Positions 1-64,000 of a stretch of DNA of 64,000 nt are shown here, piece by piece (position 1 is the stretch's first letter; each line of letters opens with the position of its first letter). Position numbers and translations under genes: made by a program. Under the pieces are notes generated by a model. It saw nothing but the letters and a program-made list of their open reading frames with translations. It ran no database searches and was not told the origin of the DNA. This DNA comes from Streptomyces sp. NBC_01231. GTDB taxonomy: Bacteria > Actinomycetota > Actinomycetes > Streptomycetales > Streptomycetaceae. The stretch is taken from assembly GCA_035999765.1 (NCBI GenBank), contig CP108521.1:6262001-6326000 (forward strand). The letters run 5' to 3'.

Positions 1-217
1 CCACCGAAGCGATGATGCTGACTGCGGCCAGGTTAAGAGTCAAGAAAAACGAATTGGTGAGACCCCTTCGGGCACTTATCCGGTCAGCCATCTCGACGCA
101 CAGCTTGTACTGCTCAAGAATCAGCTGGCTCTGCAGATTTGCGTTGTCGAAATTCTCATCTCGGATCACGCTGCCGTTCCACACCGCGCCATGCAGTTCG
201 CGTGATATCTCAGACAT
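1..217 (-). CDS. Small membrane protein, N-terminal part (SLATT/RipA-like, cut by the window edge)
   Basis: Partial gene; about 72 residues are visible and the rest lies beyond the left edge. The protein starts MSEISRELHGAVWNG; the stretch ILEQYKLCVEMADRISARR is followed by a hydrophobic segment (FFLTLNLAAVSIIAS), the look of small two-helix membrane proteins (SLATT/RipA-like) that accompany defence ATPases. The ATG at 215-217 follows a good ribosome site (AGGGGG). It starts 37 bases after the stop of the upstream ATPase gene, on the same strand and behind the same style of ribosome site, so the two probably form an operon. A membrane effector role is inference; the family call rests on a short stretch and recall. 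Base composition is AT-rich like the ATPase. Confidence 0.6.
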   Translation of the reverse strand, partial: MSEISRELHGAVWNGSVIRDENFDNANLQSQLILEQYKLCVEMADRISARRGLTNSFFLTLNLAAVSIIASV

Positions 218-254
218 GATCCCCCTAAAGAATTGATATTTAGCCCCGTCGATC

Positions 255-2633
255 CTACAGGGAGTCACCCTCGATTTCGAGGAAGTCGCGGAACGCAGGA
301 TGAAACTCATACCGCTCTTCTTTTTTAAGGCGTCGCGACGTATTCCGGGCCAAGATTTTCGCCTTCCTTAGATCATCTGCCCGATCGGGGTAGGCGAAAC
401 TCCCCTTGCGAACCTCTATCCCCAGGAAGGAGATCTTTAGTAGCCCCTCAAGGCATTGCGCAGCCAAATCCCTGTCAGTGAAACCAGGAGATGATTGGAT
501 TATTTCCAGAATCTCCGACTTCGACATGGTGGACGTGCAGCCAGCGAATTCATAGACCACGTCTTCCAGATTACTCATGGTCGACCCGTACTCAACGAGC
601 AATGCATCGAGGGCGAACTTACTGTAGCTTTTCTTTGCCTCTCCGATGTCAGATTCCTCGACTGTCAGGTGCCGAGCATTTGCCGCACTGAACACGGCTG
701 CCTTGCAGAAAAAGACCAAGTCTCGGGGGCGATGGAGGATAGTCGACAAGATGTAGTCTAGTGTTGGCTCGCCGTCGACGCTGGAACAGAAATACTGCTG
801 CCACAGCTCATCTGGCGAGGTTCCCTTGGGACGGACGGAGAGATACCGTTCGTCCATCACGCGCTTCAGCAGTTCCGGCTGATTCCAATCGATTCTCTTC
901 GTGTTGATTTTGTCTGGTTCGCGAGCCTCCTTGATGACTTCGTCGTATATGTCTGACCTCAAGAAGACGCTGATGGTTACGTTGACTGAACGCAGCTTGT
1001 TATTCTCTCGCTGGAACTCCTCGGTAATTCTACTTACCGTGCTCAACAGGCCCACCAGCAAGACCGCTTGCGACTTAAGTTGAGCGGATTTCGTCCAGGC
1101 GCTGTCGAGATTATCAACCAGCAGCGCTACGCGATGACGGTCACGCAGTGCTTCCCCGAGCAGTTTGCGGAGGTTTCCTACGATGTTGCCGTGAAGTGCT
1201 TGGGCGATCCGCTCGCGCTGCTGTTCGATTGTCCGGGCGGCTCCCTTCAGGTCCCGACTTACGGACTCAATGACTCGCTCTAGCCGGACTGAGAATTCCT
1301 CCGCGATGTCGTTTTGTGCCAGGTAGTCGCGAAGTCTTGCCAACGGCGTGCCATTTCCGATACCGGCAGGCAACCTGTCAGCGGCAGCGACAGTCTCAAG
1401 AGAGATCTCGGAGTAGAGCAGGAACCGCCAGAAGCTCTCCACCAGAAATGATTGATTTCCGTCTCCTCCAAGAGACTGTAAAACACTCACGAGGCCGTCA
1501 AGATCATAGTTAGTTGGTCGGACGACGCAGACCAAGTTGCGCTTATCGTCTCGGAGTACCTGAGACGCCCGAATCATGTTCGCCGATTTTCCCATACCTT
1601 TGCGGCCGACGAATACCACACTGCTCTCGTTCAACACCGCCTCATATTCCGCCGTTTCGACGAAATATTCATCAAGGGTGTCGGACTCGTTTTCCGCGAC
1701 GTAATCGCCGAATTTTAGGTCCTTTAGTTCTGTGGCAAGTTCGACCTTTGGTGCCGGATTCGAATCTCCGGTATCCTCGTGGTTCCAGGCACGGAAGGCT
1801 TGTTCGCGCCATTGCCCCAACTTCTCCGCGAGCTTTTTCTTGTTGTGGTAGGTGTACAGGATGTCCTTGTAATCAACCGGTCCGCGGTAGTCGGGCTCGA
1901 CAACCACCAGCAAAGGCCGCTCAAGGCCCCTCGCGAGCCCGGCGATGAACGCGCTCCGAGCGTTATGCAATCGATTCCGGTCGTGCTGTTCGCCTGACAT
2001 TTGAAGGAGTGTGGCAGCAGAGGAATAGACGGCGTTAACATGCCAGGCGAGTGGGGCTGATCCCTGCTCCGCTGGATCAGCGATCGTCACCTTTGTGCCC
2101 AAGTCTCGTTCCTTCCCTATCATCCTCCGGAGATTACGTTCGGATTCGGAGGTGTGATAAGTGGGCACGTAAAAAATCGAGTTTTTTACGGTCCTATCTA
2201 GGGCTTGAGATGCGTCATCCCACAGAGTCCTCTCACTTGCCGCATTGATACCTGTCATGAACTTTGCAGCAAGTTCGCTTCCGGTTTCGTAGAAGATGCA
2301 TCCGATTGTCGAGAAAATGTCGAATGCCCGCCAGTCGCGCATCGCCTCGGGGGATCTGCAAACGGATAGAACGATGTGCTTGCGCTGGCTGAAGGCGTAG
2401 CCCACTTCGAACAGAACGTTCTCGCTTAGTGTGGTGACGTCGAAGAGGCAGATAGTGCTGTCATCAATATCTTTTAGTACCGTCTCAATGATGATTCTGC
2501 CAGTAGCTGGATTCGACTCCCATGTTTTCGCCTCGGCGAAACCGCTTTTGTTTATTACGGCCACTGCCTGCTGGATCTCCTGCGAGACGTCGGCGGGGTT
2601 TTTCGAGTAACCGAGAAAAACCTTGTAATCCAT
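255..2633 (-). CDS. P-loop ATPase with N-terminal TIR/deoxyribosyltransferase-like domain (Sll1717-like), putative defence protein
   Basis: Protein of 792 residues. Residues 1-100 look like the TIR-like/nucleoside deoxyribosyltransferase fold: MDYKVFLGYSKNP at the start and DVTTLSENVLFEVGYAFSQ with the conserved Glu-x-Gly-Tyr-Ala. A Walker A motif GRKGMGKSA lies at about 343-351 and an Asp-rich Walker B-like strand ALLVDNLDSAW near 505-515. This two-part build resembles the Sll1717-type ATPases seen near defence genes. The start at 2633 is chosen because AGGGGG lies just upstream; a longer TTG reading from 2687 has no ribosome site. It is followed by a small membrane protein gene 37 bases away. 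The DNA is far less GC-rich than the rest of the window and uses many A/T-ending codons, so transfer is likely. Function in immunity is inference. Confidence 0.75.
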   Translation of the reverse strand: MDYKVFLGYSKNPADVSQEIQQAVAVINKSGFAEAKTWESNPATGRIIIETVLKDIDDSTICLFDVTTLSENVLFEVGYAFSQRKHIVLSVCRSPEAMRDWRAFDIFSTIGCIFYETGSELAAKFMTGINAASERTLWDDASQALDRTVKNSIFYVPTYHTSESERNLRRMIGKERDLGTKVTIADPAEQGSAPLAWHVNAVYSSAATLLQMSGEQHDRNRLHNARSAFIAGLARGLERPLLVVVEPDYRGPVDYKDILYTYHNKKKLAEKLGQWREQAFRAWNHEDTGDSNPAPKVELATELKDLKFGDYVAENESDTLDEYFVETAEYEAVLNESSVVFVGRKGMGKSANMIRASQVLRDDKRNLVCVVRPTNYDLDGLVSVLQSLGGDGNQSFLVESFWRFLLYSEISLETVAAADRLPAGIGNGTPLARLRDYLAQNDIAEEFSVRLERVIESVSRDLKGAARTIEQQRERIAQALHGNIVGNLRKLLGEALRDRHRVALLVDNLDSAWTKSAQLKSQAVLLVGLLSTVSRITEEFQRENNKLRSVNVTISVFLRSDIYDEVIKEAREPDKINTKRIDWNQPELLKRVMDERYLSVRPKGTSPDELWQQYFCSSVDGEPTLDYILSTILHRPRDLVFFCKAAVFSAANARHLTVEESDIGEAKKSYSKFALDALLVEYGSTMSNLEDVVYEFAGCTSTMSKSEILEIIQSSPGFTDRDLAAQCLEGLLKISFLGIEVRKGSFAYPDRADDLRKAKILARNTSRRLKKEERYEFHPAFRDFLEIEGDSL

Positions 2634-3061
2634 ATTTCCCCCTGGTGTTTCAACGGCGGGGTCACCAATGCTCGGTTGCTGAACCAAGGATGCACTTGGT
2701 CAGGAGTGCGCCCGCCCCTTCCGCGCCTCATTCGCTTGATTTTAGGCATTGATCAGTTGGTTGGGGAGGCTTCTGGCAGATTCGGCTGAACCTGAACGTC
2801 CCAAGGGCGGTGGAGTGGGTTTGGTCATGAGCGGCACGGGCGCCGGGCGGGCTGGAGCGGGGCGGAGACGGGAGCGCAGGCCCGGCCGGCGCCCGTGCCT
2901 CGCGCGGGGAGCGGAGCGAGCCGCCTTGAACCAGTAGAGAAAGTTGTAACTCAGTCGGCAGCGCTCTGTCCTGTCTCGGTTGATGGTTGACACTGCGGCT
3001 TCACCTGATGCTTGACGCCGCTTGCCTCGGATTGGCTGTGCGTGCAGGGAGGGCCGGGGCC
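2634..3061. other. Junction between AT-rich island and high-GC DNA, no gene seen
   Basis: No convincing gene. On the minus strand a TAAAAT box (2739-2744) could be the -10 of the ATPase promoter, but I see no matching -35. From about 2800 the composition becomes typical for Streptomyces. A long inverted repeat lies at 2833-2899 and is listed separately. Confidence 0.5.
2833..2899. repeat. Perfect 14-bp inverted repeat (long hairpin)
   Basis: GGCACGGGCGCCGG at 2833-2846 is repeated in inverted form at 2886-2899, separated by 39 G-rich bases. It sits where the AT-rich island gives way to high-GC sequence, upstream of the ATPase. It may be a terminator, or a structured end of a mobile element; the sequence alone does not decide. 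Confidence 0.6.
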
Positions 3062-3411
3062 GTGCTGGTGGAGCTGAGCGTGGTCGAGCAGCGGTAGCCC
3101 GCGGTGATGGAGGTCGCCGCGGGGGTTCCGGTCACCCAAGTCGCCGCCCGGTATGGGGTGTCGAGCAGTCGGTGTATTCCTGTGTGCGCAAGTACGAGCA
3201 GTCGGGTCTGCCAGGGCTGGCGGACCGGTCGCATCGGCCGGCCTCGTGTCCGCACCGGATCGCCGGATAGGTGGAGGCGGCGGTGTGTGAGCTGCGGCGT
3301 CGGCATCCGAGTTGGGGGCCGCGTCGGTTGGTGCACGAGCTGGCGCGTCGGGGGTTGGTGCCGGTGCCGTCCCGGGCCACGGTCTACCGGGTATTGCTCC
3401 GTACCAATTCG
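3062..3411 (+). pseudogene. Remnant of an IS481-type transposase, N-terminal part only
   Basis: Pieces of a transposase N-terminus read in order but in broken frames: VLVELSVVEQR then TAG (3095-3097), MEVAAGVPVTQVAARYGVS, a frameshift near 3160, SVYSCVRKYEQSGLPGLADR, a second TAG (3268-3270), then VEAAVCELRRRHPSWGPRRL and ATVYRVLLRTN. The order helix-turn-helix, linker, 'HPSWGPRRL' region is that of IS481-family and related DDE transposases. The catalytic DDE domain is absent. Two stops, a frameshift and the truncation make it a dead copy, a sign of past mobile-element activity next to the tRNA scar. Confidence 0.7.
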
Positions 3412-3524
3412 CAGATCGACTCGGAGCCATGGCCCGGGGCGGTGGGGGAGTGGCCTCAGGATGCCCGGCTGAGGACGCCGAGCGGACGTAGCGGCACGCA
3501 TGTGGCAAGGCGCCTGAAACGGCG

Positions 3525-3566
3525 AAGGGCCAGCCCGGGAGGAAACCCCTCCTGAGGTGGCCCTTA
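3525..3566 (-). terminator. Hairpin terminator downstream of the tRNA-Arg fragment
   Basis: AAGGGCCA (3525-3532) pairs with TGGCCCTT (3558-3565), with an inner GGGAGG/CCCCTCC stem. It begins a few bases past the 3' end of the tRNA-Arg fragment on the same strand, so it may be the original terminator of that tRNA gene. Confidence 0.6.
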
Positions 3567-3572
3567 GTTATG

Positions 3573-3614
3573 TGCCCCCAGCGGGATTCGAACCTGCGAC
3601 ACCCGCTTTAGGAG
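3573..3614 (-). tRNA. 3' part of tRNA-Arg(CCU), probable attachment-site scar
   Basis: Reading the minus strand, the segment runs from the anticodon loop (CTCCTAA, anticodon CCT) through the T arm (GCAGG TTCGAAT CCCGC) to the acceptor strand TGGGGGC plus discriminator A. The 5' half is missing: the bases before the anticodon loop cannot pair with AGCGG, and no D arm or 5' acceptor is found. The T stem has one A-C mismatch, suggesting drift. tRNA-specific integrases usually recombine from the anticodon loop to the 3' end, so this is best read as a duplicated att core and not a working tRNA. Confidence 0.75.
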
Positions 3615-4111
3615 TTCGATCCGAGCACGGCCCAGCAGGGTCCCCCGGGCCGATCGAAGCGTACGTGCCCAGCCGCGCGCGGGTGCCTACGTCCGGCGCC
3701 GTTGATGTCACCTGTGGAAGTCAGCCGGAGCTAGCGCTTCTTGCGGATCCTGCGCTTCTTCTCCTTGGCTTCCTTCTCCTGGCGTTGCGCCACACCGTAC
3801 GCAGACCACGGTCCCTGGTGGACTGGACACCGGGAGGTGCCAGTGACTACCTTCCGCTGACATCGCCCGCCTGACTTGGTCGGCGCACCACACTTGGCCA
3901 CGCTGCTTCCCCCTCTGGTCTCGACACGCAGTACGTGGAGCTCTAGGAACCGTGTCTCGGCTGCCGCCAGCAGGGAAGGCGCGTGCCGGATCGTTTGGGT
4001 GCACGCGGGCGCACATCGACGCCATCAGCTTGGGAAGCTGCGTCCGTTCAGGAGGAGTCGTACGGGTGACCTGGTCGAACGCTCGGTGGGTGGGCTCGGC
4101 AGGCCCGTCGT
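3615..4111. other. Intergenic stretch beside the tRNA scar, possible element remnant
   Basis: No confident gene. On the minus strand an ATG at 3863 opens a 51-codon frame (MSAEGSHWHLPVSSPP, then VVCVRCGA with a lone CxxC). In a neighbouring frame the same DNA reads KEAKEKKRRIRKKR to a stop at 3731, with Streptomyces-like codons. This could be a frameshifted small gene of a former element. A longer minus-strand frame across 3708-4403 overlaps the NlpC/P60 gene and is not supported. Confidence 0.35.
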
Positions 4112-5182
4112 TCACCCCACCCGCGTACCCCCCGCGAACGGCATCTGGTCGATCGGGGCCAGGCGTACCGGTGCTGAGGGGTTCGGTGCGTGGATCATTT
4201 GGCCGTTGCCCACGTACAGGCCGACGTGGCTGATGCCGGAGTAGAAGAACACCAGGTCGCCCGGGAGCAGTTCGGAGCGGGAGACGCGTTGGCCGGCGCC
4301 GATCTGGGCGTAGGTCGTGCGCGGGAGGGACACGCCCGCGGAGCGGTACGCGGCGAGGGTGAGGCCCGAGCAGTCGAAGGCGGCCGGGCCGGTCGCGCCC
4401 CACACGTAGGGGCTGCCCAGCTTGGAGTAGGCGAAGGAGACGGCGGCCGCCGCACGGGAGTTGGGTGCGTCGGAGGTGGCCGTCCCGGTCGCTGCCAGGT
4501 GGTCCCGCGCGGTGCCGGTGGACCGTGCGGCGCGGGCCGTGTCGCGGCCGCCCTCCCCGTACCGGGCTCGTTCCTCGGCGGGCAGCCCGGACAGCAGCCG
4601 TCGGGCCGTGTCCAGCTTCCCGTTGACCGTCTCCTTGTGCCGCATCAGCTCCGCCTGCCGGGACTTCAGCGAGGTCAGCTCGATGCGCGCGGCCCCGCGT
4701 AACCGCTCGATCTCCCGCAGCTGTCCGCGGACGTTCGCGACGGACGTGGCCTGCCGGCTGCCGGCCCGCTCGACGAACTCGGCCCCGTCCAGGTACTGGT
4801 CGGGATCGTCGGACAGCGCGAGTTGCAGCGCGGGATCAAGGCCGCCGTCGCGGTACTGCGCCCTGGCCATCGAACCCAGCGAGTCCCGCGCCGAGTTGAG
4901 CTTCTCCGTCCGGCGGGCCGCTTCGTCCCGCAGCGTGGAGAGGCGCTGCTGTGCGGTGTCCGCCTTCTCCTTCGCGCCGTTGTACTTTTCGGTGGCGACC
5001 TCCGCCTCCTGGTACAGCCTGTCCACCTTCGCCTTGACCTGCGCCGGTGTCAGCTGGGGCTCGGCGTGTCCGGTCCCGTCGAAACCCGTCGCCGTCGCCG
5101 CGCCCGCGAGGGCGATCGTCGCCGCCGCGCGGGCCGTGTTGCCGCTGACCGAGCGTTGCCGGGGCTTGCGGTGCGCTGCCAA
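4112..5182 (-). CDS. Secreted NlpC/P60 (C40) peptidoglycan hydrolase
   Basis: Protein of 356 residues. It probably starts at the TTG at 5182 (LAAHRKPRQR), matching its paralogue at 6136-7320. An N-terminal signal region precedes a long coiled coil (about 50-220), and the C-terminal NlpC/P60 domain carries the Cys of FDCSGL (about 271), the His of SHVGLYV (about 319) and a second His in MIHAPNP (about 331). This family cleaves D-glutamyl-diaminopimelate bonds in peptide stems. No c-di-AMP riboswitch was recognised upstream, unlike the paralogue. AGGA lies 12 bases before the TTG, a rather long spacing, so the start is less certain. Confidence 0.88.
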   Translation of the reverse strand: MAAHRKPRQRSVSGNTARAAATIALAGAATATGFDGTGHAEPQLTPAQVKAKVDRLYQEAEVATEKYNGAKEKADTAQQRLSTLRDEAARRTEKLNSARDSLGSMARAQYRDGGLDPALQLALSDDPDQYLDGAEFVERAGSRQATSVANVRGQLREIERLRGAARIELTSLKSRQAELMRHKETVNGKLDTARRLLSGLPAEERARYGEGGRDTARAARSTGTARDHLAATGTATSDAPNSRAAAAVSFAYSKLGSPYVWGATGPAAFDCSGLTLAAYRSAGVSLPRTTYAQIGAGQRVSRSELLPGDLVFFYSGISHVGLYVGNGQMIHAPNPSAPVRLAPIDQMPFAGGTRVG

Positions 5183-5649
5183 CTGGACTGCACGTCCTTT
5201 CGTACGACCGCCTGATCCGTACGAACGCCAAGCGGAGCGGACGTACGGCCGCCCCGGGGGGCGGATGACGCGTCCGGCGGCGCCCCGCACAGGGGGAGCG
5301 GACCGCCGCCGGACCTTCTCGGCGGTGGTGGCCGACTGCCGCCCCTGGCCCGGGCGGCGGTGGGGAATCGGTCACCTGGTGAAGGACGCTAAACCCGACT
5401 GTGACGGCTCGGTAACGGGATGTACGGAAGTGCCGCGAGAGGACCGGCTGGTGACCGTATGTGACCCTGATTCGACTTCGGTGCCGTCGTCTTCACACAG
5501 AGCGATGACCGAGGTGGGGAATGCGCGACCCGGGGTGTTCGCCAGGTGCTATGGCCGCATATATGCAAGATCCGATCCGGTGCGGAGGGCCGGAATGCGG
5601 GGAGGGCCGGTGTCAGGTGCCGCCCGCACCCTGATTAGGCTCCGGCCTC
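5183..5649. promoter_or_regulatory. Divergent intergenic region with GTGAC/GTAAC direct repeats
   Basis: No gene seen. The region separates the NlpC/P60 gene from a plus-strand membrane protein. GTGACG (5401) and GTAACG (5412) lie 11 bases apart, and two GTGACC copies (5451, 5461) lie 10 bases apart. Such helical-phase repeats resemble sites for OmpR-type response regulators; MtrA, which controls cell-wall genes in actinobacteria, is a candidate. The assignment is inference. Confidence 0.35.
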
Positions 5650-6003
5650 ATGGACGTACTCATCCATTTCTTCGTCGGCCTGCACATCATCGGCATCGCC
5701 TCGCTGCTCGGCGGCTTCCTCACCCAGATGAAGGCGATGGGCCAGGGCACCGCCCGCTTCGTCCCGGCGATGCTGCACGGTGCCCTGACCATGCTGGTCA
5801 CCGGCGCGATCCTGGTCGGCCTGAACCAGGCCGACGACCAGCCCGTCAACAACATCAAGATCGGTGTGAAGCTGGCCCTGCTGATCGTGATCCTCGGCCT
5901 CGTCTATGTGAAGCGGGACGACGAGCGGGTGGACAAGAGCATGTTCGGCGTGGTGGGTGCGCTGACCACGGCGAACATCTTCATCGCGGTGCTGTGGACG
6001 TGA
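5650..6003 (+). CDS. Small integral membrane protein of unknown function
   Basis: Protein of 117 residues with four predicted membrane helices: about 1-25 (FFVGLHIIGIASLLGGFL), 38-60, 70-88 (KLALLIVILGLVYV) and 98-116. A short polar loop (NQADDQPVNNIKIG) separates helices two and three. No catalytic motif is visible. The start is ATG at 5650 with only a weak ribosome site. It is transcribed alone and is followed by a strong hairpin at 6036-6067. Its position between two cell-wall hydrolase genes hints at an envelope role, which is inference only. Confidence 0.75.
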   Translation: MDVLIHFFVGLHIIGIASLLGGFLTQMKAMGQGTARFVPAMLHGALTMLVTGAILVGLNQADDQPVNNIKIGVKLALLIVILGLVYVKRDDERVDKSMFGVVGALTTANIFIAVLWT

Positions 6004-6035
6004 TCTCCGGACGGTCGGCGGCGTAGGCCGACAGG

Positions 6036-6067
6036 GCCGCGCCCGCGGCACAACGCGCGGGCGCGGC
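6036..6067. terminator. Bidirectional terminator between convergent genes
   Basis: A perfect 11-bp stem, GCCGCGCCCGC (6036-6046) against GCGGGCGCGGC (6057-6067), lies between the convergent membrane protein gene and the riboswitch-controlled NlpC/P60 gene. Confidence 0.7.
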
Positions 6068-6135
6068 ACAAGAAGGCCAGCCCCCGGTCCGGAGGCGGCG
6101 GCGGACCGACGCCGCCCGCCTCCGGGCGGGAACGG

Positions 6136-7320
6136 TCAGGCCGGTCGTACCACGCTGTAGATCGACGACTCGCCGTCGTAGTAGATCGATTCCTCGCGGA
6201 CGTACGCGCCCGGCTTCGGAGCGTGGATCATCATGCCGTTGCCGATGTACATGCCGACGTGGCTGATGTCGTCGTAGAAGAACACCAGGTCACCGGGCTG
6301 GGCGGCGGAGAGGGAGACCGTGGTGCCGGCGTTGACCTGGTCGTAGGTGACGCGCGGGATGTCGACGCCGGCGGCCTTCCAGGCGGCCTGGGTGAGGCCG
6401 GAGCAGTCGTAGGAGTCGGGGCCGGTGGCGCCCCAGACGTACGGCTTGCCGATCTGGGCGCGGGCGAAGGCGAGCGCCTTCTCGGCCTTGGTGGCGTACG
6501 AGGCGTCGGGCGCGTCGGACGAGGTGCCGGTCGAGGTGCCGGTCGAGGGCGAGGAGCCCGTCGAGGAGCCGCTGTCCTGCTGCTGAGCCGCCGCCTCCTG
6601 GGCTTGCTGCTCCGCCGCCTGCTGTTGCTGCGCCAGCTCGGCGGCCCTGCGCTTCGCCTCCTCCTGCTTCTTCTCCTCGATCGCGGCGAGCCGCGCCTTC
6701 TCCTCGGCGGTCAGCTGCGACAGCATGCCGCGGGCGTCGGCGAGTTTCTTCTGGACGGTCGCCTTGGCCGTCTTCAGGTCGCCCTGCGACTCGGTGAGCG
6801 TCTGAAGGCTCTCGGTGGCCTCCTTGCGCTTCTCCATCGTCGCGGACTGCTCGGTGACGTACTCGTCGACCGCGCCCTTCTGCCTGTTGGTCAGCCGACC
6901 CATCAGCTGGGTCTGGTCGAAGTAGTCCTGCGGGGAGTCCGCGAGCAGGAAGGTCGCGGTGTCGGGTGCGGAGGCACCGGTGCGGTACTGGGCTGCGGCG
7001 AAGGAACCCAGCTCCTCCCGCGCCTCGTTGAGCTTCTGGGTGCGCTGGGCGACGTCTTCGAGGAGAGTGTCGACTTGTTTGCGCTGCTTCCCGGTCTTCT
7101 CCTTGGCCGCGTTGTACTTGTCGGTCGCCGACTCCGCCTGGCGGTACAGGTCGTCGACCTTCTGTTCGACCTCTTCGAGGCTGGGTTTGTCGTCGGCGGG
7201 GACGGCCTGCGCCGATTGGGACAGCAGGGCGACCGAGGTGAGGGCCGCCGTGGCGAGGGCGGGGGTCCGTATGCCTGCTACGCGCGTACCAGCGGGACGC
7301 GACTTGCGGTGCGACGCCAA
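6136..7320 (-). CDS. Secreted NlpC/P60 (C40) peptidoglycan hydrolase under a c-di-AMP riboswitch
   Basis: Protein of 394 residues starting at TTG 7318-7320 (LASHRKSRPAGTRVAG). The ribosome site GGAAGGAG lies nine bases upstream, so the longer ATG reading from 7551 is rejected; it would also run through the riboswitch. A signal segment (ALATAALTSVALLSQSAQA) is followed by a long coiled coil, a Gln/Ala-rich stretch, a Ser/Thr/Gly linker and the NlpC/P60 domain: Cys in YDCSGL (about 306), His in SHVGMYI (about 354) and His in MIHAPKP (about 366). It is an exported peptidoglycan peptidase. The leader RNA ties its expression to c-di-AMP. Confidence 0.92.
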   Translation of the reverse strand: MASHRKSRPAGTRVAGIRTPALATAALTSVALLSQSAQAVPADDKPSLEEVEQKVDDLYRQAESATDKYNAAKEKTGKQRKQVDTLLEDVAQRTQKLNEAREELGSFAAAQYRTGASAPDTATFLLADSPQDYFDQTQLMGRLTNRQKGAVDEYVTEQSATMEKRKEATESLQTLTESQGDLKTAKATVQKKLADARGMLSQLTAEEKARLAAIEEKKQEEAKRRAAELAQQQQAAEQQAQEAAAQQQDSGSSTGSSPSTGTSTGTSSDAPDASYATKAEKALAFARAQIGKPYVWGATGPDSYDCSGLTQAAWKAAGVDIPRVTYDQVNAGTTVSLSAAQPGDLVFFYDDISHVGMYIGNGMMIHAPKPGAYVREESIYYDGESSIYSVVRPA

Positions 7321-7342
7321 GGGAGGCGACTCCTTCCACGTT

Positions 7343-7487
7343 CCGCCTACCGAGTTAGCTGTCGGGTTCGGGCGGGAGATGCGGAAGGGTTGCCCTACGG
7401 CCTTGTCCCAGGGGGAGTTGGGCCGATTCACCCCAAGTTCGGTGGGTCCCCGGTTCCATTCGCGCGGCGGCGCTGCGGATTCGGCGG
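7343..7487 (-). promoter_or_regulatory. ydaO/yuaA-type cyclic di-AMP riboswitch
   Basis: On the minus strand the leader contains the conserved ydaO-class blocks in order: CGCCGAATCCGC, GGAACCGGGGACCCA, TTGGGGTGAATCGG, GGACAAGGCCGTAGGGCA and CCGAACCCGACAGCTAACTC, ending about 23 bases before the TTG of the hydrolase gene. This class binds c-di-AMP, usually turns expression off, and in actinobacteria typically precedes NlpC/P60 and Rpf cell-wall enzymes. The downstream gene fits exactly. Confidence 0.93.
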
Positions 7488-7867
7488 AGGCCGCGCGGCC
7501 CGGCGGGGTTCGCCGGTGGGGGTCGTACGGCCTGTCCGGCACGGTAGCCAACTCGTGTGGCCGCTGTGAAGGTTGATGTTCGATATGCCCGATACATTTT
7601 TGTGACCTTCAGTCAGGGCGTGGCTGACCGTAGTTGGTTCATGGTGATTTTCTTTGATCTGTACTGACTCGTTCTGTTTCGTGAGGTCGGTGATGTCCGC
7701 CCGTTTCGGTCGGCCCGGACGGCAAGGTCCACGCCCTTGCCTGTTCCGTCGCGGACCGTGATGGCGCCATCTCGAAGGGTGAGTGAGGCCGGGCGGACGG
7801 TTCCGGAAGGCCCTCGGGGTCTGGGCCCGCCGCCGGATTCCGGCGATGTTCTCGGGGTGGCGGCGGG
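7488..7867. other. Intergenic region between the riboswitch and pcrA
   Basis: About 380 bases with no convincing gene on either strand. The part around 7560-7660 is AT-richer (GATATGCCCGATACATTTTT) and may hold the minus-strand promoter of the riboswitch transcript. A TGAAGGT/ACCTTCA inverted pair flanks this patch. Confidence 0.4.
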
Positions 7868-7890
7868 CTGTCAGTGGGGGGTCCTAGACT
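7868..7890 (+). promoter_or_regulatory. Putative RecA-independent (PafBC-type) DNA-damage promoter of pcrA
   Basis: CTGTCAGTG (7868-7876), exactly eight bases, then TAGACT (7885-7890). This fits the actinobacterial damage promoter tTGTCRgtg-N8-TAnnnT except for the first T. The -10 ends 9 bases before the pcrA ATG, so the mRNA would have almost no leader. Confidence 0.7.
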
Positions 7891-7899
7891 CGGAGTGCG

Positions 7900-10386
7900 A
7901 TGAGCAGCCTCTTTGATGACAGCTTCCTGGCGAACCTCCAGGCCCCTCGCGGGCACGAGGAGGGACCCCCGCCGCCACCCGAGGACGAGCACGGACCGGA
8001 GCCCGTTCCGGACGATCTGTTCGGCGGGAAGTTCGACGTGCCGCCGGACCGGGACACCCACTACCGCGACGGCGCCCCGCGCCCGGCGGTGGACCCGGCC
8101 GCGCTCCTGGAGGGGCTGAACGAGAACCAGCGCGAGGCCGTCGTGCACGCCGGTGCCCCGCTGCTCATCGTGGCCGGCGCCGGTTCGGGCAAGACCCGTG
8201 TGCTCACGCACCGCATCGCCTACCTGCTCGGCGAGCGGAACGTGCATCCGGGCCAGATCCTCGCGATCACCTTCACCAACAAGGCCGCCGGCGAGATGAA
8301 GGAGCGCGTCGAGCAGCTCGTCGGCCCGCGCGCGAACGCGATGTGGGTGATGACCTTCCACAGCGCGTGCGTCCGCATCCTGCGCCGGGAGTCGAAGAAG
8401 CTGGGCTTCACCTCCTCCTTCTCGATCTACGACGCCGCCGACTCCAAGCGTCTGATGGCCCTGGTCTGCCGCGACCTGGACCTTGACCCCAAGCGCTTCC
8501 CACCGAAGTCCTTCAGCGCCAAGATCTCGAACCTGAAGAACGAGCTGATCGACGAGGAGGACTTCGCCGCCCAGGCCACCGACGGCTTCGAGAAGACCCT
8601 CGCCCAGGCCTACGCCATGTACCAGTCGCGGCTGCGCGAGGCGAACGCCCTCGACTTCGACGACCTGATCATGACGACGGTCAACCTGCTCCGCGCCTTC
8701 CCGGACGTCGCCGACCACTACCGCCGCCGCTTCCGGCACGTCCTCGTCGACGAGTACCAGGACACCAACCACGCCCAGTACTCCCTGGTCCGGGAGCTCG
8801 TCGGCACCTCCGAGCACCCGGTGGACGTACCGCCCAGCGAGTACGACCTCCAGCCCGCCGAACTGTGCGTGGTGGGTGACGCCGACCAGTCGATCTACGC
8901 GTTCCGCGGCGCGACCATCCGCAACATCCTCCAGTTCGAGGAGGACTACCCGGACGCGACGACGATCCTGCTGGAGCAGAACTACCGCTCGACGCAGACG
9001 ATCCTCACCGCCGCCAACGCGGTCATCGAGCGCAACGAGTCCCGCCGTCCCAAGAACCTGTGGACCAACGCGGGCGCGGGCGCGCGCATCACCGGCTATG
9101 TCGCCGACACCGAGCACGACGAGGCGCAGTTCGTCGCCGACGAGATAGACCGCCTCACGGACGCGGGCGAGGCGAAGGCCGGCGATGTCGCCGTTTTCTA
9201 CCGGACGAACGCCCAGTCCCGTGTCTTCGAAGAGATCTTCATCCGTGTCGGCCTGCCCTACAAGGTCGTCGGCGGTGTCCGCTTCTACGAGCGCAAGGAG
9301 GTCCGGGACGTCCTGGCCTACCTGCGGGTCCTCGCCAACCCGGAGGACTCGGTACCGCTGCGGCGGGTCCTGAACGTGCCCAAGCGCGGCATCGGCGAGC
9401 GCGCCGAGGCGATGATCGACGCACTGTCCCAGCGGGAGAAGATCAGCTTCCCGCAGGCGCTGAAGCGGGTCGACGAGGCGTACGGCATGGCCGCGCGCTC
9501 CACGAACGCCGTGAAGCGGTTCAACACGCTGATGGAGGACCTCCGTACCGTCGTCGACTCCGGAGCGGGCCCGGCGACCGTCCTGGAGGCGGTACTCGAA
9601 CGCACCGGCTACCTCGCCGAGTTGCAGGCCTCCACCGACCCCCAGGACGAGACCCGGGTCGAGAACCTTCAGGAACTCGCCGCCGTCGCCCTGGAGTTCG
9701 AACAGGAGACCGCGGAGGGGGAGGCGTCCGGTTCGCTCTCCGACTTCCTGGAGCGGGTGGCCCTGGTCGCCGACTCCGACCAGATCCCCGACGAGGAAGA
9801 GGACGGCTCCGGAGTCATCACCCTGATGACCCTGCACACCGCCAAGGGCCTGGAATTCCCGGTCGTGTTCCTGACCGGCATGGAGGACGGCGTCTTCCCG
9901 CACATGCGCGCCCTCGGCCAGACCAAGGAACTGGAGGAGGAACGCCGCCTGGCGTACGTCGGCATCACCCGCGCGCGGGAACGGCTGTATCTGACACGGT
10001 CGTCGCTGCGGAGCGCGTGGGGGCAGCCGTCGTACAACCCGCCCTCCCGTTTCCTGGAGGAGATCCCGCCGCAGCACGTCGACTGGAAGCGGACCGGCGC
10101 CACGTCACCGGTGTCCTCCGGCCCGGTGTCCGGGGTGGCGGCCTCGCTGTCGTCGTCCCGCTCCCGCTCGTCGGCGTCCGGGGCGTCCGGCTTCGCCACC
10201 CGCCGGAGCTCGGAGAAGCCCGTGGTGGCGCTGGCGGTCGGGGACCGGGTCACCCACGACCAGTTCGGGCTCGGAACGGTCGTGGCCGTGAAGGGCACCG
10301 GTGGCAACGCCGAGGCGACGGTCGACTTCGGGGAAGAGAAGCCGAAGCGACTGCTGCTGCGCTACGCGCCGGTGGAGAAGCTGTAG
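7900..10386 (+). CDS. pcrA: ATP-dependent DNA helicase PcrA/UvrD, superfamily 1
   Basis: Protein of 828 residues; an SF1A 3'-5' helicase acting in excision repair, replication restart and clearing of RecA filaments. A disordered acidic/Pro-rich N-terminus (about 1-60) precedes the Q motif GLNENQREAV, Walker A GAGSGKT (93-99), Walker B VDEYQDTN (about 283), GDADQSIYAFRGA, QNYRSTQ, and the late motifs TLHTAKGLEFPVVF and YVGITRARERL. The C-terminal tail ends in the small Tudor-like fold VGDRVTHDQFGLGTVV of PcrA/UvrD. Length is normal for actinobacteria. It stands alone, convergent with the M23 gene, behind a damage-type promoter and close to leaderless. Confidence 0.97.
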   Translation: MSSLFDDSFLANLQAPRGHEEGPPPPPEDEHGPEPVPDDLFGGKFDVPPDRDTHYRDGAPRPAVDPAALLEGLNENQREAVVHAGAPLLIVAGAGSGKTRVLTHRIAYLLGERNVHPGQILAITFTNKAAGEMKERVEQLVGPRANAMWVMTFHSACVRILRRESKKLGFTSSFSIYDAADSKRLMALVCRDLDLDPKRFPPKSFSAKISNLKNELIDEEDFAAQATDGFEKTLAQAYAMYQSRLREANALDFDDLIMTTVNLLRAFPDVADHYRRRFRHVLVDEYQDTNHAQYSLVRELVGTSEHPVDVPPSEYDLQPAELCVVGDADQSIYAFRGATIRNILQFEEDYPDATTILLEQNYRSTQTILTAANAVIERNESRRPKNLWTNAGAGARITGYVADTEHDEAQFVADEIDRLTDAGEAKAGDVAVFYRTNAQSRVFEEIFIRVGLPYKVVGGVRFYERKEVRDVLAYLRVLANPEDSVPLRRVLNVPKRGIGERAEAMIDALSQREKISFPQALKRVDEAYGMAARSTNAVKRFNTLMEDLRTVVDSGAGPATVLEAVLERTGYLAELQASTDPQDETRVENLQELAAVALEFEQETAEGEASGSLSDFLERVALVADSDQIPDEEEDGSGVITLMTLHTAKGLEFPVVFLTGMEDGVFPHMRALGQTKELEEERRLAYVGITRARERLYLTRSSLRSAWGQPSYNPPSRFLEEIPPQHVDWKRTGATSPVSSGPVSGVAASLSSSRSRSSASGASGFATRRSSEKPVVALAVGDRVTHDQFGLGTVVAVKGTGGNAEATVDFGEEKPKRLLLRYAPVEKL

Positions 10387-10412
10387 CTCTCACGCCCTGT
10401 GCGGCTCTCATG

Positions 10413-10448
10413 CCCTGAGCCCCGGTCCAACGGCCGGGGCTCACAGGG
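10413..10448. terminator. Bidirectional terminator between pcrA and the M23 peptidase gene
   Basis: GAGCCCCGG (10417-10425) pairs with CCGGGGCTC (10434-10442), extended outward by CCCT/AGGG, in the gap between two convergent genes. Confidence 0.7.
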
Positions 10449-10468
10449 CCACAGGGGAGTCGAGGTGC

Positions 10469-12064
10469 CTACGTCGGGTTGATCCCGTGGCTGCGCAGCC
10501 ACGGCAGGGGGTCGACCGCCGCGCCGCCGGCCGGCCGTACCTCGAAGTGCAGGTGCGGGCCGGTCGAGTTGCCGGAGTTGCCGGAGTACGCGATCGGGTC
10601 GCCGGCCTTCACGGTCGTACCGGACGAGACCCGGTAGCTGGAGAGGTGGCAGTACCACGTCTCCGTGCCGTCCTTCTCGGTCAGGATCAGCATGTTGCCG
10701 TACGCGCTGTTCCACTGCGTCCGCACGGTGCCGTCGGTCGCGGCCATCACGGTCGTGCCGTAGGAGACGGGGAAGTCGATGCCGGTGTGAACGGACATCC
10801 AGTTGATGCCGGACTGGCCGAAGTAGGCGCTGAGCCCGTGCTGCGCGACCGGCAGCGCGTACTTGGGGCGCAGCCGCTCCTTGCGGGCCGCCTCCGCGGC
10901 CGCCTCCTTCTTCTCGGCCGCCTGCTGGGCCTTGAGGTCGATACGTTCCTGCGTACGGCTGACCCGGTCGCTGAAGTCGTCCGCCTCGGCGGAGAGGGTC
11001 TTCAGCTGGGCGTCCAGCTTGTTGTTCGCGACGGCCGGCTTCACGGCGGTGGCGTCCGACGCGGTCGTCGACGTCTCCTGGTCGCCGCCGGTCAGCGTGC
11101 CGACGGAGGCGGCGGCGATCCCCGCGACACCCATCACACACGCCGAGGGGACGGCCACCGTCAGCAGCGCGGACCGCTTGGCGGGCATACGGCGGCGGGA
11201 CCGGGACCCGCCACGAGACGCGGCGCGGGACGAGGGGGCCGGGGCCGGGGTCGGCGCGACCTCTTCCTGGTCGTCGAGGAGAGTCCCGTGAGCAGCGTGC
11301 GGGGAGTCGGACGCGGGCGACATCCCCGACCCGTCCGCCATCTCGCCGGTGTCGGTGAACTCGCCGTCGCCCGGCACCTGTTCGCCGTACGCGACCTGGT
11401 CGAAGGTCGCCGTCGCCTGCTGGTCGAAGGACTCGTCCCGCGGTGCGTACTCCTCGGAGCCCGTCGCGGCGTGGTGGCCGTCGGAGTTCCACTGCGTGGC
11501 GTCGTACGCACCGGTGTCGAAAGCCTGCGTGCCCCATTCCCACTGCTGGGTCTGGTCCGCCTGGCCGCCGGACTGGTCGGGCTGGAGCCAGGCGTTCGCG
11601 TCCCACTGGCCGCTGGTGTCGGCGCCGCTGGTGTCGGGGCCGGTGGCCTGGGACGGGATCGCGGAGAGCTGCTGGTGCTCGCCGGTCCAGCCAGTGGTGT
11701 CGTACGCGCCGGTGTCGTAGGCGGCGTGATGCTGCGCCGCGTATATGTCGTAGTTCAGGGTCTGGTGACCGCCCGTGGGCCAGGCCGAGGTGTCGTACGA
11801 GCCAGTGCCGTCGCCGGGAAGACAGCCGAAGAGGGGGTCGGACTCGAAGGTCGTCGTGGCATGGGCGCCGACATCGATACCGGTGGTGCCGAAACCTGTG
11901 GCGTCGAAACCGGTGGTGTCGAAATGGGTGGCGTCATAGCCGCCGTACGTGGTGAAGTCGCCGTACTGGGCTTCCTGAGCGCCGTAGGACGGGTAGTGCG
12001 TGGAGGCGGCGTCGGAAGCCGGAGCCGGGGTGGTTGTGCTCCCCGACGGGGGACGGTCGTTCAC
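10469..12064 (-). CDS. Membrane-anchored M23 (LytM/lysostaphin-type) peptidase
   Basis: Protein of 531 residues from GTG 12062-12064 (MNDRPPSGSTTTP); longer upstream readings are out of character. Residues 1-240 are a low-complexity cytoplasmic region with many YDTGAYD/FDTTGFD-like repeats. A membrane helix near 300 (LLTVAVPSACVMGVAGIAAA) is followed by a coiled coil and the peptidase domain: HTGID (His426, Asp430), a His near 473 and HLHFE (His504, His506), the Zn ligands and catalytic residues of M23. The domain lies outside the membrane and would cut peptidoglycan cross-bridges or regulate amidases. The coiled coil next to the LytM domain is like division-related LytM proteins. Confidence 0.92.
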   Translation of the reverse strand: MNDRPPSGSTTTPAPASDAASTHYPSYGAQEAQYGDFTTYGGYDATHFDTTGFDATGFGTTGIDVGAHATTTFESDPLFGCLPGDGTGSYDTSAWPTGGHQTLNYDIYAAQHHAAYDTGAYDTTGWTGEHQQLSAIPSQATGPDTSGADTSGQWDANAWLQPDQSGGQADQTQQWEWGTQAFDTGAYDATQWNSDGHHAATGSEEYAPRDESFDQQATATFDQVAYGEQVPGDGEFTDTGEMADGSGMSPASDSPHAAHGTLLDDQEEVAPTPAPAPSSRAASRGGSRSRRRMPAKRSALLTVAVPSACVMGVAGIAAASVGTLTGGDQETSTTASDATAVKPAVANNKLDAQLKTLSAEADDFSDRVSRTQERIDLKAQQAAEKKEAAAEAARKERLRPKYALPVAQHGLSAYFGQSGINWMSVHTGIDFPVSYGTTVMAATDGTVRTQWNSAYGNMLILTEKDGTETWYCHLSSYRVSSGTTVKAGDPIAYSGNSGNSTGPHLHFEVRPAGGAAVDPLPWLRSHGINPT

Positions 12065-12316
12065 CAACTTCTCTTTCGCCTCGACAACAGGGGCTGCCAG
12101 AGCAGTGCGGCGACTGTACCCGGCGGTACGCGGGCACGACAATCTTCGGCAGGTTTCCCGCGCGCAGGAAACGGGCAATCGGCCGTGTTTCGGGGGACTG
12201 CGGACGAGGGTTTGGCCCTGTGTTCGAAGAGCGTTCGACGTTGAAGTGCTGTCGGGTGGCTGTTCTTCTGCTGTGTGGGGCGGTTGGGGCAGTCGTGGCC
12301 GTCGCCCCGCGCCGGG

Positions 12317-13183
12317 TTACGCGACCGTCAGTCCGCCGGTGCGCGCGGCGGTCTCCTCGCCCGGGCGCGCCGCGTCGAGAACCTGCCGTATCCCGGCCGC
12401 GACGGCGGGGTGCACGGGCAGGGCCAGATGCCCGATGCCGGTCACCCGCACGTTGTCCGCGGTCAGGTCGGGGTGGTCGACACAGGCTGTCTCCAGCGGG
12501 TCCATCACATGGTCCAGGTCGCTCCAGAAGCTGACGAAGTGCGTCCGGCAGCCGGGGCAGGGTTGGTTCAGCTCTTCGAGCAGCTCCGAGCCGGGGCGCA
12601 TCTGGCGCACGATCGGGTGGGCGTTCGCCAGCGGTACCACCCGGGTGCCGGAGTGCGGGGTGCCGAGCGTCACGAGGGTGCGCACCCGGGCGTCACCGCC
12701 CAGCCGTTGCACGTAGTAGCGCGCGATCAGACCGCCCAGGCTGTGCCCGACGACATCGACCTGCCGACTGCCCGTGCGCTCACAGATCTCCTCTATGTGT
12801 CGCCCGAACAGCGCCGCCGCGGTACGTATGTCGCAGGTCAGCGGCGAGTAGTTGAGCGACTCGATCTGCTGCCTGCCGTGCTGGGCGAGGCTGCGGCGCA
12901 GCAGGACGAACACCGAGCGGTTGTCGATGAAGCCGTGCAGCAGCACGACCGGCGGCTTGGCCTCCCTGGGCAGCTGGGCCGTGCCGTCCGACGGGGCGGG
13001 GATGCGGGGCACGGTGGCGCGGCGCTCCTGTGTGATGCCGGAGGGGTAGAGGAGGAGGTGGCCCGCGAGGATCGCGATCTCCAGGGCGGTCGCCTTCAGG
13101 ACGGTCAGGGAGAGGGTCGCCAGTCTGCTCGGAAGCAGGCGCTGGAGCGGAAGAAGGGTCAGTGCTTCCCTGGTGACCTTCAT
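12317..13183 (-). CDS. Membrane-associated lipase/esterase, alpha/beta hydrolase
   Basis: Protein of 288 residues. A hydrophobic N-terminal segment (about 20-48) may serve as signal or anchor. The oxyanion region VVLLHGF (79-85) and the nucleophile elbow GHSLGG (Ser148) identify a triacylglycerol-lipase-like alpha/beta hydrolase. Candidate acid and base lie in FWSDLDHVMDP and ITGIGHLALP-like stretches near the C-terminus (VTGIGHLALPVHP). Cys in PCPGC and ACVDHP could form a disulfide. The ATG at 13183 has an excellent ribosome site, GGAGGTCGGCC. The gene is monocistronic; the substrate is unknown. Confidence 0.88.
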   Translation of the reverse strand: MKVTREALTLLPLQRLLPSRLATLSLTVLKATALEIAILAGHLLLYPSGITQERRATVPRIPAPSDGTAQLPREAKPPVVLLHGFIDNRSVFVLLRRSLAQHGRQQIESLNYSPLTCDIRTAAALFGRHIEEICERTGSRQVDVVGHSLGGLIARYYVQRLGGDARVRTLVTLGTPHSGTRVVPLANAHPIVRQMRPGSELLEELNQPCPGCRTHFVSFWSDLDHVMDPLETACVDHPDLTADNVRVTGIGHLALPVHPAVAAGIRQVLDAARPGEETAARTGGLTVA

Positions 13184-13608
13184 GGCCGACCTCCTGTCGG
13201 CGCGCGGAAGGACTGCTCCGTCCCCCGTGTGCCCTTGTGGGGAGACGTGGCGGAGGTCGTCGACGGGGCGCGAGCGGGGCGGGTCCGGCCGATGACTCGG
13301 TGAGGCTCCTTGCCGGTGTGGCGACGAGGCTCCCCGCTGTCGTGCCGTTCCTGCCCTGCGTGCCCTTCGCGCCCTCGTCGATACGCCTCACCGCCGCGGC
13401 GCGCGGTCTGCGGCGCGGCGGTGAGGTGACCTCGTTGCGGCTCCCGAACGTGTCCCATTGTGTGATTTCCCCTTCGGTGACCTTCGCGAAACTGCCGGGT
13501 ACGGGGTGCCGGCGATAACGCGCGTTCACTTTTCGGGCTGGTGCGGTACTTGTCGGTATGGATGGATGATTCGGTACGGATTGATGGAGTCGCTTCATGG
13601 AGGCAGTG
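13184..13608. other. Intergenic region between lipase and icmB, no gene seen
   Basis: About 425 bases separate the divergent lipase and icmB genes. Several frames stay open but have no good start, no ribosome site and no recognisable protein. An AT-richer patch around 13540-13595 (TACTTGTCGGTATGGATGG) probably holds the icmB promoter. The near match TTGTCGGTA lacks a properly spaced TAnnnT and is not counted as a damage promoter. Confidence 0.4.
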
Positions 13609-14025
13609 ATGGGTGTGGCAGCCGGTCCGATCCGCGTGGTGGTGGCCAAGCCGGGGCTCGACGGCCATGATCGCGGGGCGAAGGTGATCGCGCGGGCTCT
13701 GCGCGACGCCGGTATGGAGGTCATCTACACCGGGCTCCACCAGACGCCCGAGCAGATCGTCGACACCGCGATCCAGGAGGACGCCGACGCCATCGGACTG
13801 TCCATCCTTTCCGGGGCGCACAACACGCTCTTCGCCGCGGTGATCGACCTGCTCAAGGATCGGGACGCGGAGGACATTCTGGTCTTCGGCGGCGGGATCA
13901 TCCCCGAGGCGGACATCGCTCCTCTGAAGGAGAAGGGCGTCGCGGAGATCTTCACCCCGGGCGCGACGACGGCGTCGATCGTGGACTGGGTGCGCGCGAA
14001 CGCGCAGCAGTCCGCGCAGGCCTAG
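13609..14025 (+). CDS. icmB: Isobutyryl-CoA mutase small (cobalamin-binding) subunit
   Basis: Protein of 138 residues forming a single B12-binding domain. [16 protein letters not shown] carries the DxHxxG motif whose His coordinates cobalt, followed by SILSGAH and the GGGIIP nucleotide-tail site. Length and sequence fit the IcmB subunit, which with a large subunit IcmA interconverts isobutyryl-CoA and n-butyryl-CoA for fatty acid and polyketide precursors. No large subunit is present in the window. ATG 13609 is preferred over 13597 because GGAGG lies six bases before it. The gene shares its stop bases with the convergent DUF5691 gene. Confidence 0.85.
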
Positions 14026-15776
14026 GCGGTCGTAGATCCGCGCGGGTGAGCGGAGGCAGCGGTCCCCAGGGGGCCGGCCTCCAGAGGTCCGGCCTCCAGG
14101 TTGCCCGACCGCTCCGGTCCGCCCGGCTGTCGATCGCCGGACGCGTCGGGTGGCCGTACCACCCCTAGTTCCTCCTGCATCTGCGCCCGCAGCCGCAACG
14201 TCGTGACCAGGCGCTGGAACGCCTCCGCCCAGTACCCTCCGGCCCCCGGACTCGCGTTCTCCGTCTCGTCCGGCACCGCCAGCAGCCCGTCGAGGCGGCT
14301 CGCCTCGGAGGGATCGAGGCAGCGCTCCGCCAGCCCCATTACTCCGCTGAAGCTCCATGGGTAACTCCCCGCATCCCGTGCGATGTTGAGCGCGTCGACC
14401 ACCGCCCGGCCGAGCGGCGCCGTCCACGGCACCGCGCACACACCGAGCAACTGGAACGCCTCGGACAGACCGTGGGCCGAGATGAACCCGGCCACCCAGT
14501 CGGCCCGTTCGGCGGCGCCCAGCGTGCCGAGCAGCTTGGCCCGCTCGGCCAGGGACACCGCCCCGGGGCCGCCGGCCTCGGGTGCCGCGGGCGCCCCGAG
14601 GAGGGCCCGCGCCCACTCGGCGTCCCGCTGCCGCACCGCCGCCCGGCACCAGGCCGCGTGCAGTTCGCCCTGCCAGTCGTCCGCCACCGGCAGCGACACG
14701 ATCTCCTGGGGCGTACGGCCGCCGAGCCGCCCCGGCCAGGTTCCGAGCGGTGCCGCCTCCACCAACTGGGCCAGCCACCACGACCGTTCTCCACGCCCCG
14801 CGGGAGGCTTGGGAACGACTCCGTCGGACTCCATGCCCGGGTCGCACTCGTGCGGCGCCTCGACCGAAAGGGTCGGGGTGTCCCCGGTGTGGTCGACGGC
14901 CACGCAGGCCCCGGCCCGTACCGCCATCCGCGCGGCGAGCGCCGAGCCGGGCAGCGCCGACAACAACTCCGCCGCCGTCGCCCGTACGTTGCGGCTGCGG
15001 TCGGTCAGGGCCTGCTCCAGGAACGACTCGTCGTCCGCCGCGAGACGGGTGCGCAGGGAGTCGAGGAACATCAGCCGGTCCTCGGCCCGTTCCGTCGCCC
15101 AGGTCGTCGTGAGCAGTTCGCGCGCGGCGGCCGGCTCTCGGGTGCGGATCGCGGAGAGCAGGGCGACCCGCTCGGCGAACAGCCCCTCCTGCCACAGCTG
15201 TCGGATCTTCTCGGTGTCCTCGGGGTGCGGCAGTGTGGTGCCCCCGCCCGGGGTCGCCCGCAGGGCGAACCGCCAGTCGGGGTTCAGCCGGGCGAGCCAC
15301 AGAGCACGCGGTCCCGCGAGCGTCAGCGCTGACGGCCGCAGGTCGGTGCGCCCCCGCGCCGCGTCCAGCAGGGCCGGCAACTGCTCGGGGGGAGCGGCGA
15401 AACCGCGTGCGTTGGCCGTCGCGAGCCATTGCGGCAGCAGCTCCATCAGGTCCGGTGCGGTGCCCCGGCGGCCCCCTCCGCCCGTGCCGGGGCGGTCGGC
15501 CAGCAGCATCGCCAGTCTGCGCGTCGCCGCGGCCGGCAGCGGCGGACGCGGATCATTGCCCACCGGTTCCGGCAGCGGAGCCGCCCGCCCCGGCCGCAGG
15601 CCGGCCCGTCGCCGTACGGTTTCCGCGGCCGCCGCGTCCAGCAGGGCGAGCGGTGCCTCCCGGCCGGGCGGGCAGCCCGGTGGCGTGCGCCGCTCCGTCC
15701 CGAGCAGGGCAGCCGTGACGAGCTCTTCCCATCCGCCCGGGGCGGGCGCGTCCGCAGGAGCGGAGGTCCTGGTCAT
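14022..15776 (-). CDS. DUF5691 family protein, component of SWIM/MoxR/VWA cluster
   Basis: Protein of 584 residues with no enzyme motif. It starts [19 protein letters not shown] and contains [12 protein letters not shown], the look of the DUF5691 family. The middle is rich in Ala/Leu/Arg helices ([20 protein letters not shown]) resembling HEAT-type repeats, suggesting a scaffold. ATG 15776 follows AAAGGAA. It lies 157 bases downstream of the SWIM gene in the same direction, so both are likely one transcript. It converges with icmB, sharing CTAG at the two stops. Its role is unknown; neighbours suggest it works with the MoxR-type ATPase and VWA protein. Confidence 0.8.
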
Positions 15777-15933
15777 GTGTTCCTTTCCGTTCCACTCCGT
15801 GGAGCGCCGTGGAGCCCCGGGAGTGGTTGAAGGGTCACCTGGTGCGGGTGTCCGGTAAGTCCCGAGCCATGCGTGGCAGATCGGGGCACCGGGCGGGCCA
15901 GTGAGCGGAACAGCGGTCGGGGCAGGTATCGGG

Positions 15934-17286
15934 TCAGCACAGGGACACCGCCTCGCCGGCGCCCTCCGGCCAGGCCGTGAGCGGAGTGAAGCCGCGGTGG
16001 CCGCACTCGCCGAAGACCTTGAGGGGAGCGCCGCCGGACAGGGAGACCAGCCGCCACAGGCCCGGCCGGGACCGCGCGGTGGACGTCAGCGGCAGCGCCG
16101 TGTCCCCGTCGGCGTCCGCCAACTGCCAGGAGTCGCCGTCCGGGGTCGGCACGACCCGGTCCAGGGTCACCGGCACGGAGTCCAGCCAGGGGTCGTCCCG
16201 CAGGGCCTCGCCGTAGCGCGCGGCAGCCTCCGCCGGTGTCACCCCCGGCGGGCGTATCGCCGCGGGAGCCGGCGGGGCGAACTGCTCGCCCAGGGCCACC
16301 CGTGGTTGTCCGGCACCCGGATACGCCGACACCTCCGCGTCCAACGCCAGCCCCACCGGCAGCGCGAGCTCCGGCGCGCGGCCGGCGGCACCGTAGGAGA
16401 GGAGCAGCGCCGTACGGCCGGACGCGGCGCCGTACAGCCAGATCCGACGGGTCGTCAGCCGGGCGTCCGCCAGGTCGTGCTGGGCGAGAACCAGCCAGCT
16501 GTCCCGCAGCGGCGGGCCGTCCGCCGAAGCGGGCAGGCCGACCCGGGACCGGACCGTCGCCGCCAGGCCGTCGGGGAGCCGCTCCCGGCGCAGCCAGCCC
16601 CGGTCGAGGAGATGGAGGAGGGCACACTCCTCAAGCAGGCGCACCGGCCAGCCCGGCCCGGACGACGGGATCGCCCCCAACTCCCGCACCCGCGCCGCGA
16701 GACCGGAGGCCTGGGCGTCGACCATCCGGGCCGCCGTCTCCTCCCACAGCCCGTACCCCACCTGTTCCGCGCCCGCCAGGCCGCCGCGCAACAGGTCCAC
16801 CAGCCGCTGCTCCAACTCCGTCGCGCCCGCGGTGATCCGCTCGGCCCGGCGCTCCGCACGGCGGCGCGCCGCGTCCGGATCACCGGAGCCGGACGCGGAA
16901 GGGGCAGTCGCCGCCTCTTTCTCCGCCGCGCGTTTCCTTCTCCCCTCCAACCACTCCCCGGCCCACTGCGGCGGCTGTCCCGCCGGCACCGCGCCGTCCT
17001 CGCCCGCCCAGAGCAGCAGCAGCCCCAGCGCGTGCTTGCACGGGAACTTGCGGCTCGGGCAACTGCACTTGTACGCCGGTCCGGACGCGTCCGCGATGTC
17101 CACGACCGTCTGATACGGCTTGCTGCCACTGCCCTTGCACAGCCCCCACACCGTCCCCTCCCCGGAACTGCCCGCCTCGGACCACGGTCCGGCCGCGCCG
17201 AGTTTGCTGCCCGCTTTGCGTGATGAGGCGTCAGGCGCCAGTGACAGCACCTGGTCCGCGCTCCAGCGCACCCCCTGCTGAGTCAT
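15934..17286 (-). CDS. SWIM zinc-finger protein (YehQ-like)
   Basis: Protein of 450 residues. The SWIM zinc finger CxCx(6)CxH is clear: YKCSCPSRKFPCKHALGL with Cys74, Cys76, Cys83 and His85. SWIM fingers bind DNA or proteins. The remaining ~350 residues are helical and Ala/Arg-rich without known motifs. ATG 17286 (MTQQGVRWSADQ) is chosen over one ten codons upstream: GAGGAC is adjacent, and the promoter at 17294-17316 would place the transcript start at or just before this codon. It is divergent from the MoxR-type AAA gene. The gene set parallels E. coli yehLMPQ, where YehQ is the SWIM protein. Confidence 0.85.
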   Translation of the reverse strand: MTQQGVRWSADQVLSLAPDASSRKAGSKLGAAGPWSEAGSSGEGTVWGLCKGSGSKPYQTVVDIADASGPAYKCSCPSRKFPCKHALGLLLLWAGEDGAVPAGQPPQWAGEWLEGRRKRAAEKEAATAPSASGSGDPDAARRRAERRAERITAGATELEQRLVDLLRGGLAGAEQVGYGLWEETAARMVDAQASGLAARVRELGAIPSSGPGWPVRLLEECALLHLLDRGWLRRERLPDGLAATVRSRVGLPASADGPPLRDSWLVLAQHDLADARLTTRRIWLYGAASGRTALLLSYGAAGRAPELALPVGLALDAEVSAYPGAGQPRVALGEQFAPPAPAAIRPPGVTPAEAAARYGEALRDDPWLDSVPVTLDRVVPTPDGDSWQLADADGDTALPLTSTARSRPGLWRLVSLSGGAPLKVFGECGHRGFTPLTAWPEGAGEAVSLC

Positions 17287-17293
17287 GTCCTCG

Positions 17294-17316
17294 AAGGTAG
17301 ATCCCACCACTGACAA
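17294..17316 (-). promoter_or_regulatory. Putative PafBC-type DNA-damage promoter of the SWIM/DUF5691 operon
   Basis: On the minus strand: TTGTCAGTG, eight bases (GTGGGATC), then TACCTT. This matches tTGTCRgtg-N8-TAnnnT at every defined base. The -10 ends eight bases before the SWIM ATG, predicting a leaderless or nearly leaderless mRNA. Confidence 0.75.
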
Positions 17317-17353
17317 TCGGCCCTGCGAGCACGTTTGTGCAGGTCAGATCGCA

Positions 17354-17376
17354 TTGTCAGTGGTGTGGTGCACGGT
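17354..17376 (+). promoter_or_regulatory. Putative PafBC-type promoter of the AAA/DUF5682/VWA operon (weak -10)
   Basis: TTGTCAGTG (17354-17362) matches the damage motif; after eight bases comes CACGGT, which keeps only the final T of TAnnnT. With the oppositely oriented copy at 17308-17316 it forms an 11-bp inverted repeat CCACTGACAAT / ATTGTCAGTGG. Confidence 0.55.
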
Positions 17377-17419
17377 GGACACCAGATCCGAACCGGCCGA
17401 GCTGGAGGGGGACTCAGCC

Positions 17420-18550
17420 ATGACTGTGTCTGCAGAACCGACGTCCGCGGACGTGCGTGAGCAGGAGCCGACCGAGGCGTTGCGACCGCATGCCGAGTAC
17501 GCCTTCGCCGATGAACTCGCCGCGCTCGCCGCGCAGGACGATCGCCCGCGCCCGGCTCGCTGGAGGCTGTCGCCGTGGGCCGTCGCCACCTATCTCCTCG
17601 GCGGCGCCCTGCCCGACGGCACGGTGATCACGCCGAAGTACGTCGGTCCGCGCCGCCTCGTCGAGGTCGCCGTGACCACCCTCGCCACCGACCGCGCCCT
17701 GCTCCTGCTCGGCGTGCCCGGCACCGCCAAGACCTGGGTGTCCGAGCATCTCGCCGCGGCGGTCAGCGGCGACTCCACCCTGCTCGTGCAGGGCACGGCC
17801 GGAACCCCGGAGGAGGCCATCCGGTACGGCTGGAACTACGCGCAACTGCTCGCGCACGGCCCCAGCCGTGACGCCCTGGTCCCCAGCCCCGTCATGCGGG
17901 CGATGGCCGAGGGGATGACGGCCCGCGTCGAGGAACTGACCCGTATCCCGGCCGACGTACAGGACACGCTCATCACGATCCTGTCGGAGAAGACGCTGCC
18001 GATACCGGAGTTGGGCCAGGAGGTGCAGGCGGTCGGGGGCTTCAACCTGATCGCGACGGCCAACGATCGTGACCGTGGGGTCAACGAGCTGTCCAGCGCC
18101 CTGCGCCGCCGATTCAACACGGTCGTGCTGCCGTTGCCGGAGAGCGTCGAGGCCGAGGTCGACATCGTCTCGCGGCGCGTCGACCAGATCGGCCGCTCCC
18201 TCGACCTGCCGGCCGCCCCCGACGGCATCGACGAGATCCGCCGCGTCGTGACGGTGTTCCGTGAACTGCGTGACGGCCTCACGTCCGACGGCCGCACGAA
18301 GCTGAAATCGCCCAGCGGCACCTTGTCGACGGCGGAGGCGATCTCCGTCGTCACCAACGGCCTCGCGCTGGCGGCGCACTTCGGCGACGGCGTGCTGCGG
18401 GCGGGCGATGTCGCCGCGGGCATCCTCGGCGCGGTCGTCCGCGACCCGGCCTCCGACCGGGTCGTCTGGCAGGAGTACCTGGAGGCGGTCGTCCGCGAAC
18501 GCGACGGCTGGACGGACTTCTACCGCGCCTGCCGTGAGGTGAGCAGGTGA
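17420..18550 (+). CDS. MoxR-type AAA+ ATPase (YehL-like)
   Basis: Protein of 376 residues. Walker A GVPGTAKT lies at 98-105 after LLLL, the Walker B region is altered (VEELTRIPADVQDTL, without the usual Asp-Glu), sensor 1 is NLIATAN, and an arginine-rich ELSSALRRRFNTV follows. MoxR ATPases act as chaperones that assemble or activate partners, usually with a VWA protein. ATG 17420 follows GGAGGGGG; an upstream reading from 17285 is rejected because it would cross the promoter. It heads a tight operon with DUF5682 and VWA genes, in the order seen in enterobacterial yehLMP. Confidence 0.9.
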   Translation: MTVSAEPTSADVREQEPTEALRPHAEYAFADELAALAAQDDRPRPARWRLSPWAVATYLLGGALPDGTVITPKYVGPRRLVEVAVTTLATDRALLLLGVPGTAKTWVSEHLAAAVSGDSTLLVQGTAGTPEEAIRYGWNYAQLLAHGPSRDALVPSPVMRAMAEGMTARVEELTRIPADVQDTLITILSEKTLPIPELGQEVQAVGGFNLIATANDRDRGVNELSSALRRRFNTVVLPLPESVEAEVDIVSRRVDQIGRSLDLPAAPDGIDEIRRVVTVFRELRDGLTSDGRTKLKSPSGTLSTAEAISVVTNGLALAAHFGDGVLRAGDVAAGILGAVVRDPASDRVVWQEYLEAVVRERDGWTDFYRACREVSR

Positions 18551-18723
18551 ACGGAGGCGGGCGGGTGCCGCTGAGCGGGAATCCGGCGGCGGGCGGGGAG
18601 TTCGGTGCCGCTGATCGCGGGCGTGGACACGGGCTCGGACGAGGGAGTGGGCACGGGCGTGGGCCCCGATGTGAGTACGGGTGCGGACTCGCTGTGGTCC
18701 GGGCAGGGAGGGGGACGAAGTGA
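18547..18723 (+). CDS. Possible 58-residue bridging ORF between AAA and DUF5682 genes
   Basis: GTG at 18547 overlaps the AAA stop in GTGA, and the ORF's own TGA overlaps the DUF5682 start in another GTGA. The product would be Gly/Arg-rich (MNGGGRVPLSGNPAAGG). Third-position G+C is only about 70 percent, lower than in neighbouring genes, and no ribosome site is evident apart from the upstream coding end. It may serve only to couple translation, or be chance. Confidence 0.3.
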   Translation: MNGGGRVPLSGNPAAGGEFGAADRGRGHGLGRGSGHGRGPRCEYGCGLAVVRAGRGTK

Positions 18724-21173
18724 CAGGCGCTGACGAGAGCGGGGGCCGAGGGGCCGGGGTGGCGGGGCCGCTGCTGCTCGGGGTGCGGCACCACGGGCCG
18801 GGTTCGGCGCGGGCCGTGCGGGCCGCGCTGGCCGCGGCCCGGCCGCGGGTCGTGCTGATCGAGGGGCCGCCCGAGGCCGACGCGTTGATCCCGCTGGCCG
18901 CCGACGAGGACATGCGGCCACCGGTCGCCCTGCTCGCCCATGCGGTGGACGAACCCGGCTGCTCGGCGTTCTGGCCGCTGGCCGAGTTCTCCCCGGAGTG
19001 GGTCGCCATCCGCTGGGCGCTGGAGCACGACGTCCCGGCCCACTTCATCGACCTGCCGGCCGCACACACGCTGGCGTGGGGGCGGGACGGGGAGGAGCCG
19101 GAAAAGGACCAGCCCGAAGGGGAGGTGAGCGAGGCGGCGGAGGCTCAGGGGGAGGGCGCCGAGCCGGACGTCCGCGCCGACGTCCGGGTGGACCCGCTCT
19201 CCGTGCTCGCGGAGACCGCCGGTTATGACGACGCCGAGCGCTGGTGGGAGGACGTCGTCGAACACCGGGGGCCGGGCGCGGGGGACCCCTTCGCTCCGTT
19301 CGCCGCGCTGGAGGACGCCATGGGGGCGTTGCGGGAGACGTACGGGAGCGGGGGCCACGACCGGGACCTCGTACGGGAGGCCTACATGCGGCTCCAAGTG
19401 CGGGACGCGCAGCGCCGGTTCGGGGACGACGTGGCCGTGGTGTGCGGCGCCTGGCACGTGCCCGCACTGCGCCGCCGGACCACCGTCACCGCCGACAGGG
19501 CGCTGTTGAAGGGACTGCCCAAGGTCAGGACGGACATGACCTGGGTGCCGTGGACGCACCGCAGGCTGTCGCGCCGCAGCGGGTACGGCGCGGGGATCGA
19601 CTCCCCGGGCTGGTACGGGCATCTGTTCGGGGCGCCGGACCGGCCGGTCGAGCGGTGGATGACCAAGGTCGCTGGGCTCCTGCGCGAGGAGGACCGCATG
19701 GTCTCCTCGGCGCACGTCATCGAGGCGGTACGGCTGGCCCGGACGCTCGCCGCTATGCGGGGCCGCCCGCTGGCCGGCCTGAGCGAGACGACCGACGCCG
19801 TGCGGGCGGTGATGTGCGACGGCTCGGACGTACCGCTGGCTCTGGTGCACGACCGGCTCGTCGTGGGGGACGTGCTCGGGGAGGTGCCGCCGACGGCGCC
19901 CGCGGTGCCATTGCAGCGGGACCTCGACGGGATCCAGCGCCGGTTGCGGCTCAAACCGGTGGCGATGGAACGGGAGTTGGAGCTCGACCTGCGCAAGGAC
20001 ACCGACGCCGAGCGCAGCAGGCTCCTGCACCGGCTGCGGCTGCTGGGTGTGGCCTGGGGCGAACCGGCCGCCTCGCGCGGCAGCACGGGCACCTTCCGGG
20101 AGACCTGGCGGCTGAGGTGGGAGCCGGAACTGGTCGTGCGGGTCGCGGAGGCGGGGGTGTGGGGGACGACCGTGCTCGGCGCCGCGACCGCCAAAGCGGA
20201 GTCCGACGCGGTCGCCGCGCGCGGCCTCGCCGACGTCACCGCACTCGCCGAGCGCTGCCTGCTCGCCGAACTGCCGGACGCGCTCCCCTCGGTGATGCGG
20301 ATCCTCGCCGACCGGGCGGCCCTCGACGCCGACGTCGGCCACCTCGCCCAGGCCCTGCCCGCCCTGGTCCGCTCCCTGCGTTACGGCGACGTACGCGGCA
20401 CGGACACCGCGGCCCTGACGGAGGTCGCCGCCGGCCTCGCCGAGCGGATCTTCGTCGGCCTGCCGCCCGCCTGCGCGGCGCTCGACACGGACGCGGCCGA
20501 CGAGATGCGGCGCCATGTCGACGCGGTGCACGGGGCGGTGGGGCTGCTGGACGACGCCGCCGCACCGGCCCACGGCGACCTGCGGGGGCGTTGGCACGCG
20601 GTGCTCGGGGTGCTGTCCGGGCGGGACACCGTGCCCGGTGTCATCCGGGGCCGGGCGGTGCGTCTGCTGCTGGACGGCGGGGAGCTGGCGCAGGACGAGG
20701 CGGCGCGGCTCATGGGGCTCGTGCTGTCGCCGGGGACGCCGCCGGGAGACGCGGCCGCGTGGATCGAGGGCTTCGTCGGCGGCGGGGCGGGTGGCGGGAT
20801 GCTGCTCGTGCACGACGAACGGCTGCTCGGCCTGGTCGACACCTGGCTGACCGGCGTGCCGGCGGAGGCGTTCATCGACGTACTGCCCCTGCTGCGGCGG
20901 ACGTTCTCGGCGTACGAGCCGGGAGTGCGCCGCACCCTCGGAGAACTCGTCCGGCGGGGACCGGGCAGGCGGGCGAGTGCGGCGGCGGCCGGGTCCGGCA
21001 TTCCCGGGTTCGCAGCCGAGCTCGACGATGAGCGCGCGGACGCGGTCCGGCCGGTCGTGCGGCTGCTGCTGGGCTTGGACGAACTGAACGAACTGAACGA
21101 CCTGGACGGCCTGGACGGACCGGACAGACGGGATGAGGACGCGGGCAACGACCTGGTGGGGGTGGCGCGATGA
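18720..21173 (+). CDS. DUF5682 family protein (YehM-like)
   Basis: Protein of 817 residues starting at GTG 18720 (MTGADESGGRG), with GGAGGGGG just upstream; a longer ATG reading from 18681 is less likely. The N-terminus LLLGVRHHGPGSARAV followed by VVLIEGPPEAD is characteristic of DUF5682, which has a TraB/ChaN-like look (HHGPGS and EGPPE motifs). An acidic insert (about 125-155) and a Leu/Asp-rich tail (LDELNELNDLDGLDG) are unusual. The E. coli counterpart is YehM. Biochemical activity is unknown; a hydrolase related to TraB/ChaN is possible. It sits between the MoxR ATPase and the VWA protein in one operon. Confidence 0.85.
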   Translation: MTGADESGGRGAGVAGPLLLGVRHHGPGSARAVRAALAAARPRVVLIEGPPEADALIPLAADEDMRPPVALLAHAVDEPGCSAFWPLAEFSPEWVAIRWALEHDVPAHFIDLPAAHTLAWGRDGEEPEKDQPEGEVSEAAEAQGEGAEPDVRADVRVDPLSVLAETAGYDDAERWWEDVVEHRGPGAGDPFAPFAALEDAMGALRETYGSGGHDRDLVREAYMRLQVRDAQRRFGDDVAVVCGAWHVPALRRRTTVTADRALLKGLPKVRTDMTWVPWTHRRLSRRSGYGAGIDSPGWYGHLFGAPDRPVERWMTKVAGLLREEDRMVSSAHVIEAVRLARTLAAMRGRPLAGLSETTDAVRAVMCDGSDVPLALVHDRLVVGDVLGEVPPTAPAVPLQRDLDGIQRRLRLKPVAMERELELDLRKDTDAERSRLLHRLRLLGVAWGEPAASRGSTGTFRETWRLRWEPELVVRVAEAGVWGTTVLGAATAKAESDAVAARGLADVTALAERCLLAELPDALPSVMRILADRAALDADVGHLAQALPALVRSLRYGDVRGTDTAALTEVAAGLAERIFVGLPPACAALDTDAADEMRRHVDAVHGAVGLLDDAAAPAHGDLRGRWHAVLGVLSGRDTVPGVIRGRAVRLLLDGGELAQDEAARLMGLVLSPGTPPGDAAAWIEGFVGGGAGGGMLLVHDERLLGLVDTWLTGVPAEAFIDVLPLLRRTFSAYEPGVRRTLGELVRRGPGRRASAAAAGSGIPGFAAELDDERADAVRPVVRLLLGLDELNELNDLDGLDGPDRRDEDAGNDLVGVAR

Positions 21174-21328
21174 CGACCGATTGCCTGAGCGGGCCGCGGG
21201 AGAGGGAGCGGGCCGAGGAGGTGAGCGTGGTCGGCAACGGGAGCGGCTCACGGGTGCAGAACCGCCCGACGACGACGGTGCCGGTGATCCCGCTCTGGGA
21301 ACGGCTTCGCACGGAGGTACGCGGATGA
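21170..21328 (+). CDS. Small 52-residue protein bridging DUF5682 and VWA genes
   Basis: ATG at 21170 overlaps the DUF5682 stop (ATGA), and its TGA overlaps the VWA start at 21325 (ATGA), so all three would be translationally coupled. The product begins MTTDCLSGPRERERAEE and ends VPVIPLWERLRTEVRG. About 46 of 52 codons end in G or C, as in real genes here. No domain is recognised. The conserved-looking C-terminal helix suggests a small partner of the cluster. It is easily missed by gene finders because of its length. Confidence 0.55.
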   Translation: MTTDCLSGPRERERAEEVSVVGNGSGSRVQNRPTTTVPVIPLWERLRTEVRG

Positions 21329-22542
21329 CGACCGAGCAGCACACGACGACCGGGCAGCGCACGACGACCCAGCAGCCCACGACGACCCAGCCGGTCGACC
21401 CGGCGCAGGAGCGGCTGCGGCGCTGGCGGCTCGTGCTCGGAGGGGACACGGCCGACGGCACGGGCTGCGAGCTCTCCGGGCGGGACGCCGCGATGGACGG
21501 GGCACTGGCCGGGCTCTACGGGAAGGGGGACAAGGGGCAGCAGGCGCGGGACCGTTCGGCGGGGCTCGGAGCGTCGGCACCGTCCGTGGCGCGCTGGCTC
21601 GGGGACATCCGGACGTACTTCCCGTCCACCGTCGTCCAGGTCATGCAGCGCGACGCCATCGACCGGCTCGGGCTGTCCACGCTGCTCCTGGAGCCGGAGA
21701 TGCTGGAGGCGGTGGAGGCGGACGTGCACCTCGTGGGCACGCTGCTCTCCCTCAACAAGGCGATGCCCGAGACCACGAAGGAGACGGCACGGGCAGTCGT
21801 CCGCAAGGTCGTCGAGGACCTGGAGAAGCGGCTCGCGACCCGCACCCGGGCCACCCTCACCGGCGCACTGGACCGCAGCGCCCGTATCAACCGGCCCCGC
21901 CACCACGACATCGACTGGAACCGCACCATCGCGGCCAACCTCAAGCACTACCTGCCGGAGTACCGGACGATCGTGCCGGAGCGGCTCATCGGGTACGGGC
22001 GCGCGTCCCAGTCGGTGAAGAAGGAGGTCGTCCTCTGCATCGACCAGTCGGGGTCGATGGCGGCGTCCGTCGTCTACGCGTCCGTGTTCGGGGCGGTGTT
22101 GGCGTCGATGCGGTCGATCAACACGCGGCTCGTCGTCTTCGACACGGCCGTGGTCGACCTCACCGACCAGCTCGACGACCCGGTCGACGTCCTGTTCGGC
22201 ACACAGCTCGGCGGCGGCACGGACATCAACCGGGCGCTGGCGTACTGCCAGTCGCAGATCACCCGGCCCGCGGAGACCGTGGTCGTGCTGATCAGTGACC
22301 TCTACGAGGGAGGCATACGGCAGGAGATGCTCAAGCGGGTCGCGGCGATGAAGGCGTCGGGGGTGCAGTTCGTGACGTTGCTCGCGCTGTCCGACGAGGG
22401 GGCACCCGCCTACGACCGGGAGCACGCGGCCGCGCTCGCCGCGCTCGGCGCACCGGCCTTCGCGTGTACGCCCGACCTGTTCCCTGAGGTGATGGCGGCG
22501 GCGATCGAGAAGCGGCCCCTGCCGATCCCGGAGACCGCGTGA
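21325..22542 (+). CDS. VWA (MIDAS) domain protein (YehP-like)
   Basis: Protein of 405 residues. A Thr/Gln-rich N-terminus is followed by a helical region and a VWA domain with the metal site DQSGS (LCIDQSGSMAASVVYAS), Thr in GGGTDINRAL and Asp in VVLISDLYEGG. VWA proteins of this type bind MoxR ATPases and present or remodel targets. ATG 21325 follows GGAGGTACGCGG. It corresponds to YehP of the E. coli gene set and closes the operon; a 220-base gap follows. Confidence 0.9.
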   Translation: MTTEQHTTTGQRTTTQQPTTTQPVDPAQERLRRWRLVLGGDTADGTGCELSGRDAAMDGALAGLYGKGDKGQQARDRSAGLGASAPSVARWLGDIRTYFPSTVVQVMQRDAIDRLGLSTLLLEPEMLEAVEADVHLVGTLLSLNKAMPETTKETARAVVRKVVEDLEKRLATRTRATLTGALDRSARINRPRHHDIDWNRTIAANLKHYLPEYRTIVPERLIGYGRASQSVKKEVVLCIDQSGSMAASVVYASVFGAVLASMRSINTRLVVFDTAVVDLTDQLDDPVDVLFGTQLGGGTDINRALAYCQSQITRPAETVVVLISDLYEGGIRQEMLKRVAAMKASGVQFVTLLALSDEGAPAYDREHAAALAALGAPAFACTPDLFPEVMAAAIEKRPLPIPETA

Positions 22543-22764
22543 CGGCCCCCGGAGGAGGGCGATTTGTCGACCCATTGACGTGAATTCCGCGCGGACTTCG
22601 GCCCTCAAAACGGACATGACTAACCATCGGTAACGGGGGGCTTGCGCAACCTCGGGAGTCCCGTGCAAGGATCGACGACCATCAGCGGTGCGAGGCGCTC
22701 CGCTTGCTTCGTACCGAGTCGTACGGCGTGCCGTGTTCCGTCGCACGAAGGGACCCACACTCAC
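22543..22764. other. Intergenic region before the secreted protein gene
   Basis: No gene seen. An AT-richer stretch (22560-22640, CCATTGACGTGAATTCC and CATGACTAACCATCGGTAAC) probably holds the promoter of the downstream secreted protein. Confidence 0.35.
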
Positions 22765-23853
22765 TTGATCCAGCCTGTCGCTCTCACCGGTGCCGCTCTG
22801 CGCGTGATGCGTACGGCGGCCGGGCGGCGTGTGCTGCAAGTGGTGCTGCTGGTGGGTGGGTTGTTCGCGCTCGGGTTCCTCTGCGGGGAGCAGGCGCAGG
22901 CGGCGGACGGGGCGGCACCGGCGCCGGTCGCTGAGGTGTCGTCGGCTTCGGCGGGAGACGTCCGGTCGTTGACGAGCGGTGGGGTCGCCGGGTTGACGCA
23001 CTCCCCGGCGGAGGCCACGCCGGCCAAGCGCATCGCTCCCAGGCGCCCCGCTGCCGAGGCGGATGCGGATGCGGAGGCCAAGCTTCCTCCGCTTTCCGGC
23101 GTGGGTCCCGACTCGCCTGTTCAGCGGGACGTGGCGGGCGGGCCTGCTCTGCGGGACGTGGCGGACGTGCCTTCTCTGCGGGACGTGGCGAAGGGGTCCG
23201 CTCGGCCGGATGGGCCGAGCCTCCTGGACGTGCCGGACGTGCCGGACCTGTCCAAGGCCCCGCCTCTGTCGCCGCTCCCACCCCTCGCATCCCTTCCGGC
23301 TCTCCCGTCCCTTCCGGCCCTCTCGTCCCTGCCGTCTCAGCCGGCTGTGCCGTCCGGGCCGTCCCTGCCGTCCGCGCCGACCATGCCGGGTCTTCCGCAG
23401 CTTCCGGGGGCGCCGTCGCTCCCCGTGCAGACGCTGCCGATCTCGGTCACTCCGGCTCCGCAGCCGGGCTCGCCGACATCGCCGACGGCCTCGACGACGA
23501 CGGCCGGGCAGGCCCCTGTCGGACGTTCCGACGCGGCGACGCCGCTCGCCTACGGGCCTCGGTTCACCCCGGGCTCCGACGGCACCGGCGTCCTGACGCG
23601 GACCCCCGTGCACCGCGCCGCCGGCCCCACGCCCGCCCCTGTGTACCAAGAGCCCACGCATGACCCGGGTGGTGCGCTGAGCGGCAAGGCGGCCGGCGAC
23701 ACCGGTACCGGCACTCCACGGCACGGCGGCGACGCGCACGCCGTCACCTTCGACCACCGGGCGCCGCTGCGGCTCGTGCCCGGCGCCTCCGCGGACGCGG
23801 ACGCGGACGGCACCCGGGACAGGCACCGGGACATTCCCGTCTCTCCGGCCTAG
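22765..23853 (+). CDS. Secreted low-complexity Pro/Ser/Leu-rich protein
   Basis: Protein of 362 residues from TTG 22765 (LIQPVALTGAAL); GAAGGGA lies upstream at a long spacing, so the start is uncertain. A signal peptide (VLLVGGLFALGFLCGEQAQA) ends near 45. The mature part is low complexity: Asp/Val repeats (LRDVADVPSLRDVAKG), then many LPSLP/LPALP repeats, then a Thr/Gly/His-rich end. No enzyme domain is visible and the C-terminus has no sortase motif. It is followed by another secreted repetitive protein in the same direction, so the pair may build or decorate the spore or hyphal surface; this is inference. Confidence 0.65.
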   Translation: MIQPVALTGAALRVMRTAAGRRVLQVVLLVGGLFALGFLCGEQAQAADGAAPAPVAEVSSASAGDVRSLTSGGVAGLTHSPAEATPAKRIAPRRPAAEADADAEAKLPPLSGVGPDSPVQRDVAGGPALRDVADVPSLRDVAKGSARPDGPSLLDVPDVPDLSKAPPLSPLPPLASLPALPSLPALSSLPSQPAVPSGPSLPSAPTMPGLPQLPGAPSLPVQTLPISVTPAPQPGSPTSPTASTTTAGQAPVGRSDAATPLAYGPRFTPGSDGTGVLTRTPVHRAAGPTPAPVYQEPTHDPGGALSGKAAGDTGTGTPRHGGDAHAVTFDHRAPLRLVPGASADADADGTRDRHRDIPVSPA

Positions 23854-23864
23854 GCCAGACCCCT

Positions 23865-23875
23865 CCCCCCCCCCC
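23865..23875 (+). repeat. Homopolymer run of 11 C
   Basis: Eleven consecutive C between the two secreted protein genes; it is intergenic and likely prone to length variation or sequencing error. Confidence 0.8.
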
Positions 23876-24041
23876 GCCGCAGACCTGCCGCGCGGGGGTG
23901 GAAACAGGTCTGCCCGCCCGTCCGGATCCCCCTCAGATCTCCGGACGCAAGCCCTCGGAATTGTCCCCAAACCTCCCCAGGTCCCGCGGCTCCCGTCGAG
24001 GAACGCCGGACTCCTGTGGATCTAAGGATCTGACGCACGCC

Positions 24042-25403
24042 ATGAGCAAGCACATCCGCAAGAACAACAACGTCCTCAAGAACAACACCATCCGCCGTTC
24101 CATCGTGATAGCAGCCGGTGTCACCGGCGCGTGGGCGCTCGGTTCCGCCGTCGCCAGCGCGGACGAACTGCCCGCGACCCCCGTCTCCACGCCGGACGCG
24201 ACGACCGACAGCACCACGGACGCGGTGACGAACACCTCGGACACCCTCACCAACACCCTCGACACCCCCGCCACCGCGAAGGCCACCGCCGCGAAGGCCA
24301 CCGTCGAGCAGGCCGCCACCCCCAAGGCGTCCAAGGTGAAGGGTGCCGCCGCGATCCAGGGCGCCAGGGCCGCCCGCGCGGCGAAGGCCACCACCACCCA
24401 CGTCTCCGACGCGGTCGTCAGCCCCCAGGCCCGCGCCCACGCGGACGGCATCGATTACCTGTTCGGCCCCCTCTCCGCCTTCGCGCCCGCCTCCGCACCC
24501 GCCATCACGTCCGCCTCCGCCTTCGCACCCGAGGTCGAGCAGGCGCGGTCCACCGCCCACGCCACGGCGACCTCCGCCACTACGGCCGCCCAGGCCACCG
24601 TCTCCTCCGTCCCGAGCCACGTCACCGGCACGGTCGGCCCGGTCGTCGGGCAGACGGCGGACGCGGCCGTCCCGCCCGTGGCGACGTCCGCCGTGGACGG
24701 AGCGCTGCCGATCGCCACCGGCACCGTGCACGCGGTGACGCCGGTCGTCGGTGGCGTGGTCGCGGATCTCCCTCCGTACGCCACCGGTCTGGTCGGTCAG
24801 GTCGCCGGCGGCACCACGGCCGCCGTCCTGCCGCCGGTCGTGAACACCGCCGTGCACGGTGTGCTGCCGGTCGCCGGGCAGGCCGTGGCGGACGCGCGGG
24901 GGCTGCCGGACGGCGTGGTCCAGGACGTCCAGCCCGTCGCGACCGGGGTCGTCGGCTCCGTGCCGCCGCTCGCGCATGGCGTGGCCGGTCACGCGACCGA
25001 CCTGACGTACGGCGTCGCGGGCCAGGTGCCGCCGTTCGCCCAGGGCGTCACGGGTGCCGTCCAGCCGGTCGTCGACACCGTCACCCGGACCGTGAACGAC
25101 ACGGTGAACGACATCCTGCACGACACCGTCCAGCCGGTCGTGCACGGCGTCGGTGGCAGCGCCACGACGCTGGCGTACGGCGTCACGGGCGACGTAGCTC
25201 CCCTCGCGGGCGGACTGGCCGGAGAGGCCGGCCCGTTCGCGTACGGGACCGTCGGCCGGGTCGCGCCCCTTACGCAGGACCTGACCGGCACGGTCCGGGC
25301 GACGACCGGCCCGCTCGCCGGTCACGCCCTCACCGGGGTCGAGGGCGTCGCCGAGTCGATCACCCCGGGCTACGTGCACCACGGCAGCCCGTACAGCGTC
25401 TGA
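24042..25403 (+). CDS. Secreted protein with degenerate VxGxVPPxAxGV repeats
   Basis: Protein of 453 residues from ATG 24042 (MSKHIRKNNNVLKNN). A signal peptide (RRSIVIAAGVTGAWALGSAVASA) ends near 42. Residues 45-150 are Ala/Thr-rich. From about 190 on, the protein is a chain of degenerate repeats of roughly 15-20 residues, such as LPPYATGLVGQVAGGT, VPPLAHGVAGHATD, VPPFAQGVTGAVQP and VAPLAGGLAGEAGP. The pattern of short beta-prone units suggests an extended surface protein. No known domain or anchor was found. Function is unknown; it lies next to a second secreted low-complexity protein. Confidence 0.75.
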   Translation: MSKHIRKNNNVLKNNTIRRSIVIAAGVTGAWALGSAVASADELPATPVSTPDATTDSTTDAVTNTSDTLTNTLDTPATAKATAAKATVEQAATPKASKVKGAAAIQGARAARAAKATTTHVSDAVVSPQARAHADGIDYLFGPLSAFAPASAPAITSASAFAPEVEQARSTAHATATSATTAAQATVSSVPSHVTGTVGPVVGQTADAAVPPVATSAVDGALPIATGTVHAVTPVVGGVVADLPPYATGLVGQVAGGTTAAVLPPVVNTAVHGVLPVAGQAVADARGLPDGVVQDVQPVATGVVGSVPPLAHGVAGHATDLTYGVAGQVPPFAQGVTGAVQPVVDTVTRTVNDTVNDILHDTVQPVVHGVGGSATTLAYGVTGDVAPLAGGLAGEAGPFAYGTVGRVAPLTQDLTGTVRATTGPLAGHALTGVEGVAESITPGYVHHGSPYSV

Positions 25404-25926
25404 GTCCACCGTCCCCGAGGACCGGGGACCGGGGGTCTGCTGAGGACCCCCGAGGACTACTGAAGGACTCCGTGAGGCGGCAGACCCCGGACCGCCGAAA
25501 GCCGTCGGCCTGTCCGGACGAAACCTCACGGACAGGGCGAGTTGGTCCCCATTGGGGTGGGGATCAACCGCCCCGCGCCCCGTAGGGGCTGCTCAAGGGG
25601 CCTCACCGGGTCAACCCCAGCCCGGTGAGGCCCTTGGTCCGTCGCCCCGATGCCGCCGCGGAGTTCCCCTCAGTGCCGCCCGGACCCCTCACACGCGGCA
25701 CCCCGTGCCAGTGAGTGCGGCATCATGTGACAGGTATCACCGCTCAGGTGTGACCCGCGATTTAGAGGCCCCCCGCAAGCAGAGATAACCTGCGAGACGG
25801 ACATGCCGCGCGCTCGGACACCGTGTGCGCCTCCCTTGTGACTGACAGACGGCGGACGTCACGTTGCCCTCGCGGCACGCCCACGCAGACAACGAACCGC
25901 GAGATCACTGATAGGGACGGAAGCGC
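25404..25926. other. Intergenic region between secreted protein and sucC
   Basis: No gene seen. It contains the terminator hairpin at 25594-25636 and, closer to sucC, an AT-richer patch (25720-25790) likely to hold the sucCD promoter. G-rich direct repeats around 25410-25460 (GAGGACCGGGGACC, GAGGACCCCCGAGGAC) are also present. Confidence 0.45.
25594..25636 (+). terminator. Strong hairpin terminator upstream of sucC
   Basis: CAAGGGGCCTCACCGGG pairs with CCCGGTGAGGCCCTTG (one bulged G), loop of ten bases. It probably ends the transcript of the secreted repeat protein. Confidence 0.75.
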
Positions 25927-27105
25927 GTGGACCTGTTCGAGTACCAGGCGAGGGACCTCTTCGCCAAGCACGATGTACCGGTGCTGGCCGGTGAAGTCAT
26001 CGACACGCCTGAGGCGGCCCGCGCAGCCACTGAGCGTCTTGGTGGCAAGTCCGTCGTCAAGGCCCAGGTGAAGGTCGGCGGCCGTGGCAAGGCCGGTGGC
26101 GTGAAGCTCGCCGCCACCCCGGACGAGGCCGTCGCCCGCGCGACGGACATCCTCGGCATGGACATCAAGGGCCACACGGTCCACAAGGTGATGATCGCCG
26201 AGACGGCCCCGGAGATCCTGGAGGAGTACTACGTCTCCTTCCTCCTGGACCGCACCAACCGCACCTTCCTCTCCATCGCGTCCGTCGAGGGCGGCATGGA
26301 GATCGAGGAGGTGGCGGCCACCCGTCCGGAGGCCGTCGCCAAGACTCCGATCGACGCCAACGAGGGTGTGACCCCCGAGAAGGCCCGCGAGATCGTCGAG
26401 GCCGCGAAGTTCCCGGCCGAGGTCGCCGACAAGATCGTGAACGTCCTGGTCACCCTGTGGAAGACCTTCATCGCCGAGGACGCGCTCCTCGTCGAGGTCA
26501 ACCCGCTGGCCAAGGTCGCCTCCGGCGACGTCATCGCCCTGGACGGCAAGGTCTCCCTCGACGAGAACGCCGAGTTCCGTCAGCCGGAGCACGAGGCTCT
26601 CGCCGACAAGGACGCGGCCAACCCCCTCGAGGCCGCGGCCAAGGAGAAGAACCTCAACTACGTCAAGCTCGACGGTGAGGTCGGCATCATCGGCAACGGC
26701 GCGGGGCTCGTCATGAGCACCCTGGACGTCGTCGCGTACGCCGGTGAGGCCCACGGCGGCGTCAAGCCCGCCAACTTCCTCGACATCGGCGGCGGCGCCT
26801 CCGCCGCGGTCATGGCGAACGGCCTGGAGATCATCCTCGGCGACCCGGACGTCAAGTCCGTCTTCGTCAACGTCTTCGGCGGCATCACCGCCTGCGACGA
26901 GGTCGCCAACGGCATCGTGCAGGCGCTGCAGCTGCTCGCGGACAAGGGCGAGGAAGTCACCAAGCCCCTCGTCGTCCGCCTCGACGGCAACAACGCCGAG
27001 CTGGGTCGCAAGATCCTCTCCGACGCCAACCACCCGCTGGTGCAGCGCGTGGACACCATGGACGGCGCGGCCGACAAGGCCGCCGAGCTCGCGGCTGCGA
27101 AGTAA
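25927..27105 (+). CDS. sucC: Succinyl-CoA synthetase beta subunit
   Basis: Protein of 392 residues, the normal SucC length, starting at GTG 25927 ([20 protein letters not shown]). An N-terminal ATP-grasp domain ([23 protein letters not shown]) is followed by the C-terminal CoA-ligase flavodoxin-like domain with GNGAGLVM and [10 protein letters not shown]. With SucD it forms the TCA-cycle enzyme that converts succinyl-CoA, phosphate and ADP/GDP to succinate, CoA and ATP/GTP. It lies 21 bases before sucD on the same transcript. Confidence 0.97.
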
Positions 27106-27126
27106 GGAAGAGGGACAGATACAGCC

Positions 27127-28011
27127 ATGGCTATCTTCCTCAACAAGGACAGCAAGGTCATCGTCCAGGGCATGACCGGTGCCACGGGCATGAAGCACAC
27201 CAAGCTCATGCTGGCGGACGGCACCAACATCGTCGGTGGCGTGAACCCCCGCAAGGCGGGCACGTCCGTCGACATCGACGGCAACGAGATCCCCGTCTTC
27301 GGCACGGTCGCCGAGGCGATCGAGAAGACGGGCGCGAACGTGTCCGTCCTCTTCGTGCCGCCGGCCTTCTCCAAGGCCGCCGTCGTCGAGGCGATCGACG
27401 CGGAGATCCCCCTCGCGGTCGTCATCACCGAGGGCATCGCGGTCCACGACTCGGCCGCGTTCTACGCGTACGCCGTGTCGAAGGGCAACAAGACCCGGAT
27501 CATCGGCCCGAACTGCCCCGGTCTCATCACCCCGGGCCAGTCGAACGCCGGCATCATCCCGGGCGACATCACCAAGCCGGGCCGTATCGGCCTGGTCTCG
27601 AAGTCCGGCACGCTGACGTACCAGATGATGTACGAGCTGCGTGACATCGGCTTCTCGTCCGCCGTCGGTATCGGTGGCGACCCGGTCATCGGCACCACGC
27701 ACATCGACGCGCTCGCCGCGTTCGAGGCCGACCCCGACACCGACCTGATCGTCATGATCGGTGAGATCGGCGGCGACGCCGAGGAGCGTGCGGCGGACTT
27801 CATCGCGAAGAACGTGACGAAGCCGGTCGTCGGCTACGTCGCCGGCTTCACCGCGCCCGAGGGCAAGACCATGGGCCACGCCGGCGCCATCGTCTCCGGC
27901 TCCTCCGGCACGGCCGCCGCGAAGAAGGAGGCCCTCGAGGCCGCCGGCGTCAAGGTCGGCAAGACGCCGACCGAGACGGCCAAGCTGGCGCGCGCCATCC
28001 TCGCCGGCTGA
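27127..28011 (+). CDS. sucD: Succinyl-CoA synthetase alpha subunit
   Basis: Protein of 294 residues ([21 protein letters not shown]). The CoA-binding Rossmann domain ([19 protein letters not shown]) is followed by the ligase domain, in which [12 protein letters not shown] carries the His (about 251) phosphorylated during catalysis. [12 protein letters not shown] is the family signature. Translated from ATG 27127 with ribosome site GAGGGA, 21 bases after sucC. The operon ends at the hairpin 28023-28064. Confidence 0.97.
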
Positions 28012-28022
28012 CGCATCTCGCA

Positions 28023-28064
28023 GCGGAAGGGCCCGCATCCCCACCGGGGTGCGGGCCCTTCCGC
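28023..28064. terminator. sucCD terminator, perfect long hairpin
   Basis: GCGGAAGGGCCCGCA and TGCGGGCCCTTCCGC form a near-perfect stem around a short CCCC/GGGG-capped loop, between sucD and the convergent sigma-like gene, so it can serve both strands. Confidence 0.85.
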
Positions 28065-28068
28065 ATGC

Positions 28069-29034
28069 TCAACGCGGCTGCGGCACCAGCCTCTCGGGCC
28101 CGCTCGCCATTCCCTGCCGCAGCTTCGCCCGCAGCGCCAGCTCCCCCTGCGACAGCGAACCCGGCGCCACCTTCGGCGGTACGCCCTGCACCGTCCCGCC
28201 CGGCGACACCGGCGGCTCGTAGTGCGTCGGTGCCGTCCGCAGGGTGAGCGCCGTCGTGCCGATCAGGGCGACGGTGAAGGCGATGGCGGCCCGGGTCCAG
28301 AGGCGGGCCCGGCGCTCACTGTCCGTCCGCACCGCCGGAGGCTTCGCGGCGCGCAGTCGCTCCAGGGAGGCCAGCTCGACCATCCGCCGGTGCAACTCCT
28401 CGGGGTTCGCCAGTTCCGGCAGACGCGTGGCGACCGCGGCGCGCGCGTGCAGCAGCCGGTTCGCCGTCGCCGGTGTGCTCGCCTCCGTCTCCGCCGCCGT
28501 CTCCGGCAGGCCGAGGCCGACGCCGTCGTAGAGGAGGAGGGCGCGACGGTACGGCGGCGGGAGTTTGAGGAGTGCGTCGAGCAGTGTGCGGGAGAAGGCG
28601 TCGGCGGGGGACGGCTCGGAGTGCCGGAAGCGGGGGCGGAGCCGGTGCCAGGGGGAGAGCGCGTAGTCGTACGTCGCCGCCCGCACCCAGCCCGCAGGGT
28701 CGGGGTCGCGGGCCACCTCGGGCCAGCGCTGCCAGGCGAGTTGGAAGGCCCGCTCGACCGACTCGCGCGCGAGCTCGCGCCGCCCGGTGAGCAGAAAGGC
28801 CTGCCGGACGAGGGCGGGTGCGCAGAACGCGTACAGCGCGTCGAAGGCCTGAGCGGGCGTCAGCGTGGCGGCGTCGCCACCCGGTTCGGCCGCGGGTTCA
28901 GGAGCTGGTGCGGGTGCCGGTGTGAGTGGTGCCGGCCCTGTTTCTGACGCTGTGTCCGCCACCGCACCTGTTGCCGCTGCTGTTGCCGGTACCGGTGAGG
29001 GCGGTGTCGGCTCCGGGGCGGGGCTCTGCGTCAC
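28069..29034 (-). CDS. Sigma-70/ECF-like protein with C-terminal membrane segment
   Basis: Protein of 321 residues starting at GTG 29034 ([14 protein letters not shown]), with AAGGGG six bases upstream. A Pro/Ala-rich head (1-55) precedes a region-2-like helix bundle ([19 protein letters not shown]) and a region-4-like part ([19 protein letters not shown], then [20 protein letters not shown]). After it come a membrane helix (about 250-272, [19 protein letters not shown]) and a 45-residue tail that would lie outside. This is the layout of ECF sigma factors with built-in membrane tethering. The region-2 DNA-melting residues are poorly conserved, so it may be a regulator and not an active sigma factor. 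Confidence 0.75.
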
Positions 29035-29130
29035 CGTGAGCCCCTTCGGGTGAGAAAGTACATAAACGTATATTGGGCGACACATCCGAGCTTCGCCTGT
29101 TACGACGATAAAGCGCGTGTCGTTGGGAGC

Positions 29131-30795
29131 ATGACGGTCGTGATCAAGATGACCGCTTGCCGATCGCTGTTGTCGTCCCTGCTCACCTGGCTGCGCGACC
29201 GACCGCCCGGAGAGGCCGGCGGCATCCTGAGTGGTGTCGTCGCTGCCGGGCTCGGCCTCTGCCTGTTCGCCCTGCCCGTGATGATGCTGTGGATCAGCTC
29301 GCCGTATCCCGACAGCGGACCCGGCGGCGCCCTGCATGTCGCAGCCGCGCTGTGGCTGTTGGCGCACGGCGCCGAACTGGTCCGCCCCGACACGCACTCC
29401 GGTGTCGCCGCGCCCGTGGGTGTCACCCCGCTGCTGCTGCTCGCGCTGCCGGTCTGGCTGGTGCACCGGGCGGTGCGGGACGCGGCGGACGGCAGCGAGG
29501 ACTCCGGAGGGGGAGCCCGCGGAATCGGAGGGCCTGGGGGAACCGGGGGAATCGGGGGAGCTGGGGGAGCTGGGGGAGGCGAGGGACCGCCGCCGGTCGC
29601 CGCGCGGACGGCGTGGACGGGGGTTGTCCTCGGCTACCTCGCCGTCGGCGTGGCCGCCGCGGTGTACACCGCGGGCGGCGAACTGCGGCCCGCGTGGGTG
29701 TGGACGGCGGTGTGCCTGCCGCTGACGGTGGCGGGCGCGGCCGGGTGGGGGGTGTGGACGGCGTACGGCTGTCCGCGCGCGGTGGTGGACAGGGTGCTGC
29801 TCCTGTTGCCGGCGGGGATGCGGCGGCAGGCCCTCGGGCCGGCGGCTCGGGAGCGTCGCGCTGTCGCCGGGCGTGCGGCGGGGGCCGGGGTGGCGGTGCT
29901 GGTCGGCGGCGGGGCGTTGGCGCTGGCGGTGTCGCTGGTGTGGCACGGCGGGGCGGCGTGGGGGGTCTTCCTGCAGCTGACGGAGGGGTGGTCGGGCCGG
30001 TTCGCCGTTCTGCTGCTGTGCCTTTCCCTTTTGCCGAACGCGGCGGTGTGGGCGGCGGCGTACGGGCTGGGGCCCGGTTTCACGCTCGGCGTCGGCCATG
30101 TCGTGAGCCCGTTCTCCTCCGCGCCGGCGCCAATGCTGCCGCCGTTCCCCTTGCTGGCGGCGGTGCCGGACGAGGGGGCCGGTACGCCCTTGAACTGGGC
30201 GGCGGTCCTGGTGCCGGTGGCGGCGGGGCTGACGGTGGGGTGGTTCACGGGACGGGGGGCGACGGCGGGTGGTGCCGGCGCCCCTGCCCGTGCCGGTGCC
30301 GGGGAAGCGGGCGCGGCGACCGGTGACGGTGACGGTGGTGGATGGGCGGTGGGGGTCTGGTCGGTTGGCACTACCGCCATGACCGCGGGGATGGCGGCCG
30401 CGTGGTGTGCGGGGCTGGTCGCCGGGCTTGCCGCGTGGGCGGGCGGCCCGCTCGGTGTTTCCGCGTTGGCCAGCTTCGGGCCGGTGTGGTGGCAGGCGGG
30501 AGGGGCGGCGCTGCTGTGGATGACGGGGCTGGCGGTGCCGGTGGCGTTGGGAGTGCGAGTGTGGCGGGGGCGGGGCGGGGGAGGGAGGCGCGAGGCGACG
30601 GCGACGATCGGGAAGCCCTGGATGAAGTCGCGCGTCGAGGCGAAGAGGGACTCGAAGGGGGAGTCGGGGGGCGGAAAGGAGGCCGTCGCGGACGGTGCGC
30701 CGAAGGTCACGTACGTGCGCTACATCGACGACACCGACGACGAGCCCTACGACTTCCTCCCGGTGGAGCCGCCAGAGCCTGGACCCGCATCCTGA
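29131..30795 (+). CDS. DUF6350 multispanning membrane protein
   Basis: Protein of 554 residues with about ten hydrophobic helices, typical of the actinobacterial DUF6350 family. Start chosen at ATG 29131 ([16 protein letters not shown]), which matches the usual family N-terminus; a frame open from 29050 adds atypical sequence. [25 protein letters not shown] is a family hallmark split here into its first part [16 protein letters not shown]. The C-terminal ~60 residues are cytoplasmic, charged and acidic ([19 protein letters not shown]). Function is unknown; it is divergent from the sigma-like gene and lies upstream of the purNH region, as in other Streptomyces. Confidence 0.85.
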
Positions 30796-30841
30796 GTGGA
30801 CCCCTACGTCGGCTCGGCCCCCGGGGGCCGAGCCGCAGGTG

Positions 30842-31846
30842 TCAGTTGTCCGTGCCCAGCACTCCGCGCAGTTCCTTCGGGAGGAGGTCGGTGCAGGACT
30901 GCTCCGCCGCGTTGGTCAGGGCGTCCTTCGTGCAGGTGTAGTAGTCGTCGTAGACCAGCTTCGCGGTGAAGCCCGCGGCGACCAGGACGATGGCCAGGGA
31001 CGCCGTGACCAGGCCGCTCACCGCGGACGTGGTCTGCGGGCGGCCGCTCTGGACGGGGGCCGGGTTGTTCGGGTCGGGGGTGCGGGGCTTGGCGCGCAGC
31101 GCGCTGATGCTCCAGTACATGGCCAGCGCACCGAGCAGCAGGGCCACGGACGGCCAGCTGAAGAGGGCGAAGAAGAAGGCCCACATGCCGCTCAGCAGGG
31201 CGTACCGCGCATGCCGCTGGACGGGGTCCGTCGGGTCCCACCGCGTGCCCTTGCCCGTGCCCTGGCCGGGTCCGCCCGGGCCCTCGGGGCCGCCGCCACC
31301 CTGGCCGCCGCCACCCAGACGCTCGCCGAAGCCGCCGGGGGCACGGCCGGGCTGCCGGTCGCTCCACTGGTTGCCCCAGGGGGAGCCGTCACCGGATTCC
31401 GGCCCCTGCCCGCCCTGCGTACCGTCGGATCCCTCGCCGTCCACCGGGCGACGCGGCTGCCAGGGGCGGTCCGGCGTGCCCTCCGGCGGGGCAGCGAAGG
31501 GGTTGTCCTCCCGGGTGTCCGGGGACGTGCCCCGGTCCTCCCCGCCGCCTTGGGACGTACCGTCGCCCCCTCGGGGAGACCCACCGCCCCCTTGGGGCGA
31601 CTCACCGCCGCCCTGGGACGACCCACCGCCCTGTCCACCGCTCGCATCCTGAGACGCGCCGCCGCCCGGCCCGGCGCCGGCGCCCGAGGACGAGCCATGG
31701 TCGTCTCCGCCCACGCCCCCGCCCGACGGAGTGCCCGCGGCGTCGGGGGGAGAGGCGGGGCGCTCCCGCAGCAGCACGCCGATGCGCTCCCCTCCCTGCG
31801 GAGACTGCGGGGGGAACGTGAGGCGTCGCAGACGGCGGTCCGGCAT
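30842..31846 (-). CDS. Membrane protein with Gly/Ser-rich cytoplasmic N-terminus
   Basis: Protein of 334 residues from ATG 31846 ([18 protein letters not shown]). Residues 45-190 are Gly/Ser/Gln/Asp-rich and disordered ([19 protein letters not shown]). Two or three membrane helices follow near 215-248 ([24 protein letters not shown]) and 270-295 ([27 protein letters not shown]), ending in a short Cys-containing extracellular tail. It resembles DUF4190-type small membrane proteins with a long disordered head. It is convergent with the DUF6350 gene. Function unknown. Confidence 0.78.
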
Positions 31847-32100
31847 CAAGTGAGCGTCTTCCCCTAGGTGATACGGCTGTCTGGCGTGAGCTGTCGCTTG
31901 GAGAACGCACCACACCACGACCGCGTTCCCGAGCCCGCCCGACCCAGACGCTACCTTCCGCCCTCGCCCCCGTCCCGTGGGGGCCGCCCGGTGTGCCGGT
32001 ATCGTTGCTGACGGTCGGCTTCTTCGTAGACTTCCCCGTATCCCGGGGCGCGAAGCATTCGTACGACCGTACAAACGCACCCCCGAGAAAGGGCCTCACC

Positions 32101-32730
32101 GTGGCCGCCAAGCCCGTGGCCAAGCGCCTTGTCGTGCTGGTCTCCGGATCCGGTACGAACCTCCAGGCGCTGCTCGACGCCATCGAGACCGTCGGCACCG
32201 AGGCCTATGGCGCCGAGATCGTGGCCGTGGGCGCCGACCGTGAGGGCATCGAGGGGCTCGCGCGGGCCGAGCGCGCCGGGATTCCCACCTTCGTGCGGAA
32301 GGTCAGGGAGTTCGGGACGCGTGACGAGTGGGACGCCGCCCTCGCCGAGGCCGTCGCCGCGTACGAGCCCGACCTTGTGGTGTCCGCGGGGTTCATGAAG
32401 ATCGTGGGCAAGGAGTTCCTGGCCCGCTTCGGCGGGCGGTGCGTGAACACGCACCCCGCCCTCCTTCCCAGTTTTCCCGGCGCCCACGGCGTCCGTGACG
32501 CGCTCGCGTACGGGGCCAGGGTCACCGGCTGCACCGTCCACTTCGTCGACGACGGCGTCGACACCGGCCCGATCATCGCCCAGGGCGTGGTCGAGATCCG
32601 GGACGAGGACGACGAAAGCGCTCTGCACGAGCGCATCAAGGAAGTCGAGCGAAGGCTGCTCGTCGAGGTCGTGGGGCGGCTCGCCCGCAACGGCTATCGC
32701 ATTGAGGGACGAAAGGTAGTTATCCAGTGA
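32101..32730 (+). CDS. purN: Phosphoribosylglycinamide formyltransferase
   Basis: Protein of 209 residues from GTG 32101 ([24 protein letters not shown]). It transfers a formyl group from 10-formyl-tetrahydrofolate to GAR, step three of purine synthesis. [10 protein letters not shown] binds the phosphate, FMKIVGKEF and [15 protein letters not shown] carry the catalytic Asn and His, and [13 protein letters not shown] provides the Asp. The frame is open upstream to 31993, but the ribosome site AAGGG and family alignment favour 32101. It overlaps purH by four bases (GTGA), giving coupled translation. Confidence 0.96.
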
Positions 32731-34295
32731 CCGCCACCGCCGAGAGCAACAAGCGGGCCATCCGTCGCGCGCTCGTCAGCGTCTACGACAAGACCGGGCT
32801 CGAGGACCTCGCGCGCGGGCTGCACGAGGCGGGCGTGGAGCTCGTCTCCACCGGGTCCACCGCCTCCCGTATCGCCGGCGCCGGCGTCCCCGTCACCCGG
32901 GTCGAGGAGCTCACCGGCTTCCCCGAGTGCCTGGACGGCCGCGTCAAGACCCTGCACCCCAAGGTCCACGCGGGCATCCTGGCCGACCTGCGGCTGGAGG
33001 ACCACCGCAACCAGCTCGCCGAGCTGGGCGTGGAGCCCTTCGACCTGGTCGTCGTCAACCTCTACCCCTTCCGTGAGACCGTCGCCTCCGGTGCCACGCC
33101 CGACGAGTGCGTCGAGCAGATCGACATCGGCGGTCCCTCCATGGTGCGCGCCGCCGCCAAGAACCACCCCTCCGTCTCCGTGGTCACCAGCCCCGCGCGG
33201 TACGCGGACGTCCTCGCCGCCGTGCAGGACGGCGGCTTCGACCTCGCCACCCGCAAGCGGCTGGCGGCGGAGGCCTTCCGGCACACCGCCGAGTACGACA
33301 TCGCGGTCTCCTCCTGGTTCGCCTCCGCCTACGCGCCGGCCGACGACTCCCCCTTCCCCTCCTTCCTCGCCACCAGCCTGGAGCGCTCCCACACCCTGCG
33401 CTACGGCGAGAACCCGCACCAGCCCGCCGCCCTCTACACCGCCGGCACGGGCGGCCTGGCGGAGGCCGAGCAGCTGCACGGCAAGGAGATGTCCTTCAAC
33501 AACTTCACGGACACGGACGCCGCTCGCCGTGCCGCGTACGACCACGCCGAGCCGGCCGTCGCGATCATCAAGCACGCCAACCCGTGCGGTATCGCGGTGG
33601 GCGCGGACGTCGCCGAGGCGCACCGCAAGGCGCACGCCTGCGACCCGCTGTCGGCGTTCGGCGGCGTGATCGCGGTCAACCGGCCGGTGTCGAAGGAGAT
33701 GGCCGAGCAGGTCGCCGAGATCTTCACCGAGGTCATCGTCGCGCCCGACTACGAGGACGGCGCGCTGGAGGCCCTCGCCAGGAAGAAGAACATCCGCGTA
33801 CTGCGCGTCCCGGACGGCCCCGCCCACCCGGTCGACGTCAAGCCGATCGACGGCGGCGCCCTGCTCCAGGTCGCCGACCGGCTCCAGGCCGAGGGCGACG
33901 ACCCCGCGAACTGGACCCTGGCGACGGGCGAGGCGCTCGGCGCGGACGAGCTGGAGCAGCTGTCCTTCGCCTGGAAGGCCTGCCGCGCCGTGAAGTCCAA
34001 CGCGATCCTCCTGGCCAAGGACGGTGCCTCGGTCGGCGTCGGCATGGGGCAGGTCAACCGCGTCGACTCCGCGAAGCTGGCCGTCGAGCGGGCGGGCGCC
34101 GAGCGGGCGCAGGGGTCGTTCGCCGCGTCGGACGCGTTCTTCCCCTTCCCGGACGGCCTGGAGATCCTCGTCGACGCCGGTGTGAAGGCCGTGGTCCAGC
34201 CCGGCGGTTCGGTCCGCGACGAACTGGTCGTCGAGGCCGCGAAGAAGGCGGGCGTGACGATGTACTTCACGGGGACTCGGCACTTCTTCCACTGA
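32727..34295 (+). CDS. purH: Bifunctional AICAR formyltransferase/IMP cyclohydrolase
   Basis: Protein of 522 residues, the usual length. The N-terminal MGS-like IMP cyclohydrolase domain ([34 protein letters not shown]) is followed by the AICAR transformylase domain with [11 protein letters not shown] and [12 protein letters not shown]. It performs the last two steps of purine synthesis, using the 10-formyl-THF that FolD helps supply. GTG 32727 overlaps the purN stop. No strong terminator was seen right after the stop. Confidence 0.97.
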
Positions 34296-34487
34296 CGGAC
34301 ACCTCACCCGGGCGGCGCCGCGCCGGCTCGACACCTACGTCGAACTGCGCGGCGCTGCCCAGGCGTTGGGTCCCACCTTGCCGTCCATGGCGAGGTCCTT
34401 GGCCTTCTGGAACTTCTTCACGCCCCTGTCCGCCATGGCCGCCGGGTGAGTACCCGACGGACCACGGGTGCGGACCCGTCCGTCGGC
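34296..34487. other. Gap after purH
   Basis: No gene seen in 190 bases. Loose GC-rich palindromes follow the purH stop and may act as terminator, but none is a clear hairpin with a tail. Confidence 0.3.
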
Positions 34488-34970
34488 TCAGCTGATGAAG
34501 CTCCCGCTGCGGCAGTCGCTCGCCTTCACCCACTGGTGGGACGAGATCCTGTCGTCCATGTTCCACCGGGTTCCCTCGGTGTCGGCCGTGAACGTGTTGC
34601 GGGCCAGGTTGTCCACGTAGAGCTCGCCCGGCTTCAGACAGCCGTAGCCGCCCTTGTACTGGTAGCCGGTCAGCCGGTAGAAGGCGACGACGTCGTTGCC
34701 GCCGAAGGCAGCGCTGTTCATGACCGACGACGCGCGGTTCTCGTCCGTGCCCTGGAACGGTCCGCTGCTGTTGCCCCAGTCCGTGTCCCAGCTGTCGGTC
34801 CCGCCGAGGTAGGTGCCCTCGCAGTCGGTCAGCTGCCAGGCCCGGACCATGCCGTCCCGGCCCGGCCACTCGGCGTTGCAGGTCTCACCGGCGTGGGCCG
34901 AGGTGGCGGTGGCGGTCAGACCGAGCACCGTCAACCCAAGAGTGGTGAATGCCGCGACTGTTCTGCGCAT
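34488..34970 (-). CDS. Small secreted protein, beta/gamma-crystallin or I36-inhibitor-like
   Basis: Protein of 160 residues. A signal peptide (VAAFTTLGLTVLGLTATATSAHA) ends near 27. The mature part has four Cys and the pattern FYRLTGYQYKGGYGCLKPGELY followed near the end by MDDRISSHQWV. This arrangement (aromatic-rich strand, C-L-x-PGE, then RISSHxWV) recurs in Streptomyces secreted beta/gamma-crystallin-like and protease-inhibitor family I36 proteins. Domain assignment is by pattern only. The ATG has the upstream sequence AAGGAGAAT. A related I36-like domain is fused to the kinase at 36932. Confidence 0.75.
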   Translation of the reverse strand: MRRTVAAFTTLGLTVLGLTATATSAHAGETCNAEWPGRDGMVRAWQLTDCEGTYLGGTDSWDTDWGNSSGPFQGTDENRASSVMNSAAFGGNDVVAFYRLTGYQYKGGYGCLKPGELYVDNLARNTFTADTEGTRWNMDDRISSHQWVKASDCRSGSFIS

Positions 34971-35072
34971 GGAGATTCTCCTTGTTTGTGTCTGTCTGCC
35001 TCTGGTGAGGCAGCGCTCCGCCGCCTGTGCGGCGGAAGACTGGAATGGACCGAGCGGGTGGACCGGTCGGGG

Positions 35073-36026
35073 TCAGGTCCGAGGGCCGACGATCTTCTCG
35101 GCGCGGGCGAGTGCCCGCAGCCGCAGCCGCTGGTAGCTGTCGAGGTCCGCGCCGAAGCGGTCACGCAGCCGGTCGACGTAGTGCGTCTCGCGTTCCGTGC
35201 CGATGGCTTTGAGCGAGGTCTCGCGGGCGCACTCGGCGTCGGCCACGGCGACCCGGGTCTCGAACCGGAACGCCTCGGCACGCGATAGGGGCGCGGCCCG
35301 CTTCTGTACGTCTTCCCGGGCTGCTGCCGGGTCTGCGTAGTCGTGACCGGACTGCCGCATGCAGCGTGCCCAGCCCTCCACGGCCGCGGTGAACTGCTTG
35401 TCCTTCAGCAGATCGGACACGTACAGCGGCCGCAGGTTGCCGGCGACCGCGTCGGCGCGGGACCACGTCCGCAGCTCGCCGTACAGCTTCGTCTCCGCCT
35501 CGGCCAGGCAGCCGCCCGCGCGCTTGCGGATCGTCCCGCCGCCCGGGACGTCGACCGAGAGCGGCTTCGCGTCGGGGCCGCCGTCGAGCGCGGTGTCGAA
35601 CGCGGCGCGCTGGGACGCGGAAAGCTGAGCGCGGTGCCGGTAGTTGGGGTCCTCGCGCCGGGCGCGGTCGGTCTTCTGCCGGATCCGGCTGCCGTAGCCG
35701 TGCTCGCGCGCCCAGGCCACGTCGTCCTGGACGTAGCCGACGGGCCGCTCCTCTTCCACCGTGAGCCGCTCGCGCTGCCCGAAACGGAAACCGTGGCCCT
35801 CCATGCACAGCTGGACCAGACGCTGCTCGGCGTCCGACAGCCGTGTCTCCTCGACGTACGTCAGGTCCCGGAGCTCCGTCGAGCGTGGCGCGGCCGTGGC
35901 GCCGCCCGCGCCTACTCCGTCCCCGTCAGGGGTGCATCCGGTCACCACGGCCGCGGTGACGGCCGCGAGCACGCACGCCGCGGCGCGTGCACGTCTCCTG
36001 TGGCGCTGTCCCCATCGCTTCGACAC
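35073..36026 (-). CDS. Lipoprotein of unknown function
   Basis: Protein of 317 residues. The N-terminus has arginines, a hydrophobic stretch and the lipobox VVTGC (Cys near 31), so it should be lipidated at the outer face of the membrane. The remainder is charged and helical (ETRLSDAEQRLVQLCMEGHG, WARCMRQSGHDYADPAAARE) with paired Cys that could form disulfides. The CMxxxGxxF-type and CMRxxGxxY patterns recur in actinobacterial lipoproteins of unknown role. It is divergent from the peptidoglycan-binding protein gene and shares an upstream motif with it. Confidence 0.8.
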   Translation of the reverse strand: MSKRWGQRHRRRARAAACVLAAVTAAVVTGCTPDGDGVGAGGATAAPRSTELRDLTYVEETRLSDAEQRLVQLCMEGHGFRFGQRERLTVEEERPVGYVQDDVAWAREHGYGSRIRQKTDRARREDPNYRHRAQLSASQRAAFDTALDGGPDAKPLSVDVPGGGTIRKRAGGCLAEAETKLYGELRTWSRADAVAGNLRPLYVSDLLKDKQFTAAVEGWARCMRQSGHDYADPAAAREDVQKRAAPLSRAEAFRFETRVAVADAECARETSLKAIGTERETHYVDRLRDRFGADLDSYQRLRLRALARAEKIVGPRT

Positions 36027-36325
36027 GTTTCCCCCCCGTGGTCCGATGTGGTGACAGCTTCCCGGGGGTGTGCGAATTGGAGAACCTGTAACTCTTCAGG
36101 GTGCATTCGCCCCATCAAGGCATTTCGCACCACACCGTCTCGTCCCGTCCGCGGCTCCAAGAACCCGGCGGGCCCCGCCCTGGTGTTCCCCACTCGCGCC
36201 TGAAGCGCCTTCGATCCCTCTGGGCGGTGACAGGTACCTGAAACTATTCAGGTACCGATCCCCTGCGCGCCCCTCGAAACTCATCGGTGTCAAGACCAAG
36301 ACCCACGAGTTGAAGGGGGAAGCAC
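36027..36325. promoter_or_regulatory. Divergent promoter region with two copies of an operator-like motif
   Basis: The ~300 bases between the lipoprotein and the peptidoglycan-binding protein hold two copies of ACCTGWAACTNTTCAGG, at 36084-36100 and 36236-36252. The second is a perfect palindrome, GGTACCTGAA-ACTA-TTCAGGTACC (36233-36256). One copy lies 58 bases before the lipoprotein start, the other 74 bases before the ATG at 36326. A shared regulator for both genes is inferred. Confidence 0.55.
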
Positions 36326-36805
36326 ATGCGATCGCGCATTCTGGCAAGGACGCTCGTCAGCGCCGTCACCGTCGTCGGTATCGCCGCCGGGAGCCTGGCG
36401 GTTGCGGGTACCGGCTTCGCGGCGTCCGAGCAGGTCGCGAAGCCGGCCGCGGGTTCCGGGGAGATCTCCACGCTCGCGACGAACAACCTCGGCCTGACCA
36501 ACGCGCAGGCCAAGAACGTCCAGCGCTGGCTGGCGAGGCACTGGAACTACAACGGCTCGATCGACGGGGAGCTGGGCACCAACAGCTGGATGGCGTTCCA
36601 GCGTGCCCTCAAGGCGCACTGGGGATACGCCGGCCCGATCGACGGAGACCCCGGCGAGAACACGGTCAAGGCGCTGCAGCGCCTGCTGAAGGGGGGCTAC
36701 GGCTACGGCGGCGCGATCGACGGTGACCCCGGAGCGGGCACACAGACCGCGTTCAAGAAGTTCTCCGTCGCGGCCCCATCCGTCGGACCGCGCGGGCTCC
36801 GCTAG
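36326..36805 (+). CDS. Secreted peptidoglycan-binding-domain protein
   Basis: Protein of 159 residues. A signal peptide (LVSAVTVVGIAAGSLAVAGTGFA) ends near 32. Two or three repeats of the type NVQRWLARHWNYNGSIDGELG, ALKAHWGYAGPIDGDPGEN and LLKGGYGYGGAIDGDPGAG resemble peptidoglycan-binding domain 1 units (Q-x-x-L, G-x-I-DG, A-x-x-x-F). No catalytic domain is attached, so it may only bind cell wall or be a proinhibitor. Strong ribosome site AAGGGGG before ATG 36326. Ends at a clear terminator. Confidence 0.85.
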   Translation: MRSRILARTLVSAVTVVGIAAGSLAVAGTGFAASEQVAKPAAGSGEISTLATNNLGLTNAQAKNVQRWLARHWNYNGSIDGELGTNSWMAFQRALKAHWGYAGPIDGDPGENTVKALQRLLKGGYGYGGAIDGDPGAGTQTAFKKFSVAAPSVGPRGLR

Positions 36806-36825
36806 CCGACCGCGTCGAGTGACGC

Positions 36826-36855
36826 GCCCCCGGTCGACACCCGTCGACCGGGGGC
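36826..36855 (+). terminator. Terminator of the peptidoglycan-binding protein gene
   Basis: GCCCCCGGTCGAC and GTCGACCGGGGGC form a perfect 13-bp stem with a four-base loop, 20 bases after the stop codon. Confidence 0.85.
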
Positions 36856-36931
36856 ACGCCACGGGCAGTCGATCCGCCGTTCAGGACTCCTCGGCCTCGC
36901 GCGGCGCCTGCCGGCCCGCCCCGGGAGGGTC

Positions 36932-38419
36932 TCAGCCGAACAGCGAAAGGATCGTCCACAGCACCGACTTGGTCGAGCAGCTGTCCACCAGCCGGTGCGA
37001 CTGCGGTGCGGCCTCGCCCGCCACGTTGCCCATGGAGTTCACGGTTGAGCAGCCGCTGCGTTGGGCCATACGGCGGCGGTCGGCACCGGCGGGCTCGAAG
37101 TCCGCCCCGCGGAAGTAGGTCACGTCGTGGTTCTTCCGCTCGTCCGCGACGTTGTTGAAGATCGAGCGGACCGGAGCACTGGCCGCCCATGTGCAGGTCT
37201 CGTCGCCCGAGTGCCAGTCGGCGTCGTCGCCGCGCCAACTGCACAGGTCGCCGTTGCCGTTGTACTCGCTGAAGAAGCAGACGCTGTCCTTGGGGCACCG
37301 GTGGTAGCCGTAGACCAGCTGGCCGTCAGACCCTCTTGACGCCGACTCCGTGGGCAGGGCCGCGTACACCGGCACTCCGTCGTCCTGGTTCACGTACAGG
37401 TACGCCGCCCCCAGCGTCCCGCTCGTTGCCAGCAGCACGGTGGCCAGGGCCGACGTCAGTACGGGGTGCCGCTGCCAGAAGCGGGGGCGCAGGCGCGGCA
37501 GGCGGGCCGAGCGGGCGACGCCCGCCGCCTCCTCCACGCGGCGCAGGAGCGTGGCCGTGTCGTGCGTGACGCGTTCCCGGTGCTTCGGGGCCAGACAGTC
37601 CCGCACTATCTCCCGCCACGCGTCGGGCAGATCGGGAGACAGCCGCAGTTCCTCCGCGCCCCGCGCGTACCGCATCGCCGCGTCGGTGCGAGCCTCCGTG
37701 CTGCTGCCCGGCAACGGGTAGGAGCCCGTGAGGACCACGTGGGCGAGGACGCCGAAGGACCAGACGTCGGCGGAGGGACGGATCCGTGTGCCCCGCTCGT
37801 CGATCTCGGCCCAGAACAGTTCCGGCGGGGTGTAGTCGGGGGTGGCGAAGACGGGCGCGTACGCGTGTGTGCCTTCCAGTTCGGCGGCCAGGTTGAAGTC
37901 GGCCAGTCGTACCGAACCGTCCTTCATCAGCAGGACGTTGGCGGGCTTCAGATCGCCGTGCACCCAGCCCGCGTGGTGCAGTTGGTGCAGGCCCTCGCAG
38001 ATCTGGGCCAGCAGCGCGGGGCCCGACTCGGGCGTCGGGTCGTCTTCCAGCAGGGCGTCCAGGGAGCCTTCGGCGCGTTCCAGGACGAGGACGGTGGCGC
38101 CGTCGAGTTCGGGGTGGTCCGGGTCGTCCACGGTGAGTGTCTCGTACATCCGGATCAGGCGCGGTGCGCGGAGCCGCTCCAGCAACTCCACTTCCCGCTT
38201 GGCCAGTTCGCGCAGATGGCGCAGTTGGCGCGGGGTGGTGGTGCCCGTCGGCAGGACCTTCAGGGCGGCCCGGCGGGGCAGGGCCGGATCCGCCTCGCCG
38301 GTCGCCCGGCCCGCGTACACGGTCGCGAAGGCACCCGACGCCAGCGGCTCCCGTATCTCCCAGTGCCCCACGCGGTAGCCCTGCGGTACGGGGACCGTGT
38401 GCGACTGCTGTCCGGTCAT
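36932..38419 (-). CDS. Membrane Ser/Thr kinase with I36-like extracellular domain (cassette A)
   Basis: Protein of 495 residues from ATG 38419 (MTGQQSHTVPVPQGYRVG), with GAGGTGG upstream. The kinase domain has a Gly-rich loop near 27-36, Lys54 (AALKVLP), HGDLKPAN with Asp156, and LADFN in place of DFG (Asn176). A membrane helix lies at 319-343. The extracellular part contains the Cys-rich pattern CPKDSVCFFSEYNGNGDLC, as in I36 protease-inhibitor-like domains. Its start overlaps a 34-codon remnant of an FHA gene. The paralogue at 40396 carries a different extracellular domain. Substrates are unknown. Confidence 0.88.
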   Translation of the reverse strand: MTGQQSHTVPVPQGYRVGHWEIREPLASGAFATVYAGRATGEADPALPRRAALKVLPTGTTTPRQLRHLRELAKREVELLERLRAPRLIRMYETLTVDDPDHPELDGATVLVLERAEGSLDALLEDDPTPESGPALLAQICEGLHQLHHAGWVHGDLKPANVLLMKDGSVRLADFNLAAELEGTHAYAPVFATPDYTPPELFWAEIDERGTRIRPSADVWSFGVLAHVVLTGSYPLPGSSTEARTDAAMRYARGAEELRLSPDLPDAWREIVRDCLAPKHRERVTHDTATLLRRVEEAAGVARSARLPRLRPRFWQRHPVLTSALATVLLATSGTLGAAYLYVNQDDGVPVYAALPTESASRGSDGQLVYGYHRCPKDSVCFFSEYNGNGDLCSWRGDDADWHSGDETCTWAASAPVRSIFNNVADERKNHDVTYFRGADFEPAGADRRRMAQRSGCSTVNSMGNVAGEAAPQSHRLVDSCSTKSVLWTILSLFG

Positions 38420-38520
38420 CCGGCCACCTCGGTCGGTGCCATGGCCGACACGACCAGGTCGTCCTGGCGGACCACGTCCGGTCCGACGCAAGCCGGTGGC
38501 ATGACGATGACGCTGTGCAC
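38416..38520 (-). pseudogene. Internally deleted FHA-protein remnant (34 codons), coupled to the kinase
   Basis: The frame reads MHSVIVMPPACVG from GTG 38520, then directly PDVVRQDDLVVSAMAPTEVAG. The first part matches the start of the FHA proteins at 39389 and 42033 (MYSVIVVPP); the second matches their C-terminus (FDLVREDDLVVLAA). The whole FHA domain between is gone. The TGA still overlaps the kinase ATG (ATGA) and the upstream ribosome site GGAGGGGGACG resembles that of the intact gene, so the remnant may persist as a coupling leader. Confidence 0.7.
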
Positions 38521-38576
38521 GGCCCCGTCCCCCTCCCCCGATCACTGAGGGCAACCCTCACCCGCCAACGCAGGGC

Positions 38577-38582
38577 AGGGTA
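38577..38582 (-). promoter_or_regulatory. -10-like TACCCT shared by kinase cassettes A and B
   Basis: TACCCTGCC(C)T occurs 57 bases before the remnant start here and 60 bases before the FHA gene at 40129 (40189-40194), both on the minus strand. No shared -35 is obvious. Probable common promoter core; weak evidence. Confidence 0.35.
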
Positions 38583-38644
38583 AGGGTTGTTCCAGACAGA
38601 CGACGACGCCGCGCCCGCGGCACGGCGCGTCCGCGAGACGGGCC

Positions 38645-39253
38645 CTAGCGGTCCACCTCGTACTGCCCCACCTCGATGAAGTACCGCAGCTCCTCCGGCG
38701 TCCCGTCGATGGCGTCCTCCGCCGCAGCCCGCAGCGCGTCGCTGATGGTCGGGTCGGCGAGGATGCGGGCGACGCGGACGCGGTCGTCCTCGGCCCGGGC
38801 GAGGCGGTGGCCGGTCTCCAGGAAGGCGCGAAGGGCTTCCGGGGTGTTGGCGTCGAGGGCCTCGTTGGCCTCCCTGATGACCGCCCTGTCGGTCTTCGGG
38901 TCGGCGGAGGCGAGGATGCGGGCGATGGCGACGCGATCGTCCTCGGCCTGGGCCGTCCAACGGCCCGTCTCCAGGAAGTACCGCTGGTCCTCGATGGTGC
39001 CGTTCATGGCCTGCTGCGCGGCGGCGTACACGGCCTTGCCGGTGCCCGGGTCGGCGATGATGCGCATGATCGCGACTCGGACGTCGTCGTCGGACATCTC
39101 GTCGACACCGGAACCGGCCGCGTCGGTCGCGGTCGCCACGGCGACGGCGGACGGCGGAACGGAGTCGGAGGCGAAGGCCGGGCCGGTCAGCAGGAGCGCC
39201 TGGGCCAGGGCGGCGGTTGCCACGAGGGTCAGGGCGGTACGCATCGGTCTCAC
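38645..39253 (-). CDS. Secreted ALF-repeat protein
   Basis: Protein of 202 residues from GTG 39253, with GGAAGG seven bases upstream. A signal peptide (ALTLVATAALAQALLLTGPAFA) ends near 29. The mature part is four ALF-type repeats of about 35 residues: DDDVRVAIMRIIADPGTGKAV, DDRVAIARILASADPKTDRAV, DDRVRVARILADPTISDALR, each followed by a helix such as LRAFLETGHRLARAE. ALF repeats are common in Streptomyces secreted proteins; their role is unknown. It lies between two decayed kinase/FHA cassettes. Confidence 0.85.
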   Translation of the reverse strand: MRPMRTALTLVATAALAQALLLTGPAFASDSVPPSAVAVATATDAAGSGVDEMSDDDVRVAIMRIIADPGTGKAVYAAAQQAMNGTIEDQRYFLETGRWTAQAEDDRVAIARILASADPKTDRAVIREANEALDANTPEALRAFLETGHRLARAEDDRVRVARILADPTISDALRAAAEDAIDGTPEELRYFIEVGQYEVDR

Positions 39254-39353
39254 GTGTGAACCTTCCTTGAACTTGAATACGTCATGTGCCGGTGTGTATC
39301 TTCCCTGCGCCCGCGCCGGCGATCACCTCAATATCCAAGTCCCGCAGGCAGCC

Positions 39354-39392
39354 CTACGGGACGGGGACGGCGTAGGACGACCGCCTGGTCAC
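39354..39392 (-). pseudogene. 12-codon stub of a Ser/Thr kinase gene (cassette B)
   Basis: GTG 39390-39392 overlaps the FHA stop in GTGA exactly as in intact cassette C, and the frame reads MTRRSSYAVPVP then TAG. The last six residues match the kinase N-terminus (TEPYAVPVPRGYRVG in cassette C). All downstream kinase sequence is missing. This is the mirror image of cassette A, where the FHA gene is lost and the kinase kept. Confidence 0.7.
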
Positions 39393-40129
39393 CGGACCGT
39401 CTCGCCCGCCGTCGCGGCCAGCACCACCAGGTCGTCCTCGCGGACCAGGTCGAAGCGGAGGGCGAGCGAGACCAGCGAGTCCTTCTTGCCGTTGACGCGG
39501 AGGCCGGGCTCGGCGGTGTCGGGGCCGGGGCGCAGCCGGAGTTTGAGGGCCAGGTAGTCGATGTTCCAGTAGACGGACGAGCGGCTGACCGCCGGCCAGA
39601 CCGGACGTAATCGCTCCACCAACTGCTCCACCGCCGGAAGTGACGCGTGCGGTTGCCCGCGAAGCCGGGGCTCGCACAGGGCGGCCAGCACCGCGAAATA
39701 CCGGCTGGTGCGGTCCAGAGCGAACGCCGGTGCCGTGGCGGCGCCGGCAAGTCCCCGGCGGTCGGCGCTGCGGAAGGCGTGGCGTGGCGCCCAGACGTCG
39801 AAGCTGAGCAGGTCTCCCGCGGCGGGCAGGACCACCCGCGAGAACTCGAACGGTACCGGGGCTTCCATACGGCCCGGCGCGATCTTGAGGTGTTCTCCCG
39901 CGCCCTCCGGGTTCTCCACCACGTAGGTCTGGTCCTCGCTGAGGTTGCTCAGCAGCCAGAAGGAGCGGTGTGCCGTGATCTCTCCGGCGACTCGGGGCAC
40001 CCCTCCGTGGGCGATGGTGAGTCCGCCGTCCGTTCCGGCCCTGCCGAACGTCAGCCGTTCGCCCGCGGCGATCCTGACCTGCCCGTCCGCGCTGCCGCAC
40101 ATCGGTGGTACGACGATGACGCTGTACAT
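39389..40129 (-). CDS. FHA-domain protein without its kinase (cassette B)
   Basis: Protein of 246 residues from ATG 40129. The N-terminal FHA-like part has RLTFGRAGTDGGLTIAHGGV and PRVAGEITAH (Gly-Arg, then Ser/His-rich loops) that would read phosphothreonine. A second part (PAVEQLVERLRPVWPAVSRS, SSVYWNIDYLALKLRLRPG) looks like a winged-helix or DNA-binding-like C-terminus. Close paralogue of the 254-residue protein at 42033. Ribosome site GGAGGGGGACGA. The adjacent kinase is reduced to a stub, so this FHA protein may serve another kinase in the cluster. Confidence 0.85.
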   Translation of the reverse strand: MYSVIVVPPMCGSADGQVRIAAGERLTFGRAGTDGGLTIAHGGVPRVAGEITAHRSFWLLSNLSEDQTYVVENPEGAGEHLKIAPGRMEAPVPFEFSRVVLPAAGDLLSFDVWAPRHAFRSADRRGLAGAATAPAFALDRTSRYFAVLAALCEPRLRGQPHASLPAVEQLVERLRPVWPAVSRSSVYWNIDYLALKLRLRPGPDTAEPGLRVNGKKDSLVSLALRFDLVREDDLVVLAATAGETVR

Positions 40130-40395
40130 GGAGTCGTCCCCCTCCTCCTACGACGCCAAGGGGCGCAGCCCTCAGTCCGATGTAAGGCAGGGTATGGGAC
40201 GTTTTTGAACGAGTACGAAGCTTTACGCCTGAGACGGCGTGTCCGTGAAGGATGCGTGAGGGAAAGCGGCACCGGCGCAGCGGCCTCCGGCCTTCCCCCG
40301 AGTGGGCCGGAGGCCGCTGGTGGTGCCACCCCGTAGGTGGACGGCTTCCACCGTGCCGGGACCGGGACGACGGGAGTACCTCAGACCTCTCAGGG

Positions 40396-42036
40396 TCACT
40401 TCTCGGTGGAAGGCGTGTACTCCTTGAGGTAGTGAGCGACGCGATCGGCGTAGGCACGAGCCTTCGGGGGAACGCCGTTCGCGGCGTTCACCTTCTTGTA
40501 GGACGTTCGGTAGGAGGCGGCGAGCAGCACCTGCCGGTCGCCCGGCAGGGAGGGGTTCAGCAGCGGTTTGATGCCGCAGAGGTAGCGGCCCACGGCGGGA
40601 ATGGACTGTTCGGGGGTGAGGGGAGGCCTGGGTGTCTCCTCCGCGGGGACGCCGTCGTTGCGGACCCACCAGCGCAGGATGGTCGGGGTCCAGCGGGCGA
40701 TGCCGTACTCGCCGGCCACGGGGTCGGAGAGGTTCGGGTCGAAGTTGCTCTCCGCCTTGAGCATCGCCGCGATGAGAGCCGGGGTGACCTCCGGCTGGGC
40801 GCAGTTGTGGGCCGAGTCGACGATCAGCTTGCGGTACTTCACCGGGATGCCCTTGTCCGTACGGAGTTCGGCGGCGCCGTAGCGGTCGGACGTGACGCTC
40901 TGGGCCCCTGTGTCGGCGGAGATCTTCCCGCCGTCGCCGGCACCGTCGCCGGCACCGGGGCCGGCACTGGCGCCGGCACTGGCGCCGGCACTGGCGCCGG
41001 CGACGGTGCCGGCGACGGCGGGGTCCGACCAGGTGGAGATGGCGTAGCCGAGCGCCGCGACCACGACCGTGGCGGTCGCGGCGGCCAGGACGGCCGTACG
41101 GCGGCGCAGCGGCATCCGGGGCAGACGGGGCGAGCGGCCCGAGCCCGCCGCCGTCTCGACCCGGCGGAGCAGGGTCTCGGTGGTGATGCGGTCGGCGTGC
41201 GTGCGCGCCAGACAGTCCCGCACGATCTCCCGCCACACCTGTGGCAGTTCCGGCGACAGTCGCAGCTCGTCGGTGCCCCGCGCGTACGCGGCGGCAGCGT
41301 CCCGGCGGGCCGTGGAGGTGCCGCCGGGCAGCGGGAAGGAGTCGGTGAGGACGAGGTGGGCGAGGACCCCGAAAGCCCAGACGTCGGCGGACGGGCGGAT
41401 CCGGCGGCCCCGTTCGCCGATCTCCGACCAGAGCAGCTCGGGCGGGGTGTAGTCGGGGGTGGAGAAGGCGGGCGTGTACGCGTGGGTGCCCTCCAGCTCC
41501 GCGGCCATGTTGAAATCGGCCAGCCGCGCCGAACCGTCCTTCATCAGCAGCACGTTGGCCGGTTTCAGGTCCCCGTGCACCCAGCCCGCGCGATGCAGCT
41601 GGGCCAGCCCCTCGCAGATCTGCGCGAGGAGGAGGGGGCCCGCGCCGGGCCGGGGCGAGGCGGTGAGCAGGGCGGACAGTGATCGCTCCGCCTTCTCCAG
41701 TACGAGGACCGTGGCACCGTCGAGGGCCGGGTGCTCCGGGTCGTCGACGGTGAGGGTGTCGTACATCCGGATCAGTCGCGGACGTCTGAGCCGACGGTAC
41801 AACTCGACCTCCCGCTCGATCAGTTCGCGCAGGTGGGTCAGCTGTCTGGGGGTGCCCGTGCCGGTGGGCAGGAACTTCAGGGCGACCGTGCGGGGCAGTT
41901 CCTCGCCGCCGACGACGTCCTCGGTGCGCCGGGCCTCGTACACGCTCCCGAACGCGCCCGTAGCGATCGGCTCGCGCACCTCCCAGGCGCCGACCCGGTA
42001 CCCGCGCGGCACCGGCACGGCGTACGGCTCGGTCAC
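40396..42036 (-). CDS. Membrane Ser/Thr kinase with extracellular transglycosylase-like domain (cassette C)
   Basis: Protein of 546 residues from GTG 42036 (MTEPYAVPVPRGYRVGAW). The kinase domain aligns with cassette A: Lys54, HGDLKPAN with Asp156, DFN at 174-176. A membrane helix near 320-342 (TAVLAAATATVVVAALGYAIS) leads to a tandem AGAS/GAGD linker and a C-terminal SLT-like domain: LIAAMLKAESNFDPNLSDPV with Glu near 429, EYGIARWTP and Cys in RYLCGIK. The predicted outer domain could bind or cut peptidoglycan, linking wall state to phosphorylation inside. Whether the transglycosylase is active is unknown. It overlaps the FHA gene by four bases. Confidence 0.88.
   Translation of the reverse strand: MTEPYAVPVPRGYRVGAWEVREPIATGAFGSVYEARRTEDVVGGEELPRTVALKFLPTGTGTPRQLTHLRELIEREVELYRRLRRPRLIRMYDTLTVDDPEHPALDGATVLVLEKAERSLSALLTASPRPGAGPLLLAQICEGLAQLHRAGWVHGDLKPANVLLMKDGSARLADFNMAAELEGTHAYTPAFSTPDYTPPELLWSEIGERGRRIRPSADVWAFGVLAHLVLTDSFPLPGGTSTARRDAAAAYARGTDELRLSPELPQVWREIVRDCLARTHADRITTETLLRRVETAAGSGRSPRLPRMPLRRRTAVLAAATATVVVAALGYAISTWSDPAVAGTVAGASAGASAGASAGPGAGDGAGDGGKISADTGAQSVTSDRYGAAELRTDKGIPVKYRKLIVDSAHNCAQPEVTPALIAAMLKAESNFDPNLSDPVAGEYGIARWTPTILRWWVRNDGVPAEETPRPPLTPEQSIPAVGRYLCGIKPLLNPSLPGDRQVLLAASYRTSYKKVNAANGVPPKARAYADRVAHYLKEYTPSTEK
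40934..41017 (-). repeat. Imperfect 12-bp tandem repeats in the kinase linker
   Basis: The unit GCCGGCACTGGC repeats about three times exactly and several more times with changes, encoding the AGASAGASAGAS/GAGDGAGDGG linker between membrane helix and transglycosylase-like domain. Such repeats can change linker length between strains. Confidence 0.75.
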
Positions 42037-42797
42037 CGTGCCCCCCGGGCTGCCGGGGCTGCCGGGGCTGCCTGGGCTGTCAGGACGGTGAGGTCGTCCT
42101 CCCGGACCAGGTCGAACCGGAGCGCCAGGGACACCAGGGACTCCTTCTTGCCGTTGAGCCGGCCGCCGGTCTCCGCGGTGTCCGGGCCGGGCTTGAGGCG
42201 CAGCTTGACGGCCAGGTAGTCGATGTTCCACTGCACGGTGGTGCGGGACGCCGCGGGCCACTTCGGGCGCAGACGGTCGACGACCTGCTCGACCGTGGGC
42301 AGCGGGGCGTGCGGTTCACCGCGCAGCCGTGGCTCGCACAGGGCGGCGAGGACCGCGAAGTAGCGCTTGGTGCGGTCGACGGAGAAGGCGGGCGCGGTGG
42401 TGTCGCCGTCGAGGCCGCCCTCGGTGCGCAGATAGTCGTGGCGCGGCGCCCACACGTCGATCGCCAGCAGATCGCCCGCCGCCGGCAGCACGATCCGCGA
42501 GAACTCGAACGGCACCGGCGCGTCCAGCCGCCCCGGCCCCACCTTTATGTGCTCGCCCGCGCCCTCCGGGTTCTCCACGACGTACGTCTGGTGGGCGCAG
42601 AGGTTGCTCAGGGTCCAGAAGGCGCCCTGCGCGCTGATCACGCCCGCTCGGCGGGACACCCCGTCGTGCGGAACGACCAGGTCGTTCTCGCGCGCGGAGC
42701 GGCCGAAGGTCAGCCGCTCGCCGGGCGCGAGTCGCTGTTGGGTGTGCTGGGGCTCGTCCTCCGTGGTCGGCGGAGGTACCACGATGATGCTGTACAA
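42033..42797 (-). CDS. FHA-domain protein paired with kinase (intact cassette C)
   Basis: Protein of 254 residues starting at TTG 42797 (LYSIIVVPPPTTEDE). The FHA-like part has RLTFGRSARENDLVVPHDGV and SRRAGVISAQGAFW; the C-terminal half (VEQVVDRLRPKWPAASRTT, VQWNIDYLAVKLRLKPGPDT, then FDLVREDDLTVL) is shared with the cassette B protein. The stop overlaps the kinase start (GTGA), so the two are made in a fixed ratio. It probably binds phosphorylated kinase or targets. No ribosome site better than GGGGAGAAG is seen. Confidence 0.85.
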   Translation of the reverse strand: MYSIIVVPPPTTEDEPQHTQQRLAPGERLTFGRSARENDLVVPHDGVSRRAGVISAQGAFWTLSNLCAHQTYVVENPEGAGEHIKVGPGRLDAPVPFEFSRIVLPAAGDLLAIDVWAPRHDYLRTEGGLDGDTTAPAFSVDRTKRYFAVLAALCEPRLRGEPHAPLPTVEQVVDRLRPKWPAASRTTVQWNIDYLAVKLRLKPGPDTAETGGRLNGKKESLVSLALRFDLVREDDLTVLTAQAAPAAPAARGAR

Positions 42798-42849
42798 GGT
42801 GCTTCTCCCCGTGCCTGACGGCTACAGAGGTCAGAGTAGGGCGACGCAC

Positions 42850-42889
42850 CAGGGCCGTGTCCCCCTCGTGCGGGTGAGACACGGCCCTT
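42850..42889 (-). terminator. Terminator after the 42930-43496 gene
   Basis: AGGGCCGTGTC (42851-42861) pairs with GACACGGCCCT (42878-42888) in a perfect 11-bp stem, downstream of the 188-residue membrane protein gene. Confidence 0.8.
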
Positions 42890-42929
42890 GGACAGGAATG
42901 GCGCGAACTGTTCAGTCGCCCCGGCGCCT

Positions 42930-43496
42930 TCAGTAGCGCGGGCGGTTGAACCATGCCTTGCCCTTGGAGTTGCCGGTGAAGACGGCGATCAGGATGCCGA
43001 GCACCAGGTGGATGATGCCCACAAGGGTGAACGGGTACAGGCCGAGGACCGCGGTGATGACGCCGAACACCAGGACCGTGACCCGCAGACCGTTGCCGCC
43101 GGTGGTGAACTTCGTCGCCAGGAAGGCCGCCCACACCAGCCAGGCCAGCGCGAACACCGAGAAGGCCCACAGCACGCCGGTCGGGTAGTCGGCGAACTGC
43201 TCGAAGGCGGCGTCGTCCTTGGCCTTGTCGATGGCCACGGCGGCGAAGGCGAAGATGGCCACGCCGAGGACCTGCAGACCGACGATGACCCACAGCATCA
43301 CGCGGGCCGCGCTGACCGAGCCGGGCATCGTCGTCATCGGGGCGCCGACGCCGTAGGGCTGCTGCACCGGCGGGGCCTGGGGGTAGCCGTACCCGGGCGC
43401 CTGGCCCTGCTGCTGGGGGTAGCCGTAGCCCTGCTGCGGAGGCTGCTGCTGGCCCTGGGGCGCGCCGTAGGGGTTGTTCGGGTCGCCGTAACTCAT
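42930..43496 (-). CDS. Small membrane protein with Pro/Tyr/Gly/Gln-rich head
   Basis: Protein of 188 residues from ATG 43496 ([17 protein letters not shown]), with GGAGGAA upstream; a start nine codons further up is less likely. The first ~65 residues are Gln/Pro/Tyr/Gly repeats. Four membrane helices follow ([73 protein letters not shown]). This is the layout of many actinobacterial DUF4064-like proteins of unknown role. Followed by a clear terminator. Confidence 0.8.
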
Positions 43497-43773
43497 GGCG
43501 GTTTTTCCTCCGTTGATGTCCAAGTGCGGGGACGACGCGCAGCCGCATCGTACGGAGGAAAGATCTTCAGATAAGGCCGTCCCCCCGATGAGCTGCCCGC
43601 GGCACTGTGCATGTCATGGTTCTGCACCGTCGTCTCCCTTGTCCAGCCGCATTCCGCAGGTGTTGTGCAAGTGCAACATGACTGATCTTGAGGGGATACG
43701 GGCGGACGGATGCCACGCCACCCAATGGGCCCCTGATTGGAACCCGGGCCCGGTCATCCGCGAGGATGGGGCC
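43497..43773. promoter_or_regulatory. Divergent region between membrane protein and folD with TGTTG-N8-CAACA palindrome
   Basis: No gene seen. TGTTGTGCAAGTGCAACA around 43661-43678 is a palindrome (TGTTG/CAACA arms) with an inner TGCA-AG-TGCA, about 95 bases before the folD ATG. It could be an operator; no regulator is assigned. Confidence 0.35.
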
Positions 43774-44628
43774 ATGACCGCCCAGATTCTCGATGGCAAG
43801 GCCACCGCAGCCGCGATCAAGTCCGATCTGACCGCCCGCGTGGCGGCGCTGAAGGAGAAGGGCGTCACGCCCGGCCTCGGCACGATCCTCGTCGGGGAGG
43901 ACCCCGGCAGCCAGAAGTACGTCGCCGGCAAACACCGCGACTGCGCCCAGGTCGGTATCGCCTCGATCCAGCGCCAACTGCCCGCCACGGCGACGCAGGA
44001 GGAGATCGAGTCGGTCGTCCGCGAACTGAACGAGGACCCGGCCTGCACCGGCTACATCGTCCAGCTGCCGCTCCCCAAGGGCATCGACGAGAACCGGATC
44101 CTGGAGCTGATGGACCCGGACAAGGACGCCGACGGCCTGCACCCGATGAACCTCGGCCGCCTCGTCCTCAACGAGCCCGCCCCGCTGCCCTGCACCCCGA
44201 ACGGCGTGCTGACCCTGCTGCGCCGGTACGGCGTGGAGATCAAGGGCGCCGAGGTGGTGGTCGTCGGCCGTGGCGTCACCATCGGCCGGCCGATGCCGCT
44301 GCTGCTGACCCGCCGCAGTGAGAACGCCACGGTGACCCAGTGCCACACCGGCACCCGCGACCTGTCCGCGCACCTGAAGCGCGCGGACATCATCGTCGCC
44401 GCGGCCGGTTCCGCCCACCTGATCCGTGCGGAGGACGTGAAGCCGGGCGCGGCCGTCCTCGACGTCGGTGTCTCCCGCAGTGCCGAGGGCAAGATCGTCG
44501 GCGATGTCCACCCGGACGTCGCCGAGGTGGCCGGCTTCATCTCCCCGAACCCCGGCGGCGTCGGTCCGATGACCCGGGCGCAGCTGCTCGTCAACGTGGT
44601 CGAGGCGGCGGAGCGCAGTGTCGGCTGA
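43774..44628 (+). CDS. folD: Methylenetetrahydrofolate dehydrogenase/cyclohydrolase
   Basis: Protein of 284 residues from ATG 43774 ([20 protein letters not shown]). It interconverts methylene-, methenyl- and 10-formyl-tetrahydrofolate, supplying the formyl donor for PurN and Pur[37 protein letters not shown], and the NADP site [13 protein letters not shown] are family hallmarks. In the Tyr-x-x-x-Lys position YVAGK supplies Lys. An open frame upstream to 43495 is rejected for lack of family similarity. It overlaps the DUF3017 gene by 11 bases. Confidence 0.97.
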
Positions 44629-45307
44629 GGGCACGTCCGGCAACCCGGCGACCGGCGACCGGGCGTCGGGGAACACCGCGCCGGAGACCACCGCGTCGGC
44701 AACCACCGCGTCGGCAACCACCGCGTCGAGTAACACCGCGCCGAGGAACACGGGGGCCGGGCGTACGGAGCCCGGTCACACCCCGGCCGACACCGCCGAG
44801 AAAGCCGAGAAAGTCGAGAAGGCCGAGGAAGTCCGGGCTGCGGAGGGTGTCGAGCCCGTCGACGACATCGAGGTGCGGGACCCGATCAGCGCGCCCGACG
44901 CCGAGGGGGAACCGCGCCGGGTGACCCGCCGGTTCCCGCTGTTCACCCGGGACACCGCGCGCCCCGAGGGCGGTGGCCGGGCCGCACCCCGCGACGCCCC
45001 GGCGCCCGCCCGGCAGTGGCCGATCCTCGCCGTCCTGTCGACCATCGGACTCGGACTGCTGCTGACCGCCCTCGACCTGTTCCGCTTCGGCATCCTGCTG
45101 ATCGGCGTCGCCCTGCTGGTCGGCGGGGTCCTGCGCTGGCTGCTGCCGGACGTCGGCATGCTCGCCGTCCGCTCCCGCTTCACCGACATCGTCACCTACG
45201 GCGTGCTGGGCGGCGTGATCGCCCTGCTGGCGCTGATGGTGCAGCCGGAACCGTGGCTGGTGATCCCGTTCCTGAAGGACACCCTGCACTTCACGGTCAG
45301 CGGCTGA
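44618..45307 (+). CDS. DUF3017 membrane protein
   Basis: Protein of 229 residues from GTG 44618, overlapping folD by 11 bases. Residues 1-125 are Thr/Ala-, then Glu-rich ([27 protein letters not shown]). Three membrane helices follow ([60 protein letters not shown]). DUF3017 proteins sit next to folD in most Streptomyces; the role is unknown. An imperfect 15-bp tandem repeat (44688-44747) codes for the Thr/Ala part. Confidence 0.85.
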
Positions 45308-45333
45308 GACCTGTCCCAGCCGCTGACCTGTGA

Positions 45334-45373
45334 CGGCGGCCCGTCCTCTCCCCCGAGCAAGGACGGGCCGCCG
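45334..45373 (+). terminator. folD/DUF3017 terminator
   Basis: CGGCGGCCCGTCC and GGACGGGCCGCCG form a perfect 13-bp stem with a 14-base loop, 26 bases after the stop. Confidence 0.85.
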
Positions 45374-45562
45374 TCGTCGTCCACGCTCGGGCACGGCAAC
45401 CTCCTGTTCAACGCCCGGCCGTCGGCTGTGCCACGGAAGTGACCGTTCCGCTACGGTCTCGGGGCACTGTCACGGCCCTGCCCGGCTCGGGAACCGACCA
45501 CCTGGCCGACGTCGTCATTCGCTCAGGACCAGGCGAGACGGGCGACGCCGTGGAGGTGGGGG

Positions 45563-46069
45563 ATGGGCGGCTGGCAGCCGTTGCCGGACGATCTGCCGCC
45601 GGAGGTGCGGCACTTCGTGGAGCAGTTGCGGCTTCTCAAGGACCGTACGGGGCTCAGCCTCGTCGCCCTCGGCGCCCGCACCGCGTACAGCAAGTCCTCC
45701 TGGCACCGTTACCTCAACGCGGGGCAGCCGCCGCCACGGCAGGCGGTCGTCGCCCTGTGCCGGATCGCCGGCCTCGCCGGCCCGGACGCCGAACGGTTCG
45801 GCGTGCGCTGGGAACTCGCCGTCCAGGCCTGGCCCCGCCCGCCGGCGGTCCCGGCGCCGCCCGCCGGGGCCGGCCCGGGTGGTGACCCGGGTGCGGGCAC
45901 GGGCGGCGATCCGGATGGTGGGTACGAGGACGATCCCACGCTGCCCTGGTGGGACACGCCGCCCGAGGAGAGCGGGCGGGGGCGGGGTGGACGGCTGCTG
46001 CTGTCCGCCGTGCTGCTGCTCCTTCTCACGCTGCTCGTCGGGGTGGTCGGCACGGTGGCGTTTGGGTGA
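45563..46069 (+). CDS. XRE-type helix-turn-helix protein with C-terminal membrane helix
   Basis: Protein of 168 residues from ATG 45563, with GGAGG upstream. The N-terminal helix-turn-helix (VRHFVEQLRLLKDRTGLSL, then ARTAYSKSSWHRYLNAG) resembles XRE regulators of the type common in Streptomyces. A Pro/Gly/Asp linker leads to one membrane helix at the end (LLLSAVLLLLLTLLVGVVGTVAF). No extracellular domain remains. It is a shorter paralogue of the next gene. It may bind DNA from the membrane or act as an envelope sensor; unknown. Confidence 0.82.
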   Translation: MGGWQPLPDDLPPEVRHFVEQLRLLKDRTGLSLVALGARTAYSKSSWHRYLNAGQPPPRQAVVALCRIAGLAGPDAERFGVRWELAVQAWPRPPAVPAPPAGAGPGGDPGAGTGGDPDGGYEDDPTLPWWDTPPEESGRGRGGRLLLSAVLLLLLTLLVGVVGTVAFG

Positions 46070-46391
46070 GCCGACGACTGCCGTGACAGGCGTTATTTCC
46101 GATGCGTACCGCTTGTGTCGATGTATTGACAAGTTCGCGGATGTGACACGAACTCAATCGACATGAGGGCTAGCGTGACCCCTCTGTCGGTGGAGTCCTG
46201 GGACCTCGACCCGGAGGGCGTGCGACGGTGCGTGCCCGCGGCCACGATGCACCCGTGCGCCCCCACGCCGGGAACTGAGATCCTGAGTACGCGCATCCCT
46301 GTGGGTAGCCACAACGGGGACTCGGCAGACGGCACCACGCACGGGGAACGCGCGGGACAACCAGCACCAACCGGGGGGAAGAGGGGAAGCA
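46070..46391. promoter_or_regulatory. Intergenic region with imperfect palindrome before the second XRE gene
   Basis: No gene seen. TGTCGAT (46116-46122) and ATCGACA (46157-46163) form an inverted repeat around a TTGACA box (46126-46131), with AGTTCG/CGAACT nearby. This may be promoter plus operator of the downstream XRE-membrane gene, perhaps for autoregulation. Confidence 0.4.
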
Positions 46392-47795
46392 ATGCCTCGT
46401 TGGAAGGCTTTGCCGGACGAACTCGATCCGCAGGTCCGAGAGTTCGCGAGCCAGCTGCGTCGGCTCGTGGACCGCAGCGGCCTCAGTATCGCGGCGGTGG
46501 CGGACCGCACGGGCTACAGCAAGACGTCCTGGGAGCGTTATCTGAACGGCCGGCTTCTCGCGCCTAAGGGCGCGATCGTCGCCCTGGCCGAGGTCACCGG
46601 CACCAATCCCGTTCACCTGACGACGATGTGGGAGCTCGCCGAGCGTGCCTGGAGCCGCTCGGAGATGCGCCACGACATGACCATGGAGGCCATCCGGATC
46701 TCCCAGGCGCGGGCCGCGCTCGGCGAGTTCGGCGGAGACGTCGCCGCGCCGCCGGCCGGCGCCAAGGAGAGCGGGACGGCCCGCAGAAGCGGCAGCGCCA
46801 CGGCCAGACCCGGCATCGCCGGACCGGCCGGGGTGGTCCCGACCGTGCCGCCGCAGCCGACGGCACCGGAGGTCCAGGACTCGGCGGGCGGCGTGCGGGA
46901 GGTGCTGCCCCCGGGTGGCACCAGCGCTCCCTCGGGCGGGACGGGCGGGTCGGGAGGGTCGAGCGGGTCGTCCTCGGGCGGGTCGACGGGCTCGTCGGGG
47001 TCCCCCTCGGGAAGCTCTTCCCGAGGTTCCTCGCAAGGCTCCTCGGGAACTTCCTCGGGATCCTCGTCGGGCCAGAACTCCTGGGGGCTGGCGGGCTACC
47101 AGGGTCCGTCGGCGAGCGGCGGCGGGCGTAAGGCCGAGGCCTCGTCGCCCGTGGCGACCCCCTCGCCGTCGGTGCCTGCGTCGCCCGAGCCCGCCTCCTC
47201 GTCGTCGACCTCGGCCGACGGTCCGGGGTGGAACCCGGCGCCGGCGGGTCCGTACGGCGAAGCCCCGCAGGGGCCCCGGCCCTCCGCCGGCCCGTCCGGC
47301 GGGGCGGGGGGCAAGCGGCGGCTGACCATGTTCCTGGCGGGCGTGGTCGGTGTGCTGGTCGTGGTCGCCGCCGCGTTCTTCCTCACGAGGGGCGGCGACA
47401 AGAAGCAGGAAGCCGGGCCCTCGCCCTCGCCGTCCGTGAGCACCAACGCCGACCTGCCGCCCGGGGTGAAGTGCAGCGGTGACTCCTGCACCGGCAAGGA
47501 CGCGGAGAGCATGGGCTGCAGCGGCGATCTGGTGACCACCGCGAAGACCGCGACCGTCGGCGCGAGTGTCGTCGAGGTCCGCTACAGCGAGACCTGCGGC
47601 GCGGCCTGGGGACGTATCACGCAGGCCGCGCAGGGCGACGAGGTGCGGTTGACCGTGGGAAAGACCGCGCAGAGCGGCAACATCACGGTCGCCGGGGACA
47701 CGATCGCGTACACGCCGATGGTGTCCGTGAAGGACGCCGGCGAGGCCAAGGCGTGCGCGGTGCTGGCCGCGGGGCAGGAGGGGTGCACGACCTGA
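46392..47795 (+). CDS. XRE-type regulator with membrane helix and extracellular DUF2690 domain
   Basis: Protein of 467 residues. The helix-turn-helix (VREFASQLRRLVDRSGLSI, ADRTGYSKTSWERYLNG) is followed by a long Ser/Gly/Pro-rich linker (about 120-305), a membrane helix (LTMFLAGVVGVLVVVAAAFFL, about 312-334) and an extracellular domain with paired Cys (CSGDSCTGKDAESMGCSGD, then YSETCGAAWGRI), which is the DUF2690 pattern. Ribosome site GAGGGGAAG before ATG 46392. The layout suggests an outside-sensing DNA-binding protein. Tandem paralogue of the gene at 45563. Confidence 0.85.
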   Translation: MPRWKALPDELDPQVREFASQLRRLVDRSGLSIAAVADRTGYSKTSWERYLNGRLLAPKGAIVALAEVTGTNPVHLTTMWELAERAWSRSEMRHDMTMEAIRISQARAALGEFGGDVAAPPAGAKESGTARRSGSATARPGIAGPAGVVPTVPPQPTAPEVQDSAGGVREVLPPGGTSAPSGGTGGSGGSSGSSSGGSTGSSGSPSGSSSRGSSQGSSGTSSGSSSGQNSWGLAGYQGPSASGGGRKAEASSPVATPSPSVPASPEPASSSSTSADGPGWNPAPAGPYGEAPQGPRPSAGPSGGAGGKRRLTMFLAGVVGVLVVVAAAFFLTRGGDKKQEAGPSPSPSVSTNADLPPGVKCSGDSCTGKDAESMGCSGDLVTTAKTATVGASVVEVRYSETCGAAWGRITQAAQGDEVRLTVGKTAQSGNITVAGDTIAYTPMVSVKDAGEAKACAVLAAGQEGCTT

Positions 47796-49139
<1,344 letters not shown>

Positions 49140-49168
49140 GCCGCACTCCACGGTTCTCGCAGGACCCC

Positions 49169-49210
49169 GCACGGGCCCCGCTCCGGTTTCGGCCGGAACG
49201 GGGCCCGTGC
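49169..49210 (+). terminator. mdh terminator
   Basis: GCACGGGCCCCG-CTCCGG and CCGGAACGGGGCCCGTGC form an 18-bp stem with minor imperfection and a six-base loop. Confidence 0.85.
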
Positions 49211-49352
49211 TCCGTCACGGGAAACCCCTTCTCATGGCCCCCGTCCGGACGCTCCTTGACATTCCGGTTCCCCCGGTCCCGCCCGTCCCTCTATGCTGAT
49301 TGTTTGTCAACAACACGGTGAACAAGGGTTTTCCACGCATCGGGGGAGCGGC

Positions 49353-51185
49353 GTGAGCACCGCATACGTGCCTCAACAACCACAGTCGACGGACAACGGC
49401 GCCCCACCGGCGCCCTCGGCACCACCGCACCCGCCCACTCCGCCGCACGCCAGCGAGGCGAGCCGGCTGCTGTGCGCGGGTGCCTATGTGGACTCCGGTT
49501 ACCGGGACCGGGTCATCGAGCAGCTCCACCTCAACGAGCAGCGGATCGCCGCGCCCTCGCTCGGCTTCGACGCGGCCCGCGTCCTCGCGCACGCCCTGCG
49601 GGCCCGGCGCCAGGAGCTGCTGTGGGCCGGACTGGTGCTCTTCCTGTGGGTGGTGGGGCTGCCACTGACCGGCGGTCTGCTGGCCGGTTTCGTCGTGCCG
49701 AGCCTGCTGCTCGCCGTCGCCGGCTGGGTCCGCGGCCGTGCCGCCGACCCGCCCGTGTACCGGCGGCTGCCGGCCTTCCTGCTCCGCTGGTGGGGCCGCT
49801 TCGGCTTCGCGATGTTCCTGGTGATCACGCTGGTCGCGGCGTTCGGCGGCAACGACGTCGACCCGTACGCCTCGTCCGGCTACGACTCGTACTCCGGCGA
49901 CAGCTCCAGCCTCTCCGACTTCGCCTTCCCGAACCCCTCGCAGGTCGACGCGATGATCGAGCCGTGGCGGGCCTGGCTCGCGCTCGGCGTGTTCGCGCTG
50001 ATCACGCTGTGTCTGGTGGCGCAGCGGGCCCAGTTCGCGAAGACGATGGACGTCGAACTGTCCCCGGCGGGATTCGCGGACGCCGCGAGCGACCCGGCGG
50101 AGCGGGGCGAGGGGCAGCGCTTCCAGCGGCTGAAGGAACGCATCCGGGTCGAGCAGCACGCGCCGCTGGTCATGTACCACGAGGCGCGGCCGTTCTGCGG
50201 GACGGGCGAGGCGTACGAGACCTGGGTGCTGGCGGTCGAACTCCGTCCCGACGGCATGAAGAAGCAGCAGCCGATCAGCAACCGCACCGTCCTGGAGAAG
50301 ATCCGCCCGCTGCTCGAACAGCTGCGGCTGCCCGCCGAGTTCGCCGGACACACCGTGCGTGACCGGCTGCGCTGGCTGGAGATCGACGAGTGCGTGTTCC
50401 TGCCCGCCGAGGGGCTCAGGCGGCGCGAGGAGGCGCCGTACAACGAGCGCGCCTTCGAGGATCACCGGGTGCGGGCGGTCGAGGAGGGCGCCGAGAAGCG
50501 GCGGCACTTCCTGCGCATCCGGGTCGGCGGCTGGGAGGAGGAGCTGGTCGTCACGGTGTTCGTGCGCATCCACACCCAGGGCCGCATGCTGATGCTGGAG
50601 ATCGCCCCGCACGTGCTGCTGCCGGTGCGCGAGGACTTCAAGAACGCCGACCGCGTCGCCCATGCCTTCCGCCACAACAACGTGGTCGGCAAGGCCGCCT
50701 GGGGGGTCGCCCGGGTGCCCGGATCCGCGGCCCGCTCCCTGGTCACGCTGGGCAAGGGGGTCGTCTACGCCTGGCGGCTGCTGACCGGCGGATACACGGG
50801 CGCGCTGCCCGACGGGCCGGCCCTGTCGGTGCGGGAACTGGGTTCGGCGCGCGTCGCGTCCACGTTCCAGGACATGGACGTGTCCCGCTATCTCAAGAGC
50901 GTGCAGGACCGGGTCGCCCACGGGGTGCGGGCCGCGCTCGACGAGTCCGGTTACCGGACCGGCGAGTTCGTCCAGAAGATCGTGAACATCAGCGGCGGCG
51001 GAGTGAACATCGAGGGCGGGGTCGAGGGCAGCACGTTCGCCGTGGGCAGCCACGCGAAGGCCTCTTCGTCCACGTCTGCCACTCCCTCCGCTCCTGCCGA
51101 CCCCTCTGCTTCCGCCACTCCTTCCGCTACGACTTCCGGCGGCGCCGCGCCGCAGAAGGGATCCGACCCAGATGGCAACGGATGA
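49353..51185 (+). CDS. Membrane protein with C-terminal amyloid-like ISGG/STFAVGSHA motif
   Basis: Protein of 610 residues from GTG 49353 (MSTAYVPQQPQSTDN), with GGGGGAG upstream. A Pro-rich head precedes three or four membrane helices between about 95 and 235 (LLWAGLVLFLWVVGLPL, FAMFLVITLVAAFGG, WLALGVFALITLCLVA). The long soluble part (240-540) has no recognised fold. Near 543-570 come NISGGGVNIEGG and VEGSTFAVGSHAKA, then a Ser/Thr/Pro tail. The last motif recurs at the N-terminus of the next protein. Such shared short motifs are known in bacterial amyloid signalling pairs; the role here is inference. Overlaps the next gene by 14 bases. Confidence 0.78.
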   Translation: MSTAYVPQQPQSTDNGAPPAPSAPPHPPTPPHASEASRLLCAGAYVDSGYRDRVIEQLHLNEQRIAAPSLGFDAARVLAHALRARRQELLWAGLVLFLWVVGLPLTGGLLAGFVVPSLLLAVAGWVRGRAADPPVYRRLPAFLLRWWGRFGFAMFLVITLVAAFGGNDVDPYASSGYDSYSGDSSSLSDFAFPNPSQVDAMIEPWRAWLALGVFALITLCLVAQRAQFAKTMDVELSPAGFADAASDPAERGEGQRFQRLKERIRVEQHAPLVMYHEARPFCGTGEAYETWVLAVELRPDGMKKQQPISNRTVLEKIRPLLEQLRLPAEFAGHTVRDRLRWLEIDECVFLPAEGLRRREEAPYNERAFEDHRVRAVEEGAEKRRHFLRIRVGGWEEELVVTVFVRIHTQGRMLMLEIAPHVLLPVREDFKNADRVAHAFRHNNVVGKAAWGVARVPGSAARSLVTLGKGVVYAWRLLTGGYTGALPDGPALSVRELGSARVASTFQDMDVSRYLKSVQDRVAHGVRAALDESGYRTGEFVQKIVNISGGGVNIEGGVEGSTFAVGSHAKASSSTSATPSAPADPSASATPSATTSGGAAPQKGSDPDGNG

Positions 51186-51528
51186 GCCCAACGTCAGCAT
51201 CAGCGGCGGTGTCTCGAAGAGCACCTTCGCCATCGGCAGCCACGCGCACGCCGAGAGCCACCACGGCACGACGGCACCGCGCGACCAGGCGGCCGAAGAA
51301 CTACTGGCGGCCGTACGGGAGTTGCGTGCCGACCTGACCAGGGTGCGGGCCAGCGACGAGACGGCGGCGCTCGACGGGGCGCTCGCCGACACCGAGGAGG
51401 AGATCACCCGCACCGGGGCGCCGTCGCCGTCGCGCCTCGACCGCCTGCGGCAACTCCTCCAGGACTCCCAGGCCCTGGTCGGCCTGATCGCCTCGGCCGG
51501 AGCCGTGGCGGGCCTTCTGAACATGTGA
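51172..51528 (+). CDS. Small helical protein with N-terminal amyloid-like motif (DUF5955-like)
   Basis: Protein of 118 residues. It begins MATDEPNVSISGGVSKSTFA, followed by IGSHAHAESHH; residues 10-27 match the C-terminal motif of the upstream membrane protein. The remainder is helical (AAEELLAAVRELRADLTRV, LDRLRQLLQDSQALVGLIA) and ends in a hydrophobic stretch (VGLIASAGAVAGLLNM) that might insert into membranes. A resemblance to DUF5955 proteins is from memory and weak. The start overlaps the previous gene by 14 bases. Confidence 0.75.
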   Translation: MATDEPNVSISGGVSKSTFAIGSHAHAESHHGTTAPRDQAAEELLAAVRELRADLTRVRASDETAALDGALADTEEEITRTGAPSPSRLDRLRQLLQDSQALVGLIASAGAVAGLLNM

Positions 51529-51562
51529 GCGCGGTTGCGGCCGCAGAACGGAGAGGGACGCG

Positions 51563-52837
51563 ATGAGCGGGGGAGCACGGCATTGGAACGAGGAGACCCA
51601 GCGCTGGGAGGACGTTGACGGCCCGGACACCGCGTCCGCGCCGGTCACCTCACCGCCCCCGGCCCGTCCGGGGTTCGCGCCCGGGTCGGGGCCGGTGCCT
51701 GGTTCGGGACCGGGGTCAGGGACGGGTGACGGGCACGCGGATGGGACGCCGTCCGCTGGGGCCGGGGCCGCGCCCGGTGATCCCGCGACCGGCGCTGCCG
51801 CCTCCGCTGACGAGGCCGCCGTATCCGCTTCTCCCCCCGCGGGCTCCGCGGAGCCCGCCCCCGACGAGCCCCTCTCGGCCCCCGTGACACCCCCCGCCTC
51901 CTCCGGCCCCGTCGGCTGGCCCGGACCCGGCGGCCAGAGCGGCTGGCACAGTCCGGTGGGTGCCGGCGCCGGTGATGCGGCGTGGTCCCCGACCGAGGTG
52001 TCCGGCGGGGGCCCGGCCCTGGCGGAGTCGGGAGGCGGCGGTGACGGGGCCTGGCCCGCCGCCCCGTGGCCCGCTACGACCTGGCCGCCCGCCGGTCAGC
52101 CCGCCGCCCCCGCTCCGGCCGGGGGAATGAGCCGTCGGCTCGTGTGGTCCGTGTTGATCGGGGCCGCCGCTGTCGGTGTCGCCGTGAGCCTGGTGCTGAC
52201 CCAGGTGGTCTCCGGGGACGACAAGGACGAGCCGTCGGTCGCGGCGAGCGGATCCGAGTCGTCACCGCCGGCCGAGGTCTCGCAGCAGAGCGACCCCTCT
52301 CCGGCGGCCACCGAGGAGACGGCGTCCCCCTCCCCTTCGGCCCCGGCGCTCCCCGCGGGGTACGAGGTGTACGAGGACAAGGAGGGTTTCCGGATAGCGC
52401 GGCCCAAGGGGTGGACCCGCGCCACGAAGGCCTCGCAGTACGGCATCCCCGTCGTCAACTACCGCAGCGCGGACGGCGAACGCCGGTTGCAGGTCTACCA
52501 GGTGGCCGAGGAGTCCCCGGCCGCCTCGTTCGACCTGTACCTGTCCGACCAGACCCTCAAGGCGGCAGGTTTCGAGGAGATCTCCCTGGACACCCTCGAC
52601 GACGGGGAGTTCACCGGCTCACGACTGGAGTACCTGGCCGACAGCATCAAGGGCGAGCCCGACGTCGGCACCTGGCACGTCTACGACGAGCGCTTCGTGG
52701 CGGCGGACGGCAGCATCTACGCCATCGCCGCCTACGGCCCCGACTCGAACGGCGGCGGCGACGAGCTGGAGCTGCTCACCACCGCCGTGGACCACTTCTG
52801 CCCGCCCTACGCCTGTGACCCGGCGTCGATCGACTGA
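51563..52837 (+). CDS. Membrane-anchored protein with extracellular lipoprotein-like domain
   Basis: Protein of 424 residues from ATG 51563, 34 bases after the preceding gene. Residues 1-185 are Pro/Gly/Ala-rich; it begins MSGGARHWNEETQRWEDV, a WW-like start seen in actinobacterial membrane proteins. One membrane helix (RLVWSVLIGAAAVGVAVSLVLT) lies near 195. The outer domain (GYEVYEDKEGFRIARPKGWT, then YQVAEESPAASFDLYLSDQT) resembles serine/threonine kinase-associated or LpqN-like sensor folds. Two Cys near the end (HFCPPYACDP) may pair. It closes a three-gene envelope cluster. Confidence 0.75.
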   Translation: MSGGARHWNEETQRWEDVDGPDTASAPVTSPPPARPGFAPGSGPVPGSGPGSGTGDGHADGTPSAGAGAAPGDPATGAAASADEAAVSASPPAGSAEPAPDEPLSAPVTPPASSGPVGWPGPGGQSGWHSPVGAGAGDAAWSPTEVSGGGPALAESGGGGDGAWPAAPWPATTWPPAGQPAAPAPAGGMSRRLVWSVLIGAAAVGVAVSLVLTQVVSGDDKDEPSVAASGSESSPPAEVSQQSDPSPAATEETASPSPSAPALPAGYEVYEDKEGFRIARPKGWTRATKASQYGIPVVNYRSADGERRLQVYQVAEESPAASFDLYLSDQTLKAAGFEEISLDTLDDGEFTGSRLEYLADSIKGEPDVGTWHVYDERFVAADGSIYAIAAYGPDSNGGGDELELLTTAVDHFCPPYACDPASID

Positions 52838-53022
52838 GTCACACCTTCCGCAGTTCAGCCGCACGCCTTTTGTCCTATTTGTCCGAATGTCCAGTGACCC
52901 GGCGCACTTTCAGCCAGAGATTGCGCATGCAATGCATGCCCGGGGGCATGCGAACCCGGTCCCGGTGAGTGATGTGCGTGTGACACAGGGGCGCTGAACT
53001 GGAACGGAAGGCAATACCGATC
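52838..53022. promoter_or_regulatory. betB promoter region with three GCATGC repeats
   Basis: GCATGC occurs at 52925-52930, 52934-52939 and 52946-52951, within TTGCGCATGC...GCATGCGAA. This dense palindromic array 70-100 bases before betB is a candidate operator for a betaine/choline regulator. No BetI-like regulator gene is present in the window. Confidence 0.45.
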
Positions 53023-54543
53023 ATGGCGGACAGAGTGGAACTCCAGGCGCGGAAGACCATCCACGCGGACGGAGAATGGCGTGAAGCGATCTCCGGCGCC
53101 ACGCGCGAGATTCTCGATCCCGCGGACGCCCTGCCGTTCGTCGTGGTCGCGGAGGGCGACGAGAAGGACACGGACCTGGCGGTCGCGGCGGCCCGCCGGG
53201 CCTTCGACCAGGGTGACTGGCCCCGCACCCCCGTCACCGAACGCGCCGAGCTGCTGCGTCGCGTCGCCGACCTCCTCGTACGCGACCGCGCGGAGCTCGG
53301 TCTGCTGGAGAGCCGGGACGCGGGCAAGACCGTCGAGGAGGGCTGCGTCGACATCGACTGTGTCGCGGACGCCTTCCGCTACTTCGCCGACCTGGTCGCG
53401 GGCGAGTCGCCCGGCAGGGTCGTCGACGCGGGCTCGCCCGACATCCACAGCGTGGTCGTCCATGAGCCGGTCGGCGTCTGCGCGCTGATCACCCCCTGGA
53501 ACTACCCCCTCCTCCAGGCGAGTTGGAAGATAGCCCCGGCGCTCGCGGCCGGCAACACCTTCGTGGTCAAGCCGAGCGAGATCACCCCCCTGACGACGAT
53601 CGCCCTCATCGACCTGCTGGCCGAGGCGGGGCTGCCCGCCGGAGTCGCGAACATCGTCACCGGCCCCGGCCACTCGGTCGGCGCCCGCCTCGCCGAGCAC
53701 CCCGACGTCGACCTCGTCTCCTTCACCGGTGGCCTGGTCAGCGGAACGAAGGTGGCCCAGGCCGCCGCGCCGAGCGTCAAGAAGGTCGCCCTCGAACTCG
53801 GCGGCAAGAACCCCAACGTCGTCTTCGCCGACGCCTGCGGCACCGACGAGGCCTTCGACACCGCCGTCGACCAGGCCCTCAACGCGGCCTTCATCCACAG
53901 TGGCCAGGTCTGCTCTGCGGGCGGCCGCCTCATCATCGAGGAGTCGGTCCGGGACCGCTTCGTCGCCGAACTGGCCCGCCGGGCGGACCGTATCCGCCTC
54001 GGACGCGGTACCGCGGACGGCGTCGAGTGCGGCCCGCTCGTCTCCGAGCAGCAGCGCGCCAAGGTGGAGGGGTACGTCGAGTCCGCCCTGAAGGAGGGCG
54101 CGGTGCTGCGCTCCGGCGGCAAGCGCCCCGAGCCGTCCCCCGAGCGGCCGGAGAACGGCTACTTCTACGAGCCGACCGTCCTCGACCACTGCCACCGCGA
54201 GATGCGGGTCGTACGGGAGGAGGTCTTCGGACCGGTCCTCACCGTCGAGACGTTCCGCACCGAGGACGAGGCAGTCGCCCTGGCCAACGACACCGAGTAC
54301 GGACTCGCGGGTGCCGTCTGGACCACCGACGCCGGCCGGGCCCGCAGGGTCGCGGGCCGACTGCGCCACGGCACCGTCTGGATCAACGACTTCCACCCCT
54401 ACCTCCCGCAGGCGGAGTGGGGCGGCTTCGGCAAGAGCGGAGTGGGCCGCGAACTCGGCCCCGCCGGACTCGCGGAGTACCGCGAGACCAAGCACGTCTA
54501 CCAGAACCTCGCCCCGAAGGCCGTCCGCTGGTTCGGCGGCTGA
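53023..54543 (+). CDS. betB: Betaine-aldehyde dehydrogenase family protein
   Basis: Protein of 506 residues (MADRVELQARKTIHADGEW). An NAD(P)-dependent aldehyde dehydrogenase with VCALITPWNYPLLQ, general base Glu258 in LELGGKN, catalytic Cys297 in SGQVCSAGG, and EEVFGPVLTVETF near the end. It converts betaine aldehyde to glycine betaine, an osmoprotectant. Substrate is inferred from its operon with a choline-oxidising GMC enzyme and a betaine importer. Possible alternative: another aldehyde substrate. The 3' end shows a 17-base direct repeat (54528-54544, 54557-54573). Confidence 0.9.
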   Translation: MADRVELQARKTIHADGEWREAISGATREILDPADALPFVVVAEGDEKDTDLAVAAARRAFDQGDWPRTPVTERAELLRRVADLLVRDRAELGLLESRDAGKTVEEGCVDIDCVADAFRYFADLVAGESPGRVVDAGSPDIHSVVVHEPVGVCALITPWNYPLLQASWKIAPALAAGNTFVVKPSEITPLTTIALIDLLAEAGLPAGVANIVTGPGHSVGARLAEHPDVDLVSFTGGLVSGTKVAQAAAPSVKKVALELGGKNPNVVFADACGTDEAFDTAVDQALNAAFIHSGQVCSAGGRLIIEESVRDRFVAELARRADRIRLGRGTADGVECGPLVSEQQRAKVEGYVESALKEGAVLRSGGKRPEPSPERPENGYFYEPTVLDHCHREMRVVREEVFGPVLTVETFRTEDEAVALANDTEYGLAGAVWTTDAGRARRVAGRLRHGTVWINDFHPYLPQAEWGGFGKSGVGRELGPAGLAEYRETKHVYQNLAPKAVRWFGG

Positions 54544-54573
54544 GTCCCGTCCTCCACTGGTTCGGCGGCTGAG
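54528..54573 (+). repeat. 17-bp direct repeat duplicating the betB stop region
   Basis: CTGGTTCGGCGGCTGAG occurs at 54528-54544 (coding WFGG plus the stop) and again at 54557-54573, 29 bases apart. The second copy lies outside the gene, indicating a small local duplication. Confidence 0.75.
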
Positions 54574-54661
54574 CCCACCCCTCGGCCGCCCCCGAGCCCA
54601 GGCCACCCCGAGCCCAGGCCATCCCGAAGCCCTGGCCCCGCAAGCCCCTGGAGTACCCCCC

Positions 54662-56191
54662 ATGCCCGAGAACCCACATGTCTACGACTATGTCGTCATC
54701 GGCGGCGGCACCGCAGGCTCCGTCATAGCCTCCCGCCTCACCGAGAACCCGGACGTCACCGTCGCCGTCATCGAGGGCGGCCCCAGTGACGTCGACCGCG
54801 ACGACGTGCTGACCCTGCGCCGCTGGATGGGTCTGCTCGGCGGCGACCTCGACTACGACTACCCCACCACCGAGCAGCCGCGCGGCAACTCGCACATCCG
54901 GCACAGCCGCGCCCGGGTCCTCGGCGGCTGTTCCTCGCACAACACCCTGATCGCCTTCAAGCCGCTGCCGTCCGACTGGGACGAGTGGGAGGCGGCCGGC
55001 GCCAAGGGCTGGGGCGCGGTGCCGATGGAGGCGTACTTCGCGCGGCTGAAGAACAACGTCGTCCCGGTCGACGAGAAGGACCGCAACGCCATCGCCCGCG
55101 ACTTCGTGGACTCCGCGCAGAACGCGCTGGAGGTCCCCCGCGTCGAGGGCTTCAACAAGAAGCCGTTCAACGACGGCGTCGGGTTCTTCGACCTCGCCTA
55201 CCACCCCGAGAACAACAAACGGTCGAGCGCCTCGGTGGCGTATCTCCACCCGGTGATGGACGAGCGGCCCAACCTCCACATCATGCTGGAGACCTGGGCG
55301 TACCGGCTGGAGCTGAACGGCACCCGGGCCGAGGGCGTGCACGTCCGCACGAAGGACGGCGAGGAGATCCTCGTCCGGGCCGGCAAGGAGGTGCTGCTGT
55401 GCGCGGGCGCCGTCGACTCGCCCCGGCTGCTGCTGCACTCCGGCATCGGCCCGAAGGAGGACCTCGTCAAGCTGGGCATCCCCGTCGTGCACGACCTGCC
55501 CGGCGTCGGCGAGAACCTCCTCGACCACCCCGAGTCGGTGATCGTCTGGGAGACCAACGGCCCCATCCCCGAGAACTCCGCGATGGACTCCGACGCGGGC
55601 CTGTTCGTGCGCCGCGACCCCGAACACGCAGGCCCCGACCTGATGTTCCACTTCTACCAGATCCCCTTCACGGACAACCCGGAGCGCCTGGGCTACCAAC
55701 GCCCCGCCCACGGCGTCTCGATGACCCCGAACATCCCCAAGCCGAAGAGCCGCGGCCGCCTCTACCTGACCAGCGCCGACCCGTCGGTGAAGCCCGCTCT
55801 GGACTTCCGCTACTTCACCGACGAGGACGACTACGACGGCCGCACCCTGGTCGACGGGATCAAGATCGCCCGTGAGATCGCGAAGACGGAGCCGCTGGCC
55901 GGCTGGCTCAAGCGCGAGGTGGCCCCGGGGCCTCAAGTAACCGACGACGAGGAGCTGAGCGAGTACGCCCGCAAGGTCGCGCACACCGTGTACCACCCGG
56001 CGGGCACCTGCCGTATGGGATCCGTCGACGACCGACTGGCCGTCGTCGATCCCGAGTTGAAGATTCGCGGTCTGGACGGCATCCGGATCGCCGACGCGTC
56101 CGTCTTCCCGACCATGACCGCGGTGAACCCGATGATCGGGGTGCTCATGGTCGGCGAGAAGGCGGTTGAACTGATCGGAGGCGACGCCTGA
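54662..56191 (+). CDS. betA: Choline dehydrogenase-like GMC oxidoreductase
   Basis: Protein of 509 residues from ATG 54662 ([20 protein letters not shown]). FAD binding by GGGTAGS (about 14-20), GMC signature [10 protein letters not shown], and active-site His445 ([10 protein letters not shown]) with Asn489 ([11 protein letters not shown]). It would oxidise choline to betaine aldehyde, feeding BetB. BetA is inferred from context; other alcohols are possible. It lies 118 bases after betB and its stop overlaps the start of the ABC ATPase gene by one base. Confidence 0.87.
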
Positions 56192-57276
56192 TGGCGCTCA
56201 CAGTCCCCACCCGCAAGCCCCCCACGGACGAATCCGCCACCCCCGTCTTCTCGGTGGAGGGCCTCTGGAAGGTCTTCGGACCGAAGGCCGACAGCGTCCC
56301 CGCCGACCCGGAGCTCGCCGCCCTGGCGCCCGCCGAGCTGCGTTCCCGTACCGGCTGCACGGCCGCCGTCCGGGACGTCTCCTTCGACGTGCGCAAGGGC
56401 GAGGTCTTCGTCGTCATGGGCCTGTCCGGCTCCGGCAAGTCCACACTGGTGCGCTGCCTGACCCGGCTGATCGAGCCGACTGCCGGCACGATCGCCATCG
56501 ACGGCGAGGACGTCCGCGCCATGGACCGGTCCCGGCTGCGCGAGCTGCGCCGCCACCGCGCCGCGATGGTCTTCCAGCACTTCGGCCTGCTCCCGCACCG
56601 CACGGTCCTCGACAACGTGGCCTACGGCCTGGAGATCCAGGGCGTCAGCCGGGCCGAGCGCCGGGCCCGCGCCCAGGACATCGTCGCCAAGGTCGGCCTG
56701 GAGGGCATGGAACAGCGCCGCCCGGGCCAGCTGTCCGGCGGTCAGCAGCAGCGCGTGGGACTGGCCCGCGCCCTCGCCGTCGACCCCGAGGTCCTGCTGT
56801 TCGACGAGCCGTTCAGCGCCCTCGACCCGCTGATCCGGCGCGACATGCAGGAGGAGGTCGTACGGCTGCACCGCGAGGAGGGCCGCACGATGGTCTTCAT
56901 CACCCACGACCTCAGCGAGGCGCTCAAGCTGGGCGACCGCATCGCCCTGATGCGTGACGGCCAGGTGGTGCAGCTTGGCACCCCGGAGGAGATCGTGGGC
57001 TCCCCGGCCGACGACTACGTACGCGAGTTCGTCCGGGACGTTCCGCGCGAGCAGGTCATGACGGCCCGTACGGCCATGCGCCCCGGGGACTGCGGCAACG
57101 CGGAGCACCCGAGCGCGATCGCCGCGGACGCGGTGGTCGCCGAGGCCATCAGGGTCGTCTCCCGCAGCCACAAGCCGGCCTGCGTCGTGGAGGACGGCCG
57201 GTGTCTGGGGGTCGTCGACAACGAACGGCTCCTGGACGTCGTGGCCGGAACGGAGCTCCGCAAGGAGGCGATCTGA
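56191..57276 (+). CDS. Glycine betaine/proline ABC importer, ATP-binding subunit
   Basis: Protein of 361 residues. Walker [10 protein letters not shown], signature LSGGQQQRV, Walker [14 protein letters not shown] and the switch His in FITHDLSE are all present. The N-terminus has a ~25-residue insertion ([19 protein letters not shown]) seen in OpuA/ProV-type proteins. A short CBS-like tail (about 300-361, [19 protein letters not shown]) is smaller than in ProV and may sense ionic strength less strongly. ATG overlaps the betA stop, and the permease starts two bases after the stop. Confidence 0.93.
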
Positions 57277-57277
57277 C

Positions 57278-59224
57278 ATGGCAACGGTCACCGCACCCGC
57301 CCCCCGGGTCTCCCTGCTCGGCATCTTCAAACGACGCGCCGTCGCCAAGCTCGCCCTGCTGGCCCTCGCCGCCGCGATCCTCGTGCCGCTGGCGAACGCC
57401 CGCTGGGCCAGCGGCAGTTGGCCCGGCGCGCTCACCGTCGACCTCACCGAGCCGCTGACGAAGACCAGCGACTGGATCATCGACAACCGGGACAGCCACC
57501 CACTGTTCCTCTACTTCTTCGGCTACGTCAGCAACGCGGTCGTGCTGTCCGTACGCGCCGTGTACCTGGTGCTGCTCGGCGCCGGCTGGGCCGGGGTCAC
57601 CGCGATCGCCGGGCTCGTCGCCTGGCGGGTCGCCGGAGTGAAACTGGCCGCCGGCACCGCCGCCGCGTTCCTGGCCTGCGGCCTGCTCGGCATGTGGGTG
57701 CCGACCATGCAGACGCTCGCCCTGATGGTCGTGGCGGTCCTCGCCTCGGTCCTCGTGGGCGCGGTACTGGGTCTCGCCGCCGGGCTGTCCGACCGGATGG
57801 ACCGCGTCCTGCGCCCGGTCCTGGACACCATGCAGGTGCTGCCCGCCTTCGCCTACCTCCTCCCGGTGGTCCTGGTCTTCGGCATCGGCGTCCCCGCGGC
57901 CGTCCTGGCCACCGTCGTCTACGCCGCCCCGCCCATGGCACGCCTCACCTCGCTCGGCCTGCGCGGCGCCGACAAGGGGGTGCTGGAGGCGGTCGAGTCG
58001 CTGGGCTCCACCGCCCGCCAGCGCCTGCTGACCGCCCGCCTCCCGCTGGCCCGCAAGGAACTCCTGCTCGGCCTCAACCAGACGATCATGATGGCGCTGT
58101 CCATGGCCGTCATCGCGTCGGTGATCGGCGCCGGCGGCCTCGGTGACCGTGTCTACCAGGCGCTCGCGTCCGTCGACGTGGGCGCGGCCCTCGCGGCCGG
58201 CATCCCGATCGTGGTCCTCGCCGTCGTCCTGGACCGGATCACGGGTGCGGCGGGGGAGCGGTCGGACGACGCCGAGCGGTCGGGCCGCGCGGGATGGGTG
58301 TACGCGCTCGTCGCCGCCGTCGCGGTCGCCGTGGCCGGGCGGCTGCTGGGCCGTCTCGACTGGCCCGACGCCTGGACGCTCAACATCGCCGAGCCGGTCA
58401 ACCGGGCCGTCGACTGGATGACCGCGCACCTGTACTCCGGGGTCCCCGTGGTCGGCGGCACCGCCGACTGGGCGGGCCACTTCACGACCTGGGTCCTCGA
58501 CCCGGTCCGGGACGGCCTGCAGGGCCTGCCGTGGTGGTCGGTGCTGCTCATCGTCGCCGCGCTGGCCTGGGTGATCGGCACCTGGCAGACCGCGCTCACC
58601 GCGGTCCTCGCGATGGCCGCGATCGGTGTGCTCGGAGTGTGGAAGCCGTCCCTGGACACGCTGTCCCAGGTACTGGCGGCGGTCGCCGTCACCCTCGTGC
58701 TGGGGTTCGCGACCGGTGTCGCGGCGGCCCGCAGCGAGCGCTTCGAGCGGCTGCTGCGGCCCGTCCTGGACGTCTGCCAGACGATGCCGCAGTTCGTGTA
58801 CCTGATCCCGGTCGTCGCCCTGTTCGGCGTCGGCCGTGCCCCCGCCGTCGCGGCGGCGGTGGTCTACGCCCTGCCCGCCGTCGTCCGCATCACCGCCCAG
58901 GGGCTGCGTCAGGTCGACCCGGCCGCGATGGAGGCGGCGCGCTCGCTGGGCGCCAGCCGCGGCCAGCAACTGCGCCAGGTGCAACTCCCGCTGGCCCGGC
59001 GGTCCCTGCTGCTCGCCGTCAACCAGGGCGTGGTCCTGGTCCTCGCCGTCGTCATCATCGGCGGCCTGGTCGGCGGTGGCGCCCTCGGCTACGAGGTCGT
59101 CTTCGGCCTCGCCCAGGGCGACCTCGCGACCGGCCTGGTGGCCGGCGCGGCCATCGTCTGCCTCGGCCTGATGCTCGACCGGGTGACCCAGCCGACGGAA
59201 CGCCGCACCAAGAAGGGAGCGTGA
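57278..59224 (+). CDS. Fused two-domain ABC permease for glycine betaine
   Basis: Protein of 648 residues consisting of two ProW-type permease halves in one chain. Each half carries an EAA-like loop: LEAVESLGSTARQRLLTARLPLA (in pieces, near 232-255) and AMEAARSLGASRGQQL (near 548-562), followed by NQTIMMALSMAVIASVIGAG and NQGVVLVLAVVIIGGLVGGG. Standard OpuAB/ProW is one half that acts as a dimer, so this is a duplication-fusion. Long periplasm-side loops separate the helices. It starts two bases after the ATPase stop and the binding protein starts two bases after its own stop. Confidence 0.9.
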   Translation: MATVTAPAPRVSLLGIFKRRAVAKLALLALAAAILVPLANARWASGSWPGALTVDLTEPLTKTSDWIIDNRDSHPLFLYFFGYVSNAVVLSVRAVYLVLLGAGWAGVTAIAGLVAWRVAGVKLAAGTAAAFLACGLLGMWVPTMQTLALMVVAVLASVLVGAVLGLAAGLSDRMDRVLRPVLDTMQVLPAFAYLLPVVLVFGIGVPAAVLATVVYAAPPMARLTSLGLRGADKGVLEAVESLGSTARQRLLTARLPLARKELLLGLNQTIMMALSMAVIASVIGAGGLGDRVYQALASVDVGAALAAGIPIVVLAVVLDRITGAAGERSDDAERSGRAGWVYALVAAVAVAVAGRLLGRLDWPDAWTLNIAEPVNRAVDWMTAHLYSGVPVVGGTADWAGHFTTWVLDPVRDGLQGLPWWSVLLIVAALAWVIGTWQTALTAVLAMAAIGVLGVWKPSLDTLSQVLAAVAVTLVLGFATGVAAARSERFERLLRPVLDVCQTMPQFVYLIPVVALFGVGRAPAVAAAVVYALPAVVRITAQGLRQVDPAAMEAARSLGASRGQQLRQVQLPLARRSLLLAVNQGVVLVLAVVIIGGLVGGGALGYEVVFGLAQGDLATGLVAGAAIVCLGLMLDRVTQPTERRTKKGA

Positions 59225-59225
59225 C

Positions 59226-60179
59226 ATGCGACTTCGTACGACTGCCGTAGTGGGCTCCCTGTTGCTGGTGACCGTGACCGGCTGCGGCGCCGCCGACATG
59301 ACCAAGCAGGCCTCGCCGTTCGCCAACGCCCAGGGCGCCAAGACCGTGACCCTCTCGGTCCAGTCCTGGGTGGGAGCGCAGGCCAACGTGGCCGTGGCCC
59401 AGTACCTGATGGAGCACAAGCTCGGCTACCGCGTCGACACCGTCCAGGTCGACGAGGTGCCCGCCTGGGACGCCCTCAGCCAGGGCCGCGTCGACGCGAT
59501 CATGGAGGACTGGGGCCACCCCGAGCAGGAGCAGCGGTACGTCAAGGACAAGAAGTTGATCACGCCGGGCGGTGAGCTCGGGGTGACCGGACACATCGGC
59601 TGGTACGTCCCGACGTACTTCGCCAAGCAGCACCCGGACGTCACGAACTGGAAGAACCTCAACAAGTACGCCTCGCAGTTCCGTACGCCGGAGAGCGGCG
59701 GCAAGGGCCAGCTGATGGACGGCTCGCCCTCCTACGTCACCAACGACAAGGCGCTGGTGCAGAACCTGAAGCTCGACTACCAGGTCGTCTTCGCCGGTTC
59801 GGAGGCCGCCCAGATCACGCAGATGAGGCAGTTCGCCAAGGAGAAGAAGCCCTTCCTGACGTACTGGTACGCCCCCCAGTGGCTGTTCAAGAAGGTCCCG
59901 ATGACCGAGGTGAAGCTGCCCCCCTACAAGGAGGGCTGCGACGCCGACCCGGCGAAGATCACCTGCGCCTACCCGCACACCCCGCTGCAGAAGTACCTCA
60001 ACACGGACTTCGCGAAGGGCGGCGGGAAGGCGGCGGCCCTGCTGAAGAAGTTCAAGTGGACGACGGAGGACCAGAACGAGGTCTCCCTGATGATCGCCGA
60101 CCAGAAGATGTCGCCCGAGGAGGCCGCGAAGAAGTGGGTGGACAGCCACGAGTCCACCTGGAAGGCGTGGCTGTCCTGA
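59226..60179 (+). CDS. Glycine betaine substrate-binding lipoprotein
   Basis: Protein of 317 residues with the lipobox VTVTGC (Cys about 20), so anchored outside the membrane. The OpuAC-type fold is indicated by VQSWVGAQANVAVAQYLM, VDEVPAWDALSQGRVDAIM, EDWGHPEQ and a tryptophan-rich set (W in VQSW, AW, DW, GWY) expected to form the aromatic cage for quaternary amines. It closes the importer operon; the convergent PEP-mutase-like gene ends six bases downstream with no room for a long terminator. Confidence 0.93.
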   Translation: MRLRTTAVVGSLLLVTVTGCGAADMTKQASPFANAQGAKTVTLSVQSWVGAQANVAVAQYLMEHKLGYRVDTVQVDEVPAWDALSQGRVDAIMEDWGHPEQEQRYVKDKKLITPGGELGVTGHIGWYVPTYFAKQHPDVTNWKNLNKYASQFRTPESGGKGQLMDGSPSYVTNDKALVQNLKLDYQVVFAGSEAAQITQMRQFAKEKKPFLTYWYAPQWLFKKVPMTEVKLPPYKEGCDADPAKITCAYPHTPLQKYLNTDFAKGGGKAAALLKKFKWTTEDQNEVSLMIADQKMSPEEAAKKWVDSHESTWKAWLS

Positions 60180-60185
60180 CCCCGT

Positions 60186-60902
60186 CTACCTCAGCCGCGC
60201 GGCGATCTCCCGCAGCGCCTCGGCGGTCCGCCGCTGAAGCCCCGGCCCGAAGGTGACCCGGGTGGCCCCTCGCACGCCCAGCTCGGCGGGCGAGGGGCCC
60301 TCACCGACCTTCGCGCCCACGTTGACCGGACCCTGGATCCCGGCCCGCAGCAGCGGCAGGACGTGCGGCGGGGCACCGATCGGGTACACACAGTCGGCGC
60401 CCGCGGCGACGTACAACGCGGCCCGCTCGATGGCCCGTCCGGGATCCGCGACCCCGCAGGCGAAGGTGTCGATGCGCGCGTTGACGAAGAGTGAGTCGGC
60501 CGCCGCGGACCGCACCTCGGCCAGCCGGTCGGCGTGCTCGCGCGGGTCCTGGAGGACGCCGTCGACGGAGTCCTCCAGGTTGCACCCGACGGCTCCCGTA
60601 TCCAGGACCCGCTCCACCAGTTCCTCCGGCGACAGCCCGTACCCTCCCTCGACATCCGCCGAGACCGGCACGTCCACGGCCCGGACGATCCGCGCGACGG
60701 CCGCGAACATCTCGTCCGCCGGAGTCTGCCCGTCCGCGTAGCCGAGGGAGGCGGCGACCCCGGCGCTGGGCGTCGCGAGCGCCGGGAACCCGGCCTCGGC
60801 CAGCACCTGGGCGCCGGCCGCGTCCCAGGGCCCCGGCAGGACGAGGGGATCCTCGGGGAGGCGGTTGCGGTGCAGTCTGCGGAACGTCTCGACCTTGCTC
60901 AC
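60186..60902 (-). CDS. Isocitrate lyase/PEP mutase-like protein
   Basis: Protein of 238 residues from GTG 60902, overlapping the upstream CMD gene by four bases. The fold of the PEP mutase/isocitrate lyase superfamily is indicated by LPGPWDAAGAQVLAEAGFPA, VSADVEGGYG (metal-binding Asp/Glu), GCNLEDSVDG, and FVNARIDTF. Members cleave or rearrange 2-oxo acids (such as oxaloacetate hydrolases or methylisocitrate lyases). The Cys that marks true lyases (KKCGH) is not seen, so substrate is unknown. Third gene of a tight minus-strand operon. Confidence 0.85.
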   Translation of the reverse strand: MSKVETFRRLHRNRLPEDPLVLPGPWDAAGAQVLAEAGFPALATPSAGVAASLGYADGQTPADEMFAAVARIVRAVDVPVSADVEGGYGLSPEELVERVLDTGAVGCNLEDSVDGVLQDPREHADRLAEVRSAAADSLFVNARIDTFACGVADPGRAIERAALYVAAGADCVYPIGAPPHVLPLLRAGIQGPVNVGAKVGEGPSPAELGVRGATRVTFGPGLQRRTAEALREIAARLR

Positions 60903-61375
60903 GGCGTGTGGCCTCCCGGCGGGATCCGGCGGCCGACCATCACCCGGTTCCAGTTGTTGATGGCGACGATCAGCCCGACGAGGTGGGCGAGTTCGACATC
61001 GTCGAAGTGCTGGGCGGCCCGGTCGTACACCGCGTCGGGCACGAACCCTCCCTCAGAGCCGAAAGCCTGGGAGGTGCCCCCGGTCAGGACGGTCACCGCT
61101 TCCGTCAGCGCCAGTGCCGCCCGCTCCCGCTCGTCGTAGACCCCCTCGGCCTCCTCCCAGGCGGCCAGCAGATCGAGCTGCCGCTCGCTCACCCCGTGCC
61201 CGCGGGCGATCGTGAGGTGCATGTCGAGGCAGAACGCGCAGTGGTTGAGCTGCGAGGCCCGGATCACCACCAGCTCGGCGAGCGCGGGATCGCCGAGGCC
61301 CTTCTTCGCGGTGGCGCTGAGGGCGGCCATGGCCTGGCCGACCGCCGGGTCCAGCAGCCGGGTCCGCACCGTCAC
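60899..61375 (-). CDS. AhpD/carboxymuconolactone decarboxylase-like protein (paralogue 2)
   Basis: Protein of 158 residues from GTG 61375, overlapping both neighbours by four bases (GTGA). The redox motif is HCAFCLDMH, with two Cys three apart and a downstream His, as in AhpD-type peroxidase reductants. AELVVIRASQLN precedes it and LTEAVTVL follows. The family includes alkylhydroperoxide reductase partners. A second copy lies directly upstream and a third at 63437. Confidence 0.87.
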   Translation of the reverse strand: MTVRTRLLDPAVGQAMAALSATAKKGLGDPALAELVVIRASQLNHCAFCLDMHLTIARGHGVSERQLDLLAAWEEAEGVYDERERAALALTEAVTVLTGGTSQAFGSEGGFVPDAVYDRAAQHFDDVELAHLVGLIVAINNWNRVMVGRRIPPGGHTP

Positions 61376-61914
61376 TTGTGCCGCCCCGGCTGGTAGTGGC
61401 CCGGTGTCATACGGGCGGTCACGCCGAACCGGTTCCAGGCGTTGATCACCGCGATGGCGGAGATCAGCTGGGCCAGTTCGGCCTCCTCGAAGTGCCGGGC
61501 GGCCTTCTCGTACACCGCGTCCGGTACGAAGCCGTCCGTCAGGACCGTCACGGCCTCCGTCAGCTCCAGCGCCGCGAGCTCCTTCTCGGTGTAGAAGTGC
61601 CGTGACTCGTCCCAGGCGCTGAGCTGGACGATCCGCTCGACACTCGCGCCCGCCGCGAGCGCGTCCTTGGTGTGCATGTCGATGCAGAAGGCGCAGTGAT
61701 TGATCTGGGAGGCGCGGATCTTCACCAGCTCGTACAGCGCCGGGTCGAGCCCCTGCCGGGCGGCCATGTCGAGCCGGACCATCACCTTGTAGACGTCGGG
61801 GGCGAGCTTGGCCCACTCCAGGCGCGGGGTGGGCTCGGGGGCGTACTCTCCAGCCGTCGTGCCCTGTGTCCGGTCCTTCGGCGGGTCCTGTCCCGTCTCT
61901 TGAATTGTCGTCAT
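61372..61914 (-). CDS. AhpD/carboxymuconolactone decarboxylase-like protein (paralogue 1)
   Basis: Protein of 180 residues (MTTIQETGQDPPKDRTQGTT). Same family as its neighbour: HCAFCIDMHTKDALAAG redox site, LTEAVTVLTDGFVP, and AIAVINAWNRFGVTARM near the end. Divergent from the MocR/PdxR gene with only 46 bases between starts, so the regulator likely controls this operon. Probable role in peroxide or reactive-electrophile detoxification; inference. Confidence 0.88.
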   Translation of the reverse strand: MTTIQETGQDPPKDRTQGTTAGEYAPEPTPRLEWAKLAPDVYKVMVRLDMAARQGLDPALYELVKIRASQINHCAFCIDMHTKDALAAGASVERIVQLSAWDESRHFYTEKELAALELTEAVTVLTDGFVPDAVYEKAARHFEEAELAQLISAIAVINAWNRFGVTARMTPGHYQPGRHK

Positions 61915-61960
61915 GCCCCGACCCTAGGAGCGAAGCAGCCCAGGCGTATGGTCCATTCCC

Positions 61961-63388
61961 ATGGCGAAACCGTGGGCCACTTTGGGTGTCGACCTGCATC
62001 TGGAGCCGTGCGGACCGCACCTGCGCCGTGGCCTGAGCGACGCGTTGCGGGAGGCGGTCCGCTCCGGCCGGCTGGCCCCCGGCACCCGACTGCCCTCCTC
62101 CCGTGCGCTCGCCGCCGACCTGGGCATCGCCCGCAACACGGTCGCCGACGCGTACGCCGAACTGGTCGCCGAGGGCTGGCTGACCGCCCGGCAGGGCTCG
62201 GGCACACGGGCCGCCGCGGGGGTGGTGCCTCGCACGCCCCCGGGGCAGCGGAAGGGGACGGTCGTACCGTCGAGCGGTGCGGCACGCCGTCCCCGCGAGG
62301 ACGCCCGGTGCGCGTACGACCTGCGTCCCGGCTTCCCCGACCTCGCCTCCTTCCCGCGTACGGAGTGGCTCAAGGCCGCACGCCGCGCCCTGACCGCGGC
62401 CCCGAACGACGCCTTCGGCTACGGCGACCCTCGCGGCCGTGCGGAGCTGCGTGCCGCGCTCGCCGGATACCTGGCCCGGGCGCGGGGAGTGCGCGCCGAC
62501 CCGGAGCGGATCGTGGTGTGCGCCGGGATCTCCCACGGCCTGAAGCTGCTCGGCGCGGTCCTGCGGACGCGCGGGGTCCGCACGGTCGCCGTCGAGTCGT
62601 ACGGCCTCGGCGCACACTGGAGGTTTCTGGGCGGCGCCGGCCTGCGCACCGCCCCGCTGCCCTTCGACCGGTGGGGCACGGACCCCGGGGAGGCGGCCGA
62701 CGCGGGCGCCGTCCTGCTCACCCCCGCCCACCAGTTCCCCATGGGCGTGCCCCTGCACAGCGACCGGCGCGCCGTCGTCGTCGACTGGGCGCGGCGCACC
62801 GGCGGCCTGGTCCTGGAGGACGACTACGACGGCGAGTTCCGCTACGACCGCCAGCCCGTGGGCGCCCTCCAGGACCTGGACCCCGACCGTGTGGTCCACC
62901 TGGGCACCGCGAGCAAGTCCCTCGCCCCGGGCCTGCGACTGGCGTGGATGGTGCTGCCGCCCGGGCTCGCCGAGGAGATCACGGAGGCGAAGGGCCGCAT
63001 CGACACGTGCGGGGTGACGGACCAGTTGACGCTGGCCGAGTTCATCACGTCGGGGGCCTACGACCGTCACGTCCGCTCGGCACGTCTTCGCTACCGCCGC
63101 CGCCGTGACGCCCTGGTGGTCGCGCTCGCCGCCCGCGCCCCCGAGGTGCACGCCACCGGCATCGCGGCCGGCCTGCACGCCGTCCTGCGGCTGCCGCCCG
63201 GCAGCGAGCAGTCGGTCGTCCAGGCGGCCGCCTGGCAGGGCCTGGCGGTCCACGGCCTCGCCCGCTACCGCCACCCCGACGCGATCGACGAGCAGCCCAT
63301 GGACGCTCTCGTCGTCGGGTACGGGACACCGCCGGACCACGCGTGGTCGGGGGCACTGGACGCTTTGTGCGCGACCCTTCCCGGATAA
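61961..63388 (+). CDS. MocR/PdxR-family regulator (GntR HTH fused to PLP-binding domain)
   Basis: Protein of 475 residues. The N-terminal GntR helix-turn-helix (GLSDALREAVRSGRLAPGTRLPSS in parts, then LGIARNTVADAYAELV and GWLTARQGSGT) is followed by an aminotransferase class I-like domain with VLEDDYDGEFRYDR and the PLP lysine in LGTASKSLAPGLR (about 325). MocR/PdxR proteins sense PLP or its adducts and regulate vitamin B6 or neighbouring metabolism genes. It is divergent from the AhpD-like operon and followed 48 bases on by a third AhpD-like gene. Start at ATG 61961 has no strong ribosome site. Confidence 0.9.
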   Translation: MAKPWATLGVDLHLEPCGPHLRRGLSDALREAVRSGRLAPGTRLPSSRALAADLGIARNTVADAYAELVAEGWLTARQGSGTRAAAGVVPRTPPGQRKGTVVPSSGAARRPREDARCAYDLRPGFPDLASFPRTEWLKAARRALTAAPNDAFGYGDPRGRAELRAALAGYLARARGVRADPERIVVCAGISHGLKLLGAVLRTRGVRTVAVESYGLGAHWRFLGGAGLRTAPLPFDRWGTDPGEAADAGAVLLTPAHQFPMGVPLHSDRRAVVVDWARRTGGLVLEDDYDGEFRYDRQPVGALQDLDPDRVVHLGTASKSLAPGLRLAWMVLPPGLAEEITEAKGRIDTCGVTDQLTLAEFITSGAYDRHVRSARLRYRRRRDALVVALAARAPEVHATGIAAGLHAVLRLPPGSEQSVVQAAAWQGLAVHGLARYRHPDAIDEQPMDALVVGYGTPPDHAWSGALDALCATLPG

Positions 63389-63436
63389 TCGCTGGTTTCC
63401 CATTCCGGAGCGCGGTTCGGCGGATAGAGTCGCCCC

Positions 63437-63928
63437 ATGAGTAATATCGATGCGGTATCCCGTGTGGCGCTGAAGAAGATTACCCCCGACGTCTCCGCCG
63501 CAATGGGCGCCCTGCACGGCGCCGCCGTTTCCGCGGCTCAGGACGCAAAGGTCGAACCTGAAATCCTGGAACTGATCAGGATCCGCGCCTCACAGCTCAA
63601 CGGCTGCGCGTTCTGCCTCGACATGCACACCAAGGACGCCCGCGCCCAGGGGGAGACCGAGCAGCGGATCTACGCGCTCAACGCCTGGCGGGAAACCCCC
63701 TTCTTCTCCGGACGCGAGCGCGCCGCGCTGGCGTTGACCGAGGCGGTGACGCTGGTGCACGACGGCCACGTCCCGGACGCGGTCTACGCCGAGGCCGCCA
63801 AGGTCTTCGACGAGGAGCAGATCGCCGCACTGATCTGGGCGGCCACCGTCATCAACGCCTACAACCGGATCGCGATCGCGACCCGTATGGCGCCGGGGGC
63901 TTATCAGCCGGTGCAGAAGAAGAACTGA
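63437..63928 (+). CDS. AhpD/carboxymuconolactone decarboxylase-like protein (paralogue 3)
   Basis: Protein of 163 residues (MSNIDAVSRVALKKITPDVS). Redox motif GCAFCLDMHTKDARAQG, then RAALALTEAVTLVHDGHVP and WAATVINAYNRIAIATRM. It lies 48 bases after the MocR gene in the same direction. Three paralogues around one regulator suggest a regulon for detoxifying peroxides or electrophiles. The remaining 72 bases to the window end hold no gene. Confidence 0.88.
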   Translation: MSNIDAVSRVALKKITPDVSAAMGALHGAAVSAAQDAKVEPEILELIRIRASQLNGCAFCLDMHTKDARAQGETEQRIYALNAWRETPFFSGRERAALALTEAVTLVHDGHVPDAVYAEAAKVFDEEQIAALIWAATVINAYNRIAIATRMAPGAYQPVQKKN

Positions 63929-64000
63929 ATTCGGACGGCTTTTACTGATTCGGGCAGCTTTTATGGCGCCGGGTCGAATGGGATGCAGGAATATGGGCCC

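Follow-up and report, generated by a model that had tools for sequence, protein, structure and literature searches.

The window analysed here (a whole stretch of 64,000 nucleotides, G000:C1:6262001-6326000, in an 11.34-Mb single-contig Streptomyces genome, an origin in line with the closest relatives of its proteins) begins with two adjacent genes, one for an ATPase that joins a TIR/NDT-like N-terminus to a STAND-like core, the other for a small membrane protein of the 8xMP (RipA) family. We find that this TIR/NDT-STAND plus 8xMP unit is real, recurring and mobile. Its domain make-up, its invariant active-site residues, the recurring adjacency of the two genes, the cassette-like mobility of the pair and the neighbourhoods in which 8xMP genes lie are all observed. 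The pair looks like an as yet untested variant of bacterial anti-virus defence; that it is a mobile two-gene cassette of the abortive-infection type is, in our judgement, an evenly balanced proposition.

Table 1. Features of the gene pair (window positions)
Feature	Position	Strand	Basis
ATPase gene, 792 aa, NDT/TIR-like plus STAND-like P-loop (Sll1717 family)	255..2633	-	Frames, NF047389, relatives, structure model
Domain 1, NDT/DNPH1/TIR-like Rossmannoid, residues 1-138	2220..2633	-	Profile and structure comparison
Glu76 codon, in NVLFEVGYA; aligns with Glu of DNPH1 (profile alignment)	2406..2408	-	
Domain 2, second Rossmannoid, TIR/flavodoxin-like, without catalytic-type Glu, residues 146-290	1764..2198	-	
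STAND/ORC-Cdc6-like ATPase region, residues 300-792	258..1736	-	
Walker A GRKGMGKS (Lys349)	1584..1607	-	Family alignment
ATPase ribosome site AGGGGG	2638..2643	-	Sequence
8xMP (RipA-family) gene, 5' part	1..217	-	PF24838, hydrophobicity, extended locus L002
8xMP ribosome site AGGGGG	221..226	-	Sequence
In-window part of the ~3.5-kb stretch common to the window and S. brasiliensis	1..2824		blastn

The two-gene unit proposed in the initial annotation is confirmed for both genes. The ATPase gene runs on the minus strand from an ATG at 2633 to a stop codon at 255-257; after a gap of 37 bases, downstream and on the same strand, the 174-aa 8xMP gene starts with an ATG at 217. This second gene overruns the window start by 308 bases, with 72 of its 174 codons inside the window and its full span at 15693-16217 of the extended locus L002. 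Ribosome sites of the same style had been claimed, and AGGGGG indeed precedes both starts. The G+C content is about 0.525-0.563 over window positions 1-3000 versus 0.667-0.774 in the remaining 1-kb steps, in agreement with the AT-rich, foreign-looking DNA described earlier. A nearby integration scar had been suggested as well, and this holds in part: a stretch at 3572-3622 resembles, when read by eye, the 3' part of a tRNA, and a broken frame at ~3022-3501 is presumably transposase-like, but no tRNA was called at 3572-3622. With up to 3 mismatches allowed over its 51 bases, a genome-wide search found the tRNA-like stretch a single time and no partner copy that could mark an attachment site; two sequences at 4.50-4.51 Mb resemble its 37-base core, one with 2 mismatches and the other with 3.

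The ATPase has at least 171 relatives at E 1e-5, the window's own protein included, among the 8000 best candidates scored. Alignment A1 holds the window ATPase and 64 of the best 120 of the 171 matches, and in alignment A4 the window is joined by 64 of the 69 locus pieces. A nucleotide-processing-like N-terminal domain with an LFEVGYA motif (residues 74-80) had been claimed; the motif contains Glu76, invariant in 75 of the 75 rows with a letter at that position (6 of the 81 rows have a gap), and the profile alignment places it on the Glu of DNPH1. As we read this alignment, D80 of DNPH1 falls on Val52, so that the substrate of the window enzyme need not match that of DNPH1. Foldseek with the N-terminal model recovered the TIR/NDT-like fold that was looked for, as domain-sized matches to DNPH1, BcmB and NDT (rmsd 3.6-5); periplasmic binding proteins and RPP1, its top matches, were rejected as poor superpositions (rmsd >20). 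Against the window N-terminus, PF10137 (CAP12-PCTIR_TIR) reached 15.7 and 18.2 bits, under its cut-off of 24.7, and PF05014 (Nuc_deoxyrib_tr) 16 and 18.1 bits, under 28.8; within the ATPase family, PF05014 matches 48 of 65 members at E 0.001. By modelled fold and catalytic-type Glu, the N-terminus is predicted to belong to the NDT/TIR superfamily.

The claimed P-loop core joined to this domain is likewise found, in one 792-aa protein: NCBIfam NF047389 (P-loop ATPase Sll1717 family) matches residues 308-785 over the whole model, with 313 bits against a cut-off of 75. The P-loop VGRKGMGKS occupies residues 342-350, and both Lys349 and the Walker B residue Asp507 are present in 80 of the 80 rows with a letter there. 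With these Walker A and B motifs and an NLR/ORC-like fold in the structure model, the core appears to be a STAND-type ATPase. The C-terminus of the model is a small mixed region. In the full-length VIA structure list RPP1 has an rmsd of 21.5, which is high because the match spans several domains. A search of solved structures with the full ATPase sequence gave nothing usable, Pfam listed no DUF4062 match at E up to 1, and no PADLOC family, the ThsA and ThsB models among them, matches the ATPase at E up to 1.

The second product had been described as a short SLATT/RipA-like membrane protein, and the RipA part of this assignment stands. Pfam PF24838 (8xMP / RipA family octameric membrane protein) matches residues 34-171 of the 174 aa with an E-value of 3.1e-37 (127.9 bits against a cut-off of 30); nearly the whole model is covered. 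Hydrophobicity peaks at residues 56-74, 82-100 and 156-174, and no ligand-binding domain is evident. At E 1e-5 the protein has 1017 relatives, its own entry included, which NCBI labels 'RipA family'; alignment A2 comprises the window 8xMP and 44 of the best 120 of these matches. No PADLOC family matches it at E up to 10, and searches of solved structures with the single sequence and with a profile returned no usable relative. Pfam lists no SLATT model for it at E up to 1. An hhalign comparison with SLATT_1 gave a weak match (P 0.0021, probability 13%), a diverged 8xMP set used as positive control scoring 100%; a SLATT_4 search, which had no match anywhere, carries no weight either way. With these relatives, and with curated models matched far above their cut-offs, the two products are more than a chance observation.

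Across 80 ATPase loci from many phyla, the 8xMP gene adjoins the ATPase gene or sits one gene away in six. It lies downstream on the same strand in three (L003, L011, L062) and upstream on the same strand in two (L007, and L008 with one 97-aa frame between), and the two genes are convergent in L009; a cyanobacterial (Leptolyngbya) plasmid carries a further pair, convergent and 43 bases apart. A broader 8xMP profile at E up to 10 returned the same six loci and added none; small membrane proteins beside the ATPase in L012 and L022, considered as distant 8xMPs, had no match to it and were rejected. The conserved association of the two genes is upheld in that it recurs, in six of 80 loci plus the plasmid and in three arrangements, but 74 of the 80 loci have no 8xMP in the sequence examined, some contigs being short, and the ATPase can thus probably act without it. 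A FastTree phylogeny of 72 rows, seven of them paired, has five changes of pairing, four of which are forced by well supported branches; the tree leaves out rows below 700 aa (L062 among these) and comes with long-branch warnings, and its change counts cannot separate gain from loss. Only 4 of 500 label shuffles gave as few as five changes, so the paired state clusters in the phylogeny and pairing is partly inherited.

Within Streptomyces, 392 genomes were searched, the window's own included. The 8xMP is present in 67 of them; eight match the ATPase profile at 1e-30 and two over the full length, and both of these carry 8xMP beside the ATPase. The second (G237) is probably the same genome as that of the S. 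brasiliensis locus L003. Window and S. brasiliensis share three blastn pieces, ~3.5 kb with the pair, the main piece being 76.6% alike and the last ending at L002 15274, and the flanks compared gave no further blastn match. This likeness of ~3.5 kb between unlike flanks indicates that the pair moves as a cassette in Streptomyces. A common insertion site in S. brasiliensis was rejected, because the compared flanks do not match.

The ATPase family is also found on mobile elements. By tblastn we recovered 216 plasmid records, 13 of them with at least 80% coverage, and two phage records over 52% of the query; IMG/VR viral or proviral contigs hold 12 loci, eight near full length. For the neighbours, we scanned 106 of the 286 proteins of at least 150 aa within 3 kb of ATPase relatives (107 were chosen by distance and one long protein, from L027, was left out). 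In these uncorrected counts, the top PADLOC families (best 25 of 156) are type IIG methylase-nucleases, whose best model matches 7 of the 106, and DrmMI with 6, and the Pfam families (best 25 of 146) include related methylase domains in 5 of 106 and ResIII in 4. By Pfam, 8xMP itself accounts for 4 of the 106, the window's own included. On a Rhodococcus plasmid an ATPase relative has a TIR protein on one side and a DUF4062 protein on the other.

Further partners of 8xMP were sought around 40 of the 67 Streptomyces 8xMP loci, taken with wide flanks mostly by score, hence a non-random set with several close relatives. A usable gene table was obtained for 36 (L137 and L158-L160 were excluded). At least one TIR/NDT/SLOG-like gene or window-type ATPase lies within two genes of 8xMP in 30 of the 36, under labels of unequal strength. 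The firmest come from Pfam: a CAP12-TIR in L135 (4.8e-26), TIR_2 in L133 (1.6e-20) and L121 (9.1e-7), and a ThsB_TIR in L155 (1.7e-15), to which the other two of the three ThsB-type loci (c10) were assigned by likeness. An NDT in L157 (7.7e-5) is under the curated cut-off, and L150 has a window-type ATPase near its 8xMP. Three groups carry motif labels. A ~165-aa protein (c1, 14 loci) is called SLOG-like from a motif reading and a weak DprA match (E 0.26), the one member scanned having no Pfam match. A membrane protein (c2, 12 loci) is called TIR-like in its C-terminal half from an invariant Trp-Glu and a reading by eye; two of its members had no Pfam match and no solved relative was found. 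A putatively NDT-like protein with S1 (c4, four loci) owes its label to a by-eye motif reading; in Pfam, both scanned members gave S1 domains only. Without c2, 25 of the 36 loci retain a partner, and without c2 and c4, 22; if c1 is set aside too, eight remain (L121, L133, L135, L150, L153-L155 and L157). Among the six uncounted loci, inspection by eye revealed nothing in L126 and L152, c2 lies three genes off in L139 and L148, and L134 and L147 have frames that are TIR-like by eye only.

Co-localisation was evaluated in 50 of the 67 genomes with 8xMP (58 8xMPs; the 17 excluded are mostly weak matches). Twenty of 68 SLOG-like matches (alignment A5) lie within 3 kb of an 8xMP, about 0.06 being expected; 11 of the 20 are rows of the search profile and nine are not, and two short fragments adjoining listed matches were excluded from the 68. 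Similarly, 4 of 8 CAP12-TIR matches are within 3 kb (about 0.007 expected), although three of the four (G246, G136 and G118, all ~2.5 kb off) resemble one related locus. Altogether 21 of the 58 8xMPs have a SLOG-like or CAP12-TIR gene within this distance, and 48 of the 68 SLOG-like and 4 of the 8 CAP12-TIR matches lie away from 8xMP. The TIR_2 matches listed for these genomes are numerous and stay outside these counts. Five 8xMP loci are on viral or proviral contigs, and three of them (L181, L182, L183) have, immediately before 8xMP, a gene that matches PADLOC ThsB models (8.3e-7, 2.2e-6 and 4e-4). In genome G038, 43 bases separate a match of this SLOG-like family from one of SLATT_1, a sign that 8xMP and SLATT may fill the same part. 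Given this range of TIR-, NDT- and SLOG-like neighbours, 8xMP appears to be an exchangeable membrane partner for enzymes of the TIR class, in the manner of TIR plus SLATT and TM-macro Thoeris.

That such a logic is known from bacterial immune systems, as the initial annotation had it, is supported by two analogues. PMC9503650 reports phage TIR genes beside 2TM SLATT proteins, predicted to control membrane permeability; the likeness is a TIR gene next to a small membrane protein, and the difference is that the membrane family here is 8xMP, whose relation to SLATT_1 is weakly suggested. TM-macro ThsA Thoeris (PMC11204291) has a ThsB subfamily with a deoxynucleotide-enzyme-like active site; it shares with our pair such a TIR enzyme and a membrane effector, but here no macro or SIR2-SLOG domain was found and the TIR-like portion forms one protein with a STAND-like ATPase. 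This combination of TIR-class enzyme and STAND-like ATPase recalls the TIR-NLR/STAND proteins (RPP1, CED-4, NRC4) and the DUF4062-NACHT proteins (TEP1; PMC13174449), from which the window ATPase differs by its tandem Rossmannoid N-terminus and by having no evident C-terminal repeat sensor. NF047389 covers the ATPase half only, the window protein having an extra N-terminal NDT/TIR pair; the model gives no function for Sll1717, and a search of open-licence full texts found no paper. The P-loop region is also related to DS-41 (NF053860), at 48.6 bits, far under the cut-off of 370. PF24838 matches almost completely, with no immune role stated for 8xMP in the open-licence literature searched, which also yielded no description of 8xMP function or of the ATPase-8xMP pairing. 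In keeping with the first note, no named system for the pair was found in PADLOC or in the papers searched. Most likely this is an abortive-infection-type cassette, a known general kind of defence, whose membrane partner we have not found described.

For the pair we infer a trigger, oligomerisation, a substrate, a signal, membrane killing and an anti-phage function. The ATPase would use Glu76 to cleave a nucleotide glycosidic bond, in NAD+ or a (deoxy)nucleotide. The cleavage product, or direct contact, would then activate 8xMP, presumably oligomeric and with two or three helices in the membrane; 8xMP would in turn disturb the membrane and stop the cell. A wider reading, to which we give somewhat less than an even chance, makes 8xMP a general swappable effector of TIR-class signalling and the window pair its STAND-controlled branch. 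ThsB-type and Cap12-type TIRs, NDT-like enzymes, TIR-like membrane proteins and SLOG-like sensors would all plug into 8xMP, and in the window the tandem NDT-TIR enzyme would make a nucleotide signal that opens an octameric 8xMP pore.

The ATPase could instead suffice as a defence enzyme encoded by one gene, depleting NAD+ or nucleotides by itself, with 8xMP as an optional accessory, anchor or brake. We hold this to be unlikely, although the 74 loci in which no 8xMP was found favour it and two precedents point the same way: Swarozyc, a TIR-like, NDT-related NADase, defends as a single expressed protein according to PMC13174449, and DS-41, the distantly related P-loop protein, is named among validated E. 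coli systems in PMC13092281 (we equate it with NF053860 from the names). A passive passenger would not explain why 8xMP lies repeatedly beside other TIR/NDT-type genes, nor does it fit a pairing that arose or disappeared on repeated occasions and takes several arrangements. It is quite improbable that 8xMP acts upstream, as a membrane sensor or scaffold that perceives a membrane event and switches on the enzyme as effector: one membrane module with several enzyme types would fit its partner diversity equally well, but the ATPase already has a STAND-like switch and goes without 8xMP in most loci, and so small a protein probably has little scope for recognising anything specific. That the two genes form a regulatory or stress pair with no role in immunity is also quite improbable: although reading the frames of L002 8000-16300 and window 1-9000 by eye revealed no further defence gene, the scattered occurrence (2 of 392 Streptomyces genomes have the full-length ATPase), the cassette-like mobility, the occurrence on plasmids (13 records with at least 80% coverage) and viral or proviral contigs (12 loci), and the restriction genes near ATPase relatives (in uncorrected counts) speak against it.

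If 8xMP is indeed a swappable effector, the pair would represent a class akin to Thoeris whose effector family, and possibly signal, is new. The 8xMP/RipA family, for which the searches yielded a name but no described function, would gain a testable function, and the several enzyme types found beside this one small protein would allow a shared signal and effector to be tested together. Finally, the NDT-TIR-STAND protein would connect nucleoside-N-glycosidase-type chemistry with NLR-type switching.

Several kinds of gene accompany the RipA-family membrane protein 8xMP. At four Streptomyces loci (L129, L142, L151 and L156), the gene directly upstream encodes an NDT-like N-terminus, read by eye as a MELGWAMCLHKQ-type motif, followed by S1 domains, which Pfam confirms in the two proteins scanned (L151 and L156). 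A family of membrane proteins carrying LxLRxF..D and WE motifs (see the table) is also frequently found near the 8xMP gene and its SLOG-like partner; neither of the two members scanned had a Pfam match, and a search for a solved relative of the family found none. In another Streptomyces genome, G038, a gap of 43 bases separates the match of this SLOG-like family and that of SLATT_1 (C1:5995333-5996221), with TIR_2 matches 3-6 kb beyond the site.

As for the relatives of the ATPase, one on a Rhodococcus plasmid (L162, 6915-14393), annotated in two pieces, has a TIR protein on one side and a DUF4062 protein on the other. Neighbouring frames of up to 1152 aa, mostly convergent, form a cluster common to 10 ATPase loci (L035, L036, L039, L042, L054, L058, L065, L072, L076 and L082), several of them from Poribacteria. 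The ATPase matched 216 plasmid records, 99 named Klebsiella and 61 Escherichia; the single E. coli match among the plasmid records listed covers residues 297-781 only, that is, the ATPase half.

Within the window, positions 3572-3622 (minus strand) resemble the 3′ part of a tRNA; tRNA calling gave no tRNA there. This 51-mer occurs once in the genome and has two relatives at 4.50-4.51 Mb, with 2-3 mismatches over 37 bases. A transposase-like reading frame at 3022-3501, presumably of the IS481-like family, is split across several frames.

Genes found with 8xMP
Feature	Locus	Position	Context
ThsB-type TIR gene immediately preceding 8xMP gene	L181	4558-5465	viral/proviral contig
ThsB-type TIR gene immediately preceding 8xMP gene	L182	3789-4727	viral/proviral contig
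ThsB-type TIR gene immediately preceding 8xMP gene	L183	4597-5543	viral/proviral contig
Membrane protein, invariant LxLRxF..D and WE in C-terminal domain	L123	3152-4414	
Membrane protein, invariant LxLRxF..D and WE in C-terminal domain	L128	5009-6022	
Membrane proteins, invariant LxLRxF..D and WE in C-terminal domain	L139-L141, L143-L146, others		

The three pairs of ThsB-type TIR and 8xMP genes may represent a minimal TIR plus 8xMP system.
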